Source: Clostridiaceae bacterium (GTDB lineage Bacteria; Bacillota; Clostridia; Lachnospirales; Lachnospiraceae). Taken from it: a stretch of 64,000 bases of DNA. The notes beneath the pieces are model-generated. The model was not told the origin of the DNA. It ran no database searches and saw only the letters and a list, made by a program, of their open reading frames with translations. Positions 1 through 64,000 of the stretch are shown here, piece after piece. The position numbers and the translations under genes are program-made. The stretch is taken from NCBI GenBank assembly GCA_009911065.1, contig QXWR01000013.1, forward strand, positions 1 through 64,000, given 5' to 3'. Position 1 is the stretch's first letter; every line of letters begins with the position of its first letter.

Positions 1-10
1 TTCTGTCGCG

Positions 11-34
11 CACCCGCATAGCGGGTGGTTTTTT
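11..34 (+). terminator. Rho-independent terminator of a gene left of the window
   Basis: A perfect 7-bp stem (CACCCGC / GCGGGTG) with an ATA loop is followed by GTTTTTTG. It would end a plus-strand transcript whose gene lies outside the window. Confidence 0.75.
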
Positions 35-104
35 GTTTCGCATGTCTCCGTTTTTCGGATCAGCGAAAAACTCCTACATGCTCAACAGGCTAAAGCCTAC
101 AATA

Positions 105-143
105 AAACACCGGCTTTAAGACCATTCCTTAAAGCCGGTGTTT
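105..143 (-). terminator. Terminator downstream of the wall-binding protein gene
   Basis: A perfect 16-bp inverted repeat (arms 105-120 and 128-143, 7-nt loop) lies 33 bp past the stop of the minus-strand gene ending at 177. Read on the minus strand the second arm runs into TTTTATT; the plus strand also ends in TTT, so it may work both ways. Confidence 0.8.
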
Positions 144-176
144 CTACATTCCATCCAAACAAACCACCTATGGCAG

Positions 177-1454
177 TTATTCCCAGATTCTTCCATTTTC
201 ATCTGCCCATCTTCCGTCCGGAATGTTTCTTCCTCTCCACAAAATGCCGCTTCCCGGGTCCAGATAGTACAGCCCTCCGTCAATCCTGTGATAACCGGTT
301 TTCATAGCTCCTCCCGGCTGTCCCTCCGATGGGTCCATATAATAAAGCTGATTGTCAATCCAAACCCATCCGGTTTTCACTGCCCCTCTTGTTCCGTCTG
401 ACACAGGATTCAGATAATACCAACGACCATCCACACATACAGCCCCCGTCTTCATGGCTCCTCTCGTTCCGTCGGATACAGGGTTTAAATAAAACCAGTT
501 GTTATCTACATAAATCCATCCGGTACACATATATCCGTCTGCTCCCAAATAAAACCAGTTGTTATCCACATAAATCCAGTTGCTTCTCACTGGGTTTCCG
601 TCTGCCTGACGATAAAACCACCCCTGCTGATCTTGATTCCAGCCAGCATTCCAATTTGTGCTTCCAGACCCAGGACCGCCGGAATTTCCAGGATTACCAG
701 GAGTTCCTGTGCTGCCTGGTCCATTGCTGCTGTCATCTCCGGGAGTGGCCCCGGTATACACATCCCCAGAACTTAAATAAAATTCATCGGACCGTTCTGA
801 CCAGGGACCTTTCTCTCCGTCCGAGCTGCTAAGCCCCCGGACCCGGAACGTATACTCTCCTGCCCGGTTCATGTGCGGATAAAAATTATAGCCGGTTCCT
901 GTGGTGGTGATGGTTGTCACCAGGGTATTTCCCCGGTACAGTCTTACCTCATACTTGTCTGCCCCATCCACATCGGACCATCTGGCCCGTCGGCCGTCCC
1001 AGTAAAAATCAACGGTTTCTTCCAGATCTCCAGCTACCTTGGGAAGGCGAAGCTCTACCCTCAGCCCATCCCCACTATCCAAAACCCGCTTGGAGTGAAC
1101 CTCGCTACGGGCGCCGGAAGCAGTTACCTTTGTGGATGAGGTGAACCGGTATTTGGCAGGTTCTTTCACCGATAGCTCCACCTGAATGGTCGGAATCTCT
1201 CCCCGAATCCATACATCCTCATCTGTGTCCACAAAATGCGCTGGTTCTGTCACTTCCACCCGGCCATCGGATATGGAAACACTCACGGTTCCGATTTCTT
1301 TTCCTGCCTCTGGTTTTGTCTCACAAGTTACCGTCAGCTTTATGCTGCTGATTTTTTCCCGGTTATCTGCCCCATAAGCCGGCAGCACCGGCAGCATTGC
1401 CAGACACAAAGCCAGACTCAGTGCCCTTTTGACCCTGTTGTTTACCAATTTCAT
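177..1454 (-). CDS. Secreted protein with C-terminal choline-binding-type wall repeats
   Basis: A 425-residue exported protein. Residues 1-29 are a classic signal peptide (basic start, hydrophobic core, cleavage near AYGA). A fibronectin-III-like stretch lies around 150-235 (WSDVDGADKYEVRLY and GEYTFRVRGLSS), then a Gly/Ser/Pro/Asn linker, and from about 280 to the end there are Trp/Tyr-rich repeats of about 20 residues (WIYVDNNWFYL and similar) of the CW_binding_1 family, which bind wall or teichoic-acid choline. The segment NPVSDGTRGA occurs twice, a recent repeat duplication. The start at 1454 is preferred over an upstream one at 1505 because AAAGGGG precedes it and the signal peptide begins there. 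The family assignment is firm; the specific function of the N-terminal region is unknown. Confidence 0.85.
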   Translation of the reverse strand: MKLVNNRVKRALSLALCLAMLPVLPAYGADNREKISSIKLTVTCETKPEAGKEIGTVSVSISDGRVEVTEPAHFVDTDEDVWIRGEIPTIQVELSVKEPAKYRFTSSTKVTASGARSEVHSKRVLDSGDGLRVELRLPKVAGDLEETVDFYWDGRRARWSDVDGADKYEVRLYRGNTLVTTITTTGTGYNFYPHMNRAGEYTFRVRGLSSSDGEKGPWSERSDEFYLSSGDVYTGATPGDDSSNGPGSTGTPGNPGNSGGPGSGSTNWNAGWNQDQQGWFYRQADGNPVRSNWIYVDNNWFYLGADGYMCTGWIYVDNNWFYLNPVSDGTRGAMKTGAVCVDGRWYYLNPVSDGTRGAVKTGWVWIDNQLYYMDPSEGQPGGAMKTGYHRIDGGLYYLDPGSGILWRGRNIPDGRWADENGRIWE

Positions 1455-1690
1455 AATAATATCCCCTTTCCCGAAATCCTGTTCCTGCCTTTTTTGTAAT
1501 TCCATTGTAACGGGAAAACATCCCTCTGGTCAATATGGTTAAACACATTGTAAGAAAATGTAGGTTTTCCGTAAGCCGGATTCCCATACAACATTGTAGA
1601 GACCATTAAGATTCCAGTAAAAATGCCGATATAAAATTAATAGAATTTTTAAACGAAAGACCGTGAAAACAGAAACAGGAAAGGGGGCGT

Positions 1691-2683
1691 ATGATTATGA
1701 GTTTTGTTATAGCTGGTTCTCTGCATTCTTATGCTAACAGCATGAAGATGCAGATGAAATGGGAACAGAAACAGTCCAAAAGCGATTATACTGCTGACGG
1801 AGCCACATCCATCTCTGAAAAACTTCGAAAGGAGGCAAGCGGCATTGGCAGTCCTGCCTCTGGCAACCGTTCCGACGCTGCCATTATGGGGGGAATCCGG
1901 GCGAAGTTGACTGCTGGCAAGCGGCTCTCTTCCGCTGAGCTGGATTATCTGAAAAAAAACGATCCAGAAACCTACCGTCATGTAAAAGCCATGGAGATGG
2001 AGCGGAAAGCCTTTGAACAACAGCTGAAAAACTGCAAGACAAAGGAGGAGGTTCAGCGTCTGAAAGCATCTCGTATGGCTGCGTCATTAGACCGAGTGCG
2101 AGATGTCAACAACAATCCGAATATTCCCGACGGTGAAAAATTAAAACTTACCATGGAAGAACATCAGAAAGTTTCATCCATTACCGATGCCACCGTGGAA
2201 TTTGCCGAAAGCGGAGATTACAAGAACCTGCCCACGGAAGCAGAAAAGAGAAAAGCAGAAAAAGACCTGAAAGAAGCAAAAGAAGCCGAGATGAAAGGCG
2301 AAACCAAAGACGACAAAGACAAAGTCTCAGATGAAAAAGACAAATCAGAAGAAGTTACGGACAAAAATGAGGACAGCAGTAACACCCAGGAAGTGGAAAA
2401 CTTTGACGAGTCTTCCAACTCCCAAAACACCGGAGAACATACAGATAACGCAAAGTCAGAAACTGCCAAAACTCCAAATGCCAGTCCGGATGCTGCCAAA
2501 ATCTCAGGCACCGCGTCTGACGTTGCCAAAGCCAGAGAAATTCTTATGTCCGCAAAGAAAACCCGTATCCAGGCAGAGCTTACGCCAGAGGCCCAAAAGG
2601 TACGGCGTGCCAAAGCCCGAAGCGCTTACACGCAAAATATGTGTGTTTCAGATGGCGGAGTTACCATTGATTTGAAACAATGA
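1691..2683 (+). CDS. Hypothetical charged coiled-coil protein
   Basis: A 330-residue protein with no recognised domain. The first 30 residues are polar with no clear signal peptide. Residues about 70-170 look helical and ordered (LDYLKKNDPETYRHVKAMEM and ASRMAASLDRVRDVNNNP), followed by a long Lys/Glu/Asp/Ser-rich, probably disordered segment (about 180-275) and a short basic C-terminus. The start follows GGAAAGGGGGC. I recall proteins with this 'NDPETYRHVKAME' type of segment as common uncharacterised products in Lachnospiraceae. The gene stands alone, divergent from the wall-binding protein gene and closed by its own terminator. Confidence 0.8.
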   Translation: MIMSFVIAGSLHSYANSMKMQMKWEQKQSKSDYTADGATSISEKLRKEASGIGSPASGNRSDAAIMGGIRAKLTAGKRLSSAELDYLKKNDPETYRHVKAMEMERKAFEQQLKNCKTKEEVQRLKASRMAASLDRVRDVNNNPNIPDGEKLKLTMEEHQKVSSITDATVEFAESGDYKNLPTEAEKRKAEKDLKEAKEAEMKGETKDDKDKVSDEKDKSEEVTDKNEDSSNTQEVENFDESSNSQNTGEHTDNAKSETAKTPNASPDAAKISGTASDVAKAREILMSAKKTRIQAELTPEAQKVRRAKARSAYTQNMCVSDGGVTIDLKQ

Positions 2684-2779
2684 TTTTATCTCTTGATTTT
2701 CCTGCCGGGATAATTCATGTGTTCTGCAGATTTCTGTGCAGGAACATCATTCGCCTAAGGGATAACATTTTCACAAAAG

Positions 2780-2810
2780 AAAGGGCTGTCTAAGCTTAGG
2801 CAGCCCTTTT
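2780..2810 (+). terminator. Terminator after the coiled-coil protein gene
   Basis: The inverted repeat AAGGGCTGTCTAAG / CTTAGGCAGCCCTT (one mismatch) ends in TTTTG about 100 bp past the stop at 2683. Confidence 0.8.
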
Positions 2811-2887
2811 GTCAATCCATGATTTATGATAAAATAACAGGGAAAGCTCAGATATTACTTTAACACCCAAAAGGAGAACCAGAACTA

Positions 2888-4633
2888 ATGAAATCATCCA
2901 ATGAACTGCGCGCTTTGTTGCGCTCAATTGACCACAAAAGCTATCCTGCCTACAAATCTTTAGCAGGCGCCTATCATTTTGGCAGCTTTCTTCTTTCCAT
3001 TGACCATGTGCAGGGAGACCCCTTTGCCTCTCCCTCCAGCCTTCATGTGGAGATCGCCCACAAAGACGCTGGTTTCCCTGCCGCCTACTATGACAAAGAC
3101 TGTTCCCGAATCGCTCTTGAGGATTTTCTCACCCGAAAGCTGTCTTCCTTATTTGAAGATTTTAATTTCAAAGCGAAAGGCTCCGGCAAAAGCGGTCTTA
3201 TGTCCATCACCCGCTGCGGACAGGAAGTGTTGGAGCGCAGCGCCTGTCAGATTACCAGTACAAAAATAATTGCCCGTTTTCACATTGGCTTCCCTGCTTT
3301 CGGCCGTACCATCCATGCAGGCGAGCTGGAGAAAATCCTTTTTGACTTTCTTCCCAAATGTGTGGAAAGCTGCTTTTTCTTTTCCCGTCTGGACGGAAAG
3401 AAAGTGGAACATGCCGTGTTTCTTTCAGAAGACCAGACAGCCGTCCGAGAACTTTTAAAGCAGGAAAACCTGGTGGCTTTTGTGGCAAACGGCTCCATTC
3501 TGCCAAGAAAAAGCGGTGTGTCTGATCTGCCGTTAAAAGACAGTATCCCCTTTGTATCTCCTTCTTCCATGGAACGGACTTTCACCCTTCCCCACAAAGG
3601 AGAAATTCGAGGTATGGCCATTCCAAAAGGCATTACCCTGATTGTAGGCGGGGGATACCACGGCAAATCCACCTTGCTGGAAGCCTTGCAGATGGGCGTC
3701 TACAACCACATATTGGGAGACGGCAGAGAATTTGTCATTACAGACGACACGGCAGTAAAGCTGCGGGCAGAGGACGGCAGATCCATCCGAAATGTGGACA
3801 TTTCCCTGTTTATCAAAGACCTTCCCAACAAAAAAGACACTGTCTCTTTCTCCACTTTAGATGCCAGCGGAAGCACTTCCCAGGCTGCCGGAGTTATAGA
3901 GGGAGTGGAGTCTGACGCCAGTCTGTTTCTCATTGACGAGGACACCTCTGCCACAAATTTTATGGTGAGAGACGACTTTATGCAGCAGGTCATCAGCCGG
4001 GAAAAAGAACCGATCACTCCGTTTCTGGAACGGGCCAGGGACTTGTATGAGAAAGCTGGTGTCTCCACCATCCTGGTGGCCGGAAGCTCCGGCGCATTTT
4101 TCTACATTGCAGACAAGATTCTTCAGATGGACTGTTATCATCCAGTTGACATAACAGACAAAGTGAAGGCTCTCTGTAAGGACCACACTGCACCAAGAAC
4201 CCAGGCCCCCGATTTCTCGCTTCCAGATTTTGCCCGTACATTAAGCCCTGCCAACCGCAGACGGGAAGGAGCAGGAGATAACCAGCGCGGCGGGCGGGGG
4301 AACAGAGGCAGCCTGGGAGACCACCGTCATGAACACATGAAAATTAAGACGTTTGGCAAAGATTCTTTTTCCCTGGACAAGGAGACCGTGGACATGCGTT
4401 ATGTGGAGCAGCTGGCTGACTCTGAGCAAACCAATGCTCTGGCCCATCTCCTTCGTTTTGGATTGGAGCAGGTCGTGGACGGAAGAAAAACAGTCCGTCA
4501 GGCAGTTCAGATTCTTTTTGACACCTTAAACAAACAGGGATGGGAACCGTTTTGCAGTTCCTATGTTCCCTGTGGTCTGGCAAAACCCCGGAAACAGGAA
4601 ATCTTTGCCTGTATAAACCGATTTCGGGGATAA
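2888..4633 (+). CDS. ABC-class ATPase of the PF09818 (COG3044) family
   Basis: A 581-residue cytoplasmic ATPase matching the 'predicted ATPase of the ABC class' family, whose length is normally 550-580. The P-loop GGGYHGKST is at about residues 254-262, the Walker B-like stretch SLFLIDEDTSATNF at about 344-357, and a Gly/Arg-rich loop (GDNQRGGRGNRGSLGD) at about 460-478 precedes the C-terminal helical domain. No membrane segments are present, and the family's cellular role is not established. The start is set by AAAAGGAG 12 bp upstream. The reductase gene follows after 15 bp, so the two are probably co-transcribed. Confidence 0.9.
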   Translation: MKSSNELRALLRSIDHKSYPAYKSLAGAYHFGSFLLSIDHVQGDPFASPSSLHVEIAHKDAGFPAAYYDKDCSRIALEDFLTRKLSSLFEDFNFKAKGSGKSGLMSITRCGQEVLERSACQITSTKIIARFHIGFPAFGRTIHAGELEKILFDFLPKCVESCFFFSRLDGKKVEHAVFLSEDQTAVRELLKQENLVAFVANGSILPRKSGVSDLPLKDSIPFVSPSSMERTFTLPHKGEIRGMAIPKGITLIVGGGYHGKSTLLEALQMGVYNHILGDGREFVITDDTAVKLRAEDGRSIRNVDISLFIKDLPNKKDTVSFSTLDASGSTSQAAGVIEGVESDASLFLIDEDTSATNFMVRDDFMQQVISREKEPITPFLERARDLYEKAGVSTILVAGSSGAFFYIADKILQMDCYHPVDITDKVKALCKDHTAPRTQAPDFSLPDFARTLSPANRRREGAGDNQRGGRGNRGSLGDHRHEHMKIKTFGKDSFSLDKETVDMRYVEQLADSEQTNALAHLLRFGLEQVVDGRKTVRQAVQILFDTLNKQGWEPFCSSYVPCGLAKPRKQEIFACINRFRG

Positions 4634-4648
4634 GGAGGAAAATAACAT

Positions 4649-5380
4649 ATGGCAAAAAAAACAGTTCTTGTAACAGGCGCTTCCCGGGGAATCGGGAAAG
4701 CTATCGCAGTAAAATTTGCAAAAAAAGGGTATCATGTAATCATTAACTGCGGGCACCGGGAATCGGAACTTCTCCAGGCACAGAAAGAAATAGAGGGCTA
4801 TCAGGTAAGCTGCACTGCCTTTCTTGGGGATATGGGCAATCTGGAAATATGCGAGCAGCTTTTCCACCTCATCCGCAAGCAGTATGGCACTTTAGATGTG
4901 CTGGTCAACAACGCAGGCATTGCCTACATTGGCGTTTTACAGGACATGACAAGTACAGACTGGAACCGGATTATTAATACCAATCTGACCTCTGTGTTTA
5001 ACTGTTGTAAGTTAGCCATTCCGATTATGCTGCAGGCTGGCCATGGTAAAATCATCAATATCTCCTCTGTATGGGGAAATACAGGGGCTTCCTGTGAGGT
5101 AGCCTACTCTGCCACCAAGGGCGGCGTAAATGCTTTCACCAAAGCTCTTGCAAAGGAACTGGCGCCCAGCAACATTCAGGTCAATGCAGTAGCCTGCGGC
5201 GCCATTGACACAGAGATGAACCGATGGATTGAGGAAGACGACTTAATCGGCCTGGTGGAAGAAATTCCTACTGGACGCCTGGGGAAAGCCGAGGAGGTGG
5301 CAGACTTGGTCTACCACCTGGGCTATAAAAATGCCTATCTGACCGGACAAATCATCGGTCTGGACGGAGGATGGATGTAA
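4649..5380 (+). CDS. ymfI: SDR-family reductase, YmfI/FabG type
   Basis: A 243-residue short-chain dehydrogenase with every classical landmark: cofactor loop TGASRGIG (about 9-16), NNAG (about 87-90), and the catalytic Ser-Tyr-Lys with ISSVWGNTG and YSATK (about 138-156). It ends in QIIGLDGGWM like FabG. In Clostridia, stand-alone members of this type are usually annotated as elongation factor P 5-aminopentanone reductase (YmfI), which reduces the modification on EF-P. A fatty-acid 3-oxoacyl-ACP reductase is the alternative; the absence of fab genes nearby favours YmfI. The start follows AAGGAGGAAAATAACAT. Confidence 0.75.
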   Translation: MAKKTVLVTGASRGIGKAIAVKFAKKGYHVIINCGHRESELLQAQKEIEGYQVSCTAFLGDMGNLEICEQLFHLIRKQYGTLDVLVNNAGIAYIGVLQDMTSTDWNRIINTNLTSVFNCCKLAIPIMLQAGHGKIINISSVWGNTGASCEVAYSATKGGVNAFTKALAKELAPSNIQVNAVACGAIDTEMNRWIEEDDLIGLVEEIPTGRLGKAEEVADLVYHLGYKNAYLTGQIIGLDGGWM

Positions 5381-5405
5381 GCTTAAAAAGCAATCTTTAG
5401 GGGAA

Positions 5406-5906
5406 TCAGAATTTTCGGATTTGATCCTCAGCTCCGTCGGTATTTTCAATTTTTCGAATCACCACATAATAACTATATGTGTCATTGGCTTTTACGAAAA
5501 CCCTCTCTCCCACTTTCCTTCGGAGAATGGCTTTTCCAAGGGGCGATTCTGTGCTGATCATATTATGCATGGAATTGCCCCGAATACTTGTAACCAGCTT
5601 GTACACCTCTTCCTCGTCGTCATCTTCCATGTACAATGTTACTGTATTATTCAGACCCACTTCATCTTCCATGGACTCTTCTGAAATAATAATTGCATTT
5701 TTCAGCATATTTTCCAGATAACGAATCCGGCTTTCATTCTGGTTCTTCTCCCTTTTGGCAGCATGATATTCAAAATTTTCACTGAGATCTCCATGGGCGC
5801 GGGCTTCCTTCACTGCATCCAGACATTCTTTCCGCACCACCAACTTTCGATGCTCAATCTCTTGTTCGATCTTTTTCACATCACTTTTCGTCAGTTTTTC
5901 TCTCAT
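5406..5906 (-). CDS. greA: Transcript cleavage factor GreA/GreB family
   Basis: A 166-residue Gre factor. The N-terminal coiled coil carries the acidic tip motif HGDLSENFEYHAAKREK that rescues backtracked RNA polymerase by stimulating RNA cleavage. The C-terminal FKBP-like domain contains the usual STESPLGKAILRRKVGE stretch. Compared with typical 157-160-residue GreA it is slightly long, with an acidic insert (MEDDDEEEVY) in the middle. The start follows AAAAGGAGAAGAAC. It is a single gene converging with the ymfI-like gene, whose stop is only 25 bp away. Confidence 0.9.
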   Translation of the reverse strand: MREKLTKSDVKKIEQEIEHRKLVVRKECLDAVKEARAHGDLSENFEYHAAKREKNQNESRIRYLENMLKNAIIISEESMEDEVGLNNTVTLYMEDDDEEEVYKLVTSIRGNSMHNMISTESPLGKAILRRKVGERVFVKANDTYSYYVVIRKIENTDGAEDQIRKF

Positions 5907-6085
5907 GTTCTTCTCCTTTTTTATACAGTTATTTCAAATGCAAACTTCACTTACATTCCCATTTCTGAAACATTGAAGGCGTCTTTTGCCCCTTGTCTTA
6001 AAATTCTGTCTCTCTTCTGCCTGTCAGTATATCTTTTTCATCCAGACTTTTCAAGACCTTTTTCCGGAGCATAAAGTCTCTTCCA

Positions 6086-6114
6086 TTTTTACTTCCATTT
6101 TTTGGAAGTAAAAA
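6086..6114. other. Perfect AT-rich inverted repeat between greA and dctP
   Basis: TTTTTACTTCC and GGAAGTAAAAA (11 bp each) flank a 7-nt loop. It has terminator shape on both strands but lies upstream of greA and of dctP, so it is either a terminator insulating the dct operon or an operator. Confidence 0.4.
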
Positions 6115-6150
6115 ATCGAAAAATTAACCAATACTGTATAGTGATCCCCA

Positions 6151-6171
6151 AGGTTCAAATATTTCGAACCT
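6151..6171. promoter_or_regulatory. Candidate operator palindrome upstream of dctPQM
   Basis: A near-perfect 21-bp palindrome with arms AGGTTC and GAACCT around an AAATATTT-like centre, 50 bp before the dctP start and just downstream of a possible -10 (TATAGT, 6137-6142). Position and symmetry suggest a repressor site for the TRAP operon; the regulator is not in the window. Confidence 0.4.
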
Positions 6172-6221
6172 GACGGCAAATCATTTGACGATACATTGTA
6201 AAAGGAGGCTGCTTTTCACTT

Positions 6222-7262
6222 ATGAAATCAATTCAAACGTTATTTTTTCGGCCTTTTCATCTTCTTTTCCTTCCTCTGCTGACGGTTATTTTGTTACTTT
6301 CCGGCTGCTCCAGCGCCAGCCATCAGCGAATTGTCCGAATCGGCCATAATCAGTCCACCAACCATCCAACCCACATTGCCCTGACTGCTTTTCAAAATTA
6401 TATCAATGAACAGCTGGGAGACCGGTATGTGGTTGAAGTCTATCCCAGTGAGCTTTTAGGCTCTCAAACCGATATGGTGCAACTAACGCAGACCGGAGCC
6501 ATTGATTACTGCATTGCCAGCAACGCTATTTTGGAAACTTTCAGTAAAAACTATGAAATTTTCAACCTTCCCTACTTATTTGCCAGCGCCGAAGCCTATC
6601 ATCATGCCATGGATGATCCTCTTATTACCAATCCAATTTTCACTTCCACTCAGAAAGCCGGATTCACAGCTGTCACATGGCTGGATGCAGGTACGAGGAA
6701 TTTTTATACGGTGCAAAAACCAATTGAAAGTCCGTCGGATCTTAAAGGATTGAAAATTCGGGTCCAACAATCTCCTACCAATATTGAGATGATGCGGCTT
6801 TTAGGCGGTTCTGCCACGCCCATGGGGTTTGGCGATGTGTATACAGCTCTTCAGTCCCACATTATTGACGGCGCAGAAAACAATGAAATGGCTCTCACAG
6901 ACAATGGTCATGGAGATGTGTGCAAGTATTACTCTTATGACATGCATCAGATGGTCCCGGATATTCTTATTGGAAACAATGCTTTTATTGAGGACATGAC
7001 CAAAGAGGAGCGGGCTGTATTTGAAGAAGGATATCGTCTGATCAATCAAGTCCAGCGGGAAGAATGGGTCAAAGCGGTCAATCATGCCCGCGACAAAGCT
7101 GCCAATGAGCAGAAAGTCCAGTTTTTGTATCCAGATCAGGCTCCTTTTGTAAAAGCCTGCCTTCCCCTTCATCAGTCGGTGCTTGAAAAAAATTCTGCCA
7201 TTCGGCCCATATATGACGCCATACAAAATTATAACGCCTGGTATCCCACTACTGCTCAATAG
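6222..7262 (+). CDS. dctP: TRAP transporter solute-binding lipoprotein DctP
   Basis: A 346-residue extracytoplasmic substrate-binding protein. The N-terminus has a hydrophobic segment ending in the lipobox LLSGC (about 26-30), so it is a lipoprotein anchored outside the membrane. The body has typical DctP features: GHNQSTNHPTHIALTAF near the start, YPSELLGSQTDMVQL, the hinge LKGLKIRVQQSPTN with the Arg that binds the substrate carboxylate, and GAENNEMALT. It captures an organic acid (C4-dicarboxylate or sugar acid) and hands it to DctQM. It is the first gene of a tight three-gene operon; AAAGGAGG is 14 bp before the start. Confidence 0.92.
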   Translation: MKSIQTLFFRPFHLLFLPLLTVILLLSGCSSASHQRIVRIGHNQSTNHPTHIALTAFQNYINEQLGDRYVVEVYPSELLGSQTDMVQLTQTGAIDYCIASNAILETFSKNYEIFNLPYLFASAEAYHHAMDDPLITNPIFTSTQKAGFTAVTWLDAGTRNFYTVQKPIESPSDLKGLKIRVQQSPTNIEMMRLLGGSATPMGFGDVYTALQSHIIDGAENNEMALTDNGHGDVCKYYSYDMHQMVPDILIGNNAFIEDMTKEERAVFEEGYRLINQVQREEWVKAVNHARDKAANEQKVQFLYPDQAPFVKACLPLHQSVLEKNSAIRPIYDAIQNYNAWYPTTAQ

Positions 7263-7271
7263 GAGAATCGT

Positions 7272-7799
7272 ATGAATCATTTTAGAAAGTATCTAAATCA
7301 AATTTTAAATGTTCTGGCAGGAGGCAGTTTTCTTGCCATGGTTGGACTGACCTGCTGGCAGGTGCTGACGCGTTATGTTCTGAAAAACCCTTCTTCCTGG
7401 TCAGAAGAACTGGTCTCTTATCTGTTCGCCTGGATGGCTCTTCTCGGCGCTTGTCTGGTTGCAGGGGAAAGAGGCCATATGAACATTCCTCTTGTCATGG
7501 ACCGGCTGGGTTTCAATGCCAAAAAATATCTTTCTGTTTTTGGAGAAATTGTGGCCTGTCTCTTTTCTGGTGTTATTCTGGTATTTGGAGGTATCCAGAT
7601 TACTTCTCTGGCTATGGGACAGATGACCTCATCTTTGGGAGTGGCCATTGGTATTTTTTACATTGTCCTCCCTTTAAGCGGCATTTTAAATATCTGCTAT
7701 ACCATTTTAAATATTATAGAAATTTTAAACGGCTCCATTTGCCTGGACCCGGTAAATGAGACGGTTCTGGCTGCTGAAAAAGCCGAAAAGGAGGCATGA
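7272..7799 (+). CDS. dctQ: TRAP transporter small membrane subunit DctQ
   Basis: A 175-residue protein with four predicted membrane segments and the DctQ hallmark VLTRYVLKNPSSWSEELVSYLFAW near residues 30-57. It partners DctM in sodium- or proton-coupled uptake of the acid bound by DctP. The gene begins 9 bp after dctP and its stop overlaps the dctM start by ATGA, so translation is coupled. Confidence 0.92.
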   Translation: MNHFRKYLNQILNVLAGGSFLAMVGLTCWQVLTRYVLKNPSSWSEELVSYLFAWMALLGACLVAGERGHMNIPLVMDRLGFNAKKYLSVFGEIVACLFSGVILVFGGIQITSLAMGQMTSSLGVAIGIFYIVLPLSGILNICYTILNIIEILNGSICLDPVNETVLAAEKAEKEA

Positions 7800-9103
7800 T
7801 CATGGCTGTCCAGTCTTTGTGGATTATCTTACTTGTACTTGCCGTTTTGCTGGTTATGGGAGTACCGATCTCCTATGCCATTGGCATATCTTCTCTGGCC
7901 GCCATTTTACAGGTGGTTCCTTTGGATGTGTCAGTTCTGACTGCCTCCCAAAGGATTTTTGTGGGAATGAGCAAATTCAGTCTGACCGCCATACCATTTT
8001 TTATTCTGGCTGGCAATCTGATGAATCAGGGAGGAATTGCCAGACGGCTTGTGGATTTTGTTCTGGCCATTTTGGGAAAACTGCCTGGTTCGTTGCTGGT
8101 AACGAATGTGGGAGCCAACGCACTGTTTGGAGCCATCTCCGGCTCTGCCGCTGCTGCCGCTGCCGCTGTGGGAAGTATGGTCCGGGAAGGAGAGGAAAAA
8201 CAGGGCTATGATCTGGCTTTGTGCGCTGCCACCAACGGCGCTTCTGCCCCGTCCGGCCTTCTAATTCCCCCTTCCAATGCCCTGATTACCTATTCTTTGG
8301 TATCTGGCGGAACCTCTGTGGCTGCCCTGTTTCTTGCAGGTTATCTTCCTGGGATCATTTGGGCTGTATGCTGCATTGTTGTGGCTGTGGTCATTGCCAA
8401 ACAAAAAGGTTATCAGGGAACCCAAGGAAAATTCAGCTGGAAGCACCTGCTGTCAGCAACCCTTCAGGCAATCCCGGCTCTCTCTCTGATTATAGTAGTC
8501 ATCGGCGGCATCATTGCAGGTATTTTTACTGCCACAGAAGGTTCTGCTATTGCTGTGGTATATGCCCTGATTTTAAGTATCTTTTACCGGAGTATTACCT
8601 GGAAATCCTTCTGGAGAATTGTGGTGGACAGCGCCAAGATGAGCGGCATGATCGTATTTCTCATTGGGGTCTCCAATATTATGGGATGGGTCATGGCCTT
8701 CACTCAGATTCCGCAGGCCATTTCCGCTGCTCTTTTGGGACTGACCTCCAATCCTGTGCTGATTTTGCTGATTATGAATGTGATTCTTCTTATTGCCGGA
8801 ACCTTTATGGATGTAACGCCTGCCATCCTTATTTTCACACCCCTGTTTTTGCCGGTTGTAAAAACTTTTGGCATGAATCCCATTCAATTTGGGCTGATTC
8901 TGGTATATAACCTGTGCATCGGCAATATTACCCCTCCGGTGGGAAATACGCTGTTTGTGGCCATTAAAATCGGAAAAACCTCCCTGGCAAAAGTAATGCC
9001 TTATATGTTAATGTACTATGGGGCGATTCTTGCCGGACTTATGCTGGTCACATATGTTTCCGGCATCAGCCTGGGACTTCCTGGGGCTGCGGGAATGCTT
9101 TAA
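7796..9103 (+). CDS. dctM: TRAP transporter large permease DctM
   Basis: A 435-residue, highly hydrophobic protein with about 12 membrane segments. Family marks are FFILAGNLMNQGGIARRLVD, the Ala-rich ISGSAAAAAAAVGSM and PSNALITYS stretches, and the C-terminal NLCIGNITPPVGNTLF. It forms the translocation path of the secondary transporter. The start overlaps dctQ by 4 bp (an ATG two codons later is also possible). The operon is closed by the hairpin at 9137-9205. Confidence 0.93.
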   Translation: MIMAVQSLWIILLVLAVLLVMGVPISYAIGISSLAAILQVVPLDVSVLTASQRIFVGMSKFSLTAIPFFILAGNLMNQGGIARRLVDFVLAILGKLPGSLLVTNVGANALFGAISGSAAAAAAAVGSMVREGEEKQGYDLALCAATNGASAPSGLLIPPSNALITYSLVSGGTSVAALFLAGYLPGIIWAVCCIVVAVVIAKQKGYQGTQGKFSWKHLLSATLQAIPALSLIIVVIGGIIAGIFTATEGSAIAVVYALILSIFYRSITWKSFWRIVVDSAKMSGMIVFLIGVSNIMGWVMAFTQIPQAISAALLGLTSNPVLILLIMNVILLIAGTFMDVTPAILIFTPLFLPVVKTFGMNPIQFGLILVYNLCIGNITPPVGNTLFVAIKIGKTSLAKVMPYMLMYYGAILAGLMLVTYVSGISLGLPGAAGML

Positions 9104-9136
9104 GGAGATATAAAAATATAAAAAAGCAAATAGCAG

Positions 9137-9205
9137 AAAAAAGCAGCAAAAGCGTGTGACAAACGCCGTTTGGTGATTTCCACACACTCTCTTGCTGCTT
9201 TTTAT
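9137..9205 (+). terminator. Terminator of the dctPQM operon
   Basis: A long hairpin (AAAAAGCAGCAA and GTGTG arms pairing with CACAC and TTGCTGCTTTTT) starts 33 bp after dctM. The reverse strand also ends in T-rich sequence, so it may close the convergent polysaccharide operon as well. Confidence 0.65.
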
Positions 9206-9270
9206 ACTACTCTTCTTGTGCTTACTCCTCGGTTATCCTTTGCTGTTATGCCAGCCACCGCTTTTGTCAT

Positions 9271-10449
9271 TTAAGAAAATACTCTCAATATCTGCTCTGC
9301 ACACTGTTTCCAGGTAAACCTTTCCGCCGCCTTTTCATGCCCTCTTTCAATCATCTCCCAGGTTCTGGCTGGGTCTGACAAAAGCTGTCTGGTTATATGT
9401 GGAAGCCTGTCAAGAGCCTTCAAATCATACAGCTGAATATCCACGCCATCTGTAAAGTTCTCATCAATCCAGCTGCTGGAATCGGTCAGCGGCAGGGAAT
9501 GCTGCAGCAAAATATTAAAGATACGGTCATGGGTTCCTGCCTTAAACCAGGGCATAACATTCAGGTTGATTTTTGCGTCTGCCATGTAGGCCAGAGTTTG
9601 TCCGTAAGGAATCCGGTCATCAATCCGATGAATGTTGGGACAATGAATCGATGGATGATTTTCCCAGCCCCGCCCCAAAAGGTACAGCTCAAATCCACTG
9701 TCAGCAAGAACCTTCACCACCTGTTCCCTTTGATACATTCGAATGGCCCAATCCACATACTCAGAACATCTTAAAAGATTTCTCAAAGTCTCATCTGGAA
9801 CCGTCCAGCCAAACTGTTCCAAAATATCAAGTACTGCCTGTTCTGTGGTCACAGCGCTGTCTTTCAGAAAATGTTCGTACATAGCCTGGTAAAACCGGTA
9901 CAAATCACTGTTTTCCGTAAACACCTGCTTTAACTCCATAAACTTGTCATTGGGCCGATAATAAGTGCCTGTAAACAACAGATCATATTTTCTCTTCTCA
10001 AAAGGAATCACCGGTGTACCAGACGGCGGCAAAACTCCGGCATGGGGCATAAACTCCACAAAAGGCACCTGACTGCCAAAGTATTTTTTTACATACTCCA
10101 CATGGTTTTGGTCACAGCAAAAGAGATAATAATGGTCCGGATGTTTCTCCAAAGCCGGATGAAAGCGCAGGGGATGGTCCATCAGAATATCCACTGCCTT
10201 TGCCTGATATTTATTCCAGATTTCCATGAAAAAGTCGTCTCTAAGACCCCATCCGTCAAAACAGATTACCCCCTGGACCCCTCCTGAAAGAAACTGGGCA
10301 AAGTCCCCGTAAGAATGTCCCACAGAGCCAAGGGGATTTACGGAATCCAAAATAAAAACTTCATGCCCCTTTGCCGTAAACTCTCCTGCCAGCTGATCTG
10401 TAAAAAAATTAAACGATTCTACTTCTGAATAAAACATTACCACCCGCAT
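9271..10449 (-). CDS. Glycosyltransferase with CgeB-like C-terminal domain
   Basis: A 392-residue cytoplasmic protein. The C-terminal third (DAKINLNVMPWFKAGTHDRI and the following SLPLTDSSSWIDENF) matches the glycosyl-transferase-1-like domain of CgeB-type proteins (PF13524), with the acidic residue and backbone loop that would hold a nucleotide sugar. The N-terminal half has a Rossmann-like start (RVVMFYSEVESFNFF). The start at 10449 is chosen because GGAAAGGGG stands upstream; an in-frame ATG lies 30 bp earlier. It is the last gene of the minus-strand polysaccharide operon, so a role in the same glycan is inferred. Donor and linkage cannot be read. Confidence 0.75.
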   Translation of the reverse strand: MRVVMFYSEVESFNFFTDQLAGEFTAKGHEVFILDSVNPLGSVGHSYGDFAQFLSGGVQGVICFDGWGLRDDFFMEIWNKYQAKAVDILMDHPLRFHPALEKHPDHYYLFCCDQNHVEYVKKYFGSQVPFVEFMPHAGVLPPSGTPVIPFEKRKYDLLFTGTYYRPNDKFMELKQVFTENSDLYRFYQAMYEHFLKDSAVTTEQAVLDILEQFGWTVPDETLRNLLRCSEYVDWAIRMYQREQVVKVLADSGFELYLLGRGWENHPSIHCPNIHRIDDRIPYGQTLAYMADAKINLNVMPWFKAGTHDRIFNILLQHSLPLTDSSSWIDENFTDGVDIQLYDLKALDRLPHITRQLLSDPARTWEMIERGHEKAAERFTWKQCAEQILRVFS

Positions 10450-10506
10450 CTGTTCTGTCCCCTTTCCAGACTTGCACATCCACCTGTTCCTACAAACATT
10501 CTTTTA

Positions 10507-11319
10507 CTACAATACATCCGAAAAATGCGGCCTTAACCTTTTAAACATCCGAAGTCCCATAAGCAAAACTACCAAAGTCACAATCCAGAAAAAAAGCGTA
10601 AGCCTGGGCCGCTCCCAAAACCAGTTTCCAGTCAGCATACTGTCCCGGTATCCCACACAGATATAGTAAAAGGGATTCATTTTCAATATGGGAATCGCCC
10701 AGGGAGCACTCTTCTCAAACATGGTTTCATGGTACATAATCGGCGTCAGCCACATGCCGAATTGAAGGCAAATGCTGACAATCTGTGCCATATCTTTAAA
10801 AAACACCTGAACTGCACAGGTAAAATAACCGATTCCCAAAGCCAGCATAGAAGCGGCAAAGGAATAATATGCAATCTGAATCCAGGTAAAAAACGGCGTC
10901 CATCTGTAGCACACAAAGACCAGAAACAAAATAAGAACAAAAAATCCATGTACCATCAGACAGGAAATCAATTTTATGAGCGGCAGAATCTCTACCTGAA
11001 ACACCACTTTTTTTACAAGGTAATTGTATTCCTGAAGGCAGCCAGTCATGTTGTTTAAAGCTTCACTGAAAAAAAACCAGGGTACAATTCCCGGCACCAA
11101 CCAGAGCACATACGGCGCTCCGGGAACCGGCGGTTCATTTTTAAACCCAATCTGAAAAACAAAAAAATAAATCAAAACCGTTACCATGGGCTGAACGAAC
11201 ATCCAGACCACCCCAAAATAGGAACCTACAAACCGTTTTTTAAAATCCGCTTTGGATAAGTCCCATATCAGTCTCCGTTTCCTGGCAATCTCCTTTACCA
11301 ACGAAACTACATACGCCAT
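10507..11319 (-). CDS. Polysaccharide ABC-2 exporter permease (Wzm/TagG type)
   Basis: A 270-residue integral membrane protein with six predicted helices, of the ABC2_membrane family that exports completed polysaccharide or teichoic-acid chains. Characteristic pieces are the N-terminal amphipathic stretch DLSKADFKKRFVGSYFGVVW, the APYVLWLVPGIVPWFFF loop and LNPFYYI-like KMNPFYYICVGYRD near the C-terminus. Such permeases need an ATPase (Wzt/TagH), normally encoded next door; none is present anywhere in this window. The neighbours are RfbC upstream and a glycosyltransferase downstream. The start follows AGGACAGGCAGTT. Confidence 0.88.
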   Translation of the reverse strand: MAYVVSLVKEIARKRRLIWDLSKADFKKRFVGSYFGVVWMFVQPMVTVLIYFFVFQIGFKNEPPVPGAPYVLWLVPGIVPWFFFSEALNNMTGCLQEYNYLVKKVVFQVEILPLIKLISCLMVHGFFVLILFLVFVCYRWTPFFTWIQIAYYSFAASMLALGIGYFTCAVQVFFKDMAQIVSICLQFGMWLTPIMYHETMFEKSAPWAIPILKMNPFYYICVGYRDSMLTGNWFWERPRLTLFFWIVTLVVLLMGLRMFKRLRPHFSDVL

Positions 11320-11368
11320 AACTGCCTGTCCTCTCTTGTTCTGTTTTGTTGTAAAGTTCCCCTTTGCT

Positions 11369-11929
11369 TTATAGCCGGAATGTAAATGTGTCGGAAAGTC
11401 CGCCCCACTTCTTATCCTTCTCGGATAAGATCAGCTCCACGCCTTCCTGTAAAGGCCAGCAAATCCCAATTTGAGGATCATCCCAGGCAATTCCCCCTTC
11501 GTCTCCCGGATGGTAAAAATCGGTACACTTATAAGCAAACTCCGCCTCCTCTGACAGCACCAAAAATCCGTGAGCAAACCCCTTTGGAATATAAAACATC
11601 TTCTTGTTTTCTTCGGTTAATTCCACTCCAAACCATTTTCCAAAGGTTTTGGAGCCTTCCCGCAGATCTACTGCCACATCAAACACAGATCCCCGCAAAA
11701 CCCTGACCAGCTTTCCCTGAGGATACTCTTTTTGATAATGAAGTCCCCGCAGAACCCCCCGAACGGACATGGACTGGTTATCCTGAACAAACACCAAATT
11801 CAGCCCTGCCTCTTCAAAATCCTTCTGATTATAAGTTTCCACAAAATATCCCCGCTCATCTTTAAAAACTGTCGGCTCAATCACACACAAGCCCTCAATG
11901 TCACACCTAGTCACCTGAATCTTTCCCAT
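11369..11929 (-). CDS. rfbC: dTDP-4-dehydrorhamnose 3,5-epimerase family protein
   Basis: A 186-residue cupin epimerase of RmlC/RfbC length. It shows FKDERGYFVETYN, the catalytic His in RGVLRGLHYQ, the Asp in FDVAVDLR, and IPKGFAHGFLVLSEEAEF. RmlC epimerises C3 and C5 of a 4-keto-6-deoxy nucleotide sugar on the way to dTDP-L-rhamnose. RmlA, RmlB and RmlD are not in the window, so either they are elsewhere in the genome or this enzyme acts on another 4-keto-6-deoxy sugar. The start at 11929 has AAGGAG 9 bp upstream and gives the family length; a longer frame to 11968 has no signal. Confidence 0.88.
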   Translation of the reverse strand: MGKIQVTRCDIEGLCVIEPTVFKDERGYFVETYNQKDFEEAGLNLVFVQDNQSMSVRGVLRGLHYQKEYPQGKLVRVLRGSVFDVAVDLREGSKTFGKWFGVELTEENKKMFYIPKGFAHGFLVLSEEAEFAYKCTDFYHPGDEGGIAWDDPQIGICWPLQEGVELILSEKDKKWGGLSDTFTFRL

Positions 11930-12017
11930 CTTTTTACTCCTTTTTCCCACAACATCATCCACCGTCACACACGCTTTTTAACGGAAATTGTGTATAATTT
12001 TTTCATTCGGTTCCTTT

Positions 12018-13676
12018 TTACACCCGCATACTGACAATGCTGAAAATCCTCACCACCACATAAGCATTCATCCCATACATCCCATACAAAATCCCCCGCT
12101 CTCCCCATCGGGTCATCACAAGAACATCATTTTTCAATGTCATCAAAAACACTGGGAGAAACGGCAGAAAATACCGTCCCTGAACCCCGTTGATCACATC
12201 TGAACTTACTGGCGTCCAGGCAATCAACATGGAAAACATCAAAGCGCCCATACAAGTCAGGCATAAAAACCAGACCCACAGTCTCTTTCCCCCTGTAAAC
12301 ACCAGGCTCTCTCCCGGCCTACGGAATGCAAGACACAAAAGACATCCAGTAAAAGCCAGCACCACAGGATAAGGAACATCCAACACTGGGTCTAAATTCC
12401 CCAGGTAATTCCCAATCATGGACATATGATACCCTTCACTTTGCCGCGCCAAAGTATTATAAAAAAGCTGTATGGTCCGCCGAGGCTGGCCCAAAAGCAT
12501 TCCCAGGCTGTATCCGGTCTCTTCTGCCCATCCAATATAATTTTCTGTCTCCGGAGCCACATAAGCGCTTACCACCTGGCGGTTAATGAATATCATAGCT
12601 GCAGCCCAGGCTCCAAACACAATCCCTGCAGATAAAGTCCATTTCTTCCAGCTGCCAAATTTTTTAACCGGAATCAGCAGACACAGCCCCATAAGCACAG
12701 TGTAAACCATTTTACAGGGACCTGCCAAAGCCATAGAAACAGCCAGAACCGCCACATCCTTTCCCCTCACTTGTTCCTGTGCAAATGCCAGATTCAGACA
12801 ATAGGCGGTAAAATAAAACATCCATGCCAAAATCCAAACATCATAGGAAAATGTAGCAGACAAATGAAGGGTCATAGGCAACAATCCCCCCCCTGCCAGA
12901 ATTTCTTTGCCAAAAGGCGCTTTTTTTATAGCCAGTCCAGTCATAGCCACAAAAAACAGCAGATTGCCGAGTCTTCCCAAATAAGCCAGCCACACACTGT
13001 TCAGATTCAATATCCGTGCCAAGGAGATTCCCAGCGCCTGGGGAATATATGCTGCAGGCGTAGTCACCACAGGAGGATAAGGGGATACTGCCAGATGTTG
13101 GGTCTCTCCGGCCCGAACCGGTTTCTGACCATCTTGAAAAGACTCATAAACCAGACGATAGGTTTCCTCCGTCAAAACCTGTCCAAGAACCAAAGCCTGT
13201 CTGGAATCCTCTTTTGTTCCTGTCTTCGTCCAAAATCCATCTTCCTCACTGTACAGGTATTCCCCATAAATGTCTTCCAAAAACCAGTCCTGTCCACGCA
13301 CCAGCACATGACCATCCCTGCTGTTGGATGGCTGACCAAGCATATGGCTGGACAGTTGATAGGCGCTGATATAATGGCTGATTTCATCTGGCCCGGAAAG
13401 GGGAGGAAACACAAGCAAATACAAAACCCCCATAGAAAGTCCGGCAAAGGGATAAATCTGCTCCAGTTTCCATAGCTTTCCTCCCGGCTTACCAAGAAAA
13501 AGCCAGCCTAAAAGCCCGGTGAGAATCAAAGATGTCCCCAAAAGGGCTGCATAATTGCCCATCAGCCATGTATCCCCACATGCCTGGGCTCCAGCCTTCA
13601 CATCTCCATAATGCCACAAGCCGAAAACAAACAGTCCTCCCAATCCGGCAATCCAAAGCCAGTCAATCTTTTTCAT
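12018..13676 (-). CDS. DUF2142 polytopic membrane protein
   Basis: About 552 residues with roughly 11-13 membrane helices. It resembles the DUF2142 family (PF09913): an N-terminal helix, then a large extracytoplasmic loop after LVFPPLSGPDEISHY containing the acidic motif PDE, as in GT-C-fold glycosyltransferases, followed by further helices. A membrane glycosyltransferase that uses a lipid-linked sugar is the likeliest role, by analogy only. Translation starts at the ATG at 13676 or the GTG at 13703; both overlap the preceding DUF2304 gene, so the two are coupled. Confidence 0.75.
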   Translation of the reverse strand: MKKIDWLWIAGLGGLFVFGLWHYGDVKAGAQACGDTWLMGNYAALLGTSLILTGLLGWLFLGKPGGKLWKLEQIYPFAGLSMGVLYLLVFPPLSGPDEISHYISAYQLSSHMLGQPSNSRDGHVLVRGQDWFLEDIYGEYLYSEEDGFWTKTGTKEDSRQALVLGQVLTEETYRLVYESFQDGQKPVRAGETQHLAVSPYPPVVTTPAAYIPQALGISLARILNLNSVWLAYLGRLGNLLFFVAMTGLAIKKAPFGKEILAGGGLLPMTLHLSATFSYDVWILAWMFYFTAYCLNLAFAQEQVRGKDVAVLAVSMALAGPCKMVYTVLMGLCLLIPVKKFGSWKKWTLSAGIVFGAWAAAMIFINRQVVSAYVAPETENYIGWAEETGYSLGMLLGQPRRTIQLFYNTLARQSEGYHMSMIGNYLGNLDPVLDVPYPVVLAFTGCLLCLAFRRPGESLVFTGGKRLWVWFLCLTCMGALMFSMLIAWTPVSSDVINGVQGRYFLPFLPVFLMTLKNDVLVMTRWGERGILYGMYGMNAYVVVRIFSIVSMRV

Positions 13677-14055
13677 TCCCTTCACGGTCCATAATTTCGC
13701 CACAGCTTCGTTCCCTTTCTTCCTGCTCCTTTTCCCGGATTGCCATTACCTGCACCAACTCCTTAATCTTTGTCTCCAGCTGAGATATGTGAATGGTCAT
13801 ATAAAAAACCTTCACAATCAAAAGGAAAATGGCAAACAAAAACAGGAAATTGGCAGTGGAATAAATTCCCAGACAATGGGCAATAAAGTCTGCCACAGGC
13901 GGACAAATGCTGAATACGATCAGCACCAGCGCCCATACAATCCAGAAAATCGCGCTTTCGATCTCCACTTTTGACTGGCGGATTCTGCGCATCATCTGAA
14001 AAAATGTGGCCACAGATGCCAGAATCAGGATCATGCGCAATGTCATGGTCATCAT
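13663..14055 (-). CDS. DUF2304 small membrane protein
   Basis: A 130-residue protein with three hydrophobic segments (about residues 4-20, 33-53 and 63-88) and a charged C-terminal coiled coil (SQLETKIKELVQVMAIREKE). It matches DUF2304 (PF10066), a family usually found beside polyprenyl-phosphate glycosyltransferases of the DPM1 type; one such enzyme (16381-17082) is in this operon. The start at 14055 follows GGAAAGGA and overlaps the end of the GT2 gene upstream by 4 bp. It may act as a membrane scaffold or flippase partner (inference). Confidence 0.75.
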   Translation of the reverse strand: MMTMTLRMILILASVATFFQMMRRIRQSKVEIESAIFWIVWALVLIVFSICPPVADFIAHCLGIYSTANFLFLFAIFLLIVKVFYMTIHISQLETKIKELVQVMAIREKEQEERERSCGEIMDREGNEKD

Positions 14056-15020
14056 AATAGGTTCCTTTCCCAGTACACAGGATTCATTGTACACCGAAGC
14101 ACCAGACCTTTTGGCAGTATCCGGTAAATTTTCCCCAGCCGATAGCCTGCATATTTCCATGCGCTTCCTGCAATTAATACTGGAATCTGCCCGATCTTCC
14201 CCCGTCTTACCAACCAGAACCCGGTCTCTTTTATCAGCCGGATTCCCTCTCCCTCTGACAAGATCCCCTCAAACACCTCCGGGTGATCTGCCTGAGACAC
14301 AGCCAGATCAAAATTGCGCCGAAACTGCTGTAAAAACGTCAGATTGTGAGAATGTATCACCCTCCCCTCTGCCGTGTAGGCAATTCCATATCCAGCCTGG
14401 ACTGCTCTGGCCGCGTAAATCATATCCTCATTAAAAATCGCCGGTTCCACAAAACCCCCCAGCTTTTCAAAAATATCTTTTCGATAGGCACAGCAAACAT
14501 TGGAAGCAAAATAAGTTTTTATTCCCAGGCGAGGCAAATCCTCCTTTGTCTTAACACTGCTTCTGTCCGGATAATTAAATATTCTGGTAAACCGTTCCAG
14601 ACTATGGCAGCCGTTCTCCGGCATCTGCCTTCCGTAAGCCACGGCCACGGTCTGTCCTAAATTCCCCTTCCAGCCCAAAGCCTCCACCAGCCGTTCCACC
14701 AGCCGTCTTCCTTTTGGAATGGCATCATCCGTCATAAAAATCATAATATCTCCCTGAGATAAACTGGCTCCGAAATTTCTTGTTCTCCCGTGATCAAACT
14801 CCTGTCGGGACACGTGATGAACTTCCAGATTGTTTACCTTTTTGCAATATTCCGGCTTCCAATCCTGTTTCTCAGTATTCACCACAATGATCTTGTTTAT
14901 TGGATAAGTCTGCTGCCCAAGCCGTCGAATCAACCGGGCAAACCGACGGTCCGGTTTGTAGGTTGGGATAATCACATCCACTGTTAGCCTTTTATCAAAC
15001 TTTTCTCCCATTTCTGTCAT
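14052..15020 (-). CDS. Family 2 glycosyltransferase, rhamnosyltransferase-like
   Basis: A 322-residue GT2 enzyme. The N-terminal GT-A domain begins VDVIIPTYKPDRRFARL and carries EFDHGRTRNFGASLSQGD, a motif typical of rhamnosyltransferases. The metal-binding acidic cluster is MTDDA, and NEDMIYAARAVQAGYGIAY matches the ED catalytic-base motif. It transfers a sugar to a growing lipid-linked glycan on the cytoplasmic face. The rhamnose preference is inferred from the motif and from RfbC in the same operon. AGAGAGGTGAATC precedes the start. Confidence 0.85.
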   Translation of the reverse strand: MTEMGEKFDKRLTVDVIIPTYKPDRRFARLIRRLGQQTYPINKIIVVNTEKQDWKPEYCKKVNNLEVHHVSRQEFDHGRTRNFGASLSQGDIMIFMTDDAIPKGRRLVERLVEALGWKGNLGQTVAVAYGRQMPENGCHSLERFTRIFNYPDRSSVKTKEDLPRLGIKTYFASNVCCAYRKDIFEKLGGFVEPAIFNEDMIYAARAVQAGYGIAYTAEGRVIHSHNLTFLQQFRRNFDLAVSQADHPEVFEGILSEGEGIRLIKETGFWLVRRGKIGQIPVLIAGSAWKYAGYRLGKIYRILPKGLVLRCTMNPVYWERNLL

Positions 15021-15128
15021 GATTCACCTCTCTTATCGTCGGTCCTGCCGGATGCTTTATCCTGCTGTATCTGCCTGTTCTTGTACATGCACAGCCCTTG
15101 ACTCATTTCCCGCGAAAGTCAAATCGGC

Positions 15129-16370
15129 TTATTTCTCCCGGAAATAAAACACCCATGCCCCCACAATAAACCCTGCTGCCATAATAATCATCAAAATCAG
15201 ATAGGCCCAGGCAGCTCCCAGTATGCCTCCCTGCTTTACAAACATTGGCGCCAAAATCCATGCCAGCGCCGTCAAAACCACATAAATTCCAAAAATCACC
15301 GTCTGACGCCGCAAAATCACCAGCACATAATAATACAAATTTAGTATGGCATAAAACCCTCCTCCCAGTACCACCACCACAAAGGCACTGTGATAAGGGG
15401 TAAGGCTGCCTGTATAGGCCGCTCCCAAAATCCGTTCCAGAATAGTCAGAACCGGTTTTCCAAGAATCCAGGCCAGAACCAAAGCCAACATGCTTAATGC
15501 CACAATAAGCCAGGAAATTTTTCCTAACATAGAGACAAATCTCTCATATCGCTTTTGTTCCCAATATCCGGTCAGATGAGTAAGTACCGGACGAATCACA
15601 AATCCTGCCGCCAGATTAATTACAGAAGTTGGCATAAAAATCACATTAAAATATCCAGATGCCACATCATCCATATAAGCGTCAATGGCATATTTTGCGG
15701 CAGAAAAAATATAAAAATCCAAAAACACCGAGACAAACAAAAGAACTGTGGCCTTAGTTAGAGGAACCAGACGCCTTCCATCCATTCCCCAATCGATGGA
15801 CGGCAATCTTCTGCTCACCGGAAGATCAAAGATCAGCACTCCTGCCACCTGAGCCGCCACAGCCGCCCCACAGGCCCAAAGCAAAGAACCGCCGGTCCAC
15901 AAGACGATCAGAAACACGCCCACAGACAAAAGTGTGCGAAACGTGTTGGATTTTCCGGTAAGATGAAGATTTCCGGTGCGCTGAAATTCCGATTCGTACA
16001 CATCTGCAAAACCGTCCATCACCTTGTAGCACACCAGAAGAAAAATAACTCCTGCTTTCCAAGGCCCATACCCGTAGAACAGCAAATACGCAGCGCCCGC
16101 CGCCACAGCCGCCATACAGGTCAGACACCGGTGGAGAAAATAGTCTCCAAACCGATATTCTCCCGCCCCGTCTGTTACCTGGAAAGGACGTATTCCAAAA
16201 TACGCCACAATAAACATCTGCTGTCCAAAGGTGCTGTATCCAAAAGCAAAAACACCTCCCTCTTCCTTTCCCACCATTCTCATAACCAGAAAAGAAAGAA
16301 CCATACTGGCAAAGGCATAGCAGAAACTTCCTGCCATATTCCAGAGAATATTCTGTCTCTCTTTGTCCAT
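15129..16370 (-). CDS. Polysaccharide flippase, Wzx-like (MOP superfamily)
   Basis: A 413-residue membrane protein with about 12 predicted helices, similar to oligosaccharide-lipid flippases: an N-terminal helix pair around NMAGSFCYAFASMVLSFLVM and the FAFGYSTFGQQMF segment. It would move an undecaprenyl-linked repeat unit across the membrane. It is the second flippase in this operon (the other is at 19219-20673) and the two are not close copies, so two different glycans or two steps may be served. AAGGAGCAGAGC precedes the start. Confidence 0.8.
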   Translation of the reverse strand: MDKERQNILWNMAGSFCYAFASMVLSFLVMRMVGKEEGGVFAFGYSTFGQQMFIVAYFGIRPFQVTDGAGEYRFGDYFLHRCLTCMAAVAAGAAYLLFYGYGPWKAGVIFLLVCYKVMDGFADVYESEFQRTGNLHLTGKSNTFRTLLSVGVFLIVLWTGGSLLWACGAAVAAQVAGVLIFDLPVSRRLPSIDWGMDGRRLVPLTKATVLLFVSVFLDFYIFSAAKYAIDAYMDDVASGYFNVIFMPTSVINLAAGFVIRPVLTHLTGYWEQKRYERFVSMLGKISWLIVALSMLALVLAWILGKPVLTILERILGAAYTGSLTPYHSAFVVVVLGGGFYAILNLYYYVLVILRRQTVIFGIYVVLTALAWILAPMFVKQGGILGAAWAYLILMIIMAAGFIVGAWVFYFREK

Positions 16371-16380
16371 GCTCTGCTCC

Positions 16381-17082
16381 TTATGAAATCCGTTTCCGGA
16401 AATTCTGAATCAGAAGAATGGACAGGAGCATCCTCACCATATACCCACAAGCAACCGTAGGCTTTAAGTAGCTTTCCCCGCCCCATCGCTCTCCTATAAC
16501 CACGGGAATCTCCGCCACTTTCGCCCCCTGCTTTAGCAAGTAAGAAATCGTATCTGGCTCCGGACCATAATTTAAGTTGCAGGCAAACTCCCCGATCATT
16601 CTCCGGTTAAACATCCGCATTCCAGAAGTAGGGTCCGCCACCTGCACTCCCGTAGTCAGCCATATGGCTCCCGCCAAAAGACGGCTTCCGATCATACGCA
16701 TGGAAAAATTCTTGGACTTATTCAGAAACCGGCTTCCGATCACAATGTCATAGCCTTCTTCTATTTTCTGTTTCATAGGCAAAATATATTCCGGCCTGTG
16801 TTGACCATCCCCATCAAACTGAACCGCGCACCCATACCCCTTATACCAGGCATACTTCATCCCCGCCTGAAAACATCCCGCCAGCCCCAGATTTACCGGA
16901 AGGTTCAAAAGAGAATATCCCCGATCTCTGCAAATCTGTTCTGTCCTGTCTGTGGACCCGTCATTCACCACCACATAATCCAAATCCGGGCATCTTTTTG
17001 TCAGCTCCTCCACCACCTGCTCAATATTTGCCTCTTCGTTAAATGCCGGAATCACTGCCAGCACCCGGTCCTGCCGTTTCAT
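16381..17082 (-). CDS. DPM1-like polyprenyl-phosphate glycosyltransferase
   Basis: A 233-residue GT2 enzyme without C-terminal membrane helices. It has VLAVIPAFNEEANIEQVV, VVNDGSTDRTE, the metal site QFDGDGQH and the acceptor-loop segment VADPTSGMRMFNRR. This group charges polyprenyl phosphate with a single sugar or glucosylates lipid-linked intermediates. Lying in one operon with DUF2304 and DUF2142 membrane proteins, it probably supplies their lipid-linked donor (inference). AAAGGACAGACAGATT precedes the start. Confidence 0.87.
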   Translation of the reverse strand: MKRQDRVLAVIPAFNEEANIEQVVEELTKRCPDLDYVVVNDGSTDRTEQICRDRGYSLLNLPVNLGLAGCFQAGMKYAWYKGYGCAVQFDGDGQHRPEYILPMKQKIEEGYDIVIGSRFLNKSKNFSMRMIGSRLLAGAIWLTTGVQVADPTSGMRMFNRRMIGEFACNLNYGPEPDTISYLLKQGAKVAEIPVVIGERWGGESYLKPTVACGYMVRMLLSILLIQNFRKRIS

Positions 17083-17114
17083 AATCTGTCTGTCCTTTCT
17101 TGCCTGTAATTCCT

Positions 17115-18233
17115 CTACTCCAAGACCAAATCACAAATCAAATCCACCACATCCAGCTCCAAATCCGCATAAAGGGGCAACGTTAAAACCTGTCGGGAAA
17201 TCTGTGCTGCCACTGGCGTATCCTTCTCGTCAAACCGTCCCTTATAGCAATCATAATGATTCACACAGGGATAAAAATATTTTCGTGCATGAATGTTGTA
17301 CTTGGCCAGATCTTGAAATATCTGATCTCGGTTTTTCTTATATCCGTCAAACACCACCGGCATATAAGCATAATTACTTTCCACTTTTGGATTCTCCTGA
17401 CACAGCCGGATTCCCTGCACCCCGGACAGACGTTCCCGATAACGAAGCGCCAGCCTTTGCCGCTTTTCAATCTCTTGGTCCACATGACGCAGGTTGCACA
17501 ATCCCATAGCTGCCTGAAACTCATTCATCTTCCCGTTGGCTCCCACATACTCCACCCGCTCATATCCGGTTATTCCGAAATTTTTCAGCTCGTACAGCCG
17601 TCCTGCCAGCTTTTCATTTCGAAATGTCACAGCTCCCCCCTCAATGCTGTGAAATACCTTAGTTGCATGAAAACTGAACATGGACGCGTCTCCAAATTCT
17701 GCCACTCCTTTTCCATCCATGGTTTCCCCAAAAGCATGGGCCGCATCATAAATCACCTTCAATCCATGACGGCGGGCAATCTCTTCTATTTTGTATACAT
17801 CACAAAAATTTCCATATACATGAACCGGCACAATGGCACACGTATTTTCTGTAATCCGCTCCTCTAAAAGATCTGCATCCAGCGTATAGTCAGAAGGATG
17901 AATGTCACAGAATACCGGCTCCAGACCATTTCGCACAATGGCATGGGTGGTGGAGGCAAAGGTAAATGGGGTGGTAATCACCTCCCCCTTTAGTTCCAAA
18001 GCCTGCAGCGCAAGCTCTAAGGCCATGTGTCCGTTGACAAATAATTCCAGGTTAGGAACCCCCATGTATTCCTTCAGCTGTCGCTTAAATTCCTCGTGGT
18101 ACGTTCCCATATTGGTCAGCCACGCGCTCTCCCACAAGGGCTTTAACATGTCCACATATTCTTCCAGAGGCGGAAGGGAAGACCGGGTCACAGCCACAGG
18201 CGTCTCCAACCGCTCTCCCTTCCAGGTACTCAT
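17115..18233 (-). CDS. DegT/DnrJ/EryC1/StrS sugar aminotransferase
   Basis: A 372-residue PLP enzyme of the sugar aminotransferase family. The active-site Lys is in SFHATKVFHSIEGGA (about residue 187), with DAAHAFGE binding the cofactor and NFGITGYERVEYVGANGKMN forming the substrate loop. It would place an amino group on a 4-keto-6-deoxy nucleotide sugar, as VioA, FdtB or DesI do; the exact sugar is not readable. Its ATG overlaps the stop of the ATP-grasp gene by 4 bp, which suggests the two act in one pathway. Confidence 0.88.
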   Translation of the reverse strand: MSTWKGERLETPVAVTRSSLPPLEEYVDMLKPLWESAWLTNMGTYHEEFKRQLKEYMGVPNLELFVNGHMALELALQALELKGEVITTPFTFASTTHAIVRNGLEPVFCDIHPSDYTLDADLLEERITENTCAIVPVHVYGNFCDVYKIEEIARRHGLKVIYDAAHAFGETMDGKGVAEFGDASMFSFHATKVFHSIEGGAVTFRNEKLAGRLYELKNFGITGYERVEYVGANGKMNEFQAAMGLCNLRHVDQEIEKRQRLALRYRERLSGVQGIRLCQENPKVESNYAYMPVVFDGYKKNRDQIFQDLAKYNIHARKYFYPCVNHYDCYKGRFDEKDTPVAAQISRQVLTLPLYADLELDVVDLICDLVLE

Positions 18234-19222
18234 GATTCCATGCGGTATTCCTGATACCGCTTTACCAAATATTGTCCCTTAATCTCCCCCATGGGTTCTA
18301 ACTCTTCCCCAGTAAAACAGCGCAGATGGTTTTTCACCATATCATACCCTGCCATGGAAGAAAATGCCGTCCCTCCGGAAAATCTGGGATTGCATTCCAG
18401 AAGATACCATTCCTGTTCTTCCTTTTCCACAAACTCAAAATTCACACAACCCCATATGTTAAGAGCTTTTGCCACAGCCATGCACTGTTCCTCCAGCGCT
18501 GCGTCCTGAAACACATACACAGAAGTTCCAGCGCCCCCCTTTGTCCTTAAATACTCCCGACGGGGCAGACACCGAATCTGTTCTGTAACTGGATTTCTCA
18601 CCACATCCACTGTGATTACAATTCCTGGAATCTTAGGCTGAACCAGATAATCTAAAAGGTCATCTCCAAATCCCTGTATCCGATACCTCATCTCCCCGGC
18701 ATTTTTCACTTCTGTCAACCCCTGGCTGCTTCTGCCTCTGGACGGTTTTAAGATCAGCGGATAGTCCAGAAGTTCAAATCCGGTATCTTCCTCCTCCTTG
18801 ACCATTTGAGCCAGGTTTCTTCCTGGTATCATCCGACATATTTGAAAAGGTTCCAAAAAATTCGCCAGCTTCTCTTTATTCCGGCACACTTCAATGGTTT
18901 CATAACCGGACATGCAAAGAATCACTCCCAGCTCTTCTGCCTTCTGCCGCCATTCCTGAAGCGCATCCACTTCCACATCTGTCAAAGGAATCACAAAATC
19001 CACATGTTCCTCTTTGCAGATCTGTTCCAGAAAATCACAGAAAGCCTTTTGGTCTGTGGCCAAAGGCGCCTGAAAAAACTCCTCCACCTCCCCGGAGGCC
19101 ACAATCCACTGAGCCGGATAAATATCACATCCCAAAACCCGGTAATTTTCTTTTTTACACCGGTCAATGACTGCTGCTGACGAAAACGAACCAATGGCTG
19201 TAACCAGTATTGTCTTTCTCAT
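18230..19222 (-). CDS. ATP-grasp ligase, carbamoyl-phosphate-synthase-like
   Basis: A 330-residue ATP-grasp protein. The N-terminal pre-ATP-grasp Rossmann part starts ILVTAIGSFSSAAVIDRCKK. ATP-binding elements are YPLILKPSRGRSSQGL and the metal-binding WYLLECNPRFSGG. It likely joins a carboxylate to an amine, and being translationally coupled to the sugar aminotransferase it could acylate the amino sugar or carbamoylate it (inference). It overlaps the flippase gene upstream by ATGA. AAAGGAACAGACAG precedes the start. Confidence 0.82.
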   Translation of the reverse strand: MRKTILVTAIGSFSSAAVIDRCKKENYRVLGCDIYPAQWIVASGEVEEFFQAPLATDQKAFCDFLEQICKEEHVDFVIPLTDVEVDALQEWRQKAEELGVILCMSGYETIEVCRNKEKLANFLEPFQICRMIPGRNLAQMVKEEEDTGFELLDYPLILKPSRGRSSQGLTEVKNAGEMRYRIQGFGDDLLDYLVQPKIPGIVITVDVVRNPVTEQIRCLPRREYLRTKGGAGTSVYVFQDAALEEQCMAVAKALNIWGCVNFEFVEKEEQEWYLLECNPRFSGGTAFSSMAGYDMVKNHLRCFTGEELEPMGEIKGQYLVKRYQEYRMES

Positions 19223-20673
19223 TCTGTCTGTTCCTTTCTTATAATCAATCTGGCCAAATACCAGAAGCTATCCATCTTAAACAGCCACGCAAGACCTGTA
19301 TAGACGACAGCGCCGCATCCAATCTGCACCGTCAGCCTTACTAAGGGAACCATCTCCCCAAACAGTCTTCCCACAGTCATCACCAGAATACACATGACAA
19401 AAGAAAGACCTGCCGACGGCATCACATCCATCCACTGCTGCCCAATCCGATACCCCAAAAGTTTCCGGTTGGGAGCTGCATTTACAAAGGTACACAAAAA
19501 ATCCTGGACAGCCTTAATCATCACCATTCCATAAACAGAAAAACACATTCCCACCCCTAAGGCTGCCAAGCTTAGTCCCTTTTTCACCAGTTCCAGACGC
19601 AGAAAAATATCGCTCCGTCCCATGGCGTTGATCGCCTGCAGATTGGTAATGTGAATGGGCCAGAAACAGTAGGAAATACACATAATCCGCAAAAACGGAA
19701 CACAAATCAGCCACTTTTCTCCTAAAAGCACTTCCACCATGGTATCTGCCACTGCAAACATCCCCAACAGCATAGGCAGTGTGACAAACGAGCTTAACCG
19801 GATGGCCTGCCGCACCATCTGCCGTACCCTGGCCACATCCTCCTGTCGGGATGAAAAGGCAGGCAGCAGCACTGCCTGAATGGCCATTCCCAAATCTGTG
19901 GCAATTAATTTGGGAAACTGCTCTCCCCGGTTATAACTTCCCAATAGTTCTTCATTATAAATCTTTCCAATAAACAGCCCGTACAGATTGTTAAAAACGG
20001 TGTCCAGCAAAGAAGCGCACAGAAGCTTCCATCCAAAACCAAACATTTCCCGGACCCGCTCCATAGAATACATTCGGGCTGGTTTCCACGACACAGTCAG
20101 AAACAGCGCCATCATCAAAGCTCCGTAATACATCACCTGCTGCCCCACCATGGCCCATACCCCATAACCTTTATAAGCCATCCAAATGCTGACTGCCCCA
20201 GAAACAACCGAAGCAGCCAGGGTGGAGAGAAACAATCCCCGAAACTCCATCTTCCTGGAAACATAAGCCGTCTGAACCGAAATAACTGCCCCTGGAAACA
20301 ACACCACTGCCAAAACCCGGACAATGGCCCTTAATTCTTCAATCTCATAATAGGAGGCAATAATCGGCGCCGCCAGATACAAAATCCCGTACATTCCCGC
20401 TGCCAGGACAATTTCAAAATAACAGACCGACGAGAAATCCATCTCATCCGCCTGCTTTTTCTGAACCAGCGCCGTGCCAAAACCGCTCTGAACAAATACA
20501 TTGGCAATGGTAATGAAAATCATAATAATCCCTACCACCCCATATTCTGCCGGCGTCAGCATCCGGGCTAAGAGAATGGCAATCACAAACTGAATGCCCT
20601 GAGCGCCCCCGTTCTCCAAAAGCTTCCAGAACACCCCTTTGGCTACCTTCTGCTTCATCTCTGTCTCTGTCAC
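19219..20673 (-). CDS. Lipopolysaccharide-type flippase (WzxC family)
   Basis: A 484-residue MOP-superfamily exporter with 12-14 predicted helices. The N-terminus KVAKGVFWKLLENGGAQGIQF and the segment ARMLTPAEYGVVGIIMIFI are typical of the WzxC/TuaB group that flips lipid-linked oligosaccharides. The GTG start is supported by AAGGAGTGTATT. It is second in the operon, just after the leading GT2 gene, and overlaps the ATP-grasp gene. Confidence 0.88.
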   Translation of the reverse strand: MTETEMKQKVAKGVFWKLLENGGAQGIQFVIAILLARMLTPAEYGVVGIIMIFITIANVFVQSGFGTALVQKKQADEMDFSSVCYFEIVLAAGMYGILYLAAPIIASYYEIEELRAIVRVLAVVLFPGAVISVQTAYVSRKMEFRGLFLSTLAASVVSGAVSIWMAYKGYGVWAMVGQQVMYYGALMMALFLTVSWKPARMYSMERVREMFGFGWKLLCASLLDTVFNNLYGLFIGKIYNEELLGSYNRGEQFPKLIATDLGMAIQAVLLPAFSSRQEDVARVRQMVRQAIRLSSFVTLPMLLGMFAVADTMVEVLLGEKWLICVPFLRIMCISYCFWPIHITNLQAINAMGRSDIFLRLELVKKGLSLAALGVGMCFSVYGMVMIKAVQDFLCTFVNAAPNRKLLGYRIGQQWMDVMPSAGLSFVMCILVMTVGRLFGEMVPLVRLTVQIGCGAVVYTGLAWLFKMDSFWYLARLIIRKEQTE

Positions 20674-20683
20674 AATACACTCC

Positions 20684-21664
20684 TTAACTGCCGTGATGAT
20701 AAAGTTTTAACGCCCACTTATAGAGTCCCGGCGCCAAAGTTTCAAACCGGATAAAAAACCGCACGCGAAGGTTCAGCTCCCGGTAAAATCTGCGGTATTT
20801 TGGGTCCAGCACTTCCGGATATTTTTTTAAGTTTACTCTTGTGAGAAAATAAACCCGCGCCGCTGCCTGTCCCACCACCTTATGAAAACGTCCCTTTGTC
20901 TCCTGGTCGTACCTTCGGTACATATCCCCCATTTCCTTATAGTATTGTTCTTGCTTTTTCTCATAATCCCCCTGTTTCATAAGGGTCGTCCAGGAAGAGG
21001 CTCCTCCCAGACGATATACACACATAGGCCGGTCCATATAGTATGCCCATCCCCGCGCCGCTGCCATCAGCTGAAGAGGCACGTCTGCCAAGGGAGCCTT
21101 TACATAAAACTCCGGCAGATCCTTCACCATGTCTGTCCGGAACATAAGAGAAGCCGTAGGATACCCGGAAGTTTTATTGATGATCTCCTCCGGCGTCACT
21201 TTCCGGCTCTTCTTATAAGGGCGCATCTTCTGTTCGGTAAAAGCCCGTCCCATAACCTGAATGCGTGCGCTGTGAAACACTAGGGAGCATCCTGGATGGG
21301 ATTCTAAAAAATCTACCTGCTTTTGAAGTTTATAGGGGTCTGTCCAGTAATCGTCTCCCTCGCACATGGCAATGTAACGCCCCTTTGCCCTGGGAAAATT
21401 ATAGGTGCCGCTTACATTGGTAAGTCCTTTGGCATACTGGTTCTCGGTCTGTAAAATGGGTTTCACCCGGTCCGGGTACAAAAGGGCATATTCCCGGATT
21501 ATCTTTGCCGTCCGGTCTGTGGAGGCATCGTCATGAATCAGAATCTCATAGGAAAAAGAAGTCTTCTGACCAACAAACCCTTCCAGGGCCTGCCGTACAT
21601 AAGCTTCCTGATTGTAGGTAAGACAGCATATGCTGACCATAATTTCCTTTTCTTTTTCCGCCAC
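20684..21664 (-). CDS. Family 2 glycosyltransferase, first gene of the operon
   Basis: A 326-residue GT2 enzyme: ICCLTYNQEAYVRQALEG at the start, IHDDASTDRTAKIIREYA, and the metal motif MCEGDDYWTD. This subgroup (often close to capsular GTs with EGDDYW) adds hexoses or N-acetyl-hexosamines to lipid-linked glycans. The GTG start at 21664 has AGGAGATAAAATA in front of it. It is the promoter-proximal gene of the 9.3-21.7 kb operon; a consensus-like promoter lies 68 bp upstream. Confidence 0.87.
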   Translation of the reverse strand: MAEKEKEIMVSICCLTYNQEAYVRQALEGFVGQKTSFSYEILIHDDASTDRTAKIIREYALLYPDRVKPILQTENQYAKGLTNVSGTYNFPRAKGRYIAMCEGDDYWTDPYKLQKQVDFLESHPGCSLVFHSARIQVMGRAFTEQKMRPYKKSRKVTPEEIINKTSGYPTASLMFRTDMVKDLPEFYVKAPLADVPLQLMAAARGWAYYMDRPMCVYRLGGASSWTTLMKQGDYEKKQEQYYKEMGDMYRRYDQETKGRFHKVVGQAAARVYFLTRVNLKKYPEVLDPKYRRFYRELNLRVRFFIRFETLAPGLYKWALKLYHHGS

Positions 21665-21731
21665 TATTTTATCTCCTGATTTTTTCCAGTTCTATAAAAA
21701 TATGTTTACTTTTTTCTTACTAATCGCTTTC

Positions 21732-21760
21732 ATTTTACAATATCTCACAGGAAATGTAAA
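21732..21760 (-). promoter_or_regulatory. Sigma-A-like promoter of the 9-21 kb polysaccharide operon
   Basis: On the minus strand TTTACA (21755-21760), a 17-bp spacer and TAAAAT (21732-21737) each match the consensus in five of six positions. It lies in the divergent gap between the GT2 gene and the L,D-transpeptidase gene. Confidence 0.6.
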
Positions 21761-21834
21761 TCCTATATAGCATTTTCTGTTCAAATGTGGTAGATTATAG
21801 AAATGAAAACATACTACTTAGGAGGTTAGTACCC

Positions 21835-23472
21835 ATGAATCGACATTTGAAATTCTGGCAGACCACGATTCTCGCCGGATTCCTTATGGCTAATTTAACT
21901 TTTGCTGCCTGGGCTACCGAAGGCGGTCCTGCCTTTGATCCCAAGTTTAACCCAGATGCACAGGAGACTGCCGTTCCAAGCGGACCGCCTGTTCTCAATG
22001 ACAATTCTCAGGAACAGCCCTCTGCACCTGCACAGGAGAACAATCAACAGGAGGAACAGCCCTCCACCCCTGGGCAAAACGATAACCAGCAGGCGCAGCC
22101 AACCAATCCAGACCAGAGCCAGGGACCAGGAGCCGGTCCTGGCGCAGGCCCTGGAGAGCAGCCGGAGCCAGAGCAGCCTGCTGCCACGGTTCGTCCCCAG
22201 CGTCCGGCGGAACAGACCTTCCAGATTCCGGAGAACAATTATCCGGAAGGACATCCTCTTTCGGTTCCCCTGCGTCCGGCCGGATTACAGGCCACCATCC
22301 TTTTTAAGGACAACATGGCCTGGTCCCAGCCGTTCATTGCAGATGCATGGCCAGCTGAGTCAGAAGGAAGAAACTTTGTTTCCATCTCCATCTTCCTTCA
22401 GTATTCCATTGGTAACGTCCACTACCGGGCCTATACTTCCACCAATGGATGGACTCCATGGGTAATGAACGGCCAGCAGACCGCCATTCCGGCTGACAGC
22501 GCCCCCATTGAAGCCATTCAGATTCGGTTAAGCGGCGTGGCTGGCAACGAATATGACGTCTATTATGCAGCACGTCTTACCGACGGAACCGAGACCGGAT
22601 GGGACAAGAACGGACTCACCGTAGGAACCATGAACCAGGGTCTTGCTTTAAGCGGTTTCCGTATGGCAGTCTTTAGAAAGGGCGAGGGTCCCAGCTTTGA
22701 TTTGGGAACACCGGTTGTCTCTGCCCATGCTGACGGCGTTCAATATGTGGACGGTATCCTCCGTTACATCCATGGAGACGGCTCCAATTACACTGGATGG
22801 GGATGGATTGGAAATCAGCGTTATTACTTTGTGGACTCCTATCCTGTAACCGGATGGCAGTACATAGATGGCTACAAATACTATTTTGGTGAAGACGGAG
22901 TCATGCTCACCGACTTAGAGCCTGTTGTAGGCAACCAGGGTCCGTTTTTAATTCGTATCAACAAAGAGATGAACTGTATGACCATTTATACCAAGGATGG
23001 AGACAACGGTTATATTATCCCGGTGAAGTCTTTCCTGACTTCTTGTGGTTCAGACACTCCCCTTGGAACCTTTAAGACTCCGGAAAAATACCGCTGGAGA
23101 CTGATGATTCATGATGTGCATACTCAGTATGCTACCCGTCTTGGAGCTGGATTGCCTATTTTGATGCACTCCATTATTTATGACAAACCGGATACTTATA
23201 CGCTTCAAGCTTACACCTACAACTACATGAGCATCGCAGAATCTGCCGGATGTATTCGCCTTGTAACAGCAGATTCCAAGTGGATTTATGATAATTGCCC
23301 CTTAGGGACCACCGTCGAAGTTTACAACAGCCCGGTTCCAGGACCCTATGACCGTCCTGCTATCTCTTTTGAGATTCCGGAAGCACAGACCTGGGACCCC
23401 ACAGACCCCAACGTTACTCCTGAGGGAATCGCACGGGCAACAGCAGCAATTTTGGCCAAACACGGATATTAA
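21835..23472 (+). CDS. Secreted L,D-transpeptidase with ChW and wall-binding repeats
   Basis: A 545-residue exported enzyme. Residues 1-27 form a signal peptide; a Gln/Pro/Asn-rich linker follows (about 40-130). Two ChW-type repeats (YRAYTSTNGWTPWVMNG and YYAARLTDGTETGWDKNG, about 170-285), a short choline-binding-type module (GWGWIGNQRYYF, GWQYIDGYKYYF, about 315-360) and a C-terminal YkuD domain (about 370-510) come next. The catalytic motif is His in ILMHSIIYDK and Cys in SAGCIRL. It would form 3-3 peptide cross-links or attach proteins to peptidoglycan. The start at 21835 is preferred over 21787 because TAGGAGGTTAGTACCC precedes it and the signal peptide begins there. Confidence 0.9.
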   Translation: MNRHLKFWQTTILAGFLMANLTFAAWATEGGPAFDPKFNPDAQETAVPSGPPVLNDNSQEQPSAPAQENNQQEEQPSTPGQNDNQQAQPTNPDQSQGPGAGPGAGPGEQPEPEQPAATVRPQRPAEQTFQIPENNYPEGHPLSVPLRPAGLQATILFKDNMAWSQPFIADAWPAESEGRNFVSISIFLQYSIGNVHYRAYTSTNGWTPWVMNGQQTAIPADSAPIEAIQIRLSGVAGNEYDVYYAARLTDGTETGWDKNGLTVGTMNQGLALSGFRMAVFRKGEGPSFDLGTPVVSAHADGVQYVDGILRYIHGDGSNYTGWGWIGNQRYYFVDSYPVTGWQYIDGYKYYFGEDGVMLTDLEPVVGNQGPFLIRINKEMNCMTIYTKDGDNGYIIPVKSFLTSCGSDTPLGTFKTPEKYRWRLMIHDVHTQYATRLGAGLPILMHSIIYDKPDTYTLQAYTYNYMSIAESAGCIRLVTADSKWIYDNCPLGTTVEVYNSPVPGPYDRPAISFEIPEAQTWDPTDPNVTPEGIARATAAILAKHGY

Positions 23473-23526
23473 AAAGAGGGTCAGAACCCAAAAAGAGGAG
23501 AACCTGCTCCAATTGGTTTTCCACAT

Positions 23527-23568
23527 AAAAAACAGCGGAAAGACTTAAATCGTCTTGCCGCTGTTTTT
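23527..23568. terminator. Bidirectional terminator between convergent genes
   Basis: AAAAACAGCGG...AAGAC pairs with GTCTT...CCGCTGTTTTT around a short loop, with A- and T-runs on either side. It separates the plus-strand transpeptidase from the minus-strand glycosyltransferase. Confidence 0.8.
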
Positions 23569-23578
23569 CACTATGGAT

Positions 23579-26461
23579 TCACTTACAAGGTAAAATGGAT
23601 TGAATGTTTTGAACCATCCATATCTCCATTCGAATCCCCCAAAACCATGCTTTTGCCAGTTTCTCCCGCACCGGACCTATGTGAAGGTAGTGTTTCATGT
23701 AATACAAAAGACTTGTTTCCCGAAGCTTTTGCCTTTGCAGCTCATCTTCAAAGGACTTACTTATGGAGACAGAATGGCTGTGAGAGTACGATTCGGTTAA
23801 AAGCAATGCTGTGAAATAACCTGCTTTTTTCAGGCGGTCTCCCAGTACCGATTCTTCCTGATACAAAAAGATTTCCTCATCATAACCGCCCCAGTCCAGA
23901 AATGCTTTTCCATGTACCATCACCATGGAACCGTGTACCTCATCTACTGGAACTGCCTTTTTGTTCTTAAAGTAAGAATGAGGATAGGAAAGGCACCATC
24001 CAAACAGCCTTCTGCTGATTGGTCCCATGCGCAAAAGCTGGCCCGCAAACCCAAGATGTTTCCAGCCGTTTTGGAAATTTTTATAGGCTTTGTCTTCCAT
24101 TCGTGCTGCTGCCGCCCCTGCGTCCGGGTATTTGGCAAAAATTTTCTTCAGGCCGCAAATACAGCTTTCGGAAAAGGAAACATCCGGATTTGCGATAATC
24201 ACATGGGTAGCCCCTTTTTTCTCTACTGCATACCAAACTCCCAAATTATTTCCTGCCCCATAGCCGCCATTCTTGTCTGCCTGAATCAGGGAAACTTTCT
24301 GGCTGTTCAATGTCTGAAGCTTTTCCCAGGAATCATCTGGAGAATGGTTGTCCACAATTACGATTCCCTCCAAACAGGAATAGTTCTCAATCTGTTTCAC
24401 CAGTTTTTGGACCGTCTCTGCATCCTTATAGTTAAGAATCACACAGTAAACCCTCATTTGAACAGACTTTGGAGATCGGTCTGCCTCTTCCAAAAGCTTT
24501 CCTTTTGCCTTCCCAGGTATGGTGACAGCCTGGGCGATTGTCTGTATCCAGGAGGTTTTTATAAAACCATATTTAAAAATGCTGTAAATCCGGCTTATGG
24601 GCGTTTGGGCAGGCAAGGCAAGAAACTGTTCCAGCGCCATTCTCTGGCTGGCATCCAGCTGCTTTCCAAACTGTTTCAAAAACGCCTCTCCCTGCAAAAA
24701 CATCCGGCAGTAATTTTCTTCCACCTGTTTCTCTCGGACGATCCGCTCTTTCAAATCCTGAATGCTTCCCGTATTTCTTGCCCCCATTACATTATTTCCA
24801 TGCTGACGGTATTTGGAAAGGGGCTTTTTAATACAGGAAATCGTGCCAAAACAGGAGGCGCATAAAGCCATCCACCAGTCATGCATAAAACAGGATTCCG
24901 GAACCGGTGCTGCCAGCTCTGCCAGCGGGCGGTTTATCATAACAGCTCCGCCTGTAACGGGATTTTCAACCAACAATTCCTGCAATGAAGTCCGCCTGGG
25001 ACTGGATTTACTATAGGAGAAAAAGCTGGAGCAAATGGGATTCAAATTTCCATCTGTCACCTCCATATCAGAATAAACCAACACAGGAAGCGTCTTCTCT
25101 TTCCCTTCCACCTCCTTCATTCGTTTCAGCAAAGTCTCCACCTTTTTGGGATACCACACATCATCCTGGTCGCTGAAAAGAATATAGTCTGCCTGAACCT
25201 GAGACATCAGCCAGAAAAAGTTCATGGCTGGAGCTGGCACATAAGGTTCCCGGTCCTGGTATGCTCCCTCCTTGACCCGATTCCTTAAAAAAATCTGGTT
25301 TGGATATGTTTTCTCATAAGTTTCCAGAATCTGACGGGTTTTGTCACAAGAACCGTCGTCGGAAATCACGATGGAAATATTGGGTATGGTTTGGGCCAAA
25401 ATAGAATCCAGCTGTTCTTTCACATAAGACTCCCCTTGATACGCTGCCAGCAAAACAGCTATGGATTCTATATTTTTTACAGGAGTTTCTTTTTTTCTGC
25501 CTTCCCTTACCTTCATTCCCAATTTGCGGCTGATGATTCGTCGAATGGGAGGACAAATTGCTGTCGTGTAGTTCATCAGATGATAGGCAGCCATATACCA
25601 TTCCTGCCCCTTTTCCTTTGGCGTTCCTGCCCAGGGCGTCAGGGCAAGGGCATTTTCATAGGCTTTCCGGTAATGATTCCAGTTTCCTGCAATCCATGGC
25701 CTTTCATCTCCTGCATAATGAAGAATGGCAGGATGATGCTTTGCCCTGACAAATGCCTGCTTACCAACTGTCTCATAGGTTTTTCCATACCGCAAAAGTT
25801 CTCTGTAAGAAAAATACCGATAGTTGGTGCAGAAATTGTATTCTGGCGAAAGAAAGCAAATCTGCCCTTTTAGCACGCCGTTGAGAACATCCTGATCACA
25901 GGCAAACAGGTTTCCCACCCTTTTCTGGTAAAAATCCACCAGCTGCTCCTCCACCTGAAGCTCTCTCCATCGTTCCAGATCAATGAGAAGAACTCCTGAA
26001 TTTACATAGGCATCCTCCTCTCCCAGGCCAATGGCCTGTTTCACCGGCTTATAAATGGTAGGCTCCATTACAGCCCCCATCACATTGCCCCGGAGATTGG
26101 TATTCCACAGACGCCCAAGAGACCGCATAATAATTGTGTCACAATCCAGATACAACACCCGCCGGACGGATTCCGGCAAAAGCCTGCCCACAAACAACCG
26201 TCCCATAATGCTGGCGTCAAAGCCTCCTGTATCCAGGTCAAAACCAAACTGCGTCCTAAGATCTCCCAGCTCCACCCAGCTGATTTCCCGGTGATACCGG
26301 CCTGCCATCTGGCAAAGTTTCCTTTTGGTTTCTTTTTTGATCTTTATGGAAAACACATACACCGTCAGCTGTTTATCCCCCTGATTTCGCTCAAAAAGGG
26401 AAACCATAGATGCCGCCATATGCTTTACATAATTCTCATTTGATACATAAACAACGTTCAT
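23579..26461 (-). CDS. Three-module glycosyltransferase: GT8-GT2-GT2
   Basis: A 960-residue fusion of three catalytic domains. Module 1 (about 1-290) is GT8/LgtC-like: MNVVYVSNENYVKHMAAS, the DxD site VLYLDCDTIIM and NSGVLLIDLERWRE, FACDQDVLN. Module 2 (about 330-600) is GT2: VLLAAYQGESYVKEQLDSIL, ISDDGSCDKT and FSDQDDVWYPKK. Module 3 (about 668-960) is a rhamnosyltransferase-like GT2: YCVILNYKDAETVQKLV, DNHSPDDSW, NKNGGYGAGNN-type loop and NPDVSF. Each module keeps its metal-binding acidic residues, so all three look active. The start at 26461 follows CAGGAGGCGTCC; a longer frame to 26503 lacks a site. It is followed by no other gene and preceded by glf, whose product UDP-Galf could be a donor. 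Confidence 0.88.
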   Translation of the reverse strand: MNVVYVSNENYVKHMAASMVSLFERNQGDKQLTVYVFSIKIKKETKRKLCQMAGRYHREISWVELGDLRTQFGFDLDTGGFDASIMGRLFVGRLLPESVRRVLYLDCDTIIMRSLGRLWNTNLRGNVMGAVMEPTIYKPVKQAIGLGEEDAYVNSGVLLIDLERWRELQVEEQLVDFYQKRVGNLFACDQDVLNGVLKGQICFLSPEYNFCTNYRYFSYRELLRYGKTYETVGKQAFVRAKHHPAILHYAGDERPWIAGNWNHYRKAYENALALTPWAGTPKEKGQEWYMAAYHLMNYTTAICPPIRRIISRKLGMKVREGRKKETPVKNIESIAVLLAAYQGESYVKEQLDSILAQTIPNISIVISDDGSCDKTRQILETYEKTYPNQIFLRNRVKEGAYQDREPYVPAPAMNFFWLMSQVQADYILFSDQDDVWYPKKVETLLKRMKEVEGKEKTLPVLVYSDMEVTDGNLNPICSSFFSYSKSSPRRTSLQELLVENPVTGGAVMINRPLAELAAPVPESCFMHDWWMALCASCFGTISCIKKPLSKYRQHGNNVMGARNTGSIQDLKERIVREKQVEENYCRMFLQGEAFLKQFGKQLDASQRMALEQFLALPAQTPISRIYSIFKYGFIKTSWIQTIAQAVTIPGKAKGKLLEEADRSPKSVQMRVYCVILNYKDAETVQKLVKQIENYSCLEGIVIVDNHSPDDSWEKLQTLNSQKVSLIQADKNGGYGAGNNLGVWYAVEKKGATHVIIANPDVSFSESCICGLKKIFAKYPDAGAAAARMEDKAYKNFQNGWKHLGFAGQLLRMGPISRRLFGWCLSYPHSYFKNKKAVPVDEVHGSMVMVHGKAFLDWGGYDEEIFLYQEESVLGDRLKKAGYFTALLLTESYSHSHSVSISKSFEDELQRQKLRETSLLYYMKHYLHIGPVREKLAKAWFWGIRMEIWMVQNIQSILPCK

Positions 26462-26528
26462 GGACGCCTCCTGATGCTTCTTCTCCCAATCCTTTTCCCA
26501 CAAATTTTCTTGTCTGTATGTCTCTCGA

Positions 26529-27629
26529 TTAAATTCCTATTTCCTCAATACGCCCCAGGGCCGAGGCAATGACTTTATCCATATCATAGTACTTATACTC
26601 TGCCAGCCGTCCGCCGAAAATTACATGCTTCTCCTCCTTGGCCAGCTGTTCATACTGTCTGTAAAGAGCCTGATTTTTCTCATCATTGACCGTATAATAA
26701 GCCTCCATGCCTTCTTTCCAGTCAGCAGGATATTCCCGGGTGATCACCGTCTTTTCCTGTGTGCCAAACTCAAAATGTTTGTGCTCAATAATCCGGGTGT
26801 AGGGCGTCTCCCGATCTGTATAGTTGACCACAGCCACTCCCTGATAGTTCTCCATATCCAGAACTTCTGTCTCAAACCGAAGACTCCGATACTCAAGCTT
26901 TCCAAACTGATACTGGAAATAAGCGTCAATCGCTCCGGTGTAAATAATGGTTTCTCCCAAACTGTCATAATAATCCTTATGCTTTAGATAATCTGTGCCA
27001 GTATGAATGGTGCAGCCCTCAAACATCTTGTCCACAATCACATTGTACCCACCTATGGGAATCCCCTGATATAAATCGTTAAAATAATTGTTGTCGTAAG
27101 TAAAACGAACCGGCAGCCTTTTTATAATAAATGCTGGCAGGTCTTTACAGTCTCTTCCCCACTGTTTCTCCGTGTATCCTTTTACCAGCTTCTCATAGAG
27201 ATCCGTCCCTACCAGACGGATGGCCTGCTCCTCCAGATTCTTCGGTTCTCCGGTCACAGCGCCCCTTTGCCGGTCCAAAATCTCTCTTGCCTCCTGGGGA
27301 GTGCAGATTCCCCACATTTTGCTGAACGTATTCATGTTAAAAGGCATATTATATATTTCGCCCCGGTAGTTGGCTACAGGGCTGTTGGTATATCGGTTAA
27401 ATTCCGCCAGTCCATTGACATAATCCCACACCTGCCGGTTGCTGGTGTGGAAAATGTGAGCGCCATACCGGTGTACATGGATTCCCTCCATGTCCTGACA
27501 GTACACATTCCCTCCAATGTGATCTCTCTTTTCCACCACCAGGCAGGTTTTTCCCTTTTTCCTTGCCTCATTGGCCCACACTCCTGCATACAATCCGCTG
27601 CCTACCAGTACATAATCGTATTTCTTCAT
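26529..27629 (-). CDS. glf: UDP-galactopyranose mutase
   Basis: A 366-residue flavoenzyme converting UDP-galactopyranose to UDP-galactofuranose. The FAD-binding start YDYVLVGSGLYAGVWANEAR, VVEKRDHIGGNVY and HRYGAHIFHTSN are diagnostic; ITREYP and the closing FGGRLAEYKYYDMDKVI are also conserved. It supplies galactofuranose for a surface glycan, probably through the three-module transferase 67 bp downstream. GAGGATGGATGATTT precedes the start. Confidence 0.96.
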   Translation of the reverse strand: MKKYDYVLVGSGLYAGVWANEARKKGKTCLVVEKRDHIGGNVYCQDMEGIHVHRYGAHIFHTSNRQVWDYVNGLAEFNRYTNSPVANYRGEIYNMPFNMNTFSKMWGICTPQEAREILDRQRGAVTGEPKNLEEQAIRLVGTDLYEKLVKGYTEKQWGRDCKDLPAFIIKRLPVRFTYDNNYFNDLYQGIPIGGYNVIVDKMFEGCTIHTGTDYLKHKDYYDSLGETIIYTGAIDAYFQYQFGKLEYRSLRFETEVLDMENYQGVAVVNYTDRETPYTRIIEHKHFEFGTQEKTVITREYPADWKEGMEAYYTVNDEKNQALYRQYEQLAKEEKHVIFGGRLAEYKYYDMDKVIASALGRIEEIGI

Positions 27630-27690
27630 AAATCATCCATCCTCTTGCTTTCTTTGTGTATTCTCTCTTTTGACGAATCTTACTTTTTTT

Positions 27691-27939
27691 CTATTGATGT
27701 TCCACCAGTTGAAGCTTTTCCTTTCGGGTCAGCTTTTTTATGGCAGATTCCCGCTGCATGGCTTCCCGCCGGGTGGCAAATTCTTCGTAATATACCAGGG
27801 ACACTGGTCTCCGGCTCTTGGTATACTTTGCCCCCCGCCCCTCATTGTGAGCCTGTATCCGCTGTTCCAGATGATTGGTCCACCCACAGTAAAGGCTTCC
27901 GTCAGCACACCGGACCAGATAGGTGTAATTTGTATCCAT
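27691..27939 (-). CDS. GIY-YIG nuclease-superfamily protein (YhbQ/UPF0213 type)
   Basis: An 82-residue single-domain GIY-YIG protein. The motif appears as YTYLVRCADGSLYCGWTN, with the conserved Arg in RIQAHNEGRGAKYTKSRRP and Glu in QRESAIKKL. Proteins of this size resemble YhbQ/YazA, with reported nuclease-type folds and roles in DNA maintenance that are not well defined. The start at 27939 has AGGGAGAAAT upstream; a longer frame to 27963 is less likely. It is a single-gene unit upstream of glf on the same strand, or it may be read through into it. Confidence 0.88.
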   Translation of the reverse strand: MDTNYTYLVRCADGSLYCGWTNHLEQRIQAHNEGRGAKYTKSRRPVSLVYYEEFATRREAMQRESAIKKLTRKEKLQLVEHQ

Positions 27940-27963
27940 GGCATTTCTCCCTGCTCTGTACAT

Positions 27964-28409
27964 GCTGATGCTATCTTACCACATCTCCTCTCATTACACA
28001 ATCATGCAGAATCATTTCCTGTCTGTCTGTTTTTCTTTTTCGTTACCATTTGCAAGACGGAAATTTTACTGTCAAAAAAGGGCTGATGCAACGTTAATGA
28101 GTTGCAACAACCCCCTTTCCCAGACCAGCTCCTCCATCGGCTATGCTATGTAGGCGGCATCCGTGCTTGCAAGTCCACGCATACCGTCCAGGTTTCCCTG
28201 ATCTATCTGAAGCACCAGCTGAATGCGGGCTGCCATTCTGGCACGCCGTTTCCGGCTTCTGCCGGCCCCGGCGCCCTGTAAGGTTTTTCAATCCGCCTTA
28301 CCATAACAGTATATACGGCCCACGCTGAAACTGTGCCAGTCCAGATATACGTACACTATTATTTCCCAAAATTTCCTCAATACCACAAACAAATTTTACC
28401 AATTTCCAA
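27964..28409. other. Gap without a convincing gene
   Basis: This 446-bp stretch separates the GIY-YIG gene from the SipL-like gene. The region 28150-28290 is G+C-rich and could be read on the minus strand as short open frames rich in Arg and Gly, but none has a ribosome site or a recognisable family. A short imperfect hairpin with GTTGCAAC-like arms lies at about 28085-28120. I assign no function. Confidence 0.4.
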
Positions 28410-29990
28410 TTAAGCCCGCACAATCTCTTTCACCAGAATCAAACAATCTCCCGGACGGACCGAATCCGAAGCCAGATTGTTGGTGGTGACAATATTTTCC
28501 ACCGTCGTGTGGAACCGTTTTGCTATATCCCACAAAGAATCTCCCTCCTGGACCAGATACCCCACGATTCCTGGCATCTGCTGAAGCTTTTTTGTATCCA
28601 AAGGACCTGTCTCCGCCTTTTGAATCACCAGCTGGCGCACCGGCTGCAGCACCAGCATATCCAGGAGAATCACAGCCTTCACCTCAACCGTATCCCCGCC
28701 GATCATGGCAGCGGTCAGCTGCTCCACATCGGTCTCCAGATACCACACGCTGTCCTGTTGAATGTCCGGCACTTCTGCCTCATAATGGAATGGAAGCAGC
28801 TCGGTCACAGACTGGACCGGACGGCTGTCATCATCCGTCAGATAAAGAATCCGAACCTCCAAGGCTCCGTCCATAACCAGAATATTGTCCTTTGCCTCCA
28901 CTTCGTCCAGCTTCACCATTCCTGTGCTGTGACAGATCTGCAGTGCTCTGGGTCCTCCGCTTACGGATACTTTTTCCGCAATCTTACATTTTCCTGTGTT
29001 TTTGGTGAGAATATGGTCAAAGCAGGCTTCCCCGGTTTCCACGGACAGTTCCCGGTTAGTGGCATACATATCGCTTAAAATATCCAGCTGCCGTTCTTCA
29101 TAAAGCCGAATATCCAGTTCAATCACTGCATCCACATCCAGCTCCCGCATTTCTCCGTCATAGTCTGGCTTCTCCTCAATTCCTTTGTGAATCAATCTTG
29201 CAGAGATAGCTGGAATCATTTCCTCCACTGCCCCCTGCATTTCCAACTCGCCAGAAAATGGAATGGACTCTTCCACCCACTGAATCATGGCGCTCTCCCC
29301 TTCTCCCTCATAGATCACAAATACCATGAGGGTTCCCTCCAAGTGGATTTTCTGATCTAAAGGTCGGGCCGTCACCCCGGACAGACGCATTTCGGTCCAT
29401 AAAATCCGGTCAATGGCTGGTTTGGTTCCAGACAAGGTGATCTCTTCCTTCAGCCGGTAAGTGTCCTTTCGCCTCAGGGCAATAGCTGCCACATCAATGG
29501 TTCGTTTTAAGGTTTCCACCTGGGGAATGCCATCTTCCTCATCCTCCACCGTTCCAAGCTCCACCGCTGCCTCTGTGTCAAAAAGAGACTCCACCTTTAC
29601 CTCCAAAGTGACAATCCCTTTAATGCTTAATTTCCGGGAGTTGATCATATCTGCGTTTAAATCTTCCAGCTGCCAGCCAACTCCCACATAATCCTTTTCC
29701 TCCAGTCCCGGCACATTGATGGTTTCCTCAAAGGGAATTAATCCGCCTAACACCTGAAGTCCGCCTTCCTCTTTCCGGTACAGCACATGGAAATCCAGCT
29801 TCCCCCGAACCACTACCCGCTCATTTTGGGTCTTCACCGGCTCCATCTGAATCTCCCCCGTGTCCAGAATCACCTGGGCAATATCGCTCATGGTATCTGG
29901 CACAATAAAATCATCATCCAAAGTCACCTGTGTATTGACCTGATTTTTCCACCGATTCATATGTATATTCTGCTTCACCAGCTCCAACAT
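28410..29990 (-). CDS. sipL: DUF3794/LysM spore morphogenesis protein, SipL-like
   Basis: A 526-residue cytoplasmic protein with repeated SPOCS (DUF3794) domains, each ending in hydrophobic beta strands (examples VVVRGKLDFHVLY near residue 65 and LEVRILYLTDDD near 380), and a C-terminal LysM domain (about 475-522: VQEGDSLWDIAKRFHTT, NNLASDSVRPGDCLIL). This layout is that of SipL of Clostridioides difficile, which binds SpoIVA through LysM to localise the spore coat, and of the Bacillus SafA/SpoVID logic. Expression in the mother cell is expected. The start at 29990 follows AAGGCGGG. It supports a spore-forming host. Confidence 0.85.
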   Translation of the reverse strand: MLELVKQNIHMNRWKNQVNTQVTLDDDFIVPDTMSDIAQVILDTGEIQMEPVKTQNERVVVRGKLDFHVLYRKEEGGLQVLGGLIPFEETINVPGLEEKDYVGVGWQLEDLNADMINSRKLSIKGIVTLEVKVESLFDTEAAVELGTVEDEEDGIPQVETLKRTIDVAAIALRRKDTYRLKEEITLSGTKPAIDRILWTEMRLSGVTARPLDQKIHLEGTLMVFVIYEGEGESAMIQWVEESIPFSGELEMQGAVEEMIPAISARLIHKGIEEKPDYDGEMRELDVDAVIELDIRLYEERQLDILSDMYATNRELSVETGEACFDHILTKNTGKCKIAEKVSVSGGPRALQICHSTGMVKLDEVEAKDNILVMDGALEVRILYLTDDDSRPVQSVTELLPFHYEAEVPDIQQDSVWYLETDVEQLTAAMIGGDTVEVKAVILLDMLVLQPVRQLVIQKAETGPLDTKKLQQMPGIVGYLVQEGDSLWDIAKRFHTTVENIVTTNNLASDSVRPGDCLILVKEIVRA

Positions 29991-30078
29991 AAAAAGCACC
30001 CGCCTTACTTTCTATTTTCCTCTTTTATAGAAAGTGTATGTGGATGCTTTTCATTTTATGATTGTTTGTATGGGTTCC

Positions 30079-30777
30079 TTACAGCTTTGTCGGCTCTTCC
30101 CGGTTGGACGACGCCTTTTCTAAGCCCCTTTCCTTTTCCTCGGCTACCAGTCCCTGCAGACGTTTGAGTTCCGCCTCCAAAGCCAGCACCCGCTCTTCCA
30201 TCCGGGCATACTGTTCCACAGTCACTGCAGCTGCAATCTGCTTTTTCTGCACCGGCACGCCCCCCACCTTCACCGGGCGGGCGGGAATCCCCACTGCCGT
30301 AGTGTCATTTTCCAGCGGCTTTAAAAGCACTGCATTTGCTGCAATGGTACAATTATCTCCCACCTCAAAAGCGCCTAAAATCTTGGCTCCGGAACCTACG
30401 GTCACATTATTCCCCAAAGTCGGATGCCGCTTTCCTTTATTGAGTCCTACACCGCCTAAAGTCACACCCTGATAGATGGTGCAGTTATCGCCCACCACAG
30501 TTGTCTCTCCAATCACCACCCCGCATCCGTGGTCAATCAATATCCCTCTGCCAAGCTCTGCTCCCGGATGAATCTCAATCAGTGTAAAAAAACGGGCAAT
30601 CTGAGAAATCAGCCTTGCCACAAACAGCATGTGGCGCTTATAAAACCAATGGGCAAACCGATGCCAAATAAGCGCATGAACCCCCTGGTACAATAAAAGC
30701 ACCTCCAACGCGCTGCGGGCTGCGGGATCTCTCTCCTGCACCGCCTTTACGTCCATCCAGATATCCTTTAAAATCAT
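30079..30777 (-). CDS. cysE: Serine O-acetyltransferase
   Basis: A 232-residue left-handed beta-helix acetyltransferase making O-acetylserine from serine and acetyl-CoA for cysteine synthesis. Hexapeptide repeats run from about residue 70 (IHPGAELGRGILIDHGCGVV), with the catalytic His in IDHG and the loop GGVGLNKGKRHPTLG. An N-terminal helical region of about 60 residues and a C-terminal Lys/Glu-rich helix (AELKRLQGLVAEEKERG) follow Gram-positive EpsC/CysE. No cysK or T-box leader is visible next to it. AGAGGATAATCGT precedes the start. Confidence 0.94.
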   Translation of the reverse strand: MILKDIWMDVKAVQERDPAARSALEVLLLYQGVHALIWHRFAHWFYKRHMLFVARLISQIARFFTLIEIHPGAELGRGILIDHGCGVVIGETTVVGDNCTIYQGVTLGGVGLNKGKRHPTLGNNVTVGSGAKILGAFEVGDNCTIAANAVLLKPLENDTTAVGIPARPVKVGGVPVQKKQIAAAVTVEQYARMEERVLALEAELKRLQGLVAEEKERGLEKASSNREEPTKL

Positions 30778-30891
30778 ACGATTATCCTCTTTTCTCCTAA
30801 GAAATTAAAAGCACATATCCTCTCCAATACATGCCCTTTATCATATCATATGTCCCGCGTCTCTGACAAGTGAAACGTCACGGATTCCTCT

Positions 30892-31323
30892 TTACTGAAA
30901 TATCACCGGGTTTTCCAGATACTCGGTCTTTACCACCAAAAACGGGTAGGATTTCTCCACTCCCACGGTCTCTCCTTTCTCCGGACCAAGCAGTTCTGTG
31001 TCAAATACTATAGAATTTTCTGTCAAATACAATTCTCTCACAGAAATGCTGTATCCTCCCGTAGGTTGTTCTCCATATCCCACTGCTATGTAAAGCCCCT
31101 GATCATTGCTGTATGTCAGTTTAAATGGCGCTGTCTTTTTTTCGTCTACCAGACTTTTTAACTCACCTGGAAGTTCTGCCTCTCCCACCACTGTAGATTC
31201 CAGGTCCCGTACTTTATCCTGATTCTCCTTCTCCACACTGCAGCCAGTCAGAAAACGCACCAGCACCACCCACAACAGCAAAAAAACCGCCCATATCAGC
31301 TTTCCATTGACCCGTTTGCCCAT
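30892..31323 (-). CDS. PrcB_C-domain lipoprotein
   Basis: A 143-residue protein with an N-terminal hydrophobic segment and lipobox FLTGC (about residues 22-26), so probably a membrane-anchored lipoprotein. The C-terminal half has the PrcB_C-type pattern (YIAVGYGEQPTGGYSISVRE, about 75-95) known from the protease-complex subunit PrcB (PF14343). The start at 31323 follows GGAGGTTGTT. Its partner protease is not adjacent; the function in this organism is unknown. Confidence 0.75.
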   Translation of the reverse strand: MGKRVNGKLIWAVFLLLWVVLVRFLTGCSVEKENQDKVRDLESTVVGEAELPGELKSLVDEKKTAPFKLTYSNDQGLYIAVGYGEQPTGGYSISVRELYLTENSIVFDTELLGPEKGETVGVEKSYPFLVVKTEYLENPVIFQ

Positions 31324-31508
31324 AACAACCTCCATGAAATTTGACTACTACCAGTTTATTCTTCCAGGATTGTACCTATGCGGGAAAAATACAAATATTT
31401 TCTACATTTCCTTGTCAAATCCGCTTCTATGGCATAAAATAGTAACGAATCACAGGAAAGGACAAGATGTAATCGATCCTTTTTTACTCTTCAAAAAGGA
31501 GTCCATCT

Positions 31509-32888
31509 ATGAATCAGAAGGAAATTCCGTCTCTTGTAGACAGACAGCGCTCCTGGTTTCGCACCGGTGCAACTTTGAGCATTCACCGCCGCATCCAGAC
31601 ATTGAAAGCCTTAAAAACTTGTATCCAACAGCAGGAAACCGCTATCCATGAGGCGCTGAAAAAAGATCTTGGCAAAAGCGCCTTTGAAAGCTATATGTGT
31701 GAAACGGGTCTGGTTTTAAGCGAGATTACCTATATGTTGAACCATATCCGCCAATTTGCCAGAGAGATTGTCTGCCCTACTCCTCTGGCCCAGTTTCCCG
31801 GAAAAAGCTTTAAAAAACCATCTCCCTACGGAGTGGTATTGATTATGAGTCCCTGGAACTATCCATTTCTGCTGACTCTTAATCCTTTGATTGATGCCAT
31901 CGCTGCTGGCAACACAGTCATTGTAAAACCCAGCGCCTACGCTCCCTCTACCAGCCAGATCATCCGCACTATGCTCCAGTCCTGTTTTGACGAAAGGCAC
32001 ATCGCGGTTGTCACCGGAGGACGAGCCGAAAACAGCTGCCTTTTACAGCAGCATTTTGACTATATTTTCTTTACCGGAAGTCAGGCGGTTGGCCGGGAAG
32101 TCATGACCCATGCCGCTGCTCATCTGACTCCTGTAACCCTGGAACTAGGCGGAAAAAGTCCCTGTATCGTAGACTCCACGGCCAACCTCCCCCTTGCCGC
32201 CCGACGTATTGTATTTGGCAAATTTTTAAACTGCGGCCAGACCTGTGTGGCTCCAGATTACATTTATTGTCACAGCTCCATCAAAGAGTCCCTGATCCGG
32301 GAAATCAAAAAGCAGATAGGAAAACAGTTTGGAAACCATCCGCTTTGTAACAAAAACTATGGAAAAATCATCAATGAAAAACATTTTAACCGGCTAACCA
32401 ACCTAATCCATCCTGGAAAAACCGTTGTGGGAGGAGCCTTTAACAGCCAAACCCTTCAAATCGAACCTACCATCCTGGACCATGTAACATTTGGGGACCA
32501 GATTATGGAAGAGGAAATATTCGGTCCCATCCTGCCGGTACTTACCTATGAATCTCTGGATGAAGCGATTCATAAACTAAATACCCTGCCCCATCCTCTG
32601 GCCCTTTATATCTTCACAAACGACAAAAAAGCGGCCCGAAAAGTGCTTTCCCGCTGTAGCTTTGGGGGCGGCTGTATCAATGATACAATCATTCATCTGG
32701 CCACCAGTGAAATGGGCTTTGGCGGCTTTGGCGAAAGCGGAATGGGAGCTTATCATGGAAAAGATGGGTTTGATACCTTTTCCCACCACAAAAGCATTGT
32801 GGACAAAAAGACATGGTTAGATTTGCCTATGCGGTATCAGCCATACAATTTTATCCATCAATGGCTCATTGCTAGATTTTTACATTAA
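31509..32888 (+). CDS. Aldehyde dehydrogenase, class 3-like
   Basis: A 459-residue NAD(P)-dependent aldehyde dehydrogenase. The catalytic Glu is in LELGGKSPCIV (about 211) and the nucleophilic Cys in LNCGQTCVAPDY (about 245); MSPWNYPFLLTLNPL and EEIFGPILPVLTY are further family marks. At 459 residues, with the C-terminal sequence SHHKSIVDKKTWLDLPMRYQPY, it belongs to the ALDH3 branch (YwdH type) that oxidises medium and long-chain or aromatic aldehydes. AAAAAGGAGTCCATCT precedes the start. It stands alone. Confidence 0.93.
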   Translation: MNQKEIPSLVDRQRSWFRTGATLSIHRRIQTLKALKTCIQQQETAIHEALKKDLGKSAFESYMCETGLVLSEITYMLNHIRQFAREIVCPTPLAQFPGKSFKKPSPYGVVLIMSPWNYPFLLTLNPLIDAIAAGNTVIVKPSAYAPSTSQIIRTMLQSCFDERHIAVVTGGRAENSCLLQQHFDYIFFTGSQAVGREVMTHAAAHLTPVTLELGGKSPCIVDSTANLPLAARRIVFGKFLNCGQTCVAPDYIYCHSSIKESLIREIKKQIGKQFGNHPLCNKNYGKIINEKHFNRLTNLIHPGKTVVGGAFNSQTLQIEPTILDHVTFGDQIMEEEIFGPILPVLTYESLDEAIHKLNTLPHPLALYIFTNDKKAARKVLSRCSFGGGCINDTIIHLATSEMGFGGFGESGMGAYHGKDGFDTFSHHKSIVDKKTWLDLPMRYQPYNFIHQWLIARFLH

Positions 32889-32943
32889 AAACGGACACTG
32901 TATAGATACCATTTATTTAAGATGAAACGAGGTCAATAGAATC

Positions 32944-34785
32944 ATGGAAAAACAAAACAGACGGTTCTTCTTATCCGACTGGAAAACCCATGGACTCATC
33001 GGGTGTTTTCTGTTAGGGTTTGCCTTTTTTATAAACCAGGATATGAAGATCTACGGACTTTATATGGATGATTTAAACCGTTGGTACTGGTATAAAGAAC
33101 AGACCTTTTGGGAAGATATTCTTCCCCTGGGAGGACCCCGGTTTCGGTCTCTTTTTAACCTTGCCTCCCGTTTGGAACTGAATCTGATCGGGACTCATAT
33201 AGAGTGGATTGTGCCTTTTAATATCCTGTTAAATGCCCTTATTGCCTTTTTGGTATACCGGATTTCCAGAAAATACAGCCGCAGCACATTTGTAGGCAGC
33301 CTTTGTGGGTTTTTATATTTATTATCCCGGTTCTCCTACTACCAGATCGGACAGATGATGGGACTTTTGGAAACTCTCTCTCTGGTAATGGCCATTGGCA
33401 TTTTATATCTCCTTTATGAATACCTGAATGAAGAAAGTTCCCAGGGACAAGGAAAATTCTTCTGGTCCTGTTTTTTGTATGGATGTATTTGTTTTGTCCA
33501 CGAGCGATATATGGTCCTGTTTCCCCTGCTGCTTCTGGTTCTGTTTTTCCGCAAAGAATCTAACCGGAAATTATGGGCCGCCTCCATTGGCGTTTTCCTT
33601 ATGGTGCAGGTGATTCGTTTTCTCACCATTGGCACATTGCTTCCTGCCGGAACCGGAGGCACAAAAGTTGTAAAAACCTTTTCCATTGGCACTGTATTTC
33701 AGTATGCCTTCAGTCAAATTGCCTATGTGTTTGGCATCAATGCAGGCCCTGCCATGTTTAGCGGAGAATATTTTTCCGATTCTCCTGTCTGGGTTCTAGC
33801 TCTGGTGGCCTTGTCCGATTTTATGCTCCTTGGACTGGTTTTTGCCTTTATCCGATTTCTGTTTCGCCGTCCGGAAAACTTTTGGAAATATGTGCAAAAC
33901 GCCTTTTTGTTTTTTTGCTTTATCGGCGCATGCATTGCCTGTTCCAGCGTGACCATCCGGGTGGAGATGCGGTGGGTGTATGTGTCCTACACAGCTGCCC
34001 TGCTGTTTATGTCCTGGATGTACGGCGTGCTGACTGCCTATTATTCCGAAAACCAAAAACCGTTCCCATCCAGATTGCTGCTGATTTTGATTGCTGCCTA
34101 TGGAATTTTGATGGTTCCCGTGGAAACCCATTACCGCAGCAAATTCCCCATGCTGTACTATTGGGGCGACCAGCATCGGTATAACTCCCTTGCCCAGGAA
34201 ACCTATGGTCTTTATGGGGATGACATTTACGGAAAAACCATCTATGTTATTGGGGACAATTTTCACTTAAATGATTTTTGCGCTGAAAATTTTTTCCGGG
34301 TTTTTGACAAGGAAAACCGGGAAAACTGTATTGAGATTCTTCATGTGGAAGATATAAGGGACATTGGAACGATTACAGATAATATGCTGGTGATTCAGGA
34401 AGATTTGAAAAACAACCGTTTCCATGACGTGACCAATCTGGCAAAAGATTTTAAATGCCGTCCCATTTACGGTTATTATGATGACAACTGGATTGATGAG
34501 CAGGCAAGGATTCAGGTTATGGCCGGCAAGACGGGGAAAATTGATCTGACCTTTACCTATCCCATTGCCATGGACCCAAATGTGACGTATGAAATCATGG
34601 TTTACAAGAACCATCAGCAGGAGCAGAACGTAAGATTAACGGAAAATATTAAGGAAATTACCATTGAGTCCGAACCTTATGAGCTTGTGACCCTGGACTT
34701 TCAGACCAGCTTTTTCATACCAGGTTCCAACGAAAAGAGAGGCAAAACAAATCTGGCCATTTTCCTGGAAATTGCTGCTGACTGA
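32944..34785 (+). CDS. Polytopic membrane protein, GT-C-like candidate
   Basis: A 613-residue protein with about 11 predicted helices in its first 400 residues and a soluble C-terminal domain of about 200 residues. The acidic pair MDDLNRW after the first helix resembles the catalytic aspartates of GT-C lipid-dependent glycosyltransferases, but no family was recognised with certainty. It is a paralogue of the protein at 56222-58102: both share GTH-EWIVP/ITWIVP, SHYQIG or SYYQIG, MSWMYGVLT, YGKTIYVIG and the sequence YGYYDDNWIDEQARIQVMAG. A role in decorating a wall or capsule glycan is inferred. The ribosome site is weak (GAGGTCAATAGAATC). Confidence 0.75.
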   Translation: MEKQNRRFFLSDWKTHGLIGCFLLGFAFFINQDMKIYGLYMDDLNRWYWYKEQTFWEDILPLGGPRFRSLFNLASRLELNLIGTHIEWIVPFNILLNALIAFLVYRISRKYSRSTFVGSLCGFLYLLSRFSYYQIGQMMGLLETLSLVMAIGILYLLYEYLNEESSQGQGKFFWSCFLYGCICFVHERYMVLFPLLLLVLFFRKESNRKLWAASIGVFLMVQVIRFLTIGTLLPAGTGGTKVVKTFSIGTVFQYAFSQIAYVFGINAGPAMFSGEYFSDSPVWVLALVALSDFMLLGLVFAFIRFLFRRPENFWKYVQNAFLFFCFIGACIACSSVTIRVEMRWVYVSYTAALLFMSWMYGVLTAYYSENQKPFPSRLLLILIAAYGILMVPVETHYRSKFPMLYYWGDQHRYNSLAQETYGLYGDDIYGKTIYVIGDNFHLNDFCAENFFRVFDKENRENCIEILHVEDIRDIGTITDNMLVIQEDLKNNRFHDVTNLAKDFKCRPIYGYYDDNWIDEQARIQVMAGKTGKIDLTFTYPIAMDPNVTYEIMVYKNHQQEQNVRLTENIKEITIESEPYELVTLDFQTSFFIPGSNEKRGKTNLAIFLEIAAD

Positions 34786-34999
34786 CATCCGTTCCCATTC
34801 TTTTTCTTTCTGAAGATTTTCTGACAATTTTATAAAACGCCTACTCAAAGGGGAAAATTTCTGGTATAGTGTTACAAGCATGATTTCCATGTGGAATTTG
34901 GAAACCAGAATCATCCAATTTGAATACTTTTTATTTCCCAGCCAATGGGTAAAGTTTTTAAATCGGATTATACTAGAACAGCACAGGAGAATAACCGGT

Positions 35000-36094
35000 A
35001 TGAAATTAAAACAGAAACATTTTTCAGGAAAATTTGCCGCTGCATGTCTGATGCTTACCATGACCGCTGGTCAGATGACAGCTTTTGCAGACATCGACCC
35101 TACAGTACCCAGCCCATTGACCGGAAGCGTCAGCCCTGTGTCAGCTGACTCAATCCCAGTTCCTCCTCCAATAGATAGCAATGCCATGGCTCCGGATTCG
35201 TCCGGCCAAGTTGCCAGTCCAGTTACCTATCCATCTCTTTCCACCATTGTCACAGAAGGAGAAAAAGAAAACAACTGGTCCGAACCGATATTTGGAGGCG
35301 CCACTCTTACGTTCCGAGGCAGCGGAACCGGAGGACAGACCTTATCCATGGTTTTGGAAACCAGCAATGGAAGCCTGATTGTAATTGACGGGGGATTTGA
35401 ACAGGATGCAGACAGTTTAAGAAATCACATTAAGGACCACGGCGGCCGGGTGGCAGCGTGGCTGGTCACTCATCCCCACGGGGACCATGTAGGCGCATTG
35501 AACAAACTCCTTCAGGCCAACAACGGCATTTCCATTGACGCCATTTACTGCTCTCTGGCCAGCAAAGAATGGTATACAGCCAGTGACCCCACGGCAGCTG
35601 ACATGGCCATTCGCTTCATTGACACCTTGTCAAGGCTTCCCCAAAACAAGGTTCACTATGTCAGCAAAAACCAGATGATTCAGGTGGATGATGTCACCAT
35701 TCAGGTTTTAAACGACCGTTATGACTTAACCAACACCGGAGACAGCCACTATACCGGCAACAACGCCAGCATTACTTATATGCTGACCATCAATGGGAAA
35801 CGGCTTCTTATTTTAGGTGATATGTGTTATGAAGGAGGTCAACGGCTTCTGGAAGATGTAGGTGCCCCTGGCTTAAAGGCAGATCTTGTGCAGATGGCCC
35901 ACCATGGTCAGGACGGCGTATCTGAGGAAGTCTATCAGGCAATCCAGCCCTCCATCTGTCTGTGGCCCACTCCCAAATGGCTTTGGGAAGGAGACGAAAG
36001 TCAGTACGCCACCCAAACCACCAAACGCTGGATGGTTGGTATGGGCGTTGGGAAACATTATGTAATGAAGGATGGAGAACAGATCATCCAATAG
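35000..36094 (+). CDS. Secreted metallo-beta-lactamase-fold hydrolase
   Basis: A 364-residue exported protein: signal peptide (about 1-31, ending TAFADI), a Pro/Ser-rich linker (about 32-75), then a metallo-beta-lactamase domain related to the ComEC/Rec2-type group. The zinc ligands appear as HPHGDHVG (about 157-164), GD in ILGDMCYEGG and HHGQDG. The substrate is unknown; related secreted proteins act on phosphodiesters. The start at 35000 follows ACAGGAGAATAACCGGT; a longer frame to 34880 would hide the signal peptide. A terminator follows at 36120. Confidence 0.85.
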   Translation: MKLKQKHFSGKFAAACLMLTMTAGQMTAFADIDPTVPSPLTGSVSPVSADSIPVPPPIDSNAMAPDSSGQVASPVTYPSLSTIVTEGEKENNWSEPIFGGATLTFRGSGTGGQTLSMVLETSNGSLIVIDGGFEQDADSLRNHIKDHGGRVAAWLVTHPHGDHVGALNKLLQANNGISIDAIYCSLASKEWYTASDPTAADMAIRFIDTLSRLPQNKVHYVSKNQMIQVDDVTIQVLNDRYDLTNTGDSHYTGNNASITYMLTINGKRLLILGDMCYEGGQRLLEDVGAPGLKADLVQMAHHGQDGVSEEVYQAIQPSICLWPTPKWLWEGDESQYATQTTKRWMVGMGVGKHYVMKDGEQIIQ

Positions 36095-36119
36095 TTTTAC
36101 AGACAGGTTTTTAAAAAGT

Positions 36120-36162
36120 AAGAGCAGTTTGTTTTCGAACCGAAAGCAGTCTGCTCTTTTTT
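36120..36162. terminator. Terminator serving the hydrolase and spoIIID
   Basis: AAGAGCAG pairs with CTGCTCTT; TTTTTTG follows on the plus strand and ACTTTTTAAAAA on the minus strand. It lies between the plus-strand hydrolase stop (36094) and the minus-strand spoIIID stop (36206), so it can act in both directions. Confidence 0.75.
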
Positions 36163-36205
36163 GTGAAATTTCTCTCTGTTTCAGAGATTTCTTTGGTTTT
36201 TTCCG

Positions 36206-36370
36206 TTAATCTTCGGTTTTGCTGCAAATGGCCAGCCGATGCTGATATTTTTCCCTGGTTGCCAGTCCGCCTCGTATATGCCGTTCTGATTTATTTACAT
36301 CCAGCACAATCCGGGCGCGGGCTGCCAGAGACGGGTTAATATGTTCTAAGCGGTCGGTTACATCTTTATG
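36206..36370 (-). pseudogene. spoIIID: 3' portion of split spoIIID (codons 38-91)
   Basis: Read on the minus strand from the CAT at 36370, this encodes 54 residues: HKDVTDRLEHINPSLAAR, then ARIVLDVNKSERHIRGG, LATREKYQHR and a stop at 36206. It is the C-terminal part of SpoIIID; the known Bacillus protein continues STVHKDLTERLPEINP and ends with SIRHLRGGEATKLKYK. It has no start codon or ribosome site of its own. The upstream end coincides with the recombinase attachment site. The missing first 37 residues are at 43666-43776. Joined, they give a 91-residue protein (93 in Bacillus). Confidence 0.92.
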
Positions 36371-36390
36371 TATGGTTGTCTATAATTAGA
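36357..36390 (-). other. Right attachment site (attR-like) of the spoIIID element
   Basis: Minus-strand sequence here is ACCATA-CATA-AAGATG; the shared CATA (36367-36370) equals that at 43662-43665. Element sequence lies on the recombinase side, spoIIID codons on the other. The recombinase stop codon (36366-36368) sits inside it. Confidence 0.7.
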
Positions 36391-37901
36391 GCGTTTTCAT
36401 CCAAACCCAAATCGCCGAGCAAACGCAAGTAAATATCCACATTTCCGTCCTTGTCCACTTCGATTTTCTGAATAATCTGCTTTAACTGCTCATTCGTCAT
36501 GTCCCGGACAGAAGTAATATCCTCAATGCTTTGGAATGTCTTTTTGATGATGTCCTCTAACTGGTCGCCTTTATCTAAGTTGTATTGTACCAATTTCAAC
36601 TCATTTTCCAACCGTTCCATTTCTGATTTCATGCCGCCGATTTTTTCATTCAGTTCTTGTCGGCTAATCAAATCATCGGTATACATATCCATATATTTTT
36701 GACGGGTCTTTTTCAGTTTGGCAAGCTGGTCGTTTAACCCCTTTTCGTAATTCTCGTTATCATCCTTTGCCTTATATATCTTTGTAAACTCTTTTACCAC
36801 ATAGCTGATAATATTCTTTTTTGCTTTCAAAAGCCCGGCAAAGTATTCCTCCAACGCCCGAATCAGATCGTCCTCGTCCACTGTCACCGCATTGGGGCAG
36901 CTATCCGCACCCTTGCCATTATGCCGGGAACATACCCAACGGACGTAAGTATTCTTATAGGTGCGGACAGTGCGCCTGAATGACCAGCCACATTCCTTGC
37001 ACTTAATAAGCGTACTGAACAGATATTTATTGCTTTGGCGTTCATGTTTGATACGAAAGGTATCATGCCGCCCGTGCAGGATTTCCTGTGCCCTGTCGAA
37101 CTGCTCCGGCTCTATGATTCGCAAATCGGGGCGGTCGGTAACGAACCACTCCGATTCGTCCTTTTCTGCCCTTGTACCTGTGAGAAAATCGGTAACTTCC
37201 TGTTTTCCATTGATAATTTTCCCGGTATAAAGCTCATTGGTTAGAATACGGCAAACGGCATTTTGGCTAAAGCTGCAATTACGCTTTGTTTTCAATCCTC
37301 TCTCGTTGAGCATATTCGCTATTTTTGCCGCACCGTAGCCCTCATTCAAATACCAGTCATAAATCTGTTTTACAATCCTTGCTTCTCCCTCATTGATTGC
37401 AAGATTGAAATAATCTCCAATGGTCTTGTCATATCCGTAAACGATATTTGGCACTCTGCCCTTTTCTGCGTTCATTTTCTTTCCGAACTTCACACGTTTG
37501 GAAGTGTTCGCGCTTTCCTCCTGTGCCAATGCTCCAAAAATTGTCAAGACAAATTCCGACTGCCCTAAAACAGTCATATTTGCTGTTAAGAATGTGGTTT
37601 CTATGCCTAACGCCTTTAATGTACGGATACTTTGTAAAAGGTCTACGGTATTACGAGCAAAACGGGAAATATCCTTTACCACTACCATATCAAATAAACC
37701 ATGCTTTGCGTCACGCATAAGGCGTAAAAATTCCTTACGATTTTTGATTTTTGTGCCGGAAATCCCCTCGTCCGCATATAATCTTACAAGGTTGTGACCG
37801 TTCTTTTCGGTATACTCGGTAAAAAACTTCTTCTGGGCTTCCAAGCTGTTAAGTTGGTCGGATTTGTCCGTGGAAACACGGCAGTAGGCAGCTATATTCA
37901 T
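36366..37901 (-). CDS. Large serine recombinase of the spoIIID element
   Basis: A 511-residue large serine recombinase. The resolvase domain (about 1-150) has the nucleophile Ser10 in IAAYCRVSTDK, and VVVKDISRFARN and LTIFGALAQEES; the recombinase domain (about 160-270) includes NIVYGYDK and ARIVKQIYDWYLNEGYGAAKIA; a zinc ribbon follows (LIKCKECGWSFRR ... WVCSRHNGKGADSCPN), and a coiled coil spans about 380-450. It resembles the transposon/ICE recombinases of Firmicutes and, by domain plan, SpoIVCA of the skin element. The start at 37901 gives the standard N-terminus; upstream 37928 has AAAGGA directly abutting. Its stop lies in the attachment site, so excision into a circle would extend the frame by 13 codons. 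Confidence 0.95.
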   Translation of the reverse strand: MNIAAYCRVSTDKSDQLNSLEAQKKFFTEYTEKNGHNLVRLYADEGISGTKIKNRKEFLRLMRDAKHGLFDMVVVKDISRFARNTVDLLQSIRTLKALGIETTFLTANMTVLGQSEFVLTIFGALAQEESANTSKRVKFGKKMNAEKGRVPNIVYGYDKTIGDYFNLAINEGEARIVKQIYDWYLNEGYGAAKIANMLNERGLKTKRNCSFSQNAVCRILTNELYTGKIINGKQEVTDFLTGTRAEKDESEWFVTDRPDLRIIEPEQFDRAQEILHGRHDTFRIKHERQSNKYLFSTLIKCKECGWSFRRTVRTYKNTYVRWVCSRHNGKGADSCPNAVTVDEDDLIRALEEYFAGLLKAKKNIISYVVKEFTKIYKAKDDNENYEKGLNDQLAKLKKTRQKYMDMYTDDLISRQELNEKIGGMKSEMERLENELKLVQYNLDKGDQLEDIIKKTFQSIEDITSVRDMTNEQLKQIIQKIEVDKDGNVDIYLRLLGDLGLDENALIIDNHT

Positions 37902-37947
37902 ACGCAACAGCCTTTCTTTATATTTCATTCCTTTCAGTTACATCTTT

Positions 37948-37976
37948 ATTTTATAACAGAAATATCTCAAAATCAA
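37948..37976 (-). promoter_or_regulatory. Sigma-A-like promoter of the recombinase, overlapping an attB half-site copy
   Basis: TTGATT (37971-37976), a 17-bp spacer and TAAAAT (37948-37953) on the minus strand. The 13-mer GTTACATCTTTAT at 37937-37949, identical to 36357-36369 in spoIIID, touches the -10 box and the likely start point. The promoter lacks a sigma-E or sigma-K pattern. Confidence 0.55.
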
Positions 37977-38009
37977 TAGAAACCTCCAATTTACATCAGA
38001 GGTTTCTAT
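37970..38009 (-). terminator. Terminator after the AlbA_2 gene
   Basis: TAGAAACCTC and GAGGTTTCTA (37977-37986 and 37999-38008) form a perfect 10-bp stem; on the minus strand it is followed by TTGATTTT. Its tail overlaps the -35 box of the recombinase promoter. Confidence 0.6.
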
Positions 38010-38124
38010 ACATACTAAAAGTCCTTTTTTATTTCTTTTAAATTTTGAAGCAAACTTTTCATTTCTCTTTGAGTCACTCTATAGATATACTCTTTTGATT
38101 CTAATTATTTAAAATGTATTACTT

Positions 38125-39792
38125 TCAAACCAAGTACCACTTCGCATACCGATTTGTTCCTCTCGCCGCAATCAGCCCATCCTTTTTCATTGCCTGCAAA
38201 AGATTCGATACCTTCTTCGACTTCTGATTCTCACTTAGCACCTCTGGCAGTGCTTTTTCCAATATCTCCATCAAATCCTGTTTACTTCCTTCGCCCATCT
38301 TCTCCAATGCCTTTACAATCAACTGTTTGCATATATCATCATCCAATCCCTTATTTCGAATATAATCTGCCTTTTGCCCTACAGTATCTGCCACCTTAAA
38401 AGACACAAACAAATTTGGATATCTTCCCTCTACTAATCCCTGTTTTCTCAAAATTTTAAAGTTCTCTTTGGAAATCGTTTCTTTCTTTTGAACCTTATCC
38501 AATAAAAATACTGTGTGTATATCAAGTTCTCCATTGGCATACAATAGCTGTGTATAGTTTTTATCCAATATCTTCCCATAAACCATAACTTTGACCCTAT
38601 TAATAGTATCCAGATTATATGTTGGTAACGGAAAGCATTTATCCCTCTGAATCTGATACATCATAGGTATTCCCATAGAATTTGTATCAATCATATACAA
38701 ATTTACCATGGCATTACACAAGAACATATTGCGATAGTAAGGTGGTTTATACCCAGGTTCTAACGCCTGCTCAATTGTTTCCGGGATAAAGCCGCCCTCA
38801 TTGATAAAAACAAGCTTGTCCTCAAATTCTTCTACATTTATTTTTCCTCTCAGCCGATAATCCTGATGCGCAATACAATTATTGAGAATCTCTTTAATCA
38901 TCTCTGGCTCATATTGATCCACTTCGTCTGGAAACAAGGTTTGCTGTCCTGCTATATAACGATACTTCACATTTCGAATCCTGGAATATACCTTATCAAC
39001 AGCTAACAACAGCGGCATATCAAAATGCTCATAAGTCTTTACCGAATTATCCGCATTATAAAGCGTCCATGTTATTCTCGGAATAAAACCGTCAAAAAAA
39101 TAATGAGATTCACTTTTTCCCAAAAGGAGCAAGGCTGTTCTTGTAATATTGCCCTTTATTGTAATTCCCGCCTTATTCAACACCTCTATATCGGACAGTT
39201 TTTTCAAAATCTCCTGTGCCTTTTTACGGTCGCTCTGCCGTTTTGAAAACAATTCTCTTGCCCGTTTCACGGCTTCCTCATCTAAATCATTCAGAGCAGC
39301 GCCCTCCACGATTTCTTTTGACCAATCCATTCCAATCTGACTTCTGATTAAATCCACTTTATTCATTGGCAGCGGCGACACCGATTCGTGCTCTCTGGCA
39401 TAAGCGGCTCCCTGCCATGTAGTGGGAATTCCCCTTATTGCTGGCGGAATCTGAAATGCGATAACTCTGCACTCATTCATAGACATCTCATAAATTTCCA
39501 TAAAGGTCAATCTCTCATTTGTACCATTTACAAGTTCCCGCTTCAGATTTTGAAGTCCACCCTGCTTTCGAAACTCTGTTCCCACGAACTCTTTACTGTC
39601 TGATATCCCAAAAATCAGCCACGCTTCCGATAAGCCGCGCAAATTTGCTTCATTACTCAAAGCAGAAAAGTATTTTCCAATATCATTGAATGAAAAATTA
39701 CTTCTGGCCTCTTTGAATTCAGCCACTTCATTTTCAAAAGAATCTATCAGCGCTACGATTTTTTCTTTCAGCTGTGCATCTGTGTAAATCAT
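38125..39792 (-). CDS. AlbA_2/HATPase_c_4 ATP-binding regulator-like protein
   Basis: A 555-residue protein of the COG2865 type. The N-terminal AlbA_2 domain (about 10-140) has EVAEFKEARSNFSFNDIGKY and AWLIFGISD. A histidine-kinase-like ATPase part (about 250-400) includes EMIKEILNNCIAHQDYRL and KLVFINEGGF, and the C-terminus looks like a winged helix (about 430-555). Such proteins are common cargo of mobile elements and are called transcriptional regulators, with Schlafen-like AlbA_2 members also tied to phage defence; no specific role is proven here. The start at 39792 has a distant AAAGGTGGG; a start 24 bp upstream is possible. Confidence 0.82.
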   Translation of the reverse strand: MIYTDAQLKEKIVALIDSFENEVAEFKEARSNFSFNDIGKYFSALSNEANLRGLSEAWLIFGISDSKEFVGTEFRKQGGLQNLKRELVNGTNERLTFMEIYEMSMNECRVIAFQIPPAIRGIPTTWQGAAYAREHESVSPLPMNKVDLIRSQIGMDWSKEIVEGAALNDLDEEAVKRARELFSKRQSDRKKAQEILKKLSDIEVLNKAGITIKGNITRTALLLLGKSESHYFFDGFIPRITWTLYNADNSVKTYEHFDMPLLLAVDKVYSRIRNVKYRYIAGQQTLFPDEVDQYEPEMIKEILNNCIAHQDYRLRGKINVEEFEDKLVFINEGGFIPETIEQALEPGYKPPYYRNMFLCNAMVNLYMIDTNSMGIPMMYQIQRDKCFPLPTYNLDTINRVKVMVYGKILDKNYTQLLYANGELDIHTVFLLDKVQKKETISKENFKILRKQGLVEGRYPNLFVSFKVADTVGQKADYIRNKGLDDDICKQLIVKALEKMGEGSKQDLMEILEKALPEVLSENQKSKKVSNLLQAMKKDGLIAARGTNRYAKWYLV

Positions 39793-39922
39793 TTTGGCAC
39801 GCCCACCTTTCATCACTCTATGACTAAATTCTATGACTAAACCAGGACTTCCTAGAACTAATTTAATACTATTTTAGCTAAAATTCAGTCATTACGCAAT
39901 CACCAATCGCAAAAGGAACCAC

Positions 39923-40102
39923 TCATACTGAATAGCTCCTGATTTCTGCTGGCTGAAACATTTCTTCTTTTACACTTTCCTGCAATACCCTATCTAATTT
40001 CTCTTGATTTGCTTCAAGAAATATTTTAAGTATGTAATTGGCAGTTTCTTCCGCTGTATTAGGATTGTGAAAGCGGAAATTTAATTTAACCTTATTAGCG
40101 AT
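39923..40102 (-). CDS. Small element protein with an apparent ATC start
   Basis: A 59-residue frame beginning right after GGAGGTGGTTTCACT. Reading from ATC: (M)ANKVKLNFRFHNPNTAE, ETANYILKIFLEANQEK, then QPAEIRSYSV and stop. No ATG, GTG or TTG is present at the right distance, so either ATC starts translation weakly or the start codon mutated. It follows the DnaC remnant by 18 bp, as small accessory genes do in Firmicutes conjugative elements. No function is recognised. Confidence 0.5.
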   Translation of the reverse strand: MANKVKLNFRFHNPNTAEETANYILKIFLEANQEKLDRVLQESVKEEMFQPAEIRSYSV

Positions 40103-40120
40103 AGTGAAACCACCTCCATT

Positions 40121-40399
40121 TCATCTTGCTACCCTAACCCCTTGTCCATAACTATGAGTAAAAACAGAAAAATAGTCCTCATTTTTTGCTCCATTCATAA
40201 GTAATCTCAACCTCTCCATTTTCTCCCTCGCTTTTGTTTTTCTGAAATTCTCCCCGGTAATGCAGACGGGGCAGCACATTTCCGTAAGGCGGTCATAGAT
40301 ACGAGCGTGGGCGGTGTGCTCCGGGTTCTGCAGTTCTTCAAGAGTATGATTCGTTGTCACGATTAAGGGCTTGCCGCCTCGGTATCGGCTGTCTATCAC
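40121..40399 (-). pseudogene. C-terminal remnant of a DnaC/IstB-like helicase loader
   Basis: About 92 residues beginning at a GTG that lies inside the old coding frame: the in-frame upstream codons read AKVYNVIDSRY, the usual family sequence. IDSRYRGGKPLIVTTNHTLEEL and TAHARIYDRLTEMC match the sensor/arginine-finger end of DnaC-like ATPases carried by conjugative elements. The Walker A and B regions are missing. A deletion joined it, out of frame, to the MobC-like gene, so it is not expected to be active. Confidence 0.8.
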
Positions 40400-40773
40400 G
40401 TTATAGACTTTCGCTGTCTGTCGGCTTCTTTCCGGCGGCGCACTCTTGCGGCGCAGTCGGGGCAGTATTTCCCACGGTTGGATTTCGAGAGAAAATACCC
40501 GCCGTACTCGTTCAGACAGCGGGCAATCTGGTTCAAGTTGCCGCCTATCTTTCCATACTCGGCTGTGAGTTTCCCAACGGCAGAGAGCAATTCATCATTG
40601 ACCGGGGAAACGGTAATAACCGGGCGTATGCTTGACTTAATGAGGGCTTGCCGGATAAACTCGGCTTGGCTCATTTTGCAGAGGGTGACACGCTCGGAAA
40701 ACTCGGCGTATTCTTCCTCGGTCAAGCGTGTTTTGATTACCCGGTGGCGGTGGGGCGTGTTGTGTTTTTTCAT
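40396..40773 (-). CDS. MobC-like mobilisation protein with aberrant C-terminus
   Basis: A 125-residue protein. Residues about 10-95 match plasmid mobilisation relaxosome proteins of the MobC type (IKTRLTEEEYAEFSERV, SQAEFIRQAL, LTAEYGKIGGNLNQIARCLNEYGG). The last 30 residues (SNRGKYCPDCAARVRRRKEA and after) are a Cys-containing basic tail that looks taken from a different protein by deletion; its stop overlaps the DnaC remnant. AAAGGAGATTCACAGCC precedes the start at 40773. MobC normally helps a relaxase at oriT; no relaxase remains. Confidence 0.75.
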   Translation of the reverse strand: MKKHNTPHRHRVIKTRLTEEEYAEFSERVTLCKMSQAEFIRQALIKSSIRPVITVSPVNDELLSAVGKLTAEYGKIGGNLNQIARCLNEYGGYFLSKSNRGKYCPDCAARVRRRKEADRQRKSIT

Positions 40774-41331
40774 GGCTGTGAATCTCCTTTCGTGGGTGGA
40801 TTTTTTCAAGCGACGCAAGCCGCAAAAAGCGGGCTTGGGGTGACAACCCCAACAAGATTCCCATAGGACAAAATGAGCCGATAAGCGAAATTTGGTACTG
40901 CGGTAGAATCTTGCTCTAAGAAACTGCACTGTGTGGTCTATTCGCTTACTATCCAGCTATTGGCGGCTGGTTTGTTGCGTTCCGGCGAAAATATCTCATG
41001 GAAGTTTCCCTTTTCGTGGGGCAATACGGCGGTTTTTCAAAAACGCCGAAAAAAAACGCAAAAAAACAGGAAACCTTTTTATGATTTCCTGTCTTGGTGT
41101 GCCGTTCTATGTGGCGGCGGTTATTCAGTTTTGGGGTGTGGCTGTTCATCAAAGCGGAACTGGAACAGGGCAGCGATAAGCCGCCGTTTATCCCTGTCAC
41201 GCCATGCGTTGATTGCTGCATAGTGTATGACAACTCTGCAAAAGGCGTTAAATGTGTATTCGATATGTTCCTTGTATGCTTCTGTACAAGTTATGGAAAT
41301 TCCCCCTTTCTCTCACAATGGACTTACATGG
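40774..41331. other. Gap upstream of mobC with oriT-like inverted repeat
   Basis: The 558-bp stretch has no convincing gene. At 40835-40852 TTGGGGT and ACCCCAA flank GACA, 62 bp upstream of the MobC-like gene; this position and shape fit an oriT of a mobilisable element. ACAGGAAA/TTTCCTGT (about 41068-41096) could be a weak hairpin. Open frames on both strands lack ribosome sites and family matches. Confidence 0.4.
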
Positions 41332-41586
41332 TTACATTTTTCCTGTGTCCGTTGGTAAAGTGTTTTTTGTTGATTCTGCGTTCTCCGCCTCACGCTTTTC
41401 TTGTTCCTTTTTCAAGCGTTCTTTTGCGTCTGCTACGGTTTCACCGTCTTTTGTAAGATAGCGGTCAACAAAAGCGTCCTCTATTTTGGAATAGCCGCCA
41501 ACAACTGTTTCTTCAATTTTCTCAAATGTGCCTACAACTTTTTCCGCGATTTTTTCATTTGCTTTTACGATTTTAGATTTCGCCAT
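41332..41586 (-). CDS. Small charged hypothetical protein
   Basis: An 84-residue hydrophilic protein with an amphipathic N-terminal helix (MAKSKIVKANEKIAEKVVG), a middle KIEDAFVDRYLTKDGETV and a Lys/Glu-rich tail. No membrane segment. AAAGGATAAATAATT precedes the start. It is last of three genes read from the divergent promoter region at 42.65 kb and begins 2 bp after the preceding stop. I recall similar small proteins next to such membrane genes in Firmicutes, without a known function. Confidence 0.75.
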   Translation of the reverse strand: MAKSKIVKANEKIAEKVVGTFEKIEETVVGGYSKIEDAFVDRYLTKDGETVADAKERLKKEQEKREAENAESTKNTLPTDTGKM

Positions 41587-41588
41587 AA

Positions 41589-42260
41589 TTATTTATCCTT
41601 TCTTTTTCCTCTTGTTATCAATACAATCCCAAGTATCAGCACAAATAAACAAACAGCACTCCCAGTTAATATATTCATTGTGCGAATATCCGTATCGCTC
41701 ATTCCACCAAACGAAACAAGCATAGAACGCTGTAAGGTCAAGACAGACGCTGCTGCTTCTGCATAACTAATGCTACGGATAATTGAAAGCAACGGTGAGG
41801 GATTCTTGCGTTGCTTTACAGCTTTGATAATTGTCATAGTTATTTTATAAAACGTATAAGCAGCAATCGTAATCATAACAATTTCACCATGCTTTGTGGC
41901 AATATTGCGTGATAAGCTAATATAAATTGCTCCTACTAAAACAAAATTCAACAAGACAAGCAATACTCCGCATAACTTCATCACAAAATATTCTGTGTCA
42001 CTGGAAGAAATACTTTTATTCTTCTGTCCGCACAAAATAGCAGATAAACGTATGGTACTTAAAACGATATAATAAGCACACATAGTTATAAACCATACTG
42101 AATGATTGATTATGCCAAGCGCACCATTATAAAAAGCATATAAAAGATTTAGGGAAAAGCTCAATACCGCAAATAAAATGATTCGTGAACGTTGCTCGAT
42201 AAACTGTTTCCCTATTTCCGTTCTTTCAACCTTGTTGATGATTCTCTGTTTTATATTCAA
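41589..42260 (-). CDS. Integral membrane protein, unknown function
   Basis: A 223-residue protein with about six hydrophobic segments and a positively charged N-terminus (KQRIINKVERTEIGKQF). The TTG start at 42260 overlaps the stop of the upstream gene (TTGA) and has AAAAGGGAT upstream, so translation is coupled. An open frame to 42560 exists, but its N-terminal part only shadows the upstream gene. It is probably a partner of its two neighbours in a TetR-controlled membrane system (inference). Confidence 0.75.
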   Translation of the reverse strand: MNIKQRIINKVERTEIGKQFIEQRSRIILFAVLSFSLNLLYAFYNGALGIINHSVWFITMCAYYIVLSTIRLSAILCGQKNKSISSSDTEYFVMKLCGVLLVLLNFVLVGAIYISLSRNIATKHGEIVMITIAAYTFYKITMTIIKAVKQRKNPSPLLSIIRSISYAEAAASVLTLQRSMLVSFGGMSDTDIRTMNILTGSAVCLFVLILGIVLITRGKRKDK

Positions 42261-42628
42261 TCTTTTATCCCTTTTATCAGAGGAATTAACGAAAGCAGAA
42301 TAACAATACCAACTAAGCCGATTATGACACCAATAACCATTTTGCCCCATACCATGCAGAAACACATTCCTACACCCAGTGCTAAAGCACCTATAACACC
42401 AACAATAATTGTAAGAATTGTTTTGCCGGAAATCTGAATTGGCTGCTTGTGTTCCATTTTTCTCCAAACGATTAAGGTAATCAGTCCAAGCAAAAGCCCC
42501 ACGCAACCGAATACAATTCCCGGTTGAAATGCTTCCCATTCCGGGATAAGTGCCATGCACATTCCCAAAGCAAACAATACGCCGCTTATCGTTCCCATAA
42601 GCATTGCCACAAAACTACTTTTTTTCAT
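42257..42628 (-). CDS. Small membrane protein, four predicted helices
   Basis: A 123-residue protein with hydrophobic segments at about 5-27, 36-54, 70-92 and 98-118, linked by a short basic loop (WRKMEHKQPIQISGK). The start at 42628 has AAAGGAGGTAAACTTG. It heads the minus-strand trio and faces a tetR-type gene across 120 bp, the usual layout of a regulator controlling its divergent target. Confidence 0.78.
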   Translation of the reverse strand: MKKSSFVAMLMGTISGVLFALGMCMALIPEWEAFQPGIVFGCVGLLLGLITLIVWRKMEHKQPIQISGKTILTIIVGVIGALALGVGMCFCMVWGKMVIGVIIGLVGIVILLSLIPLIKGIKD

Positions 42629-42657
42629 CAAGTTTACCTCCTTTTTTTGACCAACAG

Positions 42658-42686
42658 TTGTTTGTTTATTGTAAGAATAGTATAAT
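42658..42686 (+). promoter_or_regulatory. Promoter of the tetR-type gene
   Basis: TTGTTT (42658-42663), a 17-bp spacer and a perfect TATAAT (42681-42686) on the plus strand, 62 bp before the regulator start. Minus-strand TATACT overlaps, so the two divergent promoters probably share operator DNA. Confidence 0.65.
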
Positions 42687-42748
42687 AAATCTGCCACTCC
42701 AAAACAATCAACAATATATGCACAAGTGTTGGAATAAAGGGGATTTTT

Positions 42749-43291
42749 ATGAACACAAAAAATAATAAGCGGAAACGTGAGTCTATGCAGAAAATAGAAC
42801 AAGTATTGATAGAATTTCTCCAAACAAAGGAATTAACTCAAATCAGTGTTTCCGATATATGTAAAAAGGCAAATTTGAATCGTAGTACCTTTTATGCAAA
42901 CTATGTTGATATATACGAATTAGCCGACACAATAAGGGAAAAACTGGAAGCCCGTGTTGCGGAATTGTACAAAGATGAAATTACGCAAGGTTTTAACTCA
43001 AATAATTATCTGGTGCTTTTTCAACATATAGCACAAAATCAAATTTTTTATCGCACCTATTTCAAATTGGGATATGATGAAAAATACAAGATTTTGACTT
43101 ACGATTATGAACTGGCACAAAAACATTTTGGTGACTGCCTTATCGAATACCATATGGAATTTTTCAAAAGTGGTCTGACAAGGATAATCAAGTTATGGTT
43201 ACAAAATGGCTGCAAGGAAACTCCTGAAGAAATGTTTGAGGTCATAAAAAGTGAGTATCGTGGGCGTGAGGAATTTTTTGCTGCAAAATAG
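42749..43291 (+). CDS. TetR/AcrR-family regulator
   Basis: A 180-residue regulator. The N-terminal helix-turn-helix (about 10-57) contains LIEFLQTKELTQISVSDICK, KKANLNRSTFYANYVDIYE; the C-terminus resembles the TetR_C_7/DhaS type (TRIIKLWLQNGCKETPEEM). It probably represses itself and the divergent membrane-gene trio in response to a small ligand. AAAGGGGATTTTT precedes the start. It is the only plus-strand gene of the element. Confidence 0.88.
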   Translation: MNTKNNKRKRESMQKIEQVLIEFLQTKELTQISVSDICKKANLNRSTFYANYVDIYELADTIREKLEARVAELYKDEITQGFNSNNYLVLFQHIAQNQIFYRTYFKLGYDEKYKILTYDYELAQKHFGDCLIEYHMEFFKSGLTRIIKLWLQNGCKETPEEMFEVIKSEYRGREEFFAAK

Positions 43292-43318
43292 TAACGTCAT
43301 TTATTACTCCTTGCATTT

Positions 43319-43612
43319 TTAGCCCTTTAAGACAGTAGGAATGAGAGGGATTCCGTAGTCATCGGCATTGTGGTAATGTGTATAACTTGCTATCTTATCA
43401 TAGCCTGTTATGCACATTTCCATAATGCTTGTTTTTTGGTCTTTGGTTTCTTTGGTTCGGAATAGTGTGGTGCTGGAGGTCTATCTCTTGTTTTCGGTTG
43501 CTTGCTTCTTTACCGTACATGAACATTTGCGACATACACATTCTCCTCCTACACACAAAGCAAGCGGCAATCTTCTTATTTTTAAGGCAGACCGCCGCTT
43601 TCCATCTTCCAT
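43319..43612 (-). pseudogene. Cys-rich element frame interrupted by TAG
   Basis: From ATG at 43612 a 98-codon frame reads MEDGKRRSALKIRRLPLALC, GGECVCRKCSCTVKK, then an in-frame TAG (43481-43483), then on to GYDKIASYTHYHNADDYGIP and a stop at 43319. The two halves look like one small protein with a zinc-type Cys cluster. Other readings overlap it: a 45-residue frame (43398-43535) with a strong AGGAGGAGAATGTGT site and a 34-residue frame (43319-43423). I do not recognise the family. It is the element's first segment after the left boundary. Confidence 0.45.
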
Positions 43613-43644
43613 ATTCGATTAACTTATCACCCACATAGACCGTT

Positions 43645-43776
43645 CTATTTTATCACTACTGTATGCACTGTACTCTTGCTAATTCCAAACCGCTTTGCTG
43701 TCTGACGCACCGTCGCATTATGGTCTATAATGTAATTAGCGATTGCCACTGCCCGCTCTTCGATATAATCCTTCAT
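43645..43776 (-). pseudogene. spoIIID: 5' portion of split spoIIID (codons 1-38)
   Basis: A 43-residue frame beginning MKDYIEERAVAIANYIIDHN, then ATVRQTAKRFGISKSTVH and, after the element boundary, the unrelated TVVIK and stop. It is the helix-turn-helix part of SpoIIID (Bacillus: TVRVIAKEFGVSKSTVHKDL). The start follows AAGGGTAAAACC. The coding match ends exactly at His38, where the element begins; codons 38-91 are at 36206-36370. SpoIIID is the mother-cell regulator acting between sigma-E and sigma-K. The truncated product lacks the C-terminal basic DNA-contacting helix and should be inactive. Confidence 0.92.
43650..43680 (-). other. Left attachment site (attL-like) of the spoIIID element
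   Basis: Minus-strand sequence AGTACAGTG-CATA-CAGTAGTG: spoIIID codons for S-T-V-H on one side, element on the other. The CATA (43662-43665) is shared with 36367-36370. Confidence 0.7.
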
Positions 43777-43803
43777 GGTTTTACCCTTAAGAATGTTTTT
43801 TAC

Positions 43804-43833
43804 ATCTTATGCGGGCATGATTTTCATTATGAA
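43804..43833 (-). promoter_or_regulatory. Sigma-E-like promoter of spoIIID
   Basis: Minus strand: TTCATAAT (43826-43833), a 14-bp spacer, CATAAGAT (43804-43811). This resembles the sigma-E pattern (GTCATATT, about 14 bp, CATACAAT); spoIIID is sigma-E-dependent in Bacillus. It lies 27 bp before the spoIIID start and after the rtcB stop. Confidence 0.55.
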
Positions 43834-43848
43834 TCCAAAACCTTCTTC

Positions 43849-45084
43849 CTATCCCTTAACGACTCCGACCGTTTTAAGCTCTGTCACAATCTCCACCAGA
43901 TCTTCCTGTGCTTTCATAACTTCCCGAATATCTTTATAGGCAAACCGGCATTCCTCTGCCACATCCGCCTTTTTGTTCTTTCCCAACACAATGCCCTGAT
44001 CTTTTAAATCCCGAATCACCTTTTCACAGGAAAACGCCTCCATGGCGCCCTTTCTGGAATAAGCTCTCCCAGCCCCATGAGAAGAACTGTTAAAGCTTTC
44101 CGGATTTCCCTTTCCCCGGACTACATAGCTGTACGAACCCATAGCGCCGGGAATCACAGCAAGTTCTCCCTTCAAAACCCGTGTGGCCCCCTTTCGGTGA
44201 ACCCACACATTGGCATCATAGTGATTTTCCAAAGCTGCATAGTTGTGATGACAGTTAATTTCCTCTGAAAACGTTACCTGCTTTCCAAGAAACTTTTCGA
44301 TCTTTCCTGCCACAGACTCCTTCACCCGCGCCATCATTCTCTCCCTGTTCTCAAACGCATAATCCAGGGCAAGCCTCATCCAGACAATGTACTCCCTGCC
44401 TTCCTTTGTGTTGACCGGAAGAAATGCCAAACGATATTCATCTGGAACCTGACTGTACCACAAATCATTTAACTCACGAGCCTTCTTGTGATACACATCG
44501 CAGATCTGTTTCCCGAAATGGCGGCTTCCGGAATGAATCATAATACCTAAAAAACCATTTTGATCTTCCTGAAGCTCAATAAAATGGTTGCCTCCCCCTA
44601 AGGTTCCAACCTGATAATAAGCATCCTCAATGAGAGGAAACAGCTCTGGATTGGTCTCATAAAGCTCTCGCTGTTTTATGGCCTGATCCAGTACTCTGGA
44701 TGGCTGACGCTCTTTATGAGATTGAAAACCTACAGGGATATTCCGCATAATATCCGAAATCATTGCCTGAATCAGCGTGCCATTGCCCGTTGATTCCACC
44801 TTCCGTATCTCCTCCACCAAAAGATTGGTTGAGACAAAATTCATGCCACACCCGATATCCACTCCCACTGCATTTGGAATAATGACATCTTTTGTGGCAA
44901 TCACCCCTCCAATCGGCATCCCTTTTCCTGTGTGCGTATCTGGCATCAGACAAACCCACTTGTGCAAAAACGGCAGATCCGCCAGATGGTAAGCCTGTTC
45001 CAGACAGCTTTCCTCTATCTGCTCCACATTTTCCAACCACACCCGAATCGGCTTTTTCATGTTTTTCTGATAGATCACAAACAT
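43849..45084 (-). CDS. rtcB: RtcB-family RNA ligase
   Basis: A 411-residue RtcB-like GTP-dependent RNA ligase, joining 2',3'-cyclic phosphate (or 3'-phosphate) and 5'-OH RNA ends. Metal- and guanylate-site motifs are present: CLMPDTHTGKGMPIGGV, AVGVDIGCGM, GTLGGGNHFIEL, MIHSGSRHFGK and the guanylated His region SSHGAGRAYSRKGAM. It is shorter than E. coli RtcB (408-480 residues vary by branch). The start at 45084 has GGAAGGGAGTGAACCAA. Archease is not adjacent. It lies upstream of spoIIID but has its own context between a repeat element and that gene. Confidence 0.93.
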   Translation of the reverse strand: MFVIYQKNMKKPIRVWLENVEQIEESCLEQAYHLADLPFLHKWVCLMPDTHTGKGMPIGGVIATKDVIIPNAVGVDIGCGMNFVSTNLLVEEIRKVESTGNGTLIQAMISDIMRNIPVGFQSHKERQPSRVLDQAIKQRELYETNPELFPLIEDAYYQVGTLGGGNHFIELQEDQNGFLGIMIHSGSRHFGKQICDVYHKKARELNDLWYSQVPDEYRLAFLPVNTKEGREYIVWMRLALDYAFENRERMMARVKESVAGKIEKFLGKQVTFSEEINCHHNYAALENHYDANVWVHRKGATRVLKGELAVIPGAMGSYSYVVRGKGNPESFNSSSHGAGRAYSRKGAMEAFSCEKVIRDLKDQGIVLGKNKKADVAEECRFAYKDIREVMKAQEDLVEIVTELKTVGVVKG

Positions 45085-45159
45085 TTGGTTCACTCCCTTC
45101 CCTTTGCTACTCCCATCTTAACATTTTTCTGCCGATTCTTCATTTCAAAAAGGCTGCGT

Positions 45160-45326
45160 ACTAGTATGACCCACACCAATTGACCATATGTTTCGCTTGT
45201 CTAAATTTCCCCCTGCTTCGTTGTCGTCGGTCAACGATGCCACCGCATCGCCTCCCTCCTCCGCCTTGCAGGATGAAAATTTATCCTGCGCGAAACATAA
45301 TGATAATTGGTGTGGGTCATACTAGT
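45160..45326. repeat. MITE-like element with 22-bp terminal inverted repeats
   Basis: Perfect 22-bp inverted ends (45160-45181 and 45305-45326; outer sequence ACTAGTATGACCCACACC) and inner inverted ATGTTTCGC / GCGAAACAT (45188-45196, 45290-45298) enclose about 90 bp without coding capacity. The outermost ACTAGT is itself a palindrome, so it could be a target duplication instead of repeat. The right end includes the stop codon of the STM4011-like gene. No T-run follows the stem, unlike a terminator. Confidence 0.75.
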
Positions 45327-46812
45327 GCAACGCTGTACTGGAGAAATCTTTGCCGGTAATGCGCATCATCTCCTCATCTTCCTTAGAGTCTCCTGCTGCC
45401 GCTGCTTCTGTAAGAGGAATGTCCAGCCACTTTAAAATCATCCGGACCCCATTGGCTTTATCTGCCTCTTTTGCCACCACCTGCAGACAGTTTCCTTCCA
45501 CAAACCAGCGAATCTTTTCCACATGTTCTGGTCCTAACAGGGCGATAAAACGTCGAGCCTCTTCCCTGGCCCAAGGCTTTTTCGCCGGACGAATAAACGT
45601 CAGCTTATAGAGCTGTTCTTCTTTCAGATAAGCAAGAATCTGAACTCCATATTTTCTCTTTAATTGCTGTGCTGAAAAGTACAATTCCGGCTCCAGTTCG
45701 TAGATATACTCCCAATCTCTTTTTTCTCCTTTCAGGAGAATCCGGCTCCCTCCTGCAAAAACTCCGCCTTTAAACAAATGCCAGATTTCTTTGCATCGTT
45801 TGAAAGCATCTGCAAGGGGAAGGGTTGTGGCAAAAAACAACTGAGTATTCTGACGAACCAGCGTGTCCAATCCCCGGATCACATCATCCCTATAAGGCAG
45901 CAATGTGCCTTCAATATCCAGAAAAACAGCCTTTGGCTTTCGGGGAATGCGAAAAATAGGATAAGGGCCAAACAAAATATCATTCATAAAATCATCCCTG
46001 CCTCCATACGCCAGATAACAGGAACACTCCCTGCGCCTGCAGACTTGCAGAAAACCTGCTTCTTCCAATCCCCCTTCATACCAGTTTCCCGGCATTTTCT
46101 GGCTGATATTGCACAGGCGCAGTGTTCCGTCTGCCTCGACAAAACATCTTTTGGCGCAATGGCTGGCTTCTGACGGCGTTTTCTCTAGCTCTCTCCAAAA
46201 GTATGGGTCTATATCCAAAAAAGCCTGCTTTTCCCTGTCTGTATAGGGTCTTTTTCGTCCATCCATCTGGTTCACCCAAAGATAGATCTCCCCAGGAAGC
46301 AGCATTTTCAATTTTTCAATCTGCTTAATCTGCTCCGGAGCCCCTACTGCCCCTGCACACAAAGACACTCCCTGCTCCAAAAGCTTCCTGCATTTTTCTG
46401 CAAATGCTTCCGCTGAAACCATCTCTGGATGAAATGTAGCCCACAGGTGTAGTTTTTCCACCTTTCCTCCGGCTGACACAAACCAGTCCAAAGCTTCCTT
46501 TTCCGAAAAACTCAAGTTGGTCTGACACCCCACTCCTCCCATTCCTTCCAAAAGGCTCATTTGCCCAAGCCCCTCCCAGTACCAGGGATGAATCAAAGCT
46601 TCCCCATAAGGAACCACCATCACAGCGCCAACCTGCTCCCTGACCTTTTCCCGAAAAGCCCTCTCTTTCAGACTTTCCACAAAACGAAACCACTTGACAC
46701 GATCTTCTTCCAACTCCCGTTCACCCATAGGATGTTTGGAAAATGGACAATAGGTACAATGATAATTACAACTTTTCAGACTTCCCCGATACAACACTGT
46801 CAACCGATTCAT
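45322..46812 (-). CDS. STM4011-type radical SAM protein fused to a HAD-like domain
   Basis: A 496-residue protein. The N-terminal radical SAM part has the 4Fe-4S ligands C15-x3-C19-x2-C22 (SCNYHCTYC), and a second Cys set (ASHCAKRCFVEADGTLRLCN, about 205-225) typical of SPASM/auxiliary cluster binding. From about residue 288 a HAD-type hydrolase domain follows: motif I VFLDIEGTLL has Glu where phosphatases have the second Asp, and motif IV is AAAGDSKEDEEMM. The first part matches the STM4011 family; the HAD fusion is notable. It overlaps the STM4012-like gene by 47 bp and ends at the MITE-like repeat. The substrate is unknown. Confidence 0.82.
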   Translation of the reverse strand: MNRLTVLYRGSLKSCNYHCTYCPFSKHPMGERELEEDRVKWFRFVESLKERAFREKVREQVGAVMVVPYGEALIHPWYWEGLGQMSLLEGMGGVGCQTNLSFSEKEALDWFVSAGGKVEKLHLWATFHPEMVSAEAFAEKCRKLLEQGVSLCAGAVGAPEQIKQIEKLKMLLPGEIYLWVNQMDGRKRPYTDREKQAFLDIDPYFWRELEKTPSEASHCAKRCFVEADGTLRLCNISQKMPGNWYEGGLEEAGFLQVCRRRECSCYLAYGGRDDFMNDILFGPYPIFRIPRKPKAVFLDIEGTLLPYRDDVIRGLDTLVRQNTQLFFATTLPLADAFKRCKEIWHLFKGGVFAGGSRILLKGEKRDWEYIYELEPELYFSAQQLKRKYGVQILAYLKEEQLYKLTFIRPAKKPWAREEARRFIALLGPEHVEKIRWFVEGNCLQVVAKEADKANGVRMILKWLDIPLTEAAAAGDSKEDEEMMRITGKDFSSTALH

Positions 46813-48202
46813 GAATTTTCTCCCACTCTTTCATCTTCGCAAATACCGGATCTGAAACCAGCACAGGACCCAAGTAATCCGAAAGCCCCATTCCCATATC
46901 TGTCAATGTGAGAAATTCCTCTTCCTTATCCTGCTTCATGTGATCGATTATCTCTTCCCCTTTTTCCCATCCCTCATCATCTGGTCTCTCTGCTCCGCTT
47001 TTCTGCCCTGCCTGAAGAATCCCTTCTTTTTTCCATTTTTCCAGAACCGGAAAATCCTCATACACAGAAGTTTCAAAATGCTTCTCATACTGTTTCAGCC
47101 CAATGCCCGGACGAATCAACAGATGGCGAATTACATACCGCCGCTTCATCTCTTCCCTGGAAAGAAAAATTCCATGGGTAATTCTGGAAAAATCAATGGT
47201 ATTTTCAAAGCTTCTTAACTGTTCCAAACATCCCTCCTGTGTAATGGCATAAGGAGTACAAAAATGAAGATTTCCGATATAACTCCGCCCGCCGCACCCC
47301 AAAGCCAGGGACGTTCCAAAACCACATTCAGAAAACTCCCGGCTCTTCTTTCTGTCTTTCCCCAAAACCCGCACAAACCGACGCATGGAATCCTGACGGA
47401 AACCAGATGCTTTTAAGAATTGAGATGCTTCCCTGTACTGCCTGCTGGCAAGCTGCCAGTCTGGTATCACTCCATCCTGAATCAGACCAGCTCCATGTTT
47501 CACATACAAAGGATACAAAAACAGCTCGTCTGGTTGAAAGGTAAGAGCCTCATAAAGAGAATACAGCAAAGAATCCACCGTCTGCCCTGGAATCCCATAG
47601 ATAAAATCCACATTGATACAGGGAAAATCCACAGACCGCAAAAGTTCCAGCGCCTTTCTTGCACGGTCTGCCTTGTGGCTGCGCCGGAGAATTTTCAGCT
47701 CTCCATCCAGAAAACTCTGCACTCCCATGCTGACTCTGGTGACGCCTGCCTCCTTTAAAATCATCAGCTTCCTTTTCTCCGTCTGATTCGGCGCTGTCTC
47801 AATGCCAATTTCCCGCCCTTTTTGCAACACAAAATTGTCCTCTGCAATCTGAAACATCCATTCCAACTGCCTTTCCGTCAGAAGCAATGGGGTCCCTCCC
47901 CCAATGGTAAATTCCGAAAACTCTGCTTTATAAGGCATAAGAAGGGTTTTATACTGCCTGCTTTGCCGCTCCACCCCATTCAGATATTGATCCATGGCCT
48001 CGTTGCTTTGGCCTGTAACGGAAAACAAATTGCAGTATCCACATTTTCCCTGACAAAAAGGAATGTGCAGGTAAAGCCCATGACCTTTTCCTGCCATCAT
48101 CCCCACATAGTCCTCAAGAAAAACCCCCTCCAACGGACCATATGCCGTCTTGTGAGGATAACTGTACATATATTGAATGTATGGATTTCCAACCTCCATC
48201 AT
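46766..48202 (-). CDS. STM4012-type radical SAM protein (HemN-like)
   Basis: A 478-residue HemN-like radical SAM protein. The cluster ligands are C50-x3-C54-x2-C57 in LHIPFCQGKCGYCNLFS, followed by EFTIGGGTPLLLTERQL, RVSMGVQSFLDGEL and NVDFIYGIPGQT. The length and neighbourhood match STM4012. HemN proper oxidises coproporphyrinogen, but family members in this cassette are of unknown function. The acidic stretch after residue 410 (EGWEKGEEIIDHMKQDKEEE) is a variable insert. Its ATG overlaps the STM4013-like stop. Confidence 0.85.
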   Translation of the reverse strand: MMEVGNPYIQYMYSYPHKTAYGPLEGVFLEDYVGMMAGKGHGLYLHIPFCQGKCGYCNLFSVTGQSNEAMDQYLNGVERQSRQYKTLLMPYKAEFSEFTIGGGTPLLLTERQLEWMFQIAEDNFVLQKGREIGIETAPNQTEKRKLMILKEAGVTRVSMGVQSFLDGELKILRRSHKADRARKALELLRSVDFPCINVDFIYGIPGQTVDSLLYSLYEALTFQPDELFLYPLYVKHGAGLIQDGVIPDWQLASRQYREASQFLKASGFRQDSMRRFVRVLGKDRKKSREFSECGFGTSLALGCGGRSYIGNLHFCTPYAITQEGCLEQLRSFENTIDFSRITHGIFLSREEMKRRYVIRHLLIRPGIGLKQYEKHFETSVYEDFPVLEKWKKEGILQAGQKSGAERPDDEGWEKGEEIIDHMKQDKEEEFLTLTDMGMGLSDYLGPVLVSDPVFAKMKEWEKIHESVDSVVSGKSEKL

Positions 48203-49098
48203 ACCCTCTCCTCCTCTGGAGAGATAAAAAAGTGCTTATATGGAATTTCATTTACTTTGGGATGGTTCATTCCATGAAACTGACACCCATCCTCTCCATA
48301 GCAGGTGCCATGGTCCGAACAACAAATGACAAAACTTTTCCCCCGCTGTTGTCCCCAGGCATCCAACAACCTGCCCAGTTCCCCGTCCACATACCGTAAC
48401 GCCGCCCTATGGCTTTTCAGGCTGTCCTGCCTGCCTTCGTCCAGATAAAAATAATTGGGATAGTGAATGGCATCCACATTCAGGTACAGAAAAATCCGCT
48501 GGCTTGTTTTGATTCTGGAAAGTTTCTTCAATATAAAATCTACCTGATTTTTTGTACTCTCCTTTACCGGGCAGGCAAAGGACGGATGCCAATAACTCTT
48601 TCGAAAATATCCGGGAAACACTTTACCCAAATCGGAACGTCCGTCAAAAAAGGAGACGCCTCCCACACACCAGGTATCATATCCCTTTTTTTCAAGTCCT
48701 TCCATAATGGTACTTCCCGAAAACCCAAAAGCTCCCTCTGGCTCTTTGTTGCCCATGCCTATTTGTTTGGGAAAAAACAGCATTTCCCGGTCAGCAATGC
48801 TTTTAGCATCAAACTGGCAAGGGAGAAATCCGGCAAACATAGCATGATGAGACGGGTATGTAAAATTTCCCGGCGCCTGCCGTTTTTCCCAGGTTCCATA
48901 TCGGTTTAACACTGGCGTTCCCCCTGCCTCCTCCTCCATCACCGCTGCATCATACCGCAAAGTATCCAGACAAATCAGCAAAATATCCTGTTTTCCCACC
49001 ACCTGCTTCATGTCCACAAAAGAAGCCTTTTTATCTCTCAAAGGCATAAGCAATGGAAACGGCACCTCTCTGACGTTTTTTTGTATTTGATCTTCCAT
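48199..49098 (-). CDS. STM4013-type sulfatase/phosphatase-like hydrolase
   Basis: A 299-residue protein of the alkaline phosphatase superfamily, matching STM4013/SEN3800. Metal-binding landmarks are LLICLDTLRYDA (Asp), the nucleophile region NFTYPSHHAMF, and VICCSDHGTCYGEDG (Asp-His). It lacks a signal peptide, so it acts inside the cell. The start at 49098 follows GGAGGTGTGGAAA. It sits between the ATP-grasp and radical SAM genes of the cassette. Confidence 0.83.
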   Translation of the reverse strand: MEDQIQKNVREVPFPLLMPLRDKKASFVDMKQVVGKQDILLICLDTLRYDAAVMEEEAGGTPVLNRYGTWEKRQAPGNFTYPSHHAMFAGFLPCQFDAKSIADREMLFFPKQIGMGNKEPEGAFGFSGSTIMEGLEKKGYDTWCVGGVSFFDGRSDLGKVFPGYFRKSYWHPSFACPVKESTKNQVDFILKKLSRIKTSQRIFLYLNVDAIHYPNYFYLDEGRQDSLKSHRAALRYVDGELGRLLDAWGQQRGKSFVICCSDHGTCYGEDGCQFHGMNHPKVNEIPYKHFFISPEEERV

Positions 49099-49148
49099 TT
49101 TCCACACCTCCCATCAACTGTCTTCTGGGGAAATATTCGACGGTTTGC

Positions 49149-50180
49149 CTACTCCAAGATCTCCTGTTTCATAATCTTTGCCTGTTTTTCATATATCCGG
49201 TTGTCTCCGTAAATGTCCTGATAAATCAAATCCCCCTGCCCGTTCATCTCAATCACTCTTGGACGCAGGCTACCTTTCTCCAACAAAATATCCACCCCCA
49301 CACTTCTAAGGCCCGGAAAACATTCCGCTGCCTGTATGCACAATTCTTCCACCTGTTCCTTTACCGTTTTAGGCAGCCCCAAATCGTCAAACTTCAGGGG
49401 ACGATTGTTCAAATGCAGATTGGTCACAGGTCCTTTGGAAAGTCGGGCCAGACAAAAATCCATGGTTTTATCCTGAATGACTGCCCGCAGATCATAAGAA
49501 AACCCCTCATGCTCCTCTTTGGCATACCACCGTTCCACCATACATTCCATCTGTAAAAGCTGCTCCATCAGAGAAAGCACCTGTCTGGAATCTGTGACTT
49601 TTCGCAGCTTCTTTGTATTCACCAGATCCGGCATCCCATCTTCCTTCCACATACAGGTATAGAGAACCATCTTTCCCGTATTGGGCTGCCATCGGAAAGC
49701 AGACACTCCGGCAGCTCCGGAACCGAAAATTGGCTTGACAAAGACCTGATGGACCCGGTTTTTCTGCATAGTCTCCAAAAGCTGCTCCACATGTTTCATC
49801 GGTCCTTTTCTTTTGGCTCCCCCAATCTCTTCGGTCACGGAAAGTCCGGCCCTTACTAGATGCTCTTTGCATTTGTGTTTATTGAGCAAAAGGCCAATGG
49901 CGCCTGGATGATTGAAAAACTTCACATCCTGTATTTTGGCCTGATTTTCCAGTTGTCCCAGCTGATTTTCATAGTCTTTTACAAGAGCTTCCAGCTGTCC
50001 CAGCTTGCAACTGTCCCACACCGGCGGATCAATTTTCAGAAAAACTTTTCCCTGCGGAAAATGCTCCTTCCACCCATCCCAATCCAAAAACAGGACATGC
50101 AGCCCTTCTTTTTGTGCTGCATGTCCCATATAATTCGTCCGTTTGGTATCTGGCTTTCCCAGTAAAACTGCCTGCCTCAT
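49149..50180 (-). CDS. STM4014-type ATP-grasp protein
   Basis: A 343-residue ATP-grasp-fold protein related to STM4014. The nucleotide-binding parts are QVFVKPIFGSGAAGVSAFRW (about 145-165) and the metal-binding end RVIEMNGQGDLIY. It likely ligates a carboxylate to an amine, perhaps on a peptide or sugar substrate made by the cassette (inference). The ATG overlaps the STM4015-like stop by 4 bp, and 50 bp separate it from the STM4013-like gene. Confidence 0.82.
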   Translation of the reverse strand: MRQAVLLGKPDTKRTNYMGHAAQKEGLHVLFLDWDGWKEHFPQGKVFLKIDPPVWDSCKLGQLEALVKDYENQLGQLENQAKIQDVKFFNHPGAIGLLLNKHKCKEHLVRAGLSVTEEIGGAKRKGPMKHVEQLLETMQKNRVHQVFVKPIFGSGAAGVSAFRWQPNTGKMVLYTCMWKEDGMPDLVNTKKLRKVTDSRQVLSLMEQLLQMECMVERWYAKEEHEGFSYDLRAVIQDKTMDFCLARLSKGPVTNLHLNNRPLKFDDLGLPKTVKEQVEELCIQAAECFPGLRSVGVDILLEKGSLRPRVIEMNGQGDLIYQDIYGDNRIYEKQAKIMKQEILE

Positions 50181-51043
50181 TCGGTCAACATGGCATATTT
50201 GTAAACTTTGCCATTGTAATGATCTTCCACATTGGGTTCTGAGGCATCTACAGAAATGGAAAGCTCTCCCAACTTTTTCACCATATCTTGGGACATGAAA
50301 TGATAATGGACATCTAAAGTTTTTACATTTGGATACTGAGGAAGCTTCTCCAAAATTTCCTGTGCTCCCTCATCCGACAACGTTCCGCAAGACAAATCCA
50401 GCGTGTGAATCTGACTCATAAATTTGCTCTCCAGTACCACTTTTGCCAGTTCATCCTGAATCTCACTATCCACAATTCCAAGATATTCAAGCTCCGGAAA
50501 ATCTGCATTTTCCAACAGTTTTTTAATGGTCTTTGAATCTCCGTCAAAACCATAATCATCACTTCCTATGTACAAAAGCAGCTTTTTAAGCTTAGGCGTT
50601 TTGGCTTTTTCAATCTGCTCAATGATATATTGGGGAAGTCCGCCACAGATAATCGTCAAAGCCTCCAGGTTTTCATGGCAGATTTCTCCCAAATCAAGGT
50701 CCGTACTGCCTTTAATGGTCAGTTCTTTCAGATTCGGCAGAGCCGCCCACAGCTTTCCATAATCTCCCTGGATAATCCAGGAAACTTCACACTCCTCATA
50801 ATCCATATCACCGATAAAAAGTTTTTCCACATGGGAAAACTTATCAGCATTTGCAACAATATCATCAATAATCGGCTGAGAAGATTCCGTATAAGAAAGC
50901 CCCCAGTCTCCAATAATCAGCTCCGTAACCATAGGAAACTCCAAATCTTCCAGAATTTCCTGAATCATCCCCTCTGGTCCCTTTCCTTCTTCCTCATGGG
51001 CATCATAGCCATAAGAATACTTTTTTGTGATTGTAGCTGACAT
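50177..51043 (-). CDS. STM4015-type leucine-rich-repeat protein
   Basis: A 288-residue cytoplasmic protein with irregular leucine-rich repeats: LPNLKELTIKGSTDLDLGEI, ENLEALTIICGGLPQYI, KLKKLLLYIGSDD, FPELEYLGIVDSEIQDEL and IHTLDLSCGTLSDEGAQEIL, the last close to the RNase-inhibitor type. It matches STM4015 by size and position at the head of the cassette. It may be a substrate-recognition or scaffold protein, or itself the substrate. AAGGAGGGATTGAAA precedes the start. 33 bp separate it from the GT2 gene upstream, so read-through from the sugar operon is possible. Confidence 0.82.
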   Translation of the reverse strand: MSATITKKYSYGYDAHEEEGKGPEGMIQEILEDLEFPMVTELIIGDWGLSYTESSQPIIDDIVANADKFSHVEKLFIGDMDYEECEVSWIIQGDYGKLWAALPNLKELTIKGSTDLDLGEICHENLEALTIICGGLPQYIIEQIEKAKTPKLKKLLLYIGSDDYGFDGDSKTIKKLLENADFPELEYLGIVDSEIQDELAKVVLESKFMSQIHTLDLSCGTLSDEGAQEILEKLPQYPNVKTLDVHYHFMSQDMVKKLGELSISVDASEPNVEDHYNGKVYKYAMLTE

Positions 51044-51076
51044 TTTCAATCCCTCCTTCATTTGATCAATAATGAT

Positions 51077-52018
51077 TTAAACAATTTCGTGTGAGTCCAC
51101 ATTTTTAAGTTCTTCCACAATGTAAATCGGCCGGTCTTTCAACTCGCTGAACAAAATAGCAATGTACTCTCCCATAATTCCCACAATCAAAAATAACACA
51201 GCAAACATAAAGCAATTTAAAATCACGATAGTTGCATACCCGCTGGGCGCTCCCTGACGGGTACACAATGTATAAACCAACACTGCCGCTCCTGATAATG
51301 CCGCTAAAAGTCCTGCATAAATGCCAAGTTTTAAGGGCAGATTGGAAAAGCACAAAATCGTATTAATGGAAAATGCAAACAATTTCCGAATGCTGTATTT
51401 GCTCTCTCCTGCCACCCGCTCCGAAGCCTCATAAGGAATGGATGTTTTCCGAAATCCGATATTTTGCACATATCCACGTAAAAACCGCACCCGTTCCCGG
51501 TAATTTTTCCGCAGCACATCAGCCGCCTGACGGGACACGGCAAAAAAGTCAGAGGCATTGGATTCAAACTTCACATCTGACAATGTGTTAATCAACCAGT
51601 AAAATGCCCGTGACGTTACATTTTTCACCAGACCGGCAGAAACATTCCGGGTACGTGTCATGGTGATAACTCCAAATCCTTCTTCCAGCCGTCCTACAAT
51701 TTCCGGCAAACAGGTTACGGGATGCTGCAGGTCTGCATCCATACACACAATCCCGTCTCCCACAGCAAAATCCATGCCTGCAATCATGGCTGCCTCATGG
51801 CCAAAATTTCGGGACAATCCAATGACCTTTACCTGTTGGTCCTTCTCCGCCAACTGGCTCACAATCTCCAAACTACCATCCAAACTTCCATCATTGACAA
51901 ACAACAGCTCATAATCCCAGGAAAGCCCGTCTAAAACTGGCTTGATTTCCTGATAAAACGCAGGAAGAGCCTGCTCCTCATTATATACCGATACCACTAC
52001 GGACAATAATTTTCTCAT
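51077..52018 (-). CDS. GtrB/ArnC-type polyprenyl-phosphate glycosyltransferase
   Basis: A 313-residue GT2 enzyme with the DPM1-like catalytic part (VVVSVYNEEQALPAFY, FVNDGSLDGSLEIV, CMDADLQHP) and two C-terminal membrane helices (about 235-260 and 270-295). GtrB-type enzymes glucosylate undecaprenyl phosphate for later transfer outside the membrane, where GT-C proteins such as the one at 56222 could use it (inference). The ATG at 52018 overlaps the licD stop by ATGA; an upstream frame to 52159 is shadow. Confidence 0.9.
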   Translation of the reverse strand: MRKLLSVVVSVYNEEQALPAFYQEIKPVLDGLSWDYELLFVNDGSLDGSLEIVSQLAEKDQQVKVIGLSRNFGHEAAMIAGMDFAVGDGIVCMDADLQHPVTCLPEIVGRLEEGFGVITMTRTRNVSAGLVKNVTSRAFYWLINTLSDVKFESNASDFFAVSRQAADVLRKNYRERVRFLRGYVQNIGFRKTSIPYEASERVAGESKYSIRKLFAFSINTILCFSNLPLKLGIYAGLLAALSGAAVLVYTLCTRQGAPSGYATIVILNCFMFAVLFLIVGIMGEYIAILFSELKDRPIYIVEELKNVDSHEIV

Positions 52019-52863
52019 GGTTTTTCCTGATTCACCTGAATTTCTATGGTTGAGTGGGCCGGAACCCGCTGTTCTTTTGGCGGCAGTTTTTGGTAATCCC
52101 CATAAATTCCGGTCAGCATCTCGTGCCAGTGTTTCGGCGCCATCAGATTTACGTCGCAAAATTCCAAATCCACCACTTCTTCACACCACTTTCTCTGAAC
52201 GGTCACATAGAGATAATCGGGCTGATAGTTGCTGTAATACATCAGGCTGCTTTTGCATTTTCGATCTTTTAATGCCAATTTCCGCTGAAGAACAAATAAA
52301 AGCTTCATGGGAACCAGCCGTCCGGCTATGGACAATCCACGTACAGCTAATTTGTGAAACAGGCTGTACTTTCCAAAATCAAGATGATACCGATGGCCCA
52401 TGGCCATACCATAGATCATCTTGTGAAGAAACCTTGTGGTTTCGGCTTTTATCTTGTTTTGAGGCAGCACATCCATCACAAATAAATCCACCCACAGATG
52501 ATTCAGCTTTCCTTCATAGAACCGAACCTCCGGACTGTCTTTGTGAATCCGGCTGTTTTTATAATAAATCCGCGCCACAAAGTCGTAAAACCGCTGTCCT
52601 CCCTTAAAATCCCAAGGCATCAAAAGCTCCATCGTATCTGGCAGTTCCCGCCGAACAACTTTTAAAAATGCCTCATAATTCTTTCTGGTAAAAGCCACAT
52701 CTGCATCATCATCCCAGGGAATAAATCCCTGATGGCGAACGGCCCCTAAAAGAGAGCCGGAATCCAACATGTACTGAATCTTATATTTTCTGCAGATTCG
52801 GTCAATTTCCTTTAAAATCTCTAAGCTGGCCTCATGGACCTTTGTCATGTCATATTGTGTCAT
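52015..52863 (-). CDS. LicD-family phosphotransferase
   Basis: A 282-residue LicD-type protein (nucleotidyltransferase fold). The family motif is LDSGSLLGAVRHQGFIPWDD (about 33-52), followed by DADVAFTRKNYEAFL and the later WVDLFVMD. LicD proteins transfer phosphocholine or similar phospho-alcohols to glycans or teichoic acids; choline-type wall-binding proteins in this window make phosphocholine attractive, but this is inference. The start overlaps the rfbH stop (TAATG). Confidence 0.9.
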   Translation of the reverse strand: MTQYDMTKVHEASLEILKEIDRICRKYKIQYMLDSGSLLGAVRHQGFIPWDDDADVAFTRKNYEAFLKVVRRELPDTMELLMPWDFKGGQRFYDFVARIYYKNSRIHKDSPEVRFYEGKLNHLWVDLFVMDVLPQNKIKAETTRFLHKMIYGMAMGHRYHLDFGKYSLFHKLAVRGLSIAGRLVPMKLLFVLQRKLALKDRKCKSSLMYYSNYQPDYLYVTVQRKWCEEVVDLEFCDVNLMAPKHWHEMLTGIYGDYQKLPPKEQRVPAHSTIEIQVNQEKP

Positions 52864-54212
52864 TACTTTCTGCTCTCCTGCTTTACAGCCTCATGAATTA
52901 CCTGCGCCATATAGTCCAGCTTTTCCTCTGTCATTCCCGGATACACTCCCACCCAGAAAGTATCCTGCATAATCCGGTCTGTAACGGAAAGGGGTCCGGC
53001 AATCCGGTATCCGGTTTTCTCCCGGCGCATGGAATCAAAACAGGGATGACGGGTGAGATTGCCTGCAAAAAGCATCCGGGTCTGAATCCCTTTCTCCTCC
53101 ACATACCGAACCACTGCCTTTCGGTCCACGCCCTCCCGGCAGGTCATCAGAAAACCAAACCAGCTGGGGGTGGAATCCGGACAAGGTTCCGGCAAAATCA
53201 GCTGTTCGTTTAAGTCTTCCAGGGCTTTTTTTAGGCGTTCAAAATTCCTGCGCCTTTTTTTAACAAACTCCGGAAATTTCTTTAACTGAGCGCACCCAAT
53301 TGCTGCCTGCATATCCGTGGCCTTCAAATTATATCCAAAATGAGAGTACACATACTTGTGGTCATATCCCACCGGCAGCTCCCCATATTGTCGGTCAAAC
53401 CGATGACGGCAGGTATTGTCCATTCCCGGCGGACAAGAACAATCCCGGCCCCAGTCCCTAAGAGACCGGACGATTCGGTGAAGAAGGGGATGATTGGTGT
53501 ACACAGCGCCTCCCTCCCCCATGGTCATATGATGAGGGGGATAGAAACTGGACGTGCCAAGATCTCCTATAGTTCCAGTAAAATATTCTTTTTGGTCCAG
53601 CTGATACCGGCTGCCCAGGGCATCGCAGTTATCCTCCACCAGCCACAATCCATGGCGGTCACAAAAGGATTTCACAGCTTTTAAATCAAACGGATTCCCA
53701 AGAGTATGGGCTATCATTACAGCCTTTGTCCGCTCTGAATAAGCTGCCTCCAGCTGGCTCACATCAATATTATACTGGGGAAGGGTCACATCCACAAAGA
53801 CTGGCACTGCCCCATACTGAATGGCAGGCGCCACAGTGGTGGGAAATCCAGCTGCCACTGTGATCACTTCATCCCCCCGCCGAATCTGACGCTCTCCCAA
53901 AAGAGGTGAGGTCAATGCCATAAAAGCACATAGATTGGCAGAAGACCCGGAATTAACCAGAGAACAATATTTCACTCCCAAATATTTTGACAACCCCTGT
54001 TCAAATTCATCCGTATACCGCCCTGAAGTGAGCCAGAACTCTAGGGCGCTGTCCACCAGGTTCACCATCTCTTTTTCATCGTACACCCGGGAAGCATAGG
54101 AAATCCTCTCCCCAGGCACATAAGGCTTTTCCTGTGTCTGATGATACTTCTCATAATATCTGGCAACCAGATTAAGAATCTCCTGCCGATCCTGCTGCTG
54201 TGTTTTCTCCAA
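52863..54212 (-). CDS. rfbH: CDP-6-deoxy-4-keto-glucose 3-dehydrase (RfbH/E1)
   Basis: A 449-residue PMP/PLP enzyme with a [2Fe-2S] cluster that removes the C3 hydroxyl of CDP-4-keto-6-deoxyglucose, the key step to 3,6-dideoxyhexoses. Diagnostic is [14 protein letters not shown], where His replaces the usual PLP Lys (about residue 227), and the iron-sulfur Cys in [16 protein letters not shown]. The TTG start at 54212 is preferred because AAAGGAGAGCAGACC precedes it; a TTG frame to 54287 has no site and would overlap rfbG. The partner reductase E3 (AscD/RfbI type) is not in the window. Confidence 0.93.
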
Positions 54213-54273
54213 AGGTCTGCTCTCCTTTCCCTTCTGTCCAAAATCATTTTTCCTTGACTTTTCCCCCACAGAT

Positions 54274-55329
54274 TTAATAACTGCCAATCTGCCGGTCCAT
54301 CACTGCCAGTATTTCCTCTCCCTCAAGATAAGCCTTTGACCACTCTACAGTCAGTTCCAAGGCTTCCCGAATATTCCATCTGGGACGCCATCCCAGCACA
54401 TGTTTTAATTTCGAACAGTCAAGCTTTAGGAAATTTGCTTCATGGGGTCCCCCGTCTCCTTGGCTGACCCACCTGGCCTCCTGTCCCCAAAGCTCACAAA
54501 ATACTGTCGCCAGCTGACCAGTTGTCACACAATCACAGTCATCTGGTCCTACATTATAATACCCTTCCACCGTTCGGTCCTCATATTGTCTCTGAACAAT
54601 CTGCAAATATACAAACAGCGGCTCCAGCACATGCTGATAAGGGCGGATGGAATCCGGATTCCGCACCACAATCTCCTGTTTCCTTCCCATAGCCCGCACA
54701 CAGTCCGGTATAATCCGGTCATTGGCAAAATCACCTCCGCCAATCACATTTCCCGCTCTGGCAGTGGAAACGGCACAAAGATTGTTTTGAAAAAAGGATT
54801 TTTTATAGCTGTGGGTCACTAATTCGGAACAGGACTTGCTGTTGGAATAAGGATCATATCCATCTAAGGGATCACATTCCCGATACCCGTACTCCCATTC
54901 CCGGTTCTCATAAACCTTGTCCGTGGTTACATTAAGCACAGACCGGACACAGGGAAACAGCCGCACACACTCTAACAAATTTACAGTTCCCATAACATTT
55001 GTCTCATACGTATACACCGGATCTTTATACGAGTCCCGCACAATTGGCTGTGCCGCCAAATGAAATACCAGCTCCGGAGAAACATCCCCAAACACCTGCA
55101 TCAGATGATTCCGATCCCGAATATCGCCAATTCTGGAATCCATCAAATCTTCCAGACCTGCAATTTGAAACAGAGACGGGTCTGTAGGCGGCTTTAGGGA
55201 ATATCCAGTCACTTTGGCTCCTGCCAAGGTCAAAATCCTGCATAGCCAGGTTCCCTTAAAACCTGTGTGGCCTGTAACCAAGACCCGCCGTCCCTGATAA
55301 AATTGTCTGCATTCCTCTAAATGATACAT
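54274..55329 (-). CDS. rfbG: CDP-glucose 4,6-dehydratase
   Basis: A 351-residue extended SDR. The NAD loop is [14 protein letters not shown] (about 14-27) and the catalytic pair is in [13 protein letters not shown] (YxxxK); [15 protein letters not shown] and [15 protein letters not shown] are conserved in RfbG. It converts CDP-glucose to CDP-4-keto-6-deoxyglucose, the substrate of RfbH. The start at 55329 follows AGGAGAGTGAAG. It lies 51 bp after rfbF. Confidence 0.94.
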
Positions 55330-55380
55330 CTTCACTCTCCTGTTTTCCCTTATCCATGAGAAATGGATACGCTCTGGTAA

Positions 55381-56157
55381 CTATACCTTCCAGATTTTCC
55401 AAGGCGCCTTTTTTGACTGCCACATTTTCTCCAACAACTGCATCTCCCTCTGAGTATCCATGCACTGCCAGAATCCATCATGGAAAAAGGACATCAGCTG
55501 TCCTTCTGCCACCAGCTGTTCCATCGGTCCCTTTTCAAATACCGTTCCATCTCCTTCCAGATAATCGAAAATTTCCGGATTCATCACCATAAATCCCCCG
55601 CTGATGATTGCCCCATCTGTATATGACTTTTCCCGAAAAGAACGGACCACATGATCTTTGCCCACATCCAGCACTCCCTTTTGCTGGCCAATGTTAATTG
55701 TAGTCAATGTGGCTGTTTTTTTGTGGGCTTTATGAAACTCTGCCAGAGCATGAAGATCTACGGTAGACACCGCATCTCCGTAAGTGAGCATAAAAGGTTC
55801 CTCTCCAATATAAGGCTGGATTCGCTTCACCCGCCCTCCGGTCATGGTATGCAGACCTGTGTCCACCAAAGTCACTCTCCATGGTTCGGAATAATTGTTG
55901 TGAACCTCCATTTTATTATTTGCTAAATCAAAAGTTACATCCGACGTATGAAGAAAATAATCTGCAAAAAATTCCTTCACCACATATTGTTTGTATCCCA
56001 GACAGATAATAAACTCATGAAATCCAAACTCTGAATAGTATTTCATAATGTGCCACAAAATCGGACGGCCGCCGATCTCAATCATTGGTTTTGGTTTCAG
56101 ATGGCTTTCCTCACTGATTCGTGTCCCCAGCCCTCCTGCCAGTATCACTACTTTCAT
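55381..56157 (-). CDS. rfbF: Glucose-1-phosphate cytidylyltransferase
   Basis: A 258-residue nucleotidyltransferase making CDP-glucose from CTP and glucose-1-phosphate. Motifs: VVILAGGLGTRISEESHLKP, KPMIEIGGRPILWHIMKYYS, LTYGDAVSTVDL (metal) and DGFWQCMDTQREM near the end, all typical of RfbF and not of RmlA or GalU. First step of the CDP branch. AGGAGAAATATAGA precedes the start. Confidence 0.95.
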   Translation of the reverse strand: MKVVILAGGLGTRISEESHLKPKPMIEIGGRPILWHIMKYYSEFGFHEFIICLGYKQYVVKEFFADYFLHTSDVTFDLANNKMEVHNNYSEPWRVTLVDTGLHTMTGGRVKRIQPYIGEEPFMLTYGDAVSTVDLHALAEFHKAHKKTATLTTINIGQQKGVLDVGKDHVVRSFREKSYTDGAIISGGFMVMNPEIFDYLEGDGTVFEKGPMEQLVAEGQLMSFFHDGFWQCMDTQREMQLLEKMWQSKKAPWKIWKV

Positions 56158-56221
56158 TCTATATTTCTCCTCTGATGCCTGACCACTGACTAAATACAGC
56201 CTTCAGACACGCTCTAACGCT

Positions 56222-58102
56222 CTAATCCGCCCACATGGCAAGAATTGCCGCCAGACGGGTCTCCCCCCGCTGTTCTCTCGCACTCTTTATATAAAAGTTT
56301 GTCCGAAATTCCAGGGTCAAAGTTTCAAAAGGCAAAGTCTGAATGGATCTGCGCACCGGATTCTGCTCCATTTCCAGATAGATTTCCGGCTCTCCATTCA
56401 CATAAATGGTAATCCACTGATCCTCCTCAAGCTCTCCCGGATAGAAAAACTCCATCTCAACGACACCAGTGGAACCTGCCATAACCTGCACTTTGGCCTG
56501 TTCATCCATCCACCCGTCCTCATAATATCCATAAATGCCGCGGCATTTCAGCTGTCTCATAGCACGGGTCACATCCTGGTATCCGTTTCGCTCCGGTTCC
56601 TCCTGCAGTACCAGCATATCTCCGGAAATCAGACCAATCTGACGAATATCATCCACATGAATCAGGCTGGTTCCCTCTGCCTTTTTCTTTGAATCAAACA
56701 CTTTAAAAAAAGTCTTCCTGGTAAAATCATCTACATCCAAATCATTGCCAATGACATAAATGGTTTTCCCAAAAATCTGGTCTCCATAAGTTCCGTAGGT
56801 CTCTTCTGCCAGAGAATTGTATTGCTGCTGATGTAACATACAGGAAAGGTTCGGAATAAACTCCCGATAATAAAGTTCTGCCGGAAACATCAGAATCCCA
56901 TAGAAAAACAACATGGCAAGATAAGCCACTGCCTGCATCCAGGTCCCTTCCTGAACCATTCTTTCTGTAAGAACCCCATACATCCAGGAAAGATACAAAA
57001 GTCCTGCCCCATAAGACACATAAGCACCATACAGTTCTCCCATGGAACCTGCGCTCATGCCGGAAAACCCAAACAGAACAAAGCCAATAAATAGAATGCT
57101 TCCGCTCAGATACCCACCGCAATGTTTCCATTCCTGGATGACCTTTGTAAAAAATGCTACCAAAAACATCAAAAGCATCAAATCGGCCGCCCCAATTAAC
57201 AGCATAATTCCAAGAGGCGCCTGACGATAACTGGGACCGGACAAATATTCTGGCCCTGTGTGAATGCCAAATAAATAAGCTCCCTGACGAATGACATTTT
57301 GTATTCGCTCTCCAAAAGAAACCGAAACCATATCCGGCTCCTGCCCAGGTGTCAAAAATCTTCTTTCTGCTATAAATCGGCCTGCTGTCAACTGCAGCAT
57401 CTGGAATGCTCCGCAAATTCCCACAGGAATGGCCCAAAGCTTTCCTTTCCTCACTTTCCGGCACAACAATGCCCACAAAAACAGAGGAAACAGCACCCAA
57501 AATCGTTCATGGACCAGACAGATGCCTAAATACAGGCCACACGCCCCGTAAAATGTCCGGTAATCCTTTCCCCCGTGGTCCATGGAAAAAACACAAAGCA
57601 AATACAAAATTCCTATAGCCATCCAAAGGGCCATAATTTCCATCAGACCGCTTAACCGCCCGATCTGGTAATGAGACATTCGGGAAGCCAAAAAAGCCAG
57701 TCCGCAAAAAAGTCCCACATAAAAGGAATGACTGAAATGCTTTCCCATTCGATATAAAGTAAATGCAATTCCTGCATTCAGAAGCAGATGAACCGGCACA
57801 ATCCATGTAATATGAGTCCCCACAGCTTTTAGTTCCAGCCAGACGGCCAGATGATACAGAAACCGCGTATTTCCCAAAGAAAACAAGTATTTCCACAAGG
57901 GCAGCTCTCCATAACAGGACCACAGCCTTAAATCTTCCGTACAAAGCCCCTGAATCTGAATGCTTTGATTTATCCACAATGCAAATCCAGTCAGAAGAAT
58001 CATAACTGCCAGATCATTTTTCCATCTGCCTGCCATTCTCCACCGCTCTACATGTTTGTTATCCCAGGAATCCCGGACTCCTGCCATCTGCTGTTCTCTC
58101 AT
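56222..58102 (-). CDS. Polytopic membrane protein, paralogue of 32944-34785
   Basis: A 626-residue protein with about 11 helices and a C-terminal soluble domain of about 200 residues, built like its paralogue at 33 kb (shared EDLRLW/DDLNRW, GTHITWIVP, SHYQIG, LSWMYGVLT, FGKTIYVIG, GWMDEQAKVQVMAG). The acidic pair after helix 1 (TEDLRLW) fits a GT-C-type catalytic site, but this is not proven. Within the heptose/dideoxyhexose operon, it may attach lipid-linked sugars outside the membrane. The start at 58102 overlaps the GT2 stop (ATGA) with GGAGGATACAAAAAGGA upstream. Confidence 0.77.
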   Translation of the reverse strand: MREQQMAGVRDSWDNKHVERWRMAGRWKNDLAVMILLTGFALWINQSIQIQGLCTEDLRLWSCYGELPLWKYLFSLGNTRFLYHLAVWLELKAVGTHITWIVPVHLLLNAGIAFTLYRMGKHFSHSFYVGLFCGLAFLASRMSHYQIGRLSGLMEIMALWMAIGILYLLCVFSMDHGGKDYRTFYGACGLYLGICLVHERFWVLFPLFLWALLCRKVRKGKLWAIPVGICGAFQMLQLTAGRFIAERRFLTPGQEPDMVSVSFGERIQNVIRQGAYLFGIHTGPEYLSGPSYRQAPLGIMLLIGAADLMLLMFLVAFFTKVIQEWKHCGGYLSGSILFIGFVLFGFSGMSAGSMGELYGAYVSYGAGLLYLSWMYGVLTERMVQEGTWMQAVAYLAMLFFYGILMFPAELYYREFIPNLSCMLHQQQYNSLAEETYGTYGDQIFGKTIYVIGNDLDVDDFTRKTFFKVFDSKKKAEGTSLIHVDDIRQIGLISGDMLVLQEEPERNGYQDVTRAMRQLKCRGIYGYYEDGWMDEQAKVQVMAGSTGVVEMEFFYPGELEEDQWITIYVNGEPEIYLEMEQNPVRRSIQTLPFETLTLEFRTNFYIKSAREQRGETRLAAILAMWAD

Positions 58103-58905
58103 TCCTTTTTGTATCCTCCGCATGATTCATATGCGCCGTAAGCCTTCTGATAAAATACCATCAGCATCCGGGCCGCTGGCTTCGGCCAAATCTTCTGATA
58201 CATGGCAAGCTCTTCCTCGTAACGCCGGTGATTCTGAATACAGGCTGTTGTCGTTGCCCCGGAATGAATCCGGTAACAGATCAGCGGCTTTTCCTCACAC
58301 ACAAACCTGCCGGGAAGCTTTGCCAGCCTCCACATTGTATCCCAATCCAGGGCAAACTTATAAGAAGACCGAAATAACGGCATTTCTAAAATTTCTTTGT
58401 TATACGTACAGGACGGACAGATGATGGGATTGCCCATCACAAGAGCCGCCTGTTTTATCCAAGATTTACAAGAAAGACTCTTAAACCGCAAAGGCAGGCG
58501 AAGCAGTTTTTTCACTTGCTGCACCACCCCTCCGGTTTCAAGTTTTCCATTTTTCCGTACAACACAGTCTGAGGAAAATACAGATGTGTCTGGATATTTT
58601 TCCCAACATCTCTGCACATATTTTCCATAATCTCTGTGATACTCATCATCCTGATGTACGATTGTCACCAGATGAGCGTCTGCCTGTTGATACGCGAAAT
58701 TCCAGTCCTCCAAAATGTCGCTCTCCCCTTGCCGGACAAGCAACGGAATGTTGTATTTTTGGGCCATTGCTTCCAGATAGAGACTTGGAGTAGAAGTACA
58801 TAAAATAATATTTCCCGGAACGGTCTGTCTTTTTAAAGACCGGATGCATGCTTCTAAATAAGGAGAATCCTTATATGCACAGACTGCAAATGTATGGCTT
58901 AACAT
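58099..58905 (-). CDS. Family 2 glycosyltransferase
   Basis: A 268-residue GT2-like enzyme. HTFAVCAYKDSPYLEACIRS opens the domain; the central VTIVHQDDEYHRDYGKYVQ carries the metal-binding Asp pair (HQDDEY), and FALDWDTMWRLAKLPG a catalytic-type Asp. There are no membrane helices. In this operon it may transfer heptose or the CDP-derived sugar. The start at 58905 follows GGAGGAAAGA; upstream ATGs at 58917 and 58959 are less well placed. Confidence 0.82.
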   Translation of the reverse strand: MLSHTFAVCAYKDSPYLEACIRSLKRQTVPGNIILCTSTPSLYLEAMAQKYNIPLLVRQGESDILEDWNFAYQQADAHLVTIVHQDDEYHRDYGKYVQRCWEKYPDTSVFSSDCVVRKNGKLETGGVVQQVKKLLRLPLRFKSLSCKSWIKQAALVMGNPIICPSCTYNKEILEMPLFRSSYKFALDWDTMWRLAKLPGRFVCEEKPLICYRIHSGATTTACIQNHRRYEEELAMYQKIWPKPAARMLMVFYQKAYGAYESCGGYKKE

Positions 58906-59006
58906 TCTTTCCTCCATATATCGGCGTTTCCTGTCCCTTTTGCGGCGTCCCATGGACAACAGCTGGGATCAGCCATGATAAAAAGCAGATTTTCAGCCGC
59001 GCCATT

Positions 59007-59651
59007 TTAAAAAAACCGTTCTTCCAGTAACAGACAAAGGGTATGATACACTGGCAGATGAAGTTCCTGAATCTTAAAAGTATCCTGCTCCGGCACAATC
59101 ACCGCCACGTCTGCACGGGTTCCCAGCACACCCCCATCTTTCCCTGTAAGTCCAATGACAGACATTCCCTTTGCCTTTGCCGCTGTCACCGCATAATCCA
59201 CATTTTTTGCGTTTCCAGATGTGGAGATCCCTAAAAACACGTCTCCTGGGTTGCCATATCCCCACACTTGCTGGGCGTACACCAAATCTCCATCTACATC
59301 ATTGGCAAACGCTGTGGAAAGTCCCGGATGTCCGTTTAATGCAATGGCCGCAAGTGCGCCCTGTAACTTCTCCGCCAGAATTTCTCCCTGTTTGCCGCCT
59401 TCTTCTTTGAGCCGCTCCTGGAAAGATTCCGGCAGTCTCCTGGGCTTAACAAATCCCTTCATCAGCTCCCCTACAATATGCTCTGCATCTGCACAGCTGC
59501 CCCCATTTCCAGCGACCAAAAGCTTCCCGCCGCCCATGTAGCAGGCTTCCAATATTCCATAGGCGCTCCAAAGGGCTTCCTCCACCGGTTTTAAAACCGG
59601 ATAGCGGTCCATCAGTTCCTCCATTATCCTTTTTTGTCTGTCGTTTGGCAT
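59007..59651 (-). CDS. gmhA: Sedoheptulose-7-phosphate isomerase
   Basis: A 214-residue SIS-fold isomerase making D-glycero-D-manno-heptose 7-phosphate from sedoheptulose 7-phosphate. Marks: LLVAGNGGSCADAEHIVGEL, the SIS motif FLGISTSGNAKNVDYAV and VIGLTGKDGG, FKIQELHLPVYHTLC with the catalytic Glu and His. The ATG at 59651 fits the family length, with AGGTGAGGAGG upstream; longer frames overlap gmhB. It is fourth in the operon but first in the pathway. Confidence 0.92.
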   Translation of the reverse strand: MPNDRQKRIMEELMDRYPVLKPVEEALWSAYGILEACYMGGGKLLVAGNGGSCADAEHIVGELMKGFVKPRRLPESFQERLKEEGGKQGEILAEKLQGALAAIALNGHPGLSTAFANDVDGDLVYAQQVWGYGNPGDVFLGISTSGNAKNVDYAVTAAKAKGMSVIGLTGKDGGVLGTRADVAVIVPEQDTFKIQELHLPVYHTLCLLLEERFF

Positions 59652-59670
59652 AATTTCGACTTTTTCCTCC

Positions 59671-60273
59671 TCACCTGAGTGATCTGCTCTCATATTCACT
59701 TTTAAGTATTTTACAGGCGGCGTCAATAAGTGTTTCCGCGTAAAAATCATAGGGCAAACTCCTTTCCTCACAGCCGTTTTCCATCTGTTCTTTACGGATT
59801 TGGGACCCATAGCCAGTTCCCACCAAAATGGTGTACACGCCGTAATTTTTTCCGGCTTCCACATCCGACCATTTATCTCCGATCATCCAGGAACGGCTTT
59901 TGTCTACCTGTAAAACCTGTTCTGCCATCTCAAACATCCCGGTATCTGGTTTCCGGCATCTGCATTCTTTTTTGTAAATTCCCTGTCCGCAGACAGGATG
60001 ATGAGGGCAATAAAAAAAATAATCAATGCCTGCACCCAAAGGGCTTAGGCATTCATTGATATATTGATGAAGTTCCTGCACATCAGACTCTGGAAAATAT
60101 CCCCGCGCCACCCCTGCCTGGTTCGTCACCACCACAATCTTGTACCCTGCTTCTTTCAGCATACGGATTGCCTCTGGCACTCCTTCTAAAATCTTCAAGT
60201 CCTCTTTCCGGTGTAAATAATGTACTTCCTCATTTAAAGTTCCATCCCGGTCCAAAAATATTACCCGTTCCAT
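59671..60273 (-). CDS. gmhB: D-glycero-alpha-D-manno-heptose-1,7-bisphosphate 7-phosphatase
   Basis: A 200-residue HAD phosphatase of the GmhB/HisB-N type. Motif I VIFLDRDGTLNEE, motif II VVVTNQAGVARGYF, the zinc loop CPHHPVCGQGIYKKECRCRKP, and motif IV MIGDKWSDVEAG are all complete. It removes the 7-phosphate to give heptose 1-phosphate. Position between HddA and GmhA supports the alpha-anomer, GDP-directed variant. Confidence 0.93.
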   Translation of the reverse strand: MERVIFLDRDGTLNEEVHYLHRKEDLKILEGVPEAIRMLKEAGYKIVVVTNQAGVARGYFPESDVQELHQYINECLSPLGAGIDYFFYCPHHPVCGQGIYKKECRCRKPDTGMFEMAEQVLQVDKSRSWMIGDKWSDVEAGKNYGVYTILVGTGYGSQIRKEQMENGCEERSLPYDFYAETLIDAACKILKSEYESRSLR

Positions 60274-60342
60274 TTCCTGTCTGCTCCCGTCTGAAAAACT
60301 GTTTTAAATGCCCAAAGTCAATCCAGTTATTGGGAACCGTTT

Positions 60343-61413
60343 CTAAAAGTGAAATTCATAATCTCCGTTTACGGTCTTCACTTTCACCAAGTCATAGTCC
60401 CAACGATGTTCATCTGCCACCCATGCTTGTGCGCCCCGCAGTTCAAAATTCCAGTCGGATAACTGTCCTCCTGCCTTTTCCATCCGGGCCGCCACTTTAT
60501 GGCGTACATTATAGGGACAATACACCAGCAAAAAGCCCCCGCCTCCGGCACCTAACAGCTTTCCGCCCAAAGCCCCGGCCTTTATTGCTTCTTCATACAG
60601 CTGGTCGATTTGGGGATTTGTAATCTTGTTGCTCATCCGCTTTTTGCTCTGCCATCCATAGTCCAAAAGCTTCCCGAAATTGTGAAGATTTCCTTTTAAC
60701 AATTCATCCTTCATGGCATATGCCAATGCCTTTACCTCGCACATGGCGTCAAAGGCATCTTTTTTCTCATAATTTTTCACCTGGTCTTTGATAATATTGG
60801 CGGAAACATGGATATGGCCAGTATAACATAATAACAAATTGTACTGCAGCTCATGGATAATGTCCTTTTTTATCCGCAGGGGATTTACTACCACATTATT
60901 TCTGCCATGGAACTCAATAAAATTAAACCCGCCAAAAGTGGAAGCATACTGGTCCTGATAACCGCCGTCAATCTTCAAATCTTTCCGCTCCACACCGTAT
61001 GCCAAATCTGCCAGACCATAACCGTCCAGTTCCACACCCTTCCACCGGGCCATGGCAATCAAAAGAGCTACCATCACCGTGGAGGACGTTCCCAGACCAG
61101 AACCGGGAGGGGCATCGCACTGTAAATATACCTCACAGCCCTGGTCAATCTCCATGGCCTTTAAGGCCGCTGTCACCAGGTCCAGCCGTCCGTCATACAC
61201 ATAATTCTCTTTGGCATTATACTTGACGGTCATATCAAAATCAAGGGAATGTACAATAATCTGGTCATCCTTTCGGGGGACGATAGAACAATAGGCATAT
61301 TTATTGATGGTACTGCCAATAATGGCCCCTCCCTGCTCCACACAGAAAGGCTCTACGTCGGTTCCACCGCCGCCAAAGCTTATCCGCAAAGGCGCTCTTC
61401 CTCTGATTACCAT
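60343..61413 (-). CDS. hddA: D-glycero-alpha-D-manno-heptose-7-phosphate kinase
   Basis: A 356-residue GHMP kinase phosphorylating heptose 7-phosphate at C1 (alpha). The family's start RGRAPLRISFGGGGTDVEPF, the ATP loop DAPPGSGLGTSSTVMVALL, DGGYQDQYASTFGGFN and KLLGAGGGGFLLVY are intact. HddA is the marker of the GDP- rather than ADP-heptose route. It overlaps hddC by ATGGTAA (7 bp). Confidence 0.94.
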   Translation of the reverse strand: MVIRGRAPLRISFGGGGTDVEPFCVEQGGAIIGSTINKYAYCSIVPRKDDQIIVHSLDFDMTVKYNAKENYVYDGRLDLVTAALKAMEIDQGCEVYLQCDAPPGSGLGTSSTVMVALLIAMARWKGVELDGYGLADLAYGVERKDLKIDGGYQDQYASTFGGFNFIEFHGRNNVVVNPLRIKKDIIHELQYNLLLCYTGHIHVSANIIKDQVKNYEKKDAFDAMCEVKALAYAMKDELLKGNLHNFGKLLDYGWQSKKRMSNKITNPQIDQLYEEAIKAGALGGKLLGAGGGGFLLVYCPYNVRHKVAARMEKAGGQLSDWNFELRGAQAWVADEHRWDYDLVKVKTVNGDYEFHF

Positions 61414-62132
61414 ACCACAACTCCCTTCTTCACATCCTCCATAAACCGGAAATAATCTTCTGGCACTCCAATGTCAATAAAATATCCTTCATTGACAAAA
61501 CCGCCCAGCCGTCTGCCCGCAGACAGCCACTTTGGAATCATATCTTTCTCCAGAGAAACCTTTCCTGCTGGAATCTCTTCCAGCAAACTCCTGCTCATCC
61601 GGTAAACGCCTCCGTTAATGGTTCCTGGTTTTACTTCATGGGTTTTCTCGTCAAATCCAACCAAAAGCCCATCTTTTAAAATTGCCTGCCCATACCTGGA
61701 TACATCCGGCACCTGCCGCAGCACCAGCGCCATATCCAGATTTAGCTCCTTCTGCTTTTGTATCAGCCGCTGGTAGTCCATCTGATAGAATGTGTCTGCG
61801 TTTAATACAAAAAAGAAGTCCTCTGTCACCAGCTTTCCGGCATTTTTGATGGCTCCTGCTGTGCCTAAAAGCTCTTCTTCATAAGCATACTGCACCTTCA
61901 GCCGGGTCCCGTCGGAAGCTGTAAACTGACTTCCGTCTCCAAAATATTCTTCTACCATGGAACCTTTGTATCCCACGGCAAATATAATCTCTGTGATTCC
62001 ATAGCGGGACAACTCATGTATTACATATTCCATAAAAGGCTTGTCCTCAATTAGGGCCATTGGCTTGGGCCGGTCGCTGACCACACTGCGAAGCCGGGTC
62101 CCCAGACCGCCTGCCAGTAAAATCGCCTGCAT
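61407..62132 (-). CDS. hddC: D-glycero-alpha-D-manno-heptose-1-phosphate guanylyltransferase
   Basis: A 241-residue nucleotidyltransferase activating heptose 1-phosphate with GTP. QAILLAGGLGTRLRSVVSDRP, KPMALIEDKPFMEYVIHEL, LLGTAGAIKNAG, VLNADTFYQMD and GYFIDIGVPEDYFRF are the family motifs. A generic sugar nucleotidyltransferase is the alternative, but the linked hddA, gmhB and gmhA make the assignment strong. AAGGGAGAAACAA precedes the start. It is first in the operon. Confidence 0.9.
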   Translation of the reverse strand: MQAILLAGGLGTRLRSVVSDRPKPMALIEDKPFMEYVIHELSRYGITEIIFAVGYKGSMVEEYFGDGSQFTASDGTRLKVQYAYEEELLGTAGAIKNAGKLVTEDFFFVLNADTFYQMDYQRLIQKQKELNLDMALVLRQVPDVSRYGQAILKDGLLVGFDEKTHEVKPGTINGGVYRMSRSLLEEIPAGKVSLEKDMIPKWLSAGRRLGGFVNEGYFIDIGVPEDYFRFMEDVKKGVVVW

Positions 62133-62300
62133 TTGTTTCTCCCTTGGTGTTTGTTTTGTATTGTATTTTGCGGTGGCGCTGATTTTGTTTCATTTCTTTT
62201 TGTTTAAGGGAAGTGGGGAAGAACTCGCTTCTCCACTTTGCTGCCCCGCAGTGACGCTTGACTCCGCTTCGCTCCTTCTCGCTCACGGGCTTCGCCCTAT

Positions 62301-62365
62301 GAAAACAGGTAAGAAATATCCTTCTTTCATGCGAGCATGACGAAGGATATTTCTTACCTGTTTTC
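62301..62365. repeat. Long perfect hairpin repeat
   Basis: Two perfect 24-bp arms (62301-62324, 62342-62365; core AAACAGGTAAGAAATATCC) enclose a 17-nt loop that itself pairs (CATGC/GCATG). It lacks a T-run, is 169 bp upstream of hddC, and may be a REP-like or processing structure. Confidence 0.7.
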
Positions 62366-62540
62366 GCACTGCTCATTGCTTACTTGAAGATTATACCACG
62401 GCTTTTGAAAAGATTCTACTCTCTTCGTGAAATATCTTTATTTTGCATAAGCTTGTCATCTGGAAAATCTTGGTAATACTGATCTGAAAGAAAATACAAC
62501 TGAGCTTGTGGTATAAGAGGATCTCCTTTATTATATAAAA

Positions 62541-62570
62541 GTAACGCCCTGCTTTTTGGCAGGGCATTAC
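62541..62570 (-). terminator. Terminator of the glutamine synthetase gene
   Basis: GTAACGCCCTGC pairs with GCAGGGCATTAC (one mismatch) around TTTTTG; the minus strand continues CTTTTATATAA. It lies about 195 bp past the stop at 62765. Confidence 0.7.
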
Positions 62571-62764
62571 AAACATTTTAATCCCGAACATTTATAAGCC
62601 GCATATCGGGGAGCGAACACTATTTTTAGGAGAATTGTCTTCCCCTTATAATAGTATTATACGAATAAAACCATTCTATGTCAATCACTCGCTGAAAAAT
62701 TCTTATACTTACTTATTTCTGATTCTATATTTATTTTCTCCCTGATTTTGGCATAAACTATGTC

Positions 62765-64000
62765 CTACACTTCAAAGATCAAGTCTCCATAACTTGGGAA
62801 TGGCCACAATTCTTTATCTACAATCATCTCCAAACGGTCTGCCGGTGCGCGAAGCGCTGCCATCGCTGGCACTACCTGGTCGTAATAAGCATGGGCCTTT
62901 GCCTTTCCATCTTCCATGGCTGCGCAGTTTTCTGTCACTTCGGTTAGAGTTGCTAACGCCAACTTCATATCTGATAATTTATCTGAGGTTTCCGTGAGAA
63001 GCTCAATCTGCACACTAGTATCTGCTTCTGGACATGCAGCTCTTACTGCATTGATGGAAGCTGCCAGCTGTGTAGCATATTTAATGGCAGCCGGAATAAT
63101 CTGTTTGCCAGCCATGTCAATCATAGTCCTTGCTTCTATATTAATTACCTTGGAATATGCCTCATACTCCACCTCGGCACGGGACTCCAGCTCTGCTCTG
63201 GTAAAAACTCCAAACTCCTCATACAGCTTTACTGCCTTCTCTGTAGTCAAAGCTGGAATCGCCTCCACCATGGAACGAATGTTGGGAAGCTGCCTCTTCT
63301 TGGCTTCCTCCACCCATGCGTCCGAATAGCCGTTGCCATTAAAAATTATTCTTCGGTGATCCTGAAGAAGTTTCTTAATCAGATCATGGACAGCCATATC
63401 GAAATTATCTGCCTTCTCAAGCTCATCTGCCGCCTCCTTGAAAGCTTCCGCCACAATGGTATTTAGTACCACATTTGGCGGTGCAACCGAATCGGAAGAT
63501 CCAACCATACGAAACTCAAATTTATTTCCCGTAAAGGCAAAGGGAGAAGTACGGTTCCGGTCTGTGGCATCCTGGTCCAAATCCGGGAGAGTGGCCACTC
63601 CGGTTTTTAATGTACCGCCTTTTTTAGAGTGAGTCGCCTCTCCTGTGCTGCACAGCTGATCAATCACATCCTCCAGCTGTTCCCCTAAAAATACCGAGAT
63701 AATGGCAGGAGGCGCTTCATTGGCTCCCAGACGATGATCATTTCCCACATCTGCTGCAGATTCCCGAAGCAAATCCCCATGAACATCCACAGCCTTTAAA
63801 ATACAAGCCAGAACCAGCAAAAACTGAATATTTTCATGTGGCGTTTCCCCTGGACTTAACAGATTTACCCCATCGTCTGAAGTCAAAGACCAGTTGTTAT
63901 GTTTTCCGGAACCATTGACTCCTGCAAAAGGCTTTTCATGGAGCAGACAAGTAAGCCCATGACGTCCTGCTACCTTTTTCAGCGTTTCCATAACCATCTG
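62765..64000 (-). CDS. glnN: Type III glutamine synthetase, C-terminal part (cut by window edge)
   Basis: About 411 residues of a GSIII enzyme; the N-terminal part lies beyond the window. The start at 63997 is not real. Seen are VNGSGKHNNWSLTS (ammonia/glutamate site), ESAADVGNDHRLGANEAPPA, NRTSPFAFTGNKFEFRMVGS and the long helical C-terminus typical of the roughly 700-residue GSIII (GlnN), distinct from GSI. It makes glutamine from glutamate, ammonia and ATP. Confidence 0.95.
   Translation of the reverse strand, partial: QMVMETLKKVAGRHGLTCLLHEKPFAGVNGSGKHNNWSLTSDDGVNLLSPGETPHENIQFLLVLACILKAVDVHGDLLRESAADVGNDHRLGANEAPPAIISVFLGEQLEDVIDQLCSTGEATHSKKGGTLKTGVATLPDLDQDATDRNRTSPFAFTGNKFEFRMVGSSDSVAPPNVVLNTIVAEAFKEAADELEKADNFDMAVHDLIKKLLQDHRRIIFNGNGYSDAWVEEAKKRQLPNIRSMVEAIPALTTEKAVKLYEEFGVFTRAELESRAEVEYEAYSKVINIEARTMIDMAGKQIIPAAIKYATQLAASINAVRAACPEADTSVQIELLTETSDKLSDMKLALATLTEVTENCAAMEDGKAKAHAYYDQVVPAMAALRAPADRLEMIVDKELWPFPSYGDLIFEV

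Follow-up and report, generated by a model that had tools for sequence, protein, structure and literature searches.

A serine-recombinase element splits spoIIID in a Lachnospiraceae genome and is predicted to be excised in the mother cell

Introduction

When a regulatory gene of sporulation is found in two pieces, is it a gene lost to an insertion or one that is put together again during development? This question was raised by spoIIID in the window analyzed here, a stretch of 64,000 nucleotides of contig QXWR01000013.1 (assembly GCA_009911065.1) from a member of the Lachnospiraceae. Based on the sequence alone, an initial annotation had described two halves of spoIIID on one strand, a serine recombinase gene at the inner edge of the intervening DNA, and an architecture like that of the skin element. 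Our literature search found no earlier element in spoIIID; the published skin-like elements that it did find occur singly, in other sporulation genes.

Results

Both halves of spoIIID lie on the minus strand, as annotated. Codons 1–38 occupy positions 43,663–43,776 (profile positions 1–40 of PF12116, 61.1 bits), with an open frame that extends into the element as far as 43,645, whereas codons 39–91 (36,209–36,367) and the stop codon (36,206–36,208) form the 3′ half at 36,206–36,367 (profile positions 34–80, 73.4 bits). Both were compared with 20 intact loci of the genus, exceeded the curated PF12116 cut-off, and contained no internal stops. The joints share the core CATA, which lies in GTG-CATA-CAGTAG at the upstream joint (43,662–43,665, minus strand) and in ATA-CATA-AAGATG at the downstream joint (36,367–36,370, minus strand), and these two joints set the boundaries of an intervening element of about 7.29 kb (36,371–43,661, minus strand). 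Joining the halves at the common CATA yielded the predicted continuous gene of 91 codons, and this composite was identical to the intact public ORFs P0001 and P0002 (100% identity over 100% of the query). The proposed join within STVH-KDVT was likewise borne out by relatives, whose spoIIID spans it as expected: STVHKD was present in all 20 intact genus loci and STVHKDVT in 15 of them. No second intact spoIIID was detected in the draft assembly of 284 contigs, in which PF12116 matched the two halves only. The assembly's only spoIIID is thus interrupted after codon 38 by a 7.3-kb element, and resumes with codon 39. With co-directional halves, an own serine recombinase, a common core, and a frame restored by precise recombination, the skin-like architecture suggested for this locus was upheld.

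Upstream of the 5′ half, a sigma-E-type promoter was recognized at 43,804–43,832 (minus strand), consisting of TCATAAT (43,826–43,832), a 14-bp spacer, and CATAAGAT (43,804–43,811); this designation follows the sigma-E consensus. The same layout occurred in 9 of the 20 intact genus loci and in three split ones (L023, L024, and L027), and sigE is present in the window's own genome.

The large serine recombinase of 520 amino acids (36,366–37,928, minus strand; Resolvase, Recombinase, and Zn_ribbon_recom of Pfam, all above cut-off) terminates inside the downstream joint, with its stop codon within it, in accord with the position at the inner edge given by the initial annotation. A relative of this protein was encoded directly upstream of the spoIIID 3′ half in most mapped elements, and the AYCRVSTD region was invariant in 15 recombinases including that of the window. 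Inspection by eye of its promoter region (37,930–37,955, minus strand) revealed TATAAA followed by AAAGATGTAACTGAAAGG, the latter closely resembling the spoIIID codons that immediately follow the joint, and we infer that AAAGATGTAACTGAAAGG may be bound by the recombinase. A search for sigma-E promoters before the recombinases, which covered 54 of 59 loci (the others, lacking the anchor motif or upstream sequence, were skipped), gave no excess, scores of at least 13 being reached in 2 of the 54 upstream regions versus 2.1% of shuffles, and this candidate was rejected. To the eye, the conserved sequence before the recombinases resembles a vegetative promoter, again with a near repeat of the post-joint spoIIID codons after it.

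As for the cargo, domain scans identified a Schlafen AlbA_2/HATPase_c_4 protein of 563 amino acids (38,125–39,816, minus strand), a NikA/MobC-like mobilization protein (40,396–40,929, minus strand), and a TetR-type regulator (TetR_C_8; 42,749–43,291, plus strand). Of the features expected of an integrative and mobilizable element, the NikA/MobC-like protein was present, but no relaxase was found among the eight proteins scanned. No Rfam family reached its gathering score in 36,000–44,000.

The arrangement recurred widely. A split spoIIID without an intact copy was found in 4 of 24 genomes of the genus, in 20 of the 247 SpoIIID-positive genomes of the family sample, and in 26 of 28 genomes reached via related recombinases; in the class sample (280 of 391 genomes SpoIIID-positive), it accounted for 8 of 15 low scorers. 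Since both halves lay on one contig in 12 family genomes, including the single-contig G254, and 65 kb apart in another single-contig genome (G579), the split is attributable to neither chance nor misassembly. Insert lengths spanned roughly 3.5 to 75 kb, and gene content varied. The joint fell at codons 38/39 in 17 of the 20 family splits, as read from both sides in 15 and from the 5′ side alone in G054, whose recombinase has a stop, and G193. A single joint for all family splits was rejected, as the remaining three (G099, G155, and G369), which carry other recombinases, were joined one to two codons further on, at codon 40; their 5′ sides read STVHKDDG or STIHKDDG, their 3′ sides start at D40, and two of these three 3′ halves had distant recombinases (23–27%) beside them. 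The same codon-40 type was seen in G194, read from the 3′ side only.

Such an insertion might simply have inactivated the gene, with spoIIID serving as an attachment site, sporulation being lost or impaired, and the clean joints reflecting site-specific integration and nothing else. Among 20 family genomes without spoIIID above cut-off, SpoIVA above cut-off occurred in 5 and was missing in the other 15, which indicates that sporulation loss is common in the family. In addition, no circle junction of the element was present in the window's own assembly, and G687 and G754 combined an intact 3′ half with a degraded 5′ match, the only one found, that contained three stops. On the other hand, SpoIVA was retained without exception where spoIIID was split or represented by one half only (38 of 38 genomes), compared with 19 of 20 genomes with the intact gene. 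The nonsynonymous to synonymous changes in the genus, expressed as nearest-neighbor counts that include changes from before the insertion, amounted to 5:70 in the 3′ halves and 0:23 in the 5′ halves of four split species versus 94.5:355.5 and 69.2:235.8 in the 20 intact ones, with L028 and L029, which repeat the intact loci L016 and L010, left out. The halves in the genus therefore appear to be under no relaxed selection, constrained like the intact genes. Furthermore, all 69 compiled 3′ halves were open to a stop, although they were found by similarity and decayed copies would escape; this compilation included L055 with another joint and omitted L057, which has no KD anchor. Among element-bearing species, Anaerobacterium chartisolvens forms spores; the literature records listed for this species and for Schaedlerella arabinosiphila, another carrier, included no spore description.

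The recombinases themselves pointed to spread between hosts. For recombinases of at least about 49% identity, the spoIIID 3′ half was located at most 2.4 kb downstream in 47 of the 53 loci. In one pair (L069/L081), recombinases 94.7% identical adjoined 3′ halves of 50.9% identity, and over 59 loci the Mantel correlation between recombinase and host divergence was 0.20 (p = 0.009). The recombinases thus move between distant hosts while remaining at spoIIID. Because of this horizontal movement many insertions may be recent, and the halves may be intact owing to their short residence and not to their use, which favors inactivation. In 3 of the 14 pairs tested, the recombinase had diverged at synonymous sites about as much as the 3′ half or more (0.73 and 0.48 for L060/L062, 0.43 and 0.50 for L117/L118, and 0.41 and 0.47 for L127/L120, respectively), which fits co-inheritance and speaks against inactivation. 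The argument that long vertical inheritance generally proves use was nevertheless rejected, given that recombinase and host divergence disagree and only these three pairs fit co-inheritance. The 3′-half compilation, the recombinase/host comparison, and the small-ORF search described below were made after 21 short duplicate loci had been dropped, and before a further count 23 were dropped, namely these and two viral copies.

Three viral contigs (L160–L162) carried a relative with the element arms joined, that is, a free attP, adjoining genes for a phage-type DNA polymerase and NrdD. In the phage and plasmid reference collections every match was below 60%, the best (59.4%) being a human fecal record in which the recombinase is followed by a spoIIID 3′ half. 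Related recombinases also target cotJC (a 16-member clade) and a third gene.

A small ORF conserved in 39 elements, represented in the window by 59 codons with an apparent AUC start (39,923–40,102, minus strand) and modeled as helical (mean pLDDT 81), was considered a candidate recombination directionality factor. It is preceded by a sigma-E-like promoter at 40,148–40,177 (minus strand), composed of GACTATT (40,171–40,177), a 14-bp spacer, and CATAGTTAT (40,148–40,156), which differs at several positions from the sigma-E consensus. With the two viral copies left out, this promoter was present in 28 of the 39 elements, always with 14-bp spacing, and absent in 11, whereas mononucleotide shuffles gave a mean of 0.68 and a maximum of 4 matches, for a pattern that was picked after inspection of the sequences, themselves mutually related. 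As a control, the same pattern occurred upstream of 13 of the 391 ORFs listed, at least four of them via the small-ORF promoter itself. Its spacing and CATA matched the hosts' own sigma-E-type spoIIID promoters. Directly behind its −10 element, GGACAAGG (40,140–40,147, minus strand) resembles a SpoIIID box and might, speculatively, be a feedback site for SpoIIID.

A sporulation-type promoter within the element, before the candidate factor, is a further point against simple inactivation, which we regard as improbable. It also bears on the idea that the element leaves spontaneously at low frequency in all cells, irrespective of development, and that only cells empty by chance sporulate. The vegetative look of the recombinase promoters would suit this idea, as would the public ORF identical to the composite, which means that element-free genomes occur; moreover, the C. 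botulinum yin element is described in PMC10747680 as excised at all time points. Under such a scheme, a conserved sigma-E-like promoter before the small ORF would be purposeless, and we accordingly give spontaneous excision very little credence.

Discussion

Taken together, the reading that we consider likely is that a mobile insertion encoding a serine recombinase of its own splits the only spoIIID and is precisely excised in the mother cell during sporulation, thereby rejoining the gene. What was observed is the split, the common joint with the recombinase beside it, the return of that joint in many hosts, the recombinase spread, and the joined attP in related viral contigs; developmental excision is what we infer from it. 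Points against this reading are the lack of a circle junction in the window's own assembly and of a sigma-E motif excess before the recombinases, the 11 elements that have no such promoter before the small ORF, the recombinase stop in G054, the degraded 5′ matches in G687 and G754, and the AUC start of the window's candidate factor. The recombinase would be made in growing cells and insert the element into spoIIID as attB. After asymmetric division, sigma-E would turn on the small directionality factor of the element, and with this factor the recombinase would remove the element from the DNA of the mother cell; as this cell dies anyway, the lost circle would be no cost. The whole spoIIID, likewise driven by sigma-E, would then be read and the cascade would proceed to sigK, and SpoIIID might possibly shut off the factor promoter again. 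Precedents for a constitutive recombinase combined with a sporulation-controlled factor are given in PMC5595907 and PMC5025042.

On a broader scale, we lean, with less assurance, toward the view that spoIIID, encoding the first regulator that the mother cell makes after sigma-E, is a standing attachment site for horizontally spreading serine-recombinase elements and phages in Clostridia and Negativicutes, many with a directionality factor switched by sigma-E, so that a substantial minority of these spore formers would start the mother-cell program with a DNA rearrangement. They would form one group within a wider set of recombinase clades each specialized on one sporulation gene, such as the clade in cotJC, and convergence would have brought unrelated recombinases to almost identical bases within spoIIID.

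If this is true, many spore formers have a regulator at the top of the mother-cell line in two pieces that are likely reunited; genomes in which spoIIID is scored as missing, and which therefore count as non-sporulating, would be misread; and mobile elements would converge on genes used solely in a terminal cell, where excision costs the lineage nothing. The elements also yield pairs of recombinases and attachment sites from anaerobes, together with a candidate for the factor that reverses the reaction. Cell-type control of excision becomes testable in named isolates that carry the element, such as Schaedlerella arabinosiphila DSM 106076 and Blautia glucerasea MSK.21.93.

The C. difficile skin in sigK, with the recombinase CD1231 and the directionality factor CD1234, is likewise a serine-recombinase element that splits a mother-cell regulatory gene. 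According to PMC5025042, its recombinase is not sporulation-specific and directionality is conferred by a small element-encoded protein under sigma-E control, as proposed here. The target in our case, spoIIID, is upstream of sigK, so the rearrangement would come one step earlier, and the candidate factor cannot require SpoIIID, which the C. difficile factor needs. In SP-beta of Bacillus subtilis spsM (SprA and SprB), a prophage is the intervening element and a constitutive recombinase is paired with a sporulation-controlled factor, according to PMC5595907; similarly, a related integrase here occurs in phage-like contigs with a free attP, whereas the gene, the host class, the element family, and the wide range of insert sizes differ. 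The same paper describes gin in Bacillus cereus gerE, which also interrupts a small sporulation regulator gene, has no phage genes, and has a core common to its joints, but is 28.6 kb long with three serine recombinases, in contrast to the single one at the joint in the window's element. Finally, yin in Clostridium botulinum yabG, as described in PMC10747680, combines a clostridial sporulation gene, a serine recombinase, and a putative factor that follows a promoter of putative sporulation type, and is reported as unique to one strain, whereas elements in spoIIID are found in many species and spread between hosts.

Organization of spoIIID in the window

The initial annotation, which had described spoIIID as split, was borne out: codons 1-38 were located at 43663-43776 and codons 39-91 plus the stop codon at 36206-36367, both on the minus strand. 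CATA was likewise found to be common to both joints as claimed, with ACAT common to both in most relatives. The assembly (284 contigs) proved to hold no intact second spoIIID, a whole-genome PF12116 search returning two half matches only. Relatives also spanned the predicted join, since STVHKD was present in 20 of the 20 intact genus relatives and STVHKDVT in 15 of them. Furthermore, the public protein clusters P0001 and P0002 include the exact 91-residue composite SpoIIID, encoded there by an intact ORF; the residues upstream were unlike those of the window, and thus these ORFs need not come from its strain. A search of the genome's own assembly revealed no circle junction of the element.

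Recurrence of split spoIIID

In the genus, spoIIID occurred as halves only in 4/24 genomes (G000, G004, G019, and G021, the last with 7% contamination and its pieces spread over three contigs). Two others, G013 (L029, 9535-9666) and G015 (L028, 12036-12179), carried intact spoIIID and, 1.3-7 kb upstream of it in the same orientation, an additional 5' fragment; the gene may have been restored there by an insertion or a duplication. In the family sample, 247/397 genomes gave a SpoIIID match, and re-examination of 28 genomes with half-like best scores identified both halves without an intact gene in 20 (12 on one contig) and one usable half in the other 8. The joint lay at codon 38/39 in 17 of these 20 and at codon 40 in three (G099, G155, G369). 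The class sample gave a match in 280/391 genomes; among its 15 re-examined low scorers, eight carried the two halves without an intact gene (G493, G504, G506, G579, G729, G736, G746, G793), four had one half only (G536, G595, G612, G675), in G687 and G754 the 3' half was accompanied by a 5' match that was degraded, and G567 had a divergent, near-whole spoIIID. Inserts were shortest in G078 (about 3.5 kb) and longest in G129 (about 75 kb).

Recombinase family and mobility

Scanning one genome per species with a 15-member recombinase alignment (A1) yielded at least 80 loci. Among the matches listed, 53 (L080 to L132) encoded recombinases with an identity of at least about 49%, and in 47 of these loci the spoIIID 3' half lay downstream, starting at the same HKD, mostly within 0.2 kb and always within 2.4 kb; L080, L101, L114, L128 (contig end), L130, and L131 were those without it. 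Hosts of the listed loci included Blautia glucerasea MSK.21.93, Schaedlerella arabinosiphila DSM 106076, Pseudoflavonifractor phocaeensis An569, and Anaerobacterium chartisolvens DSM 27016, as well as MAGs labelled Pelosinus and Selenomonadales (Negativicutes). Both halves and no full SpoIIID match were found in 26 of the 28 genomes behind listed loci, the exceptions being G437 (3' half only) and G442 (3' half and a weaker match to positions 6-80). Recombinase and host did not track each other (the recombinases of L069 and L081 were 94.7% identical, their SpoIIID 3' halves 50.9%), and thus the elements are mobile, with spoIIID as preferred attachment site. Many of the insertions may be recent. 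In 3/14 pairs, synonymous divergence of recombinase and 3' half was of similar degree. The recombinase of G054 contained a stop codon.

L130 had the spoIIID 5' half at 1066-1194, followed by the element and, behind the recombinase near 11602, an attachment-site-like end and other DNA, with the 3' half on a different contig of the genome; the arrangement resembles that of elements inserted in tandem at a single site. In L101, a 69% relative adjoined a collagen-like GPT-repeat ORF, located behind the recombinase near 11503, rather than spoIIID.

The codon 40 joint, found in G099 (L054, L191), G155 (L051, L192), G369 (L047, L193), and G194 (L057), lies a few bases past the main joint. The adjoining recombinases, where found, were only distant (23-27%): nearly identical positions in spoIIID are thus targeted by recombinases of independent origin.

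Other target genes

In a tree of 108 recombinases (a quick tree with some long branches), the neighbouring gene was strongly clustered: spoIIID in 71 rows, cotJC in 16, a third gene in 7, and others in 14. All 16 cotJC rows fell on one side of a branch with an SH-aLRT of 99. Members of this clade (L145-L159 and L170), 31-36% identical to the window's recombinase, adjoin the 5' part of cotJC, a spore coat gene of the Mn catalase family, which is broken after TDIG or NDIG. cotJC is a second sporulation gene serving as attachment site. The cotJC fragment and recombinase of L145 stood in a record labelled Bacteroides sp., probably a mis-binned clostridial contig. At L134, L136-L141, and L144, recombinases of 43-49% identity adjoined one conserved protein family, which had no Pfam or NCBIfam match and whose named public homologues are termed "hypothetical protein".

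Element arms and attP

Together the two arms of the element constitute an inverted repeat, albeit an imperfect one; in many elements the outer ends are of the AACCGTTCT and AGAACGGTT types. Three IMG/VR contigs (L160-L162) carried a 79% identical recombinase followed by both arms joined, CTGATTAGTGACTCCTGTACAT-ACAGGAGTAACAAAATAGAACGGTT; L160 equalled L161 over the 21.5 kb compared, and L162 was the same over 160 bases compared. The joined arms are the attP predicted from integrated copies. The eight proteins scanned on these contigs, integrase included, contained among them one phage-type DNA polymerase and one NrdD.

In the recombinase promoter of the window (37930-37955), and likewise upstream of many recombinases, the KDVTER codons of spoIIID recur in nearly the same form (AAAGATGTAACAGAACG), which might point to self-regulation through binding of the recombinase to half an attB at this position.

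Retention of the split gene

SpoIVA was present in 27/27 genus and family genomes with split or half-only spoIIID, in all 11 named genomes of this kind tested (11 taken of the 28), and in 19/20 genomes with intact spoIIID, the one miss being a 67% complete genome; it exceeded the cut-off in 5/20 genomes without spoIIID. The window's own genome encodes sigE. Nearest-neighbour counts in the genus, in which changes before and after insertion are not separated, gave 5 nonsynonymous and 70 synonymous codon changes in the 3' half of four split species, against 94.5 and 355.5 in 20 intact species, and 0 and 23 in the 5' half, against 69.2 and 235.8. As judged from these counts, the spoIIID halves show no relaxation in the four split species. 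Compiled 3' halves, a set gathered by similarity, were open in 69/69.

Candidate control of excision

No excess of a sigma-E motif was found before the recombinase. A small ORF with the motif KRKLNYRFHNPN..E.TADYLLKILIEAN..KVE occurred in 41 loci, or 39 once two viral copies were removed, including the window (39923-40102). Upstream of it, TATT, TATC, or TAAC was followed after exactly 14 bp by CATA in 28/39; alternative spacings of 8 to 22 bp gave just 18 and 22, one each. Mononucleotide shuffles produced a mean of 0.68 and at most 4, a figure that overstates independence, given that the sequences share ancestry and had been inspected before the pattern was drawn up. As a control, the pattern preceded 13 of 391 ORFs (60 aa or more, 24 loci), at least four of them via the small ORF's own promoter. 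The same layout, that of sigma-E promoters, was seen in the hosts' own gene: a KMATATT-like element, 14 bp, and CATA preceded spoIIID in 9/20 intact genus loci and also the split spoIIID of the window, L023, L024, and L027. Directly behind the -10 of the small ORF promoter lies GGACAAAG, resembling the consensus of a SpoIIID box. The small protein was modelled as two helices (mean pLDDT 81, pTM 0.46).

Because of the analogy with CD1234 and the SP-beta factor, as described in PMC5025042 and PMC5595907, respectively, we propose that the small protein would act as a directionality factor under sigma-E control. More speculatively, SpoIIID could close the switch by feedback through GGACAAAG.

Comparison with known elements

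Searches of open-licence PMC papers yielded no report of an element within spoIIID, and a search of the same literature for cotJC matched only papers that appear to concern other subjects. The introduction of the yin paper gives sigK, spsM, spoVFB, and gerE as interrupted sporulation genes, to which yabG itself is added (PMC10747680).
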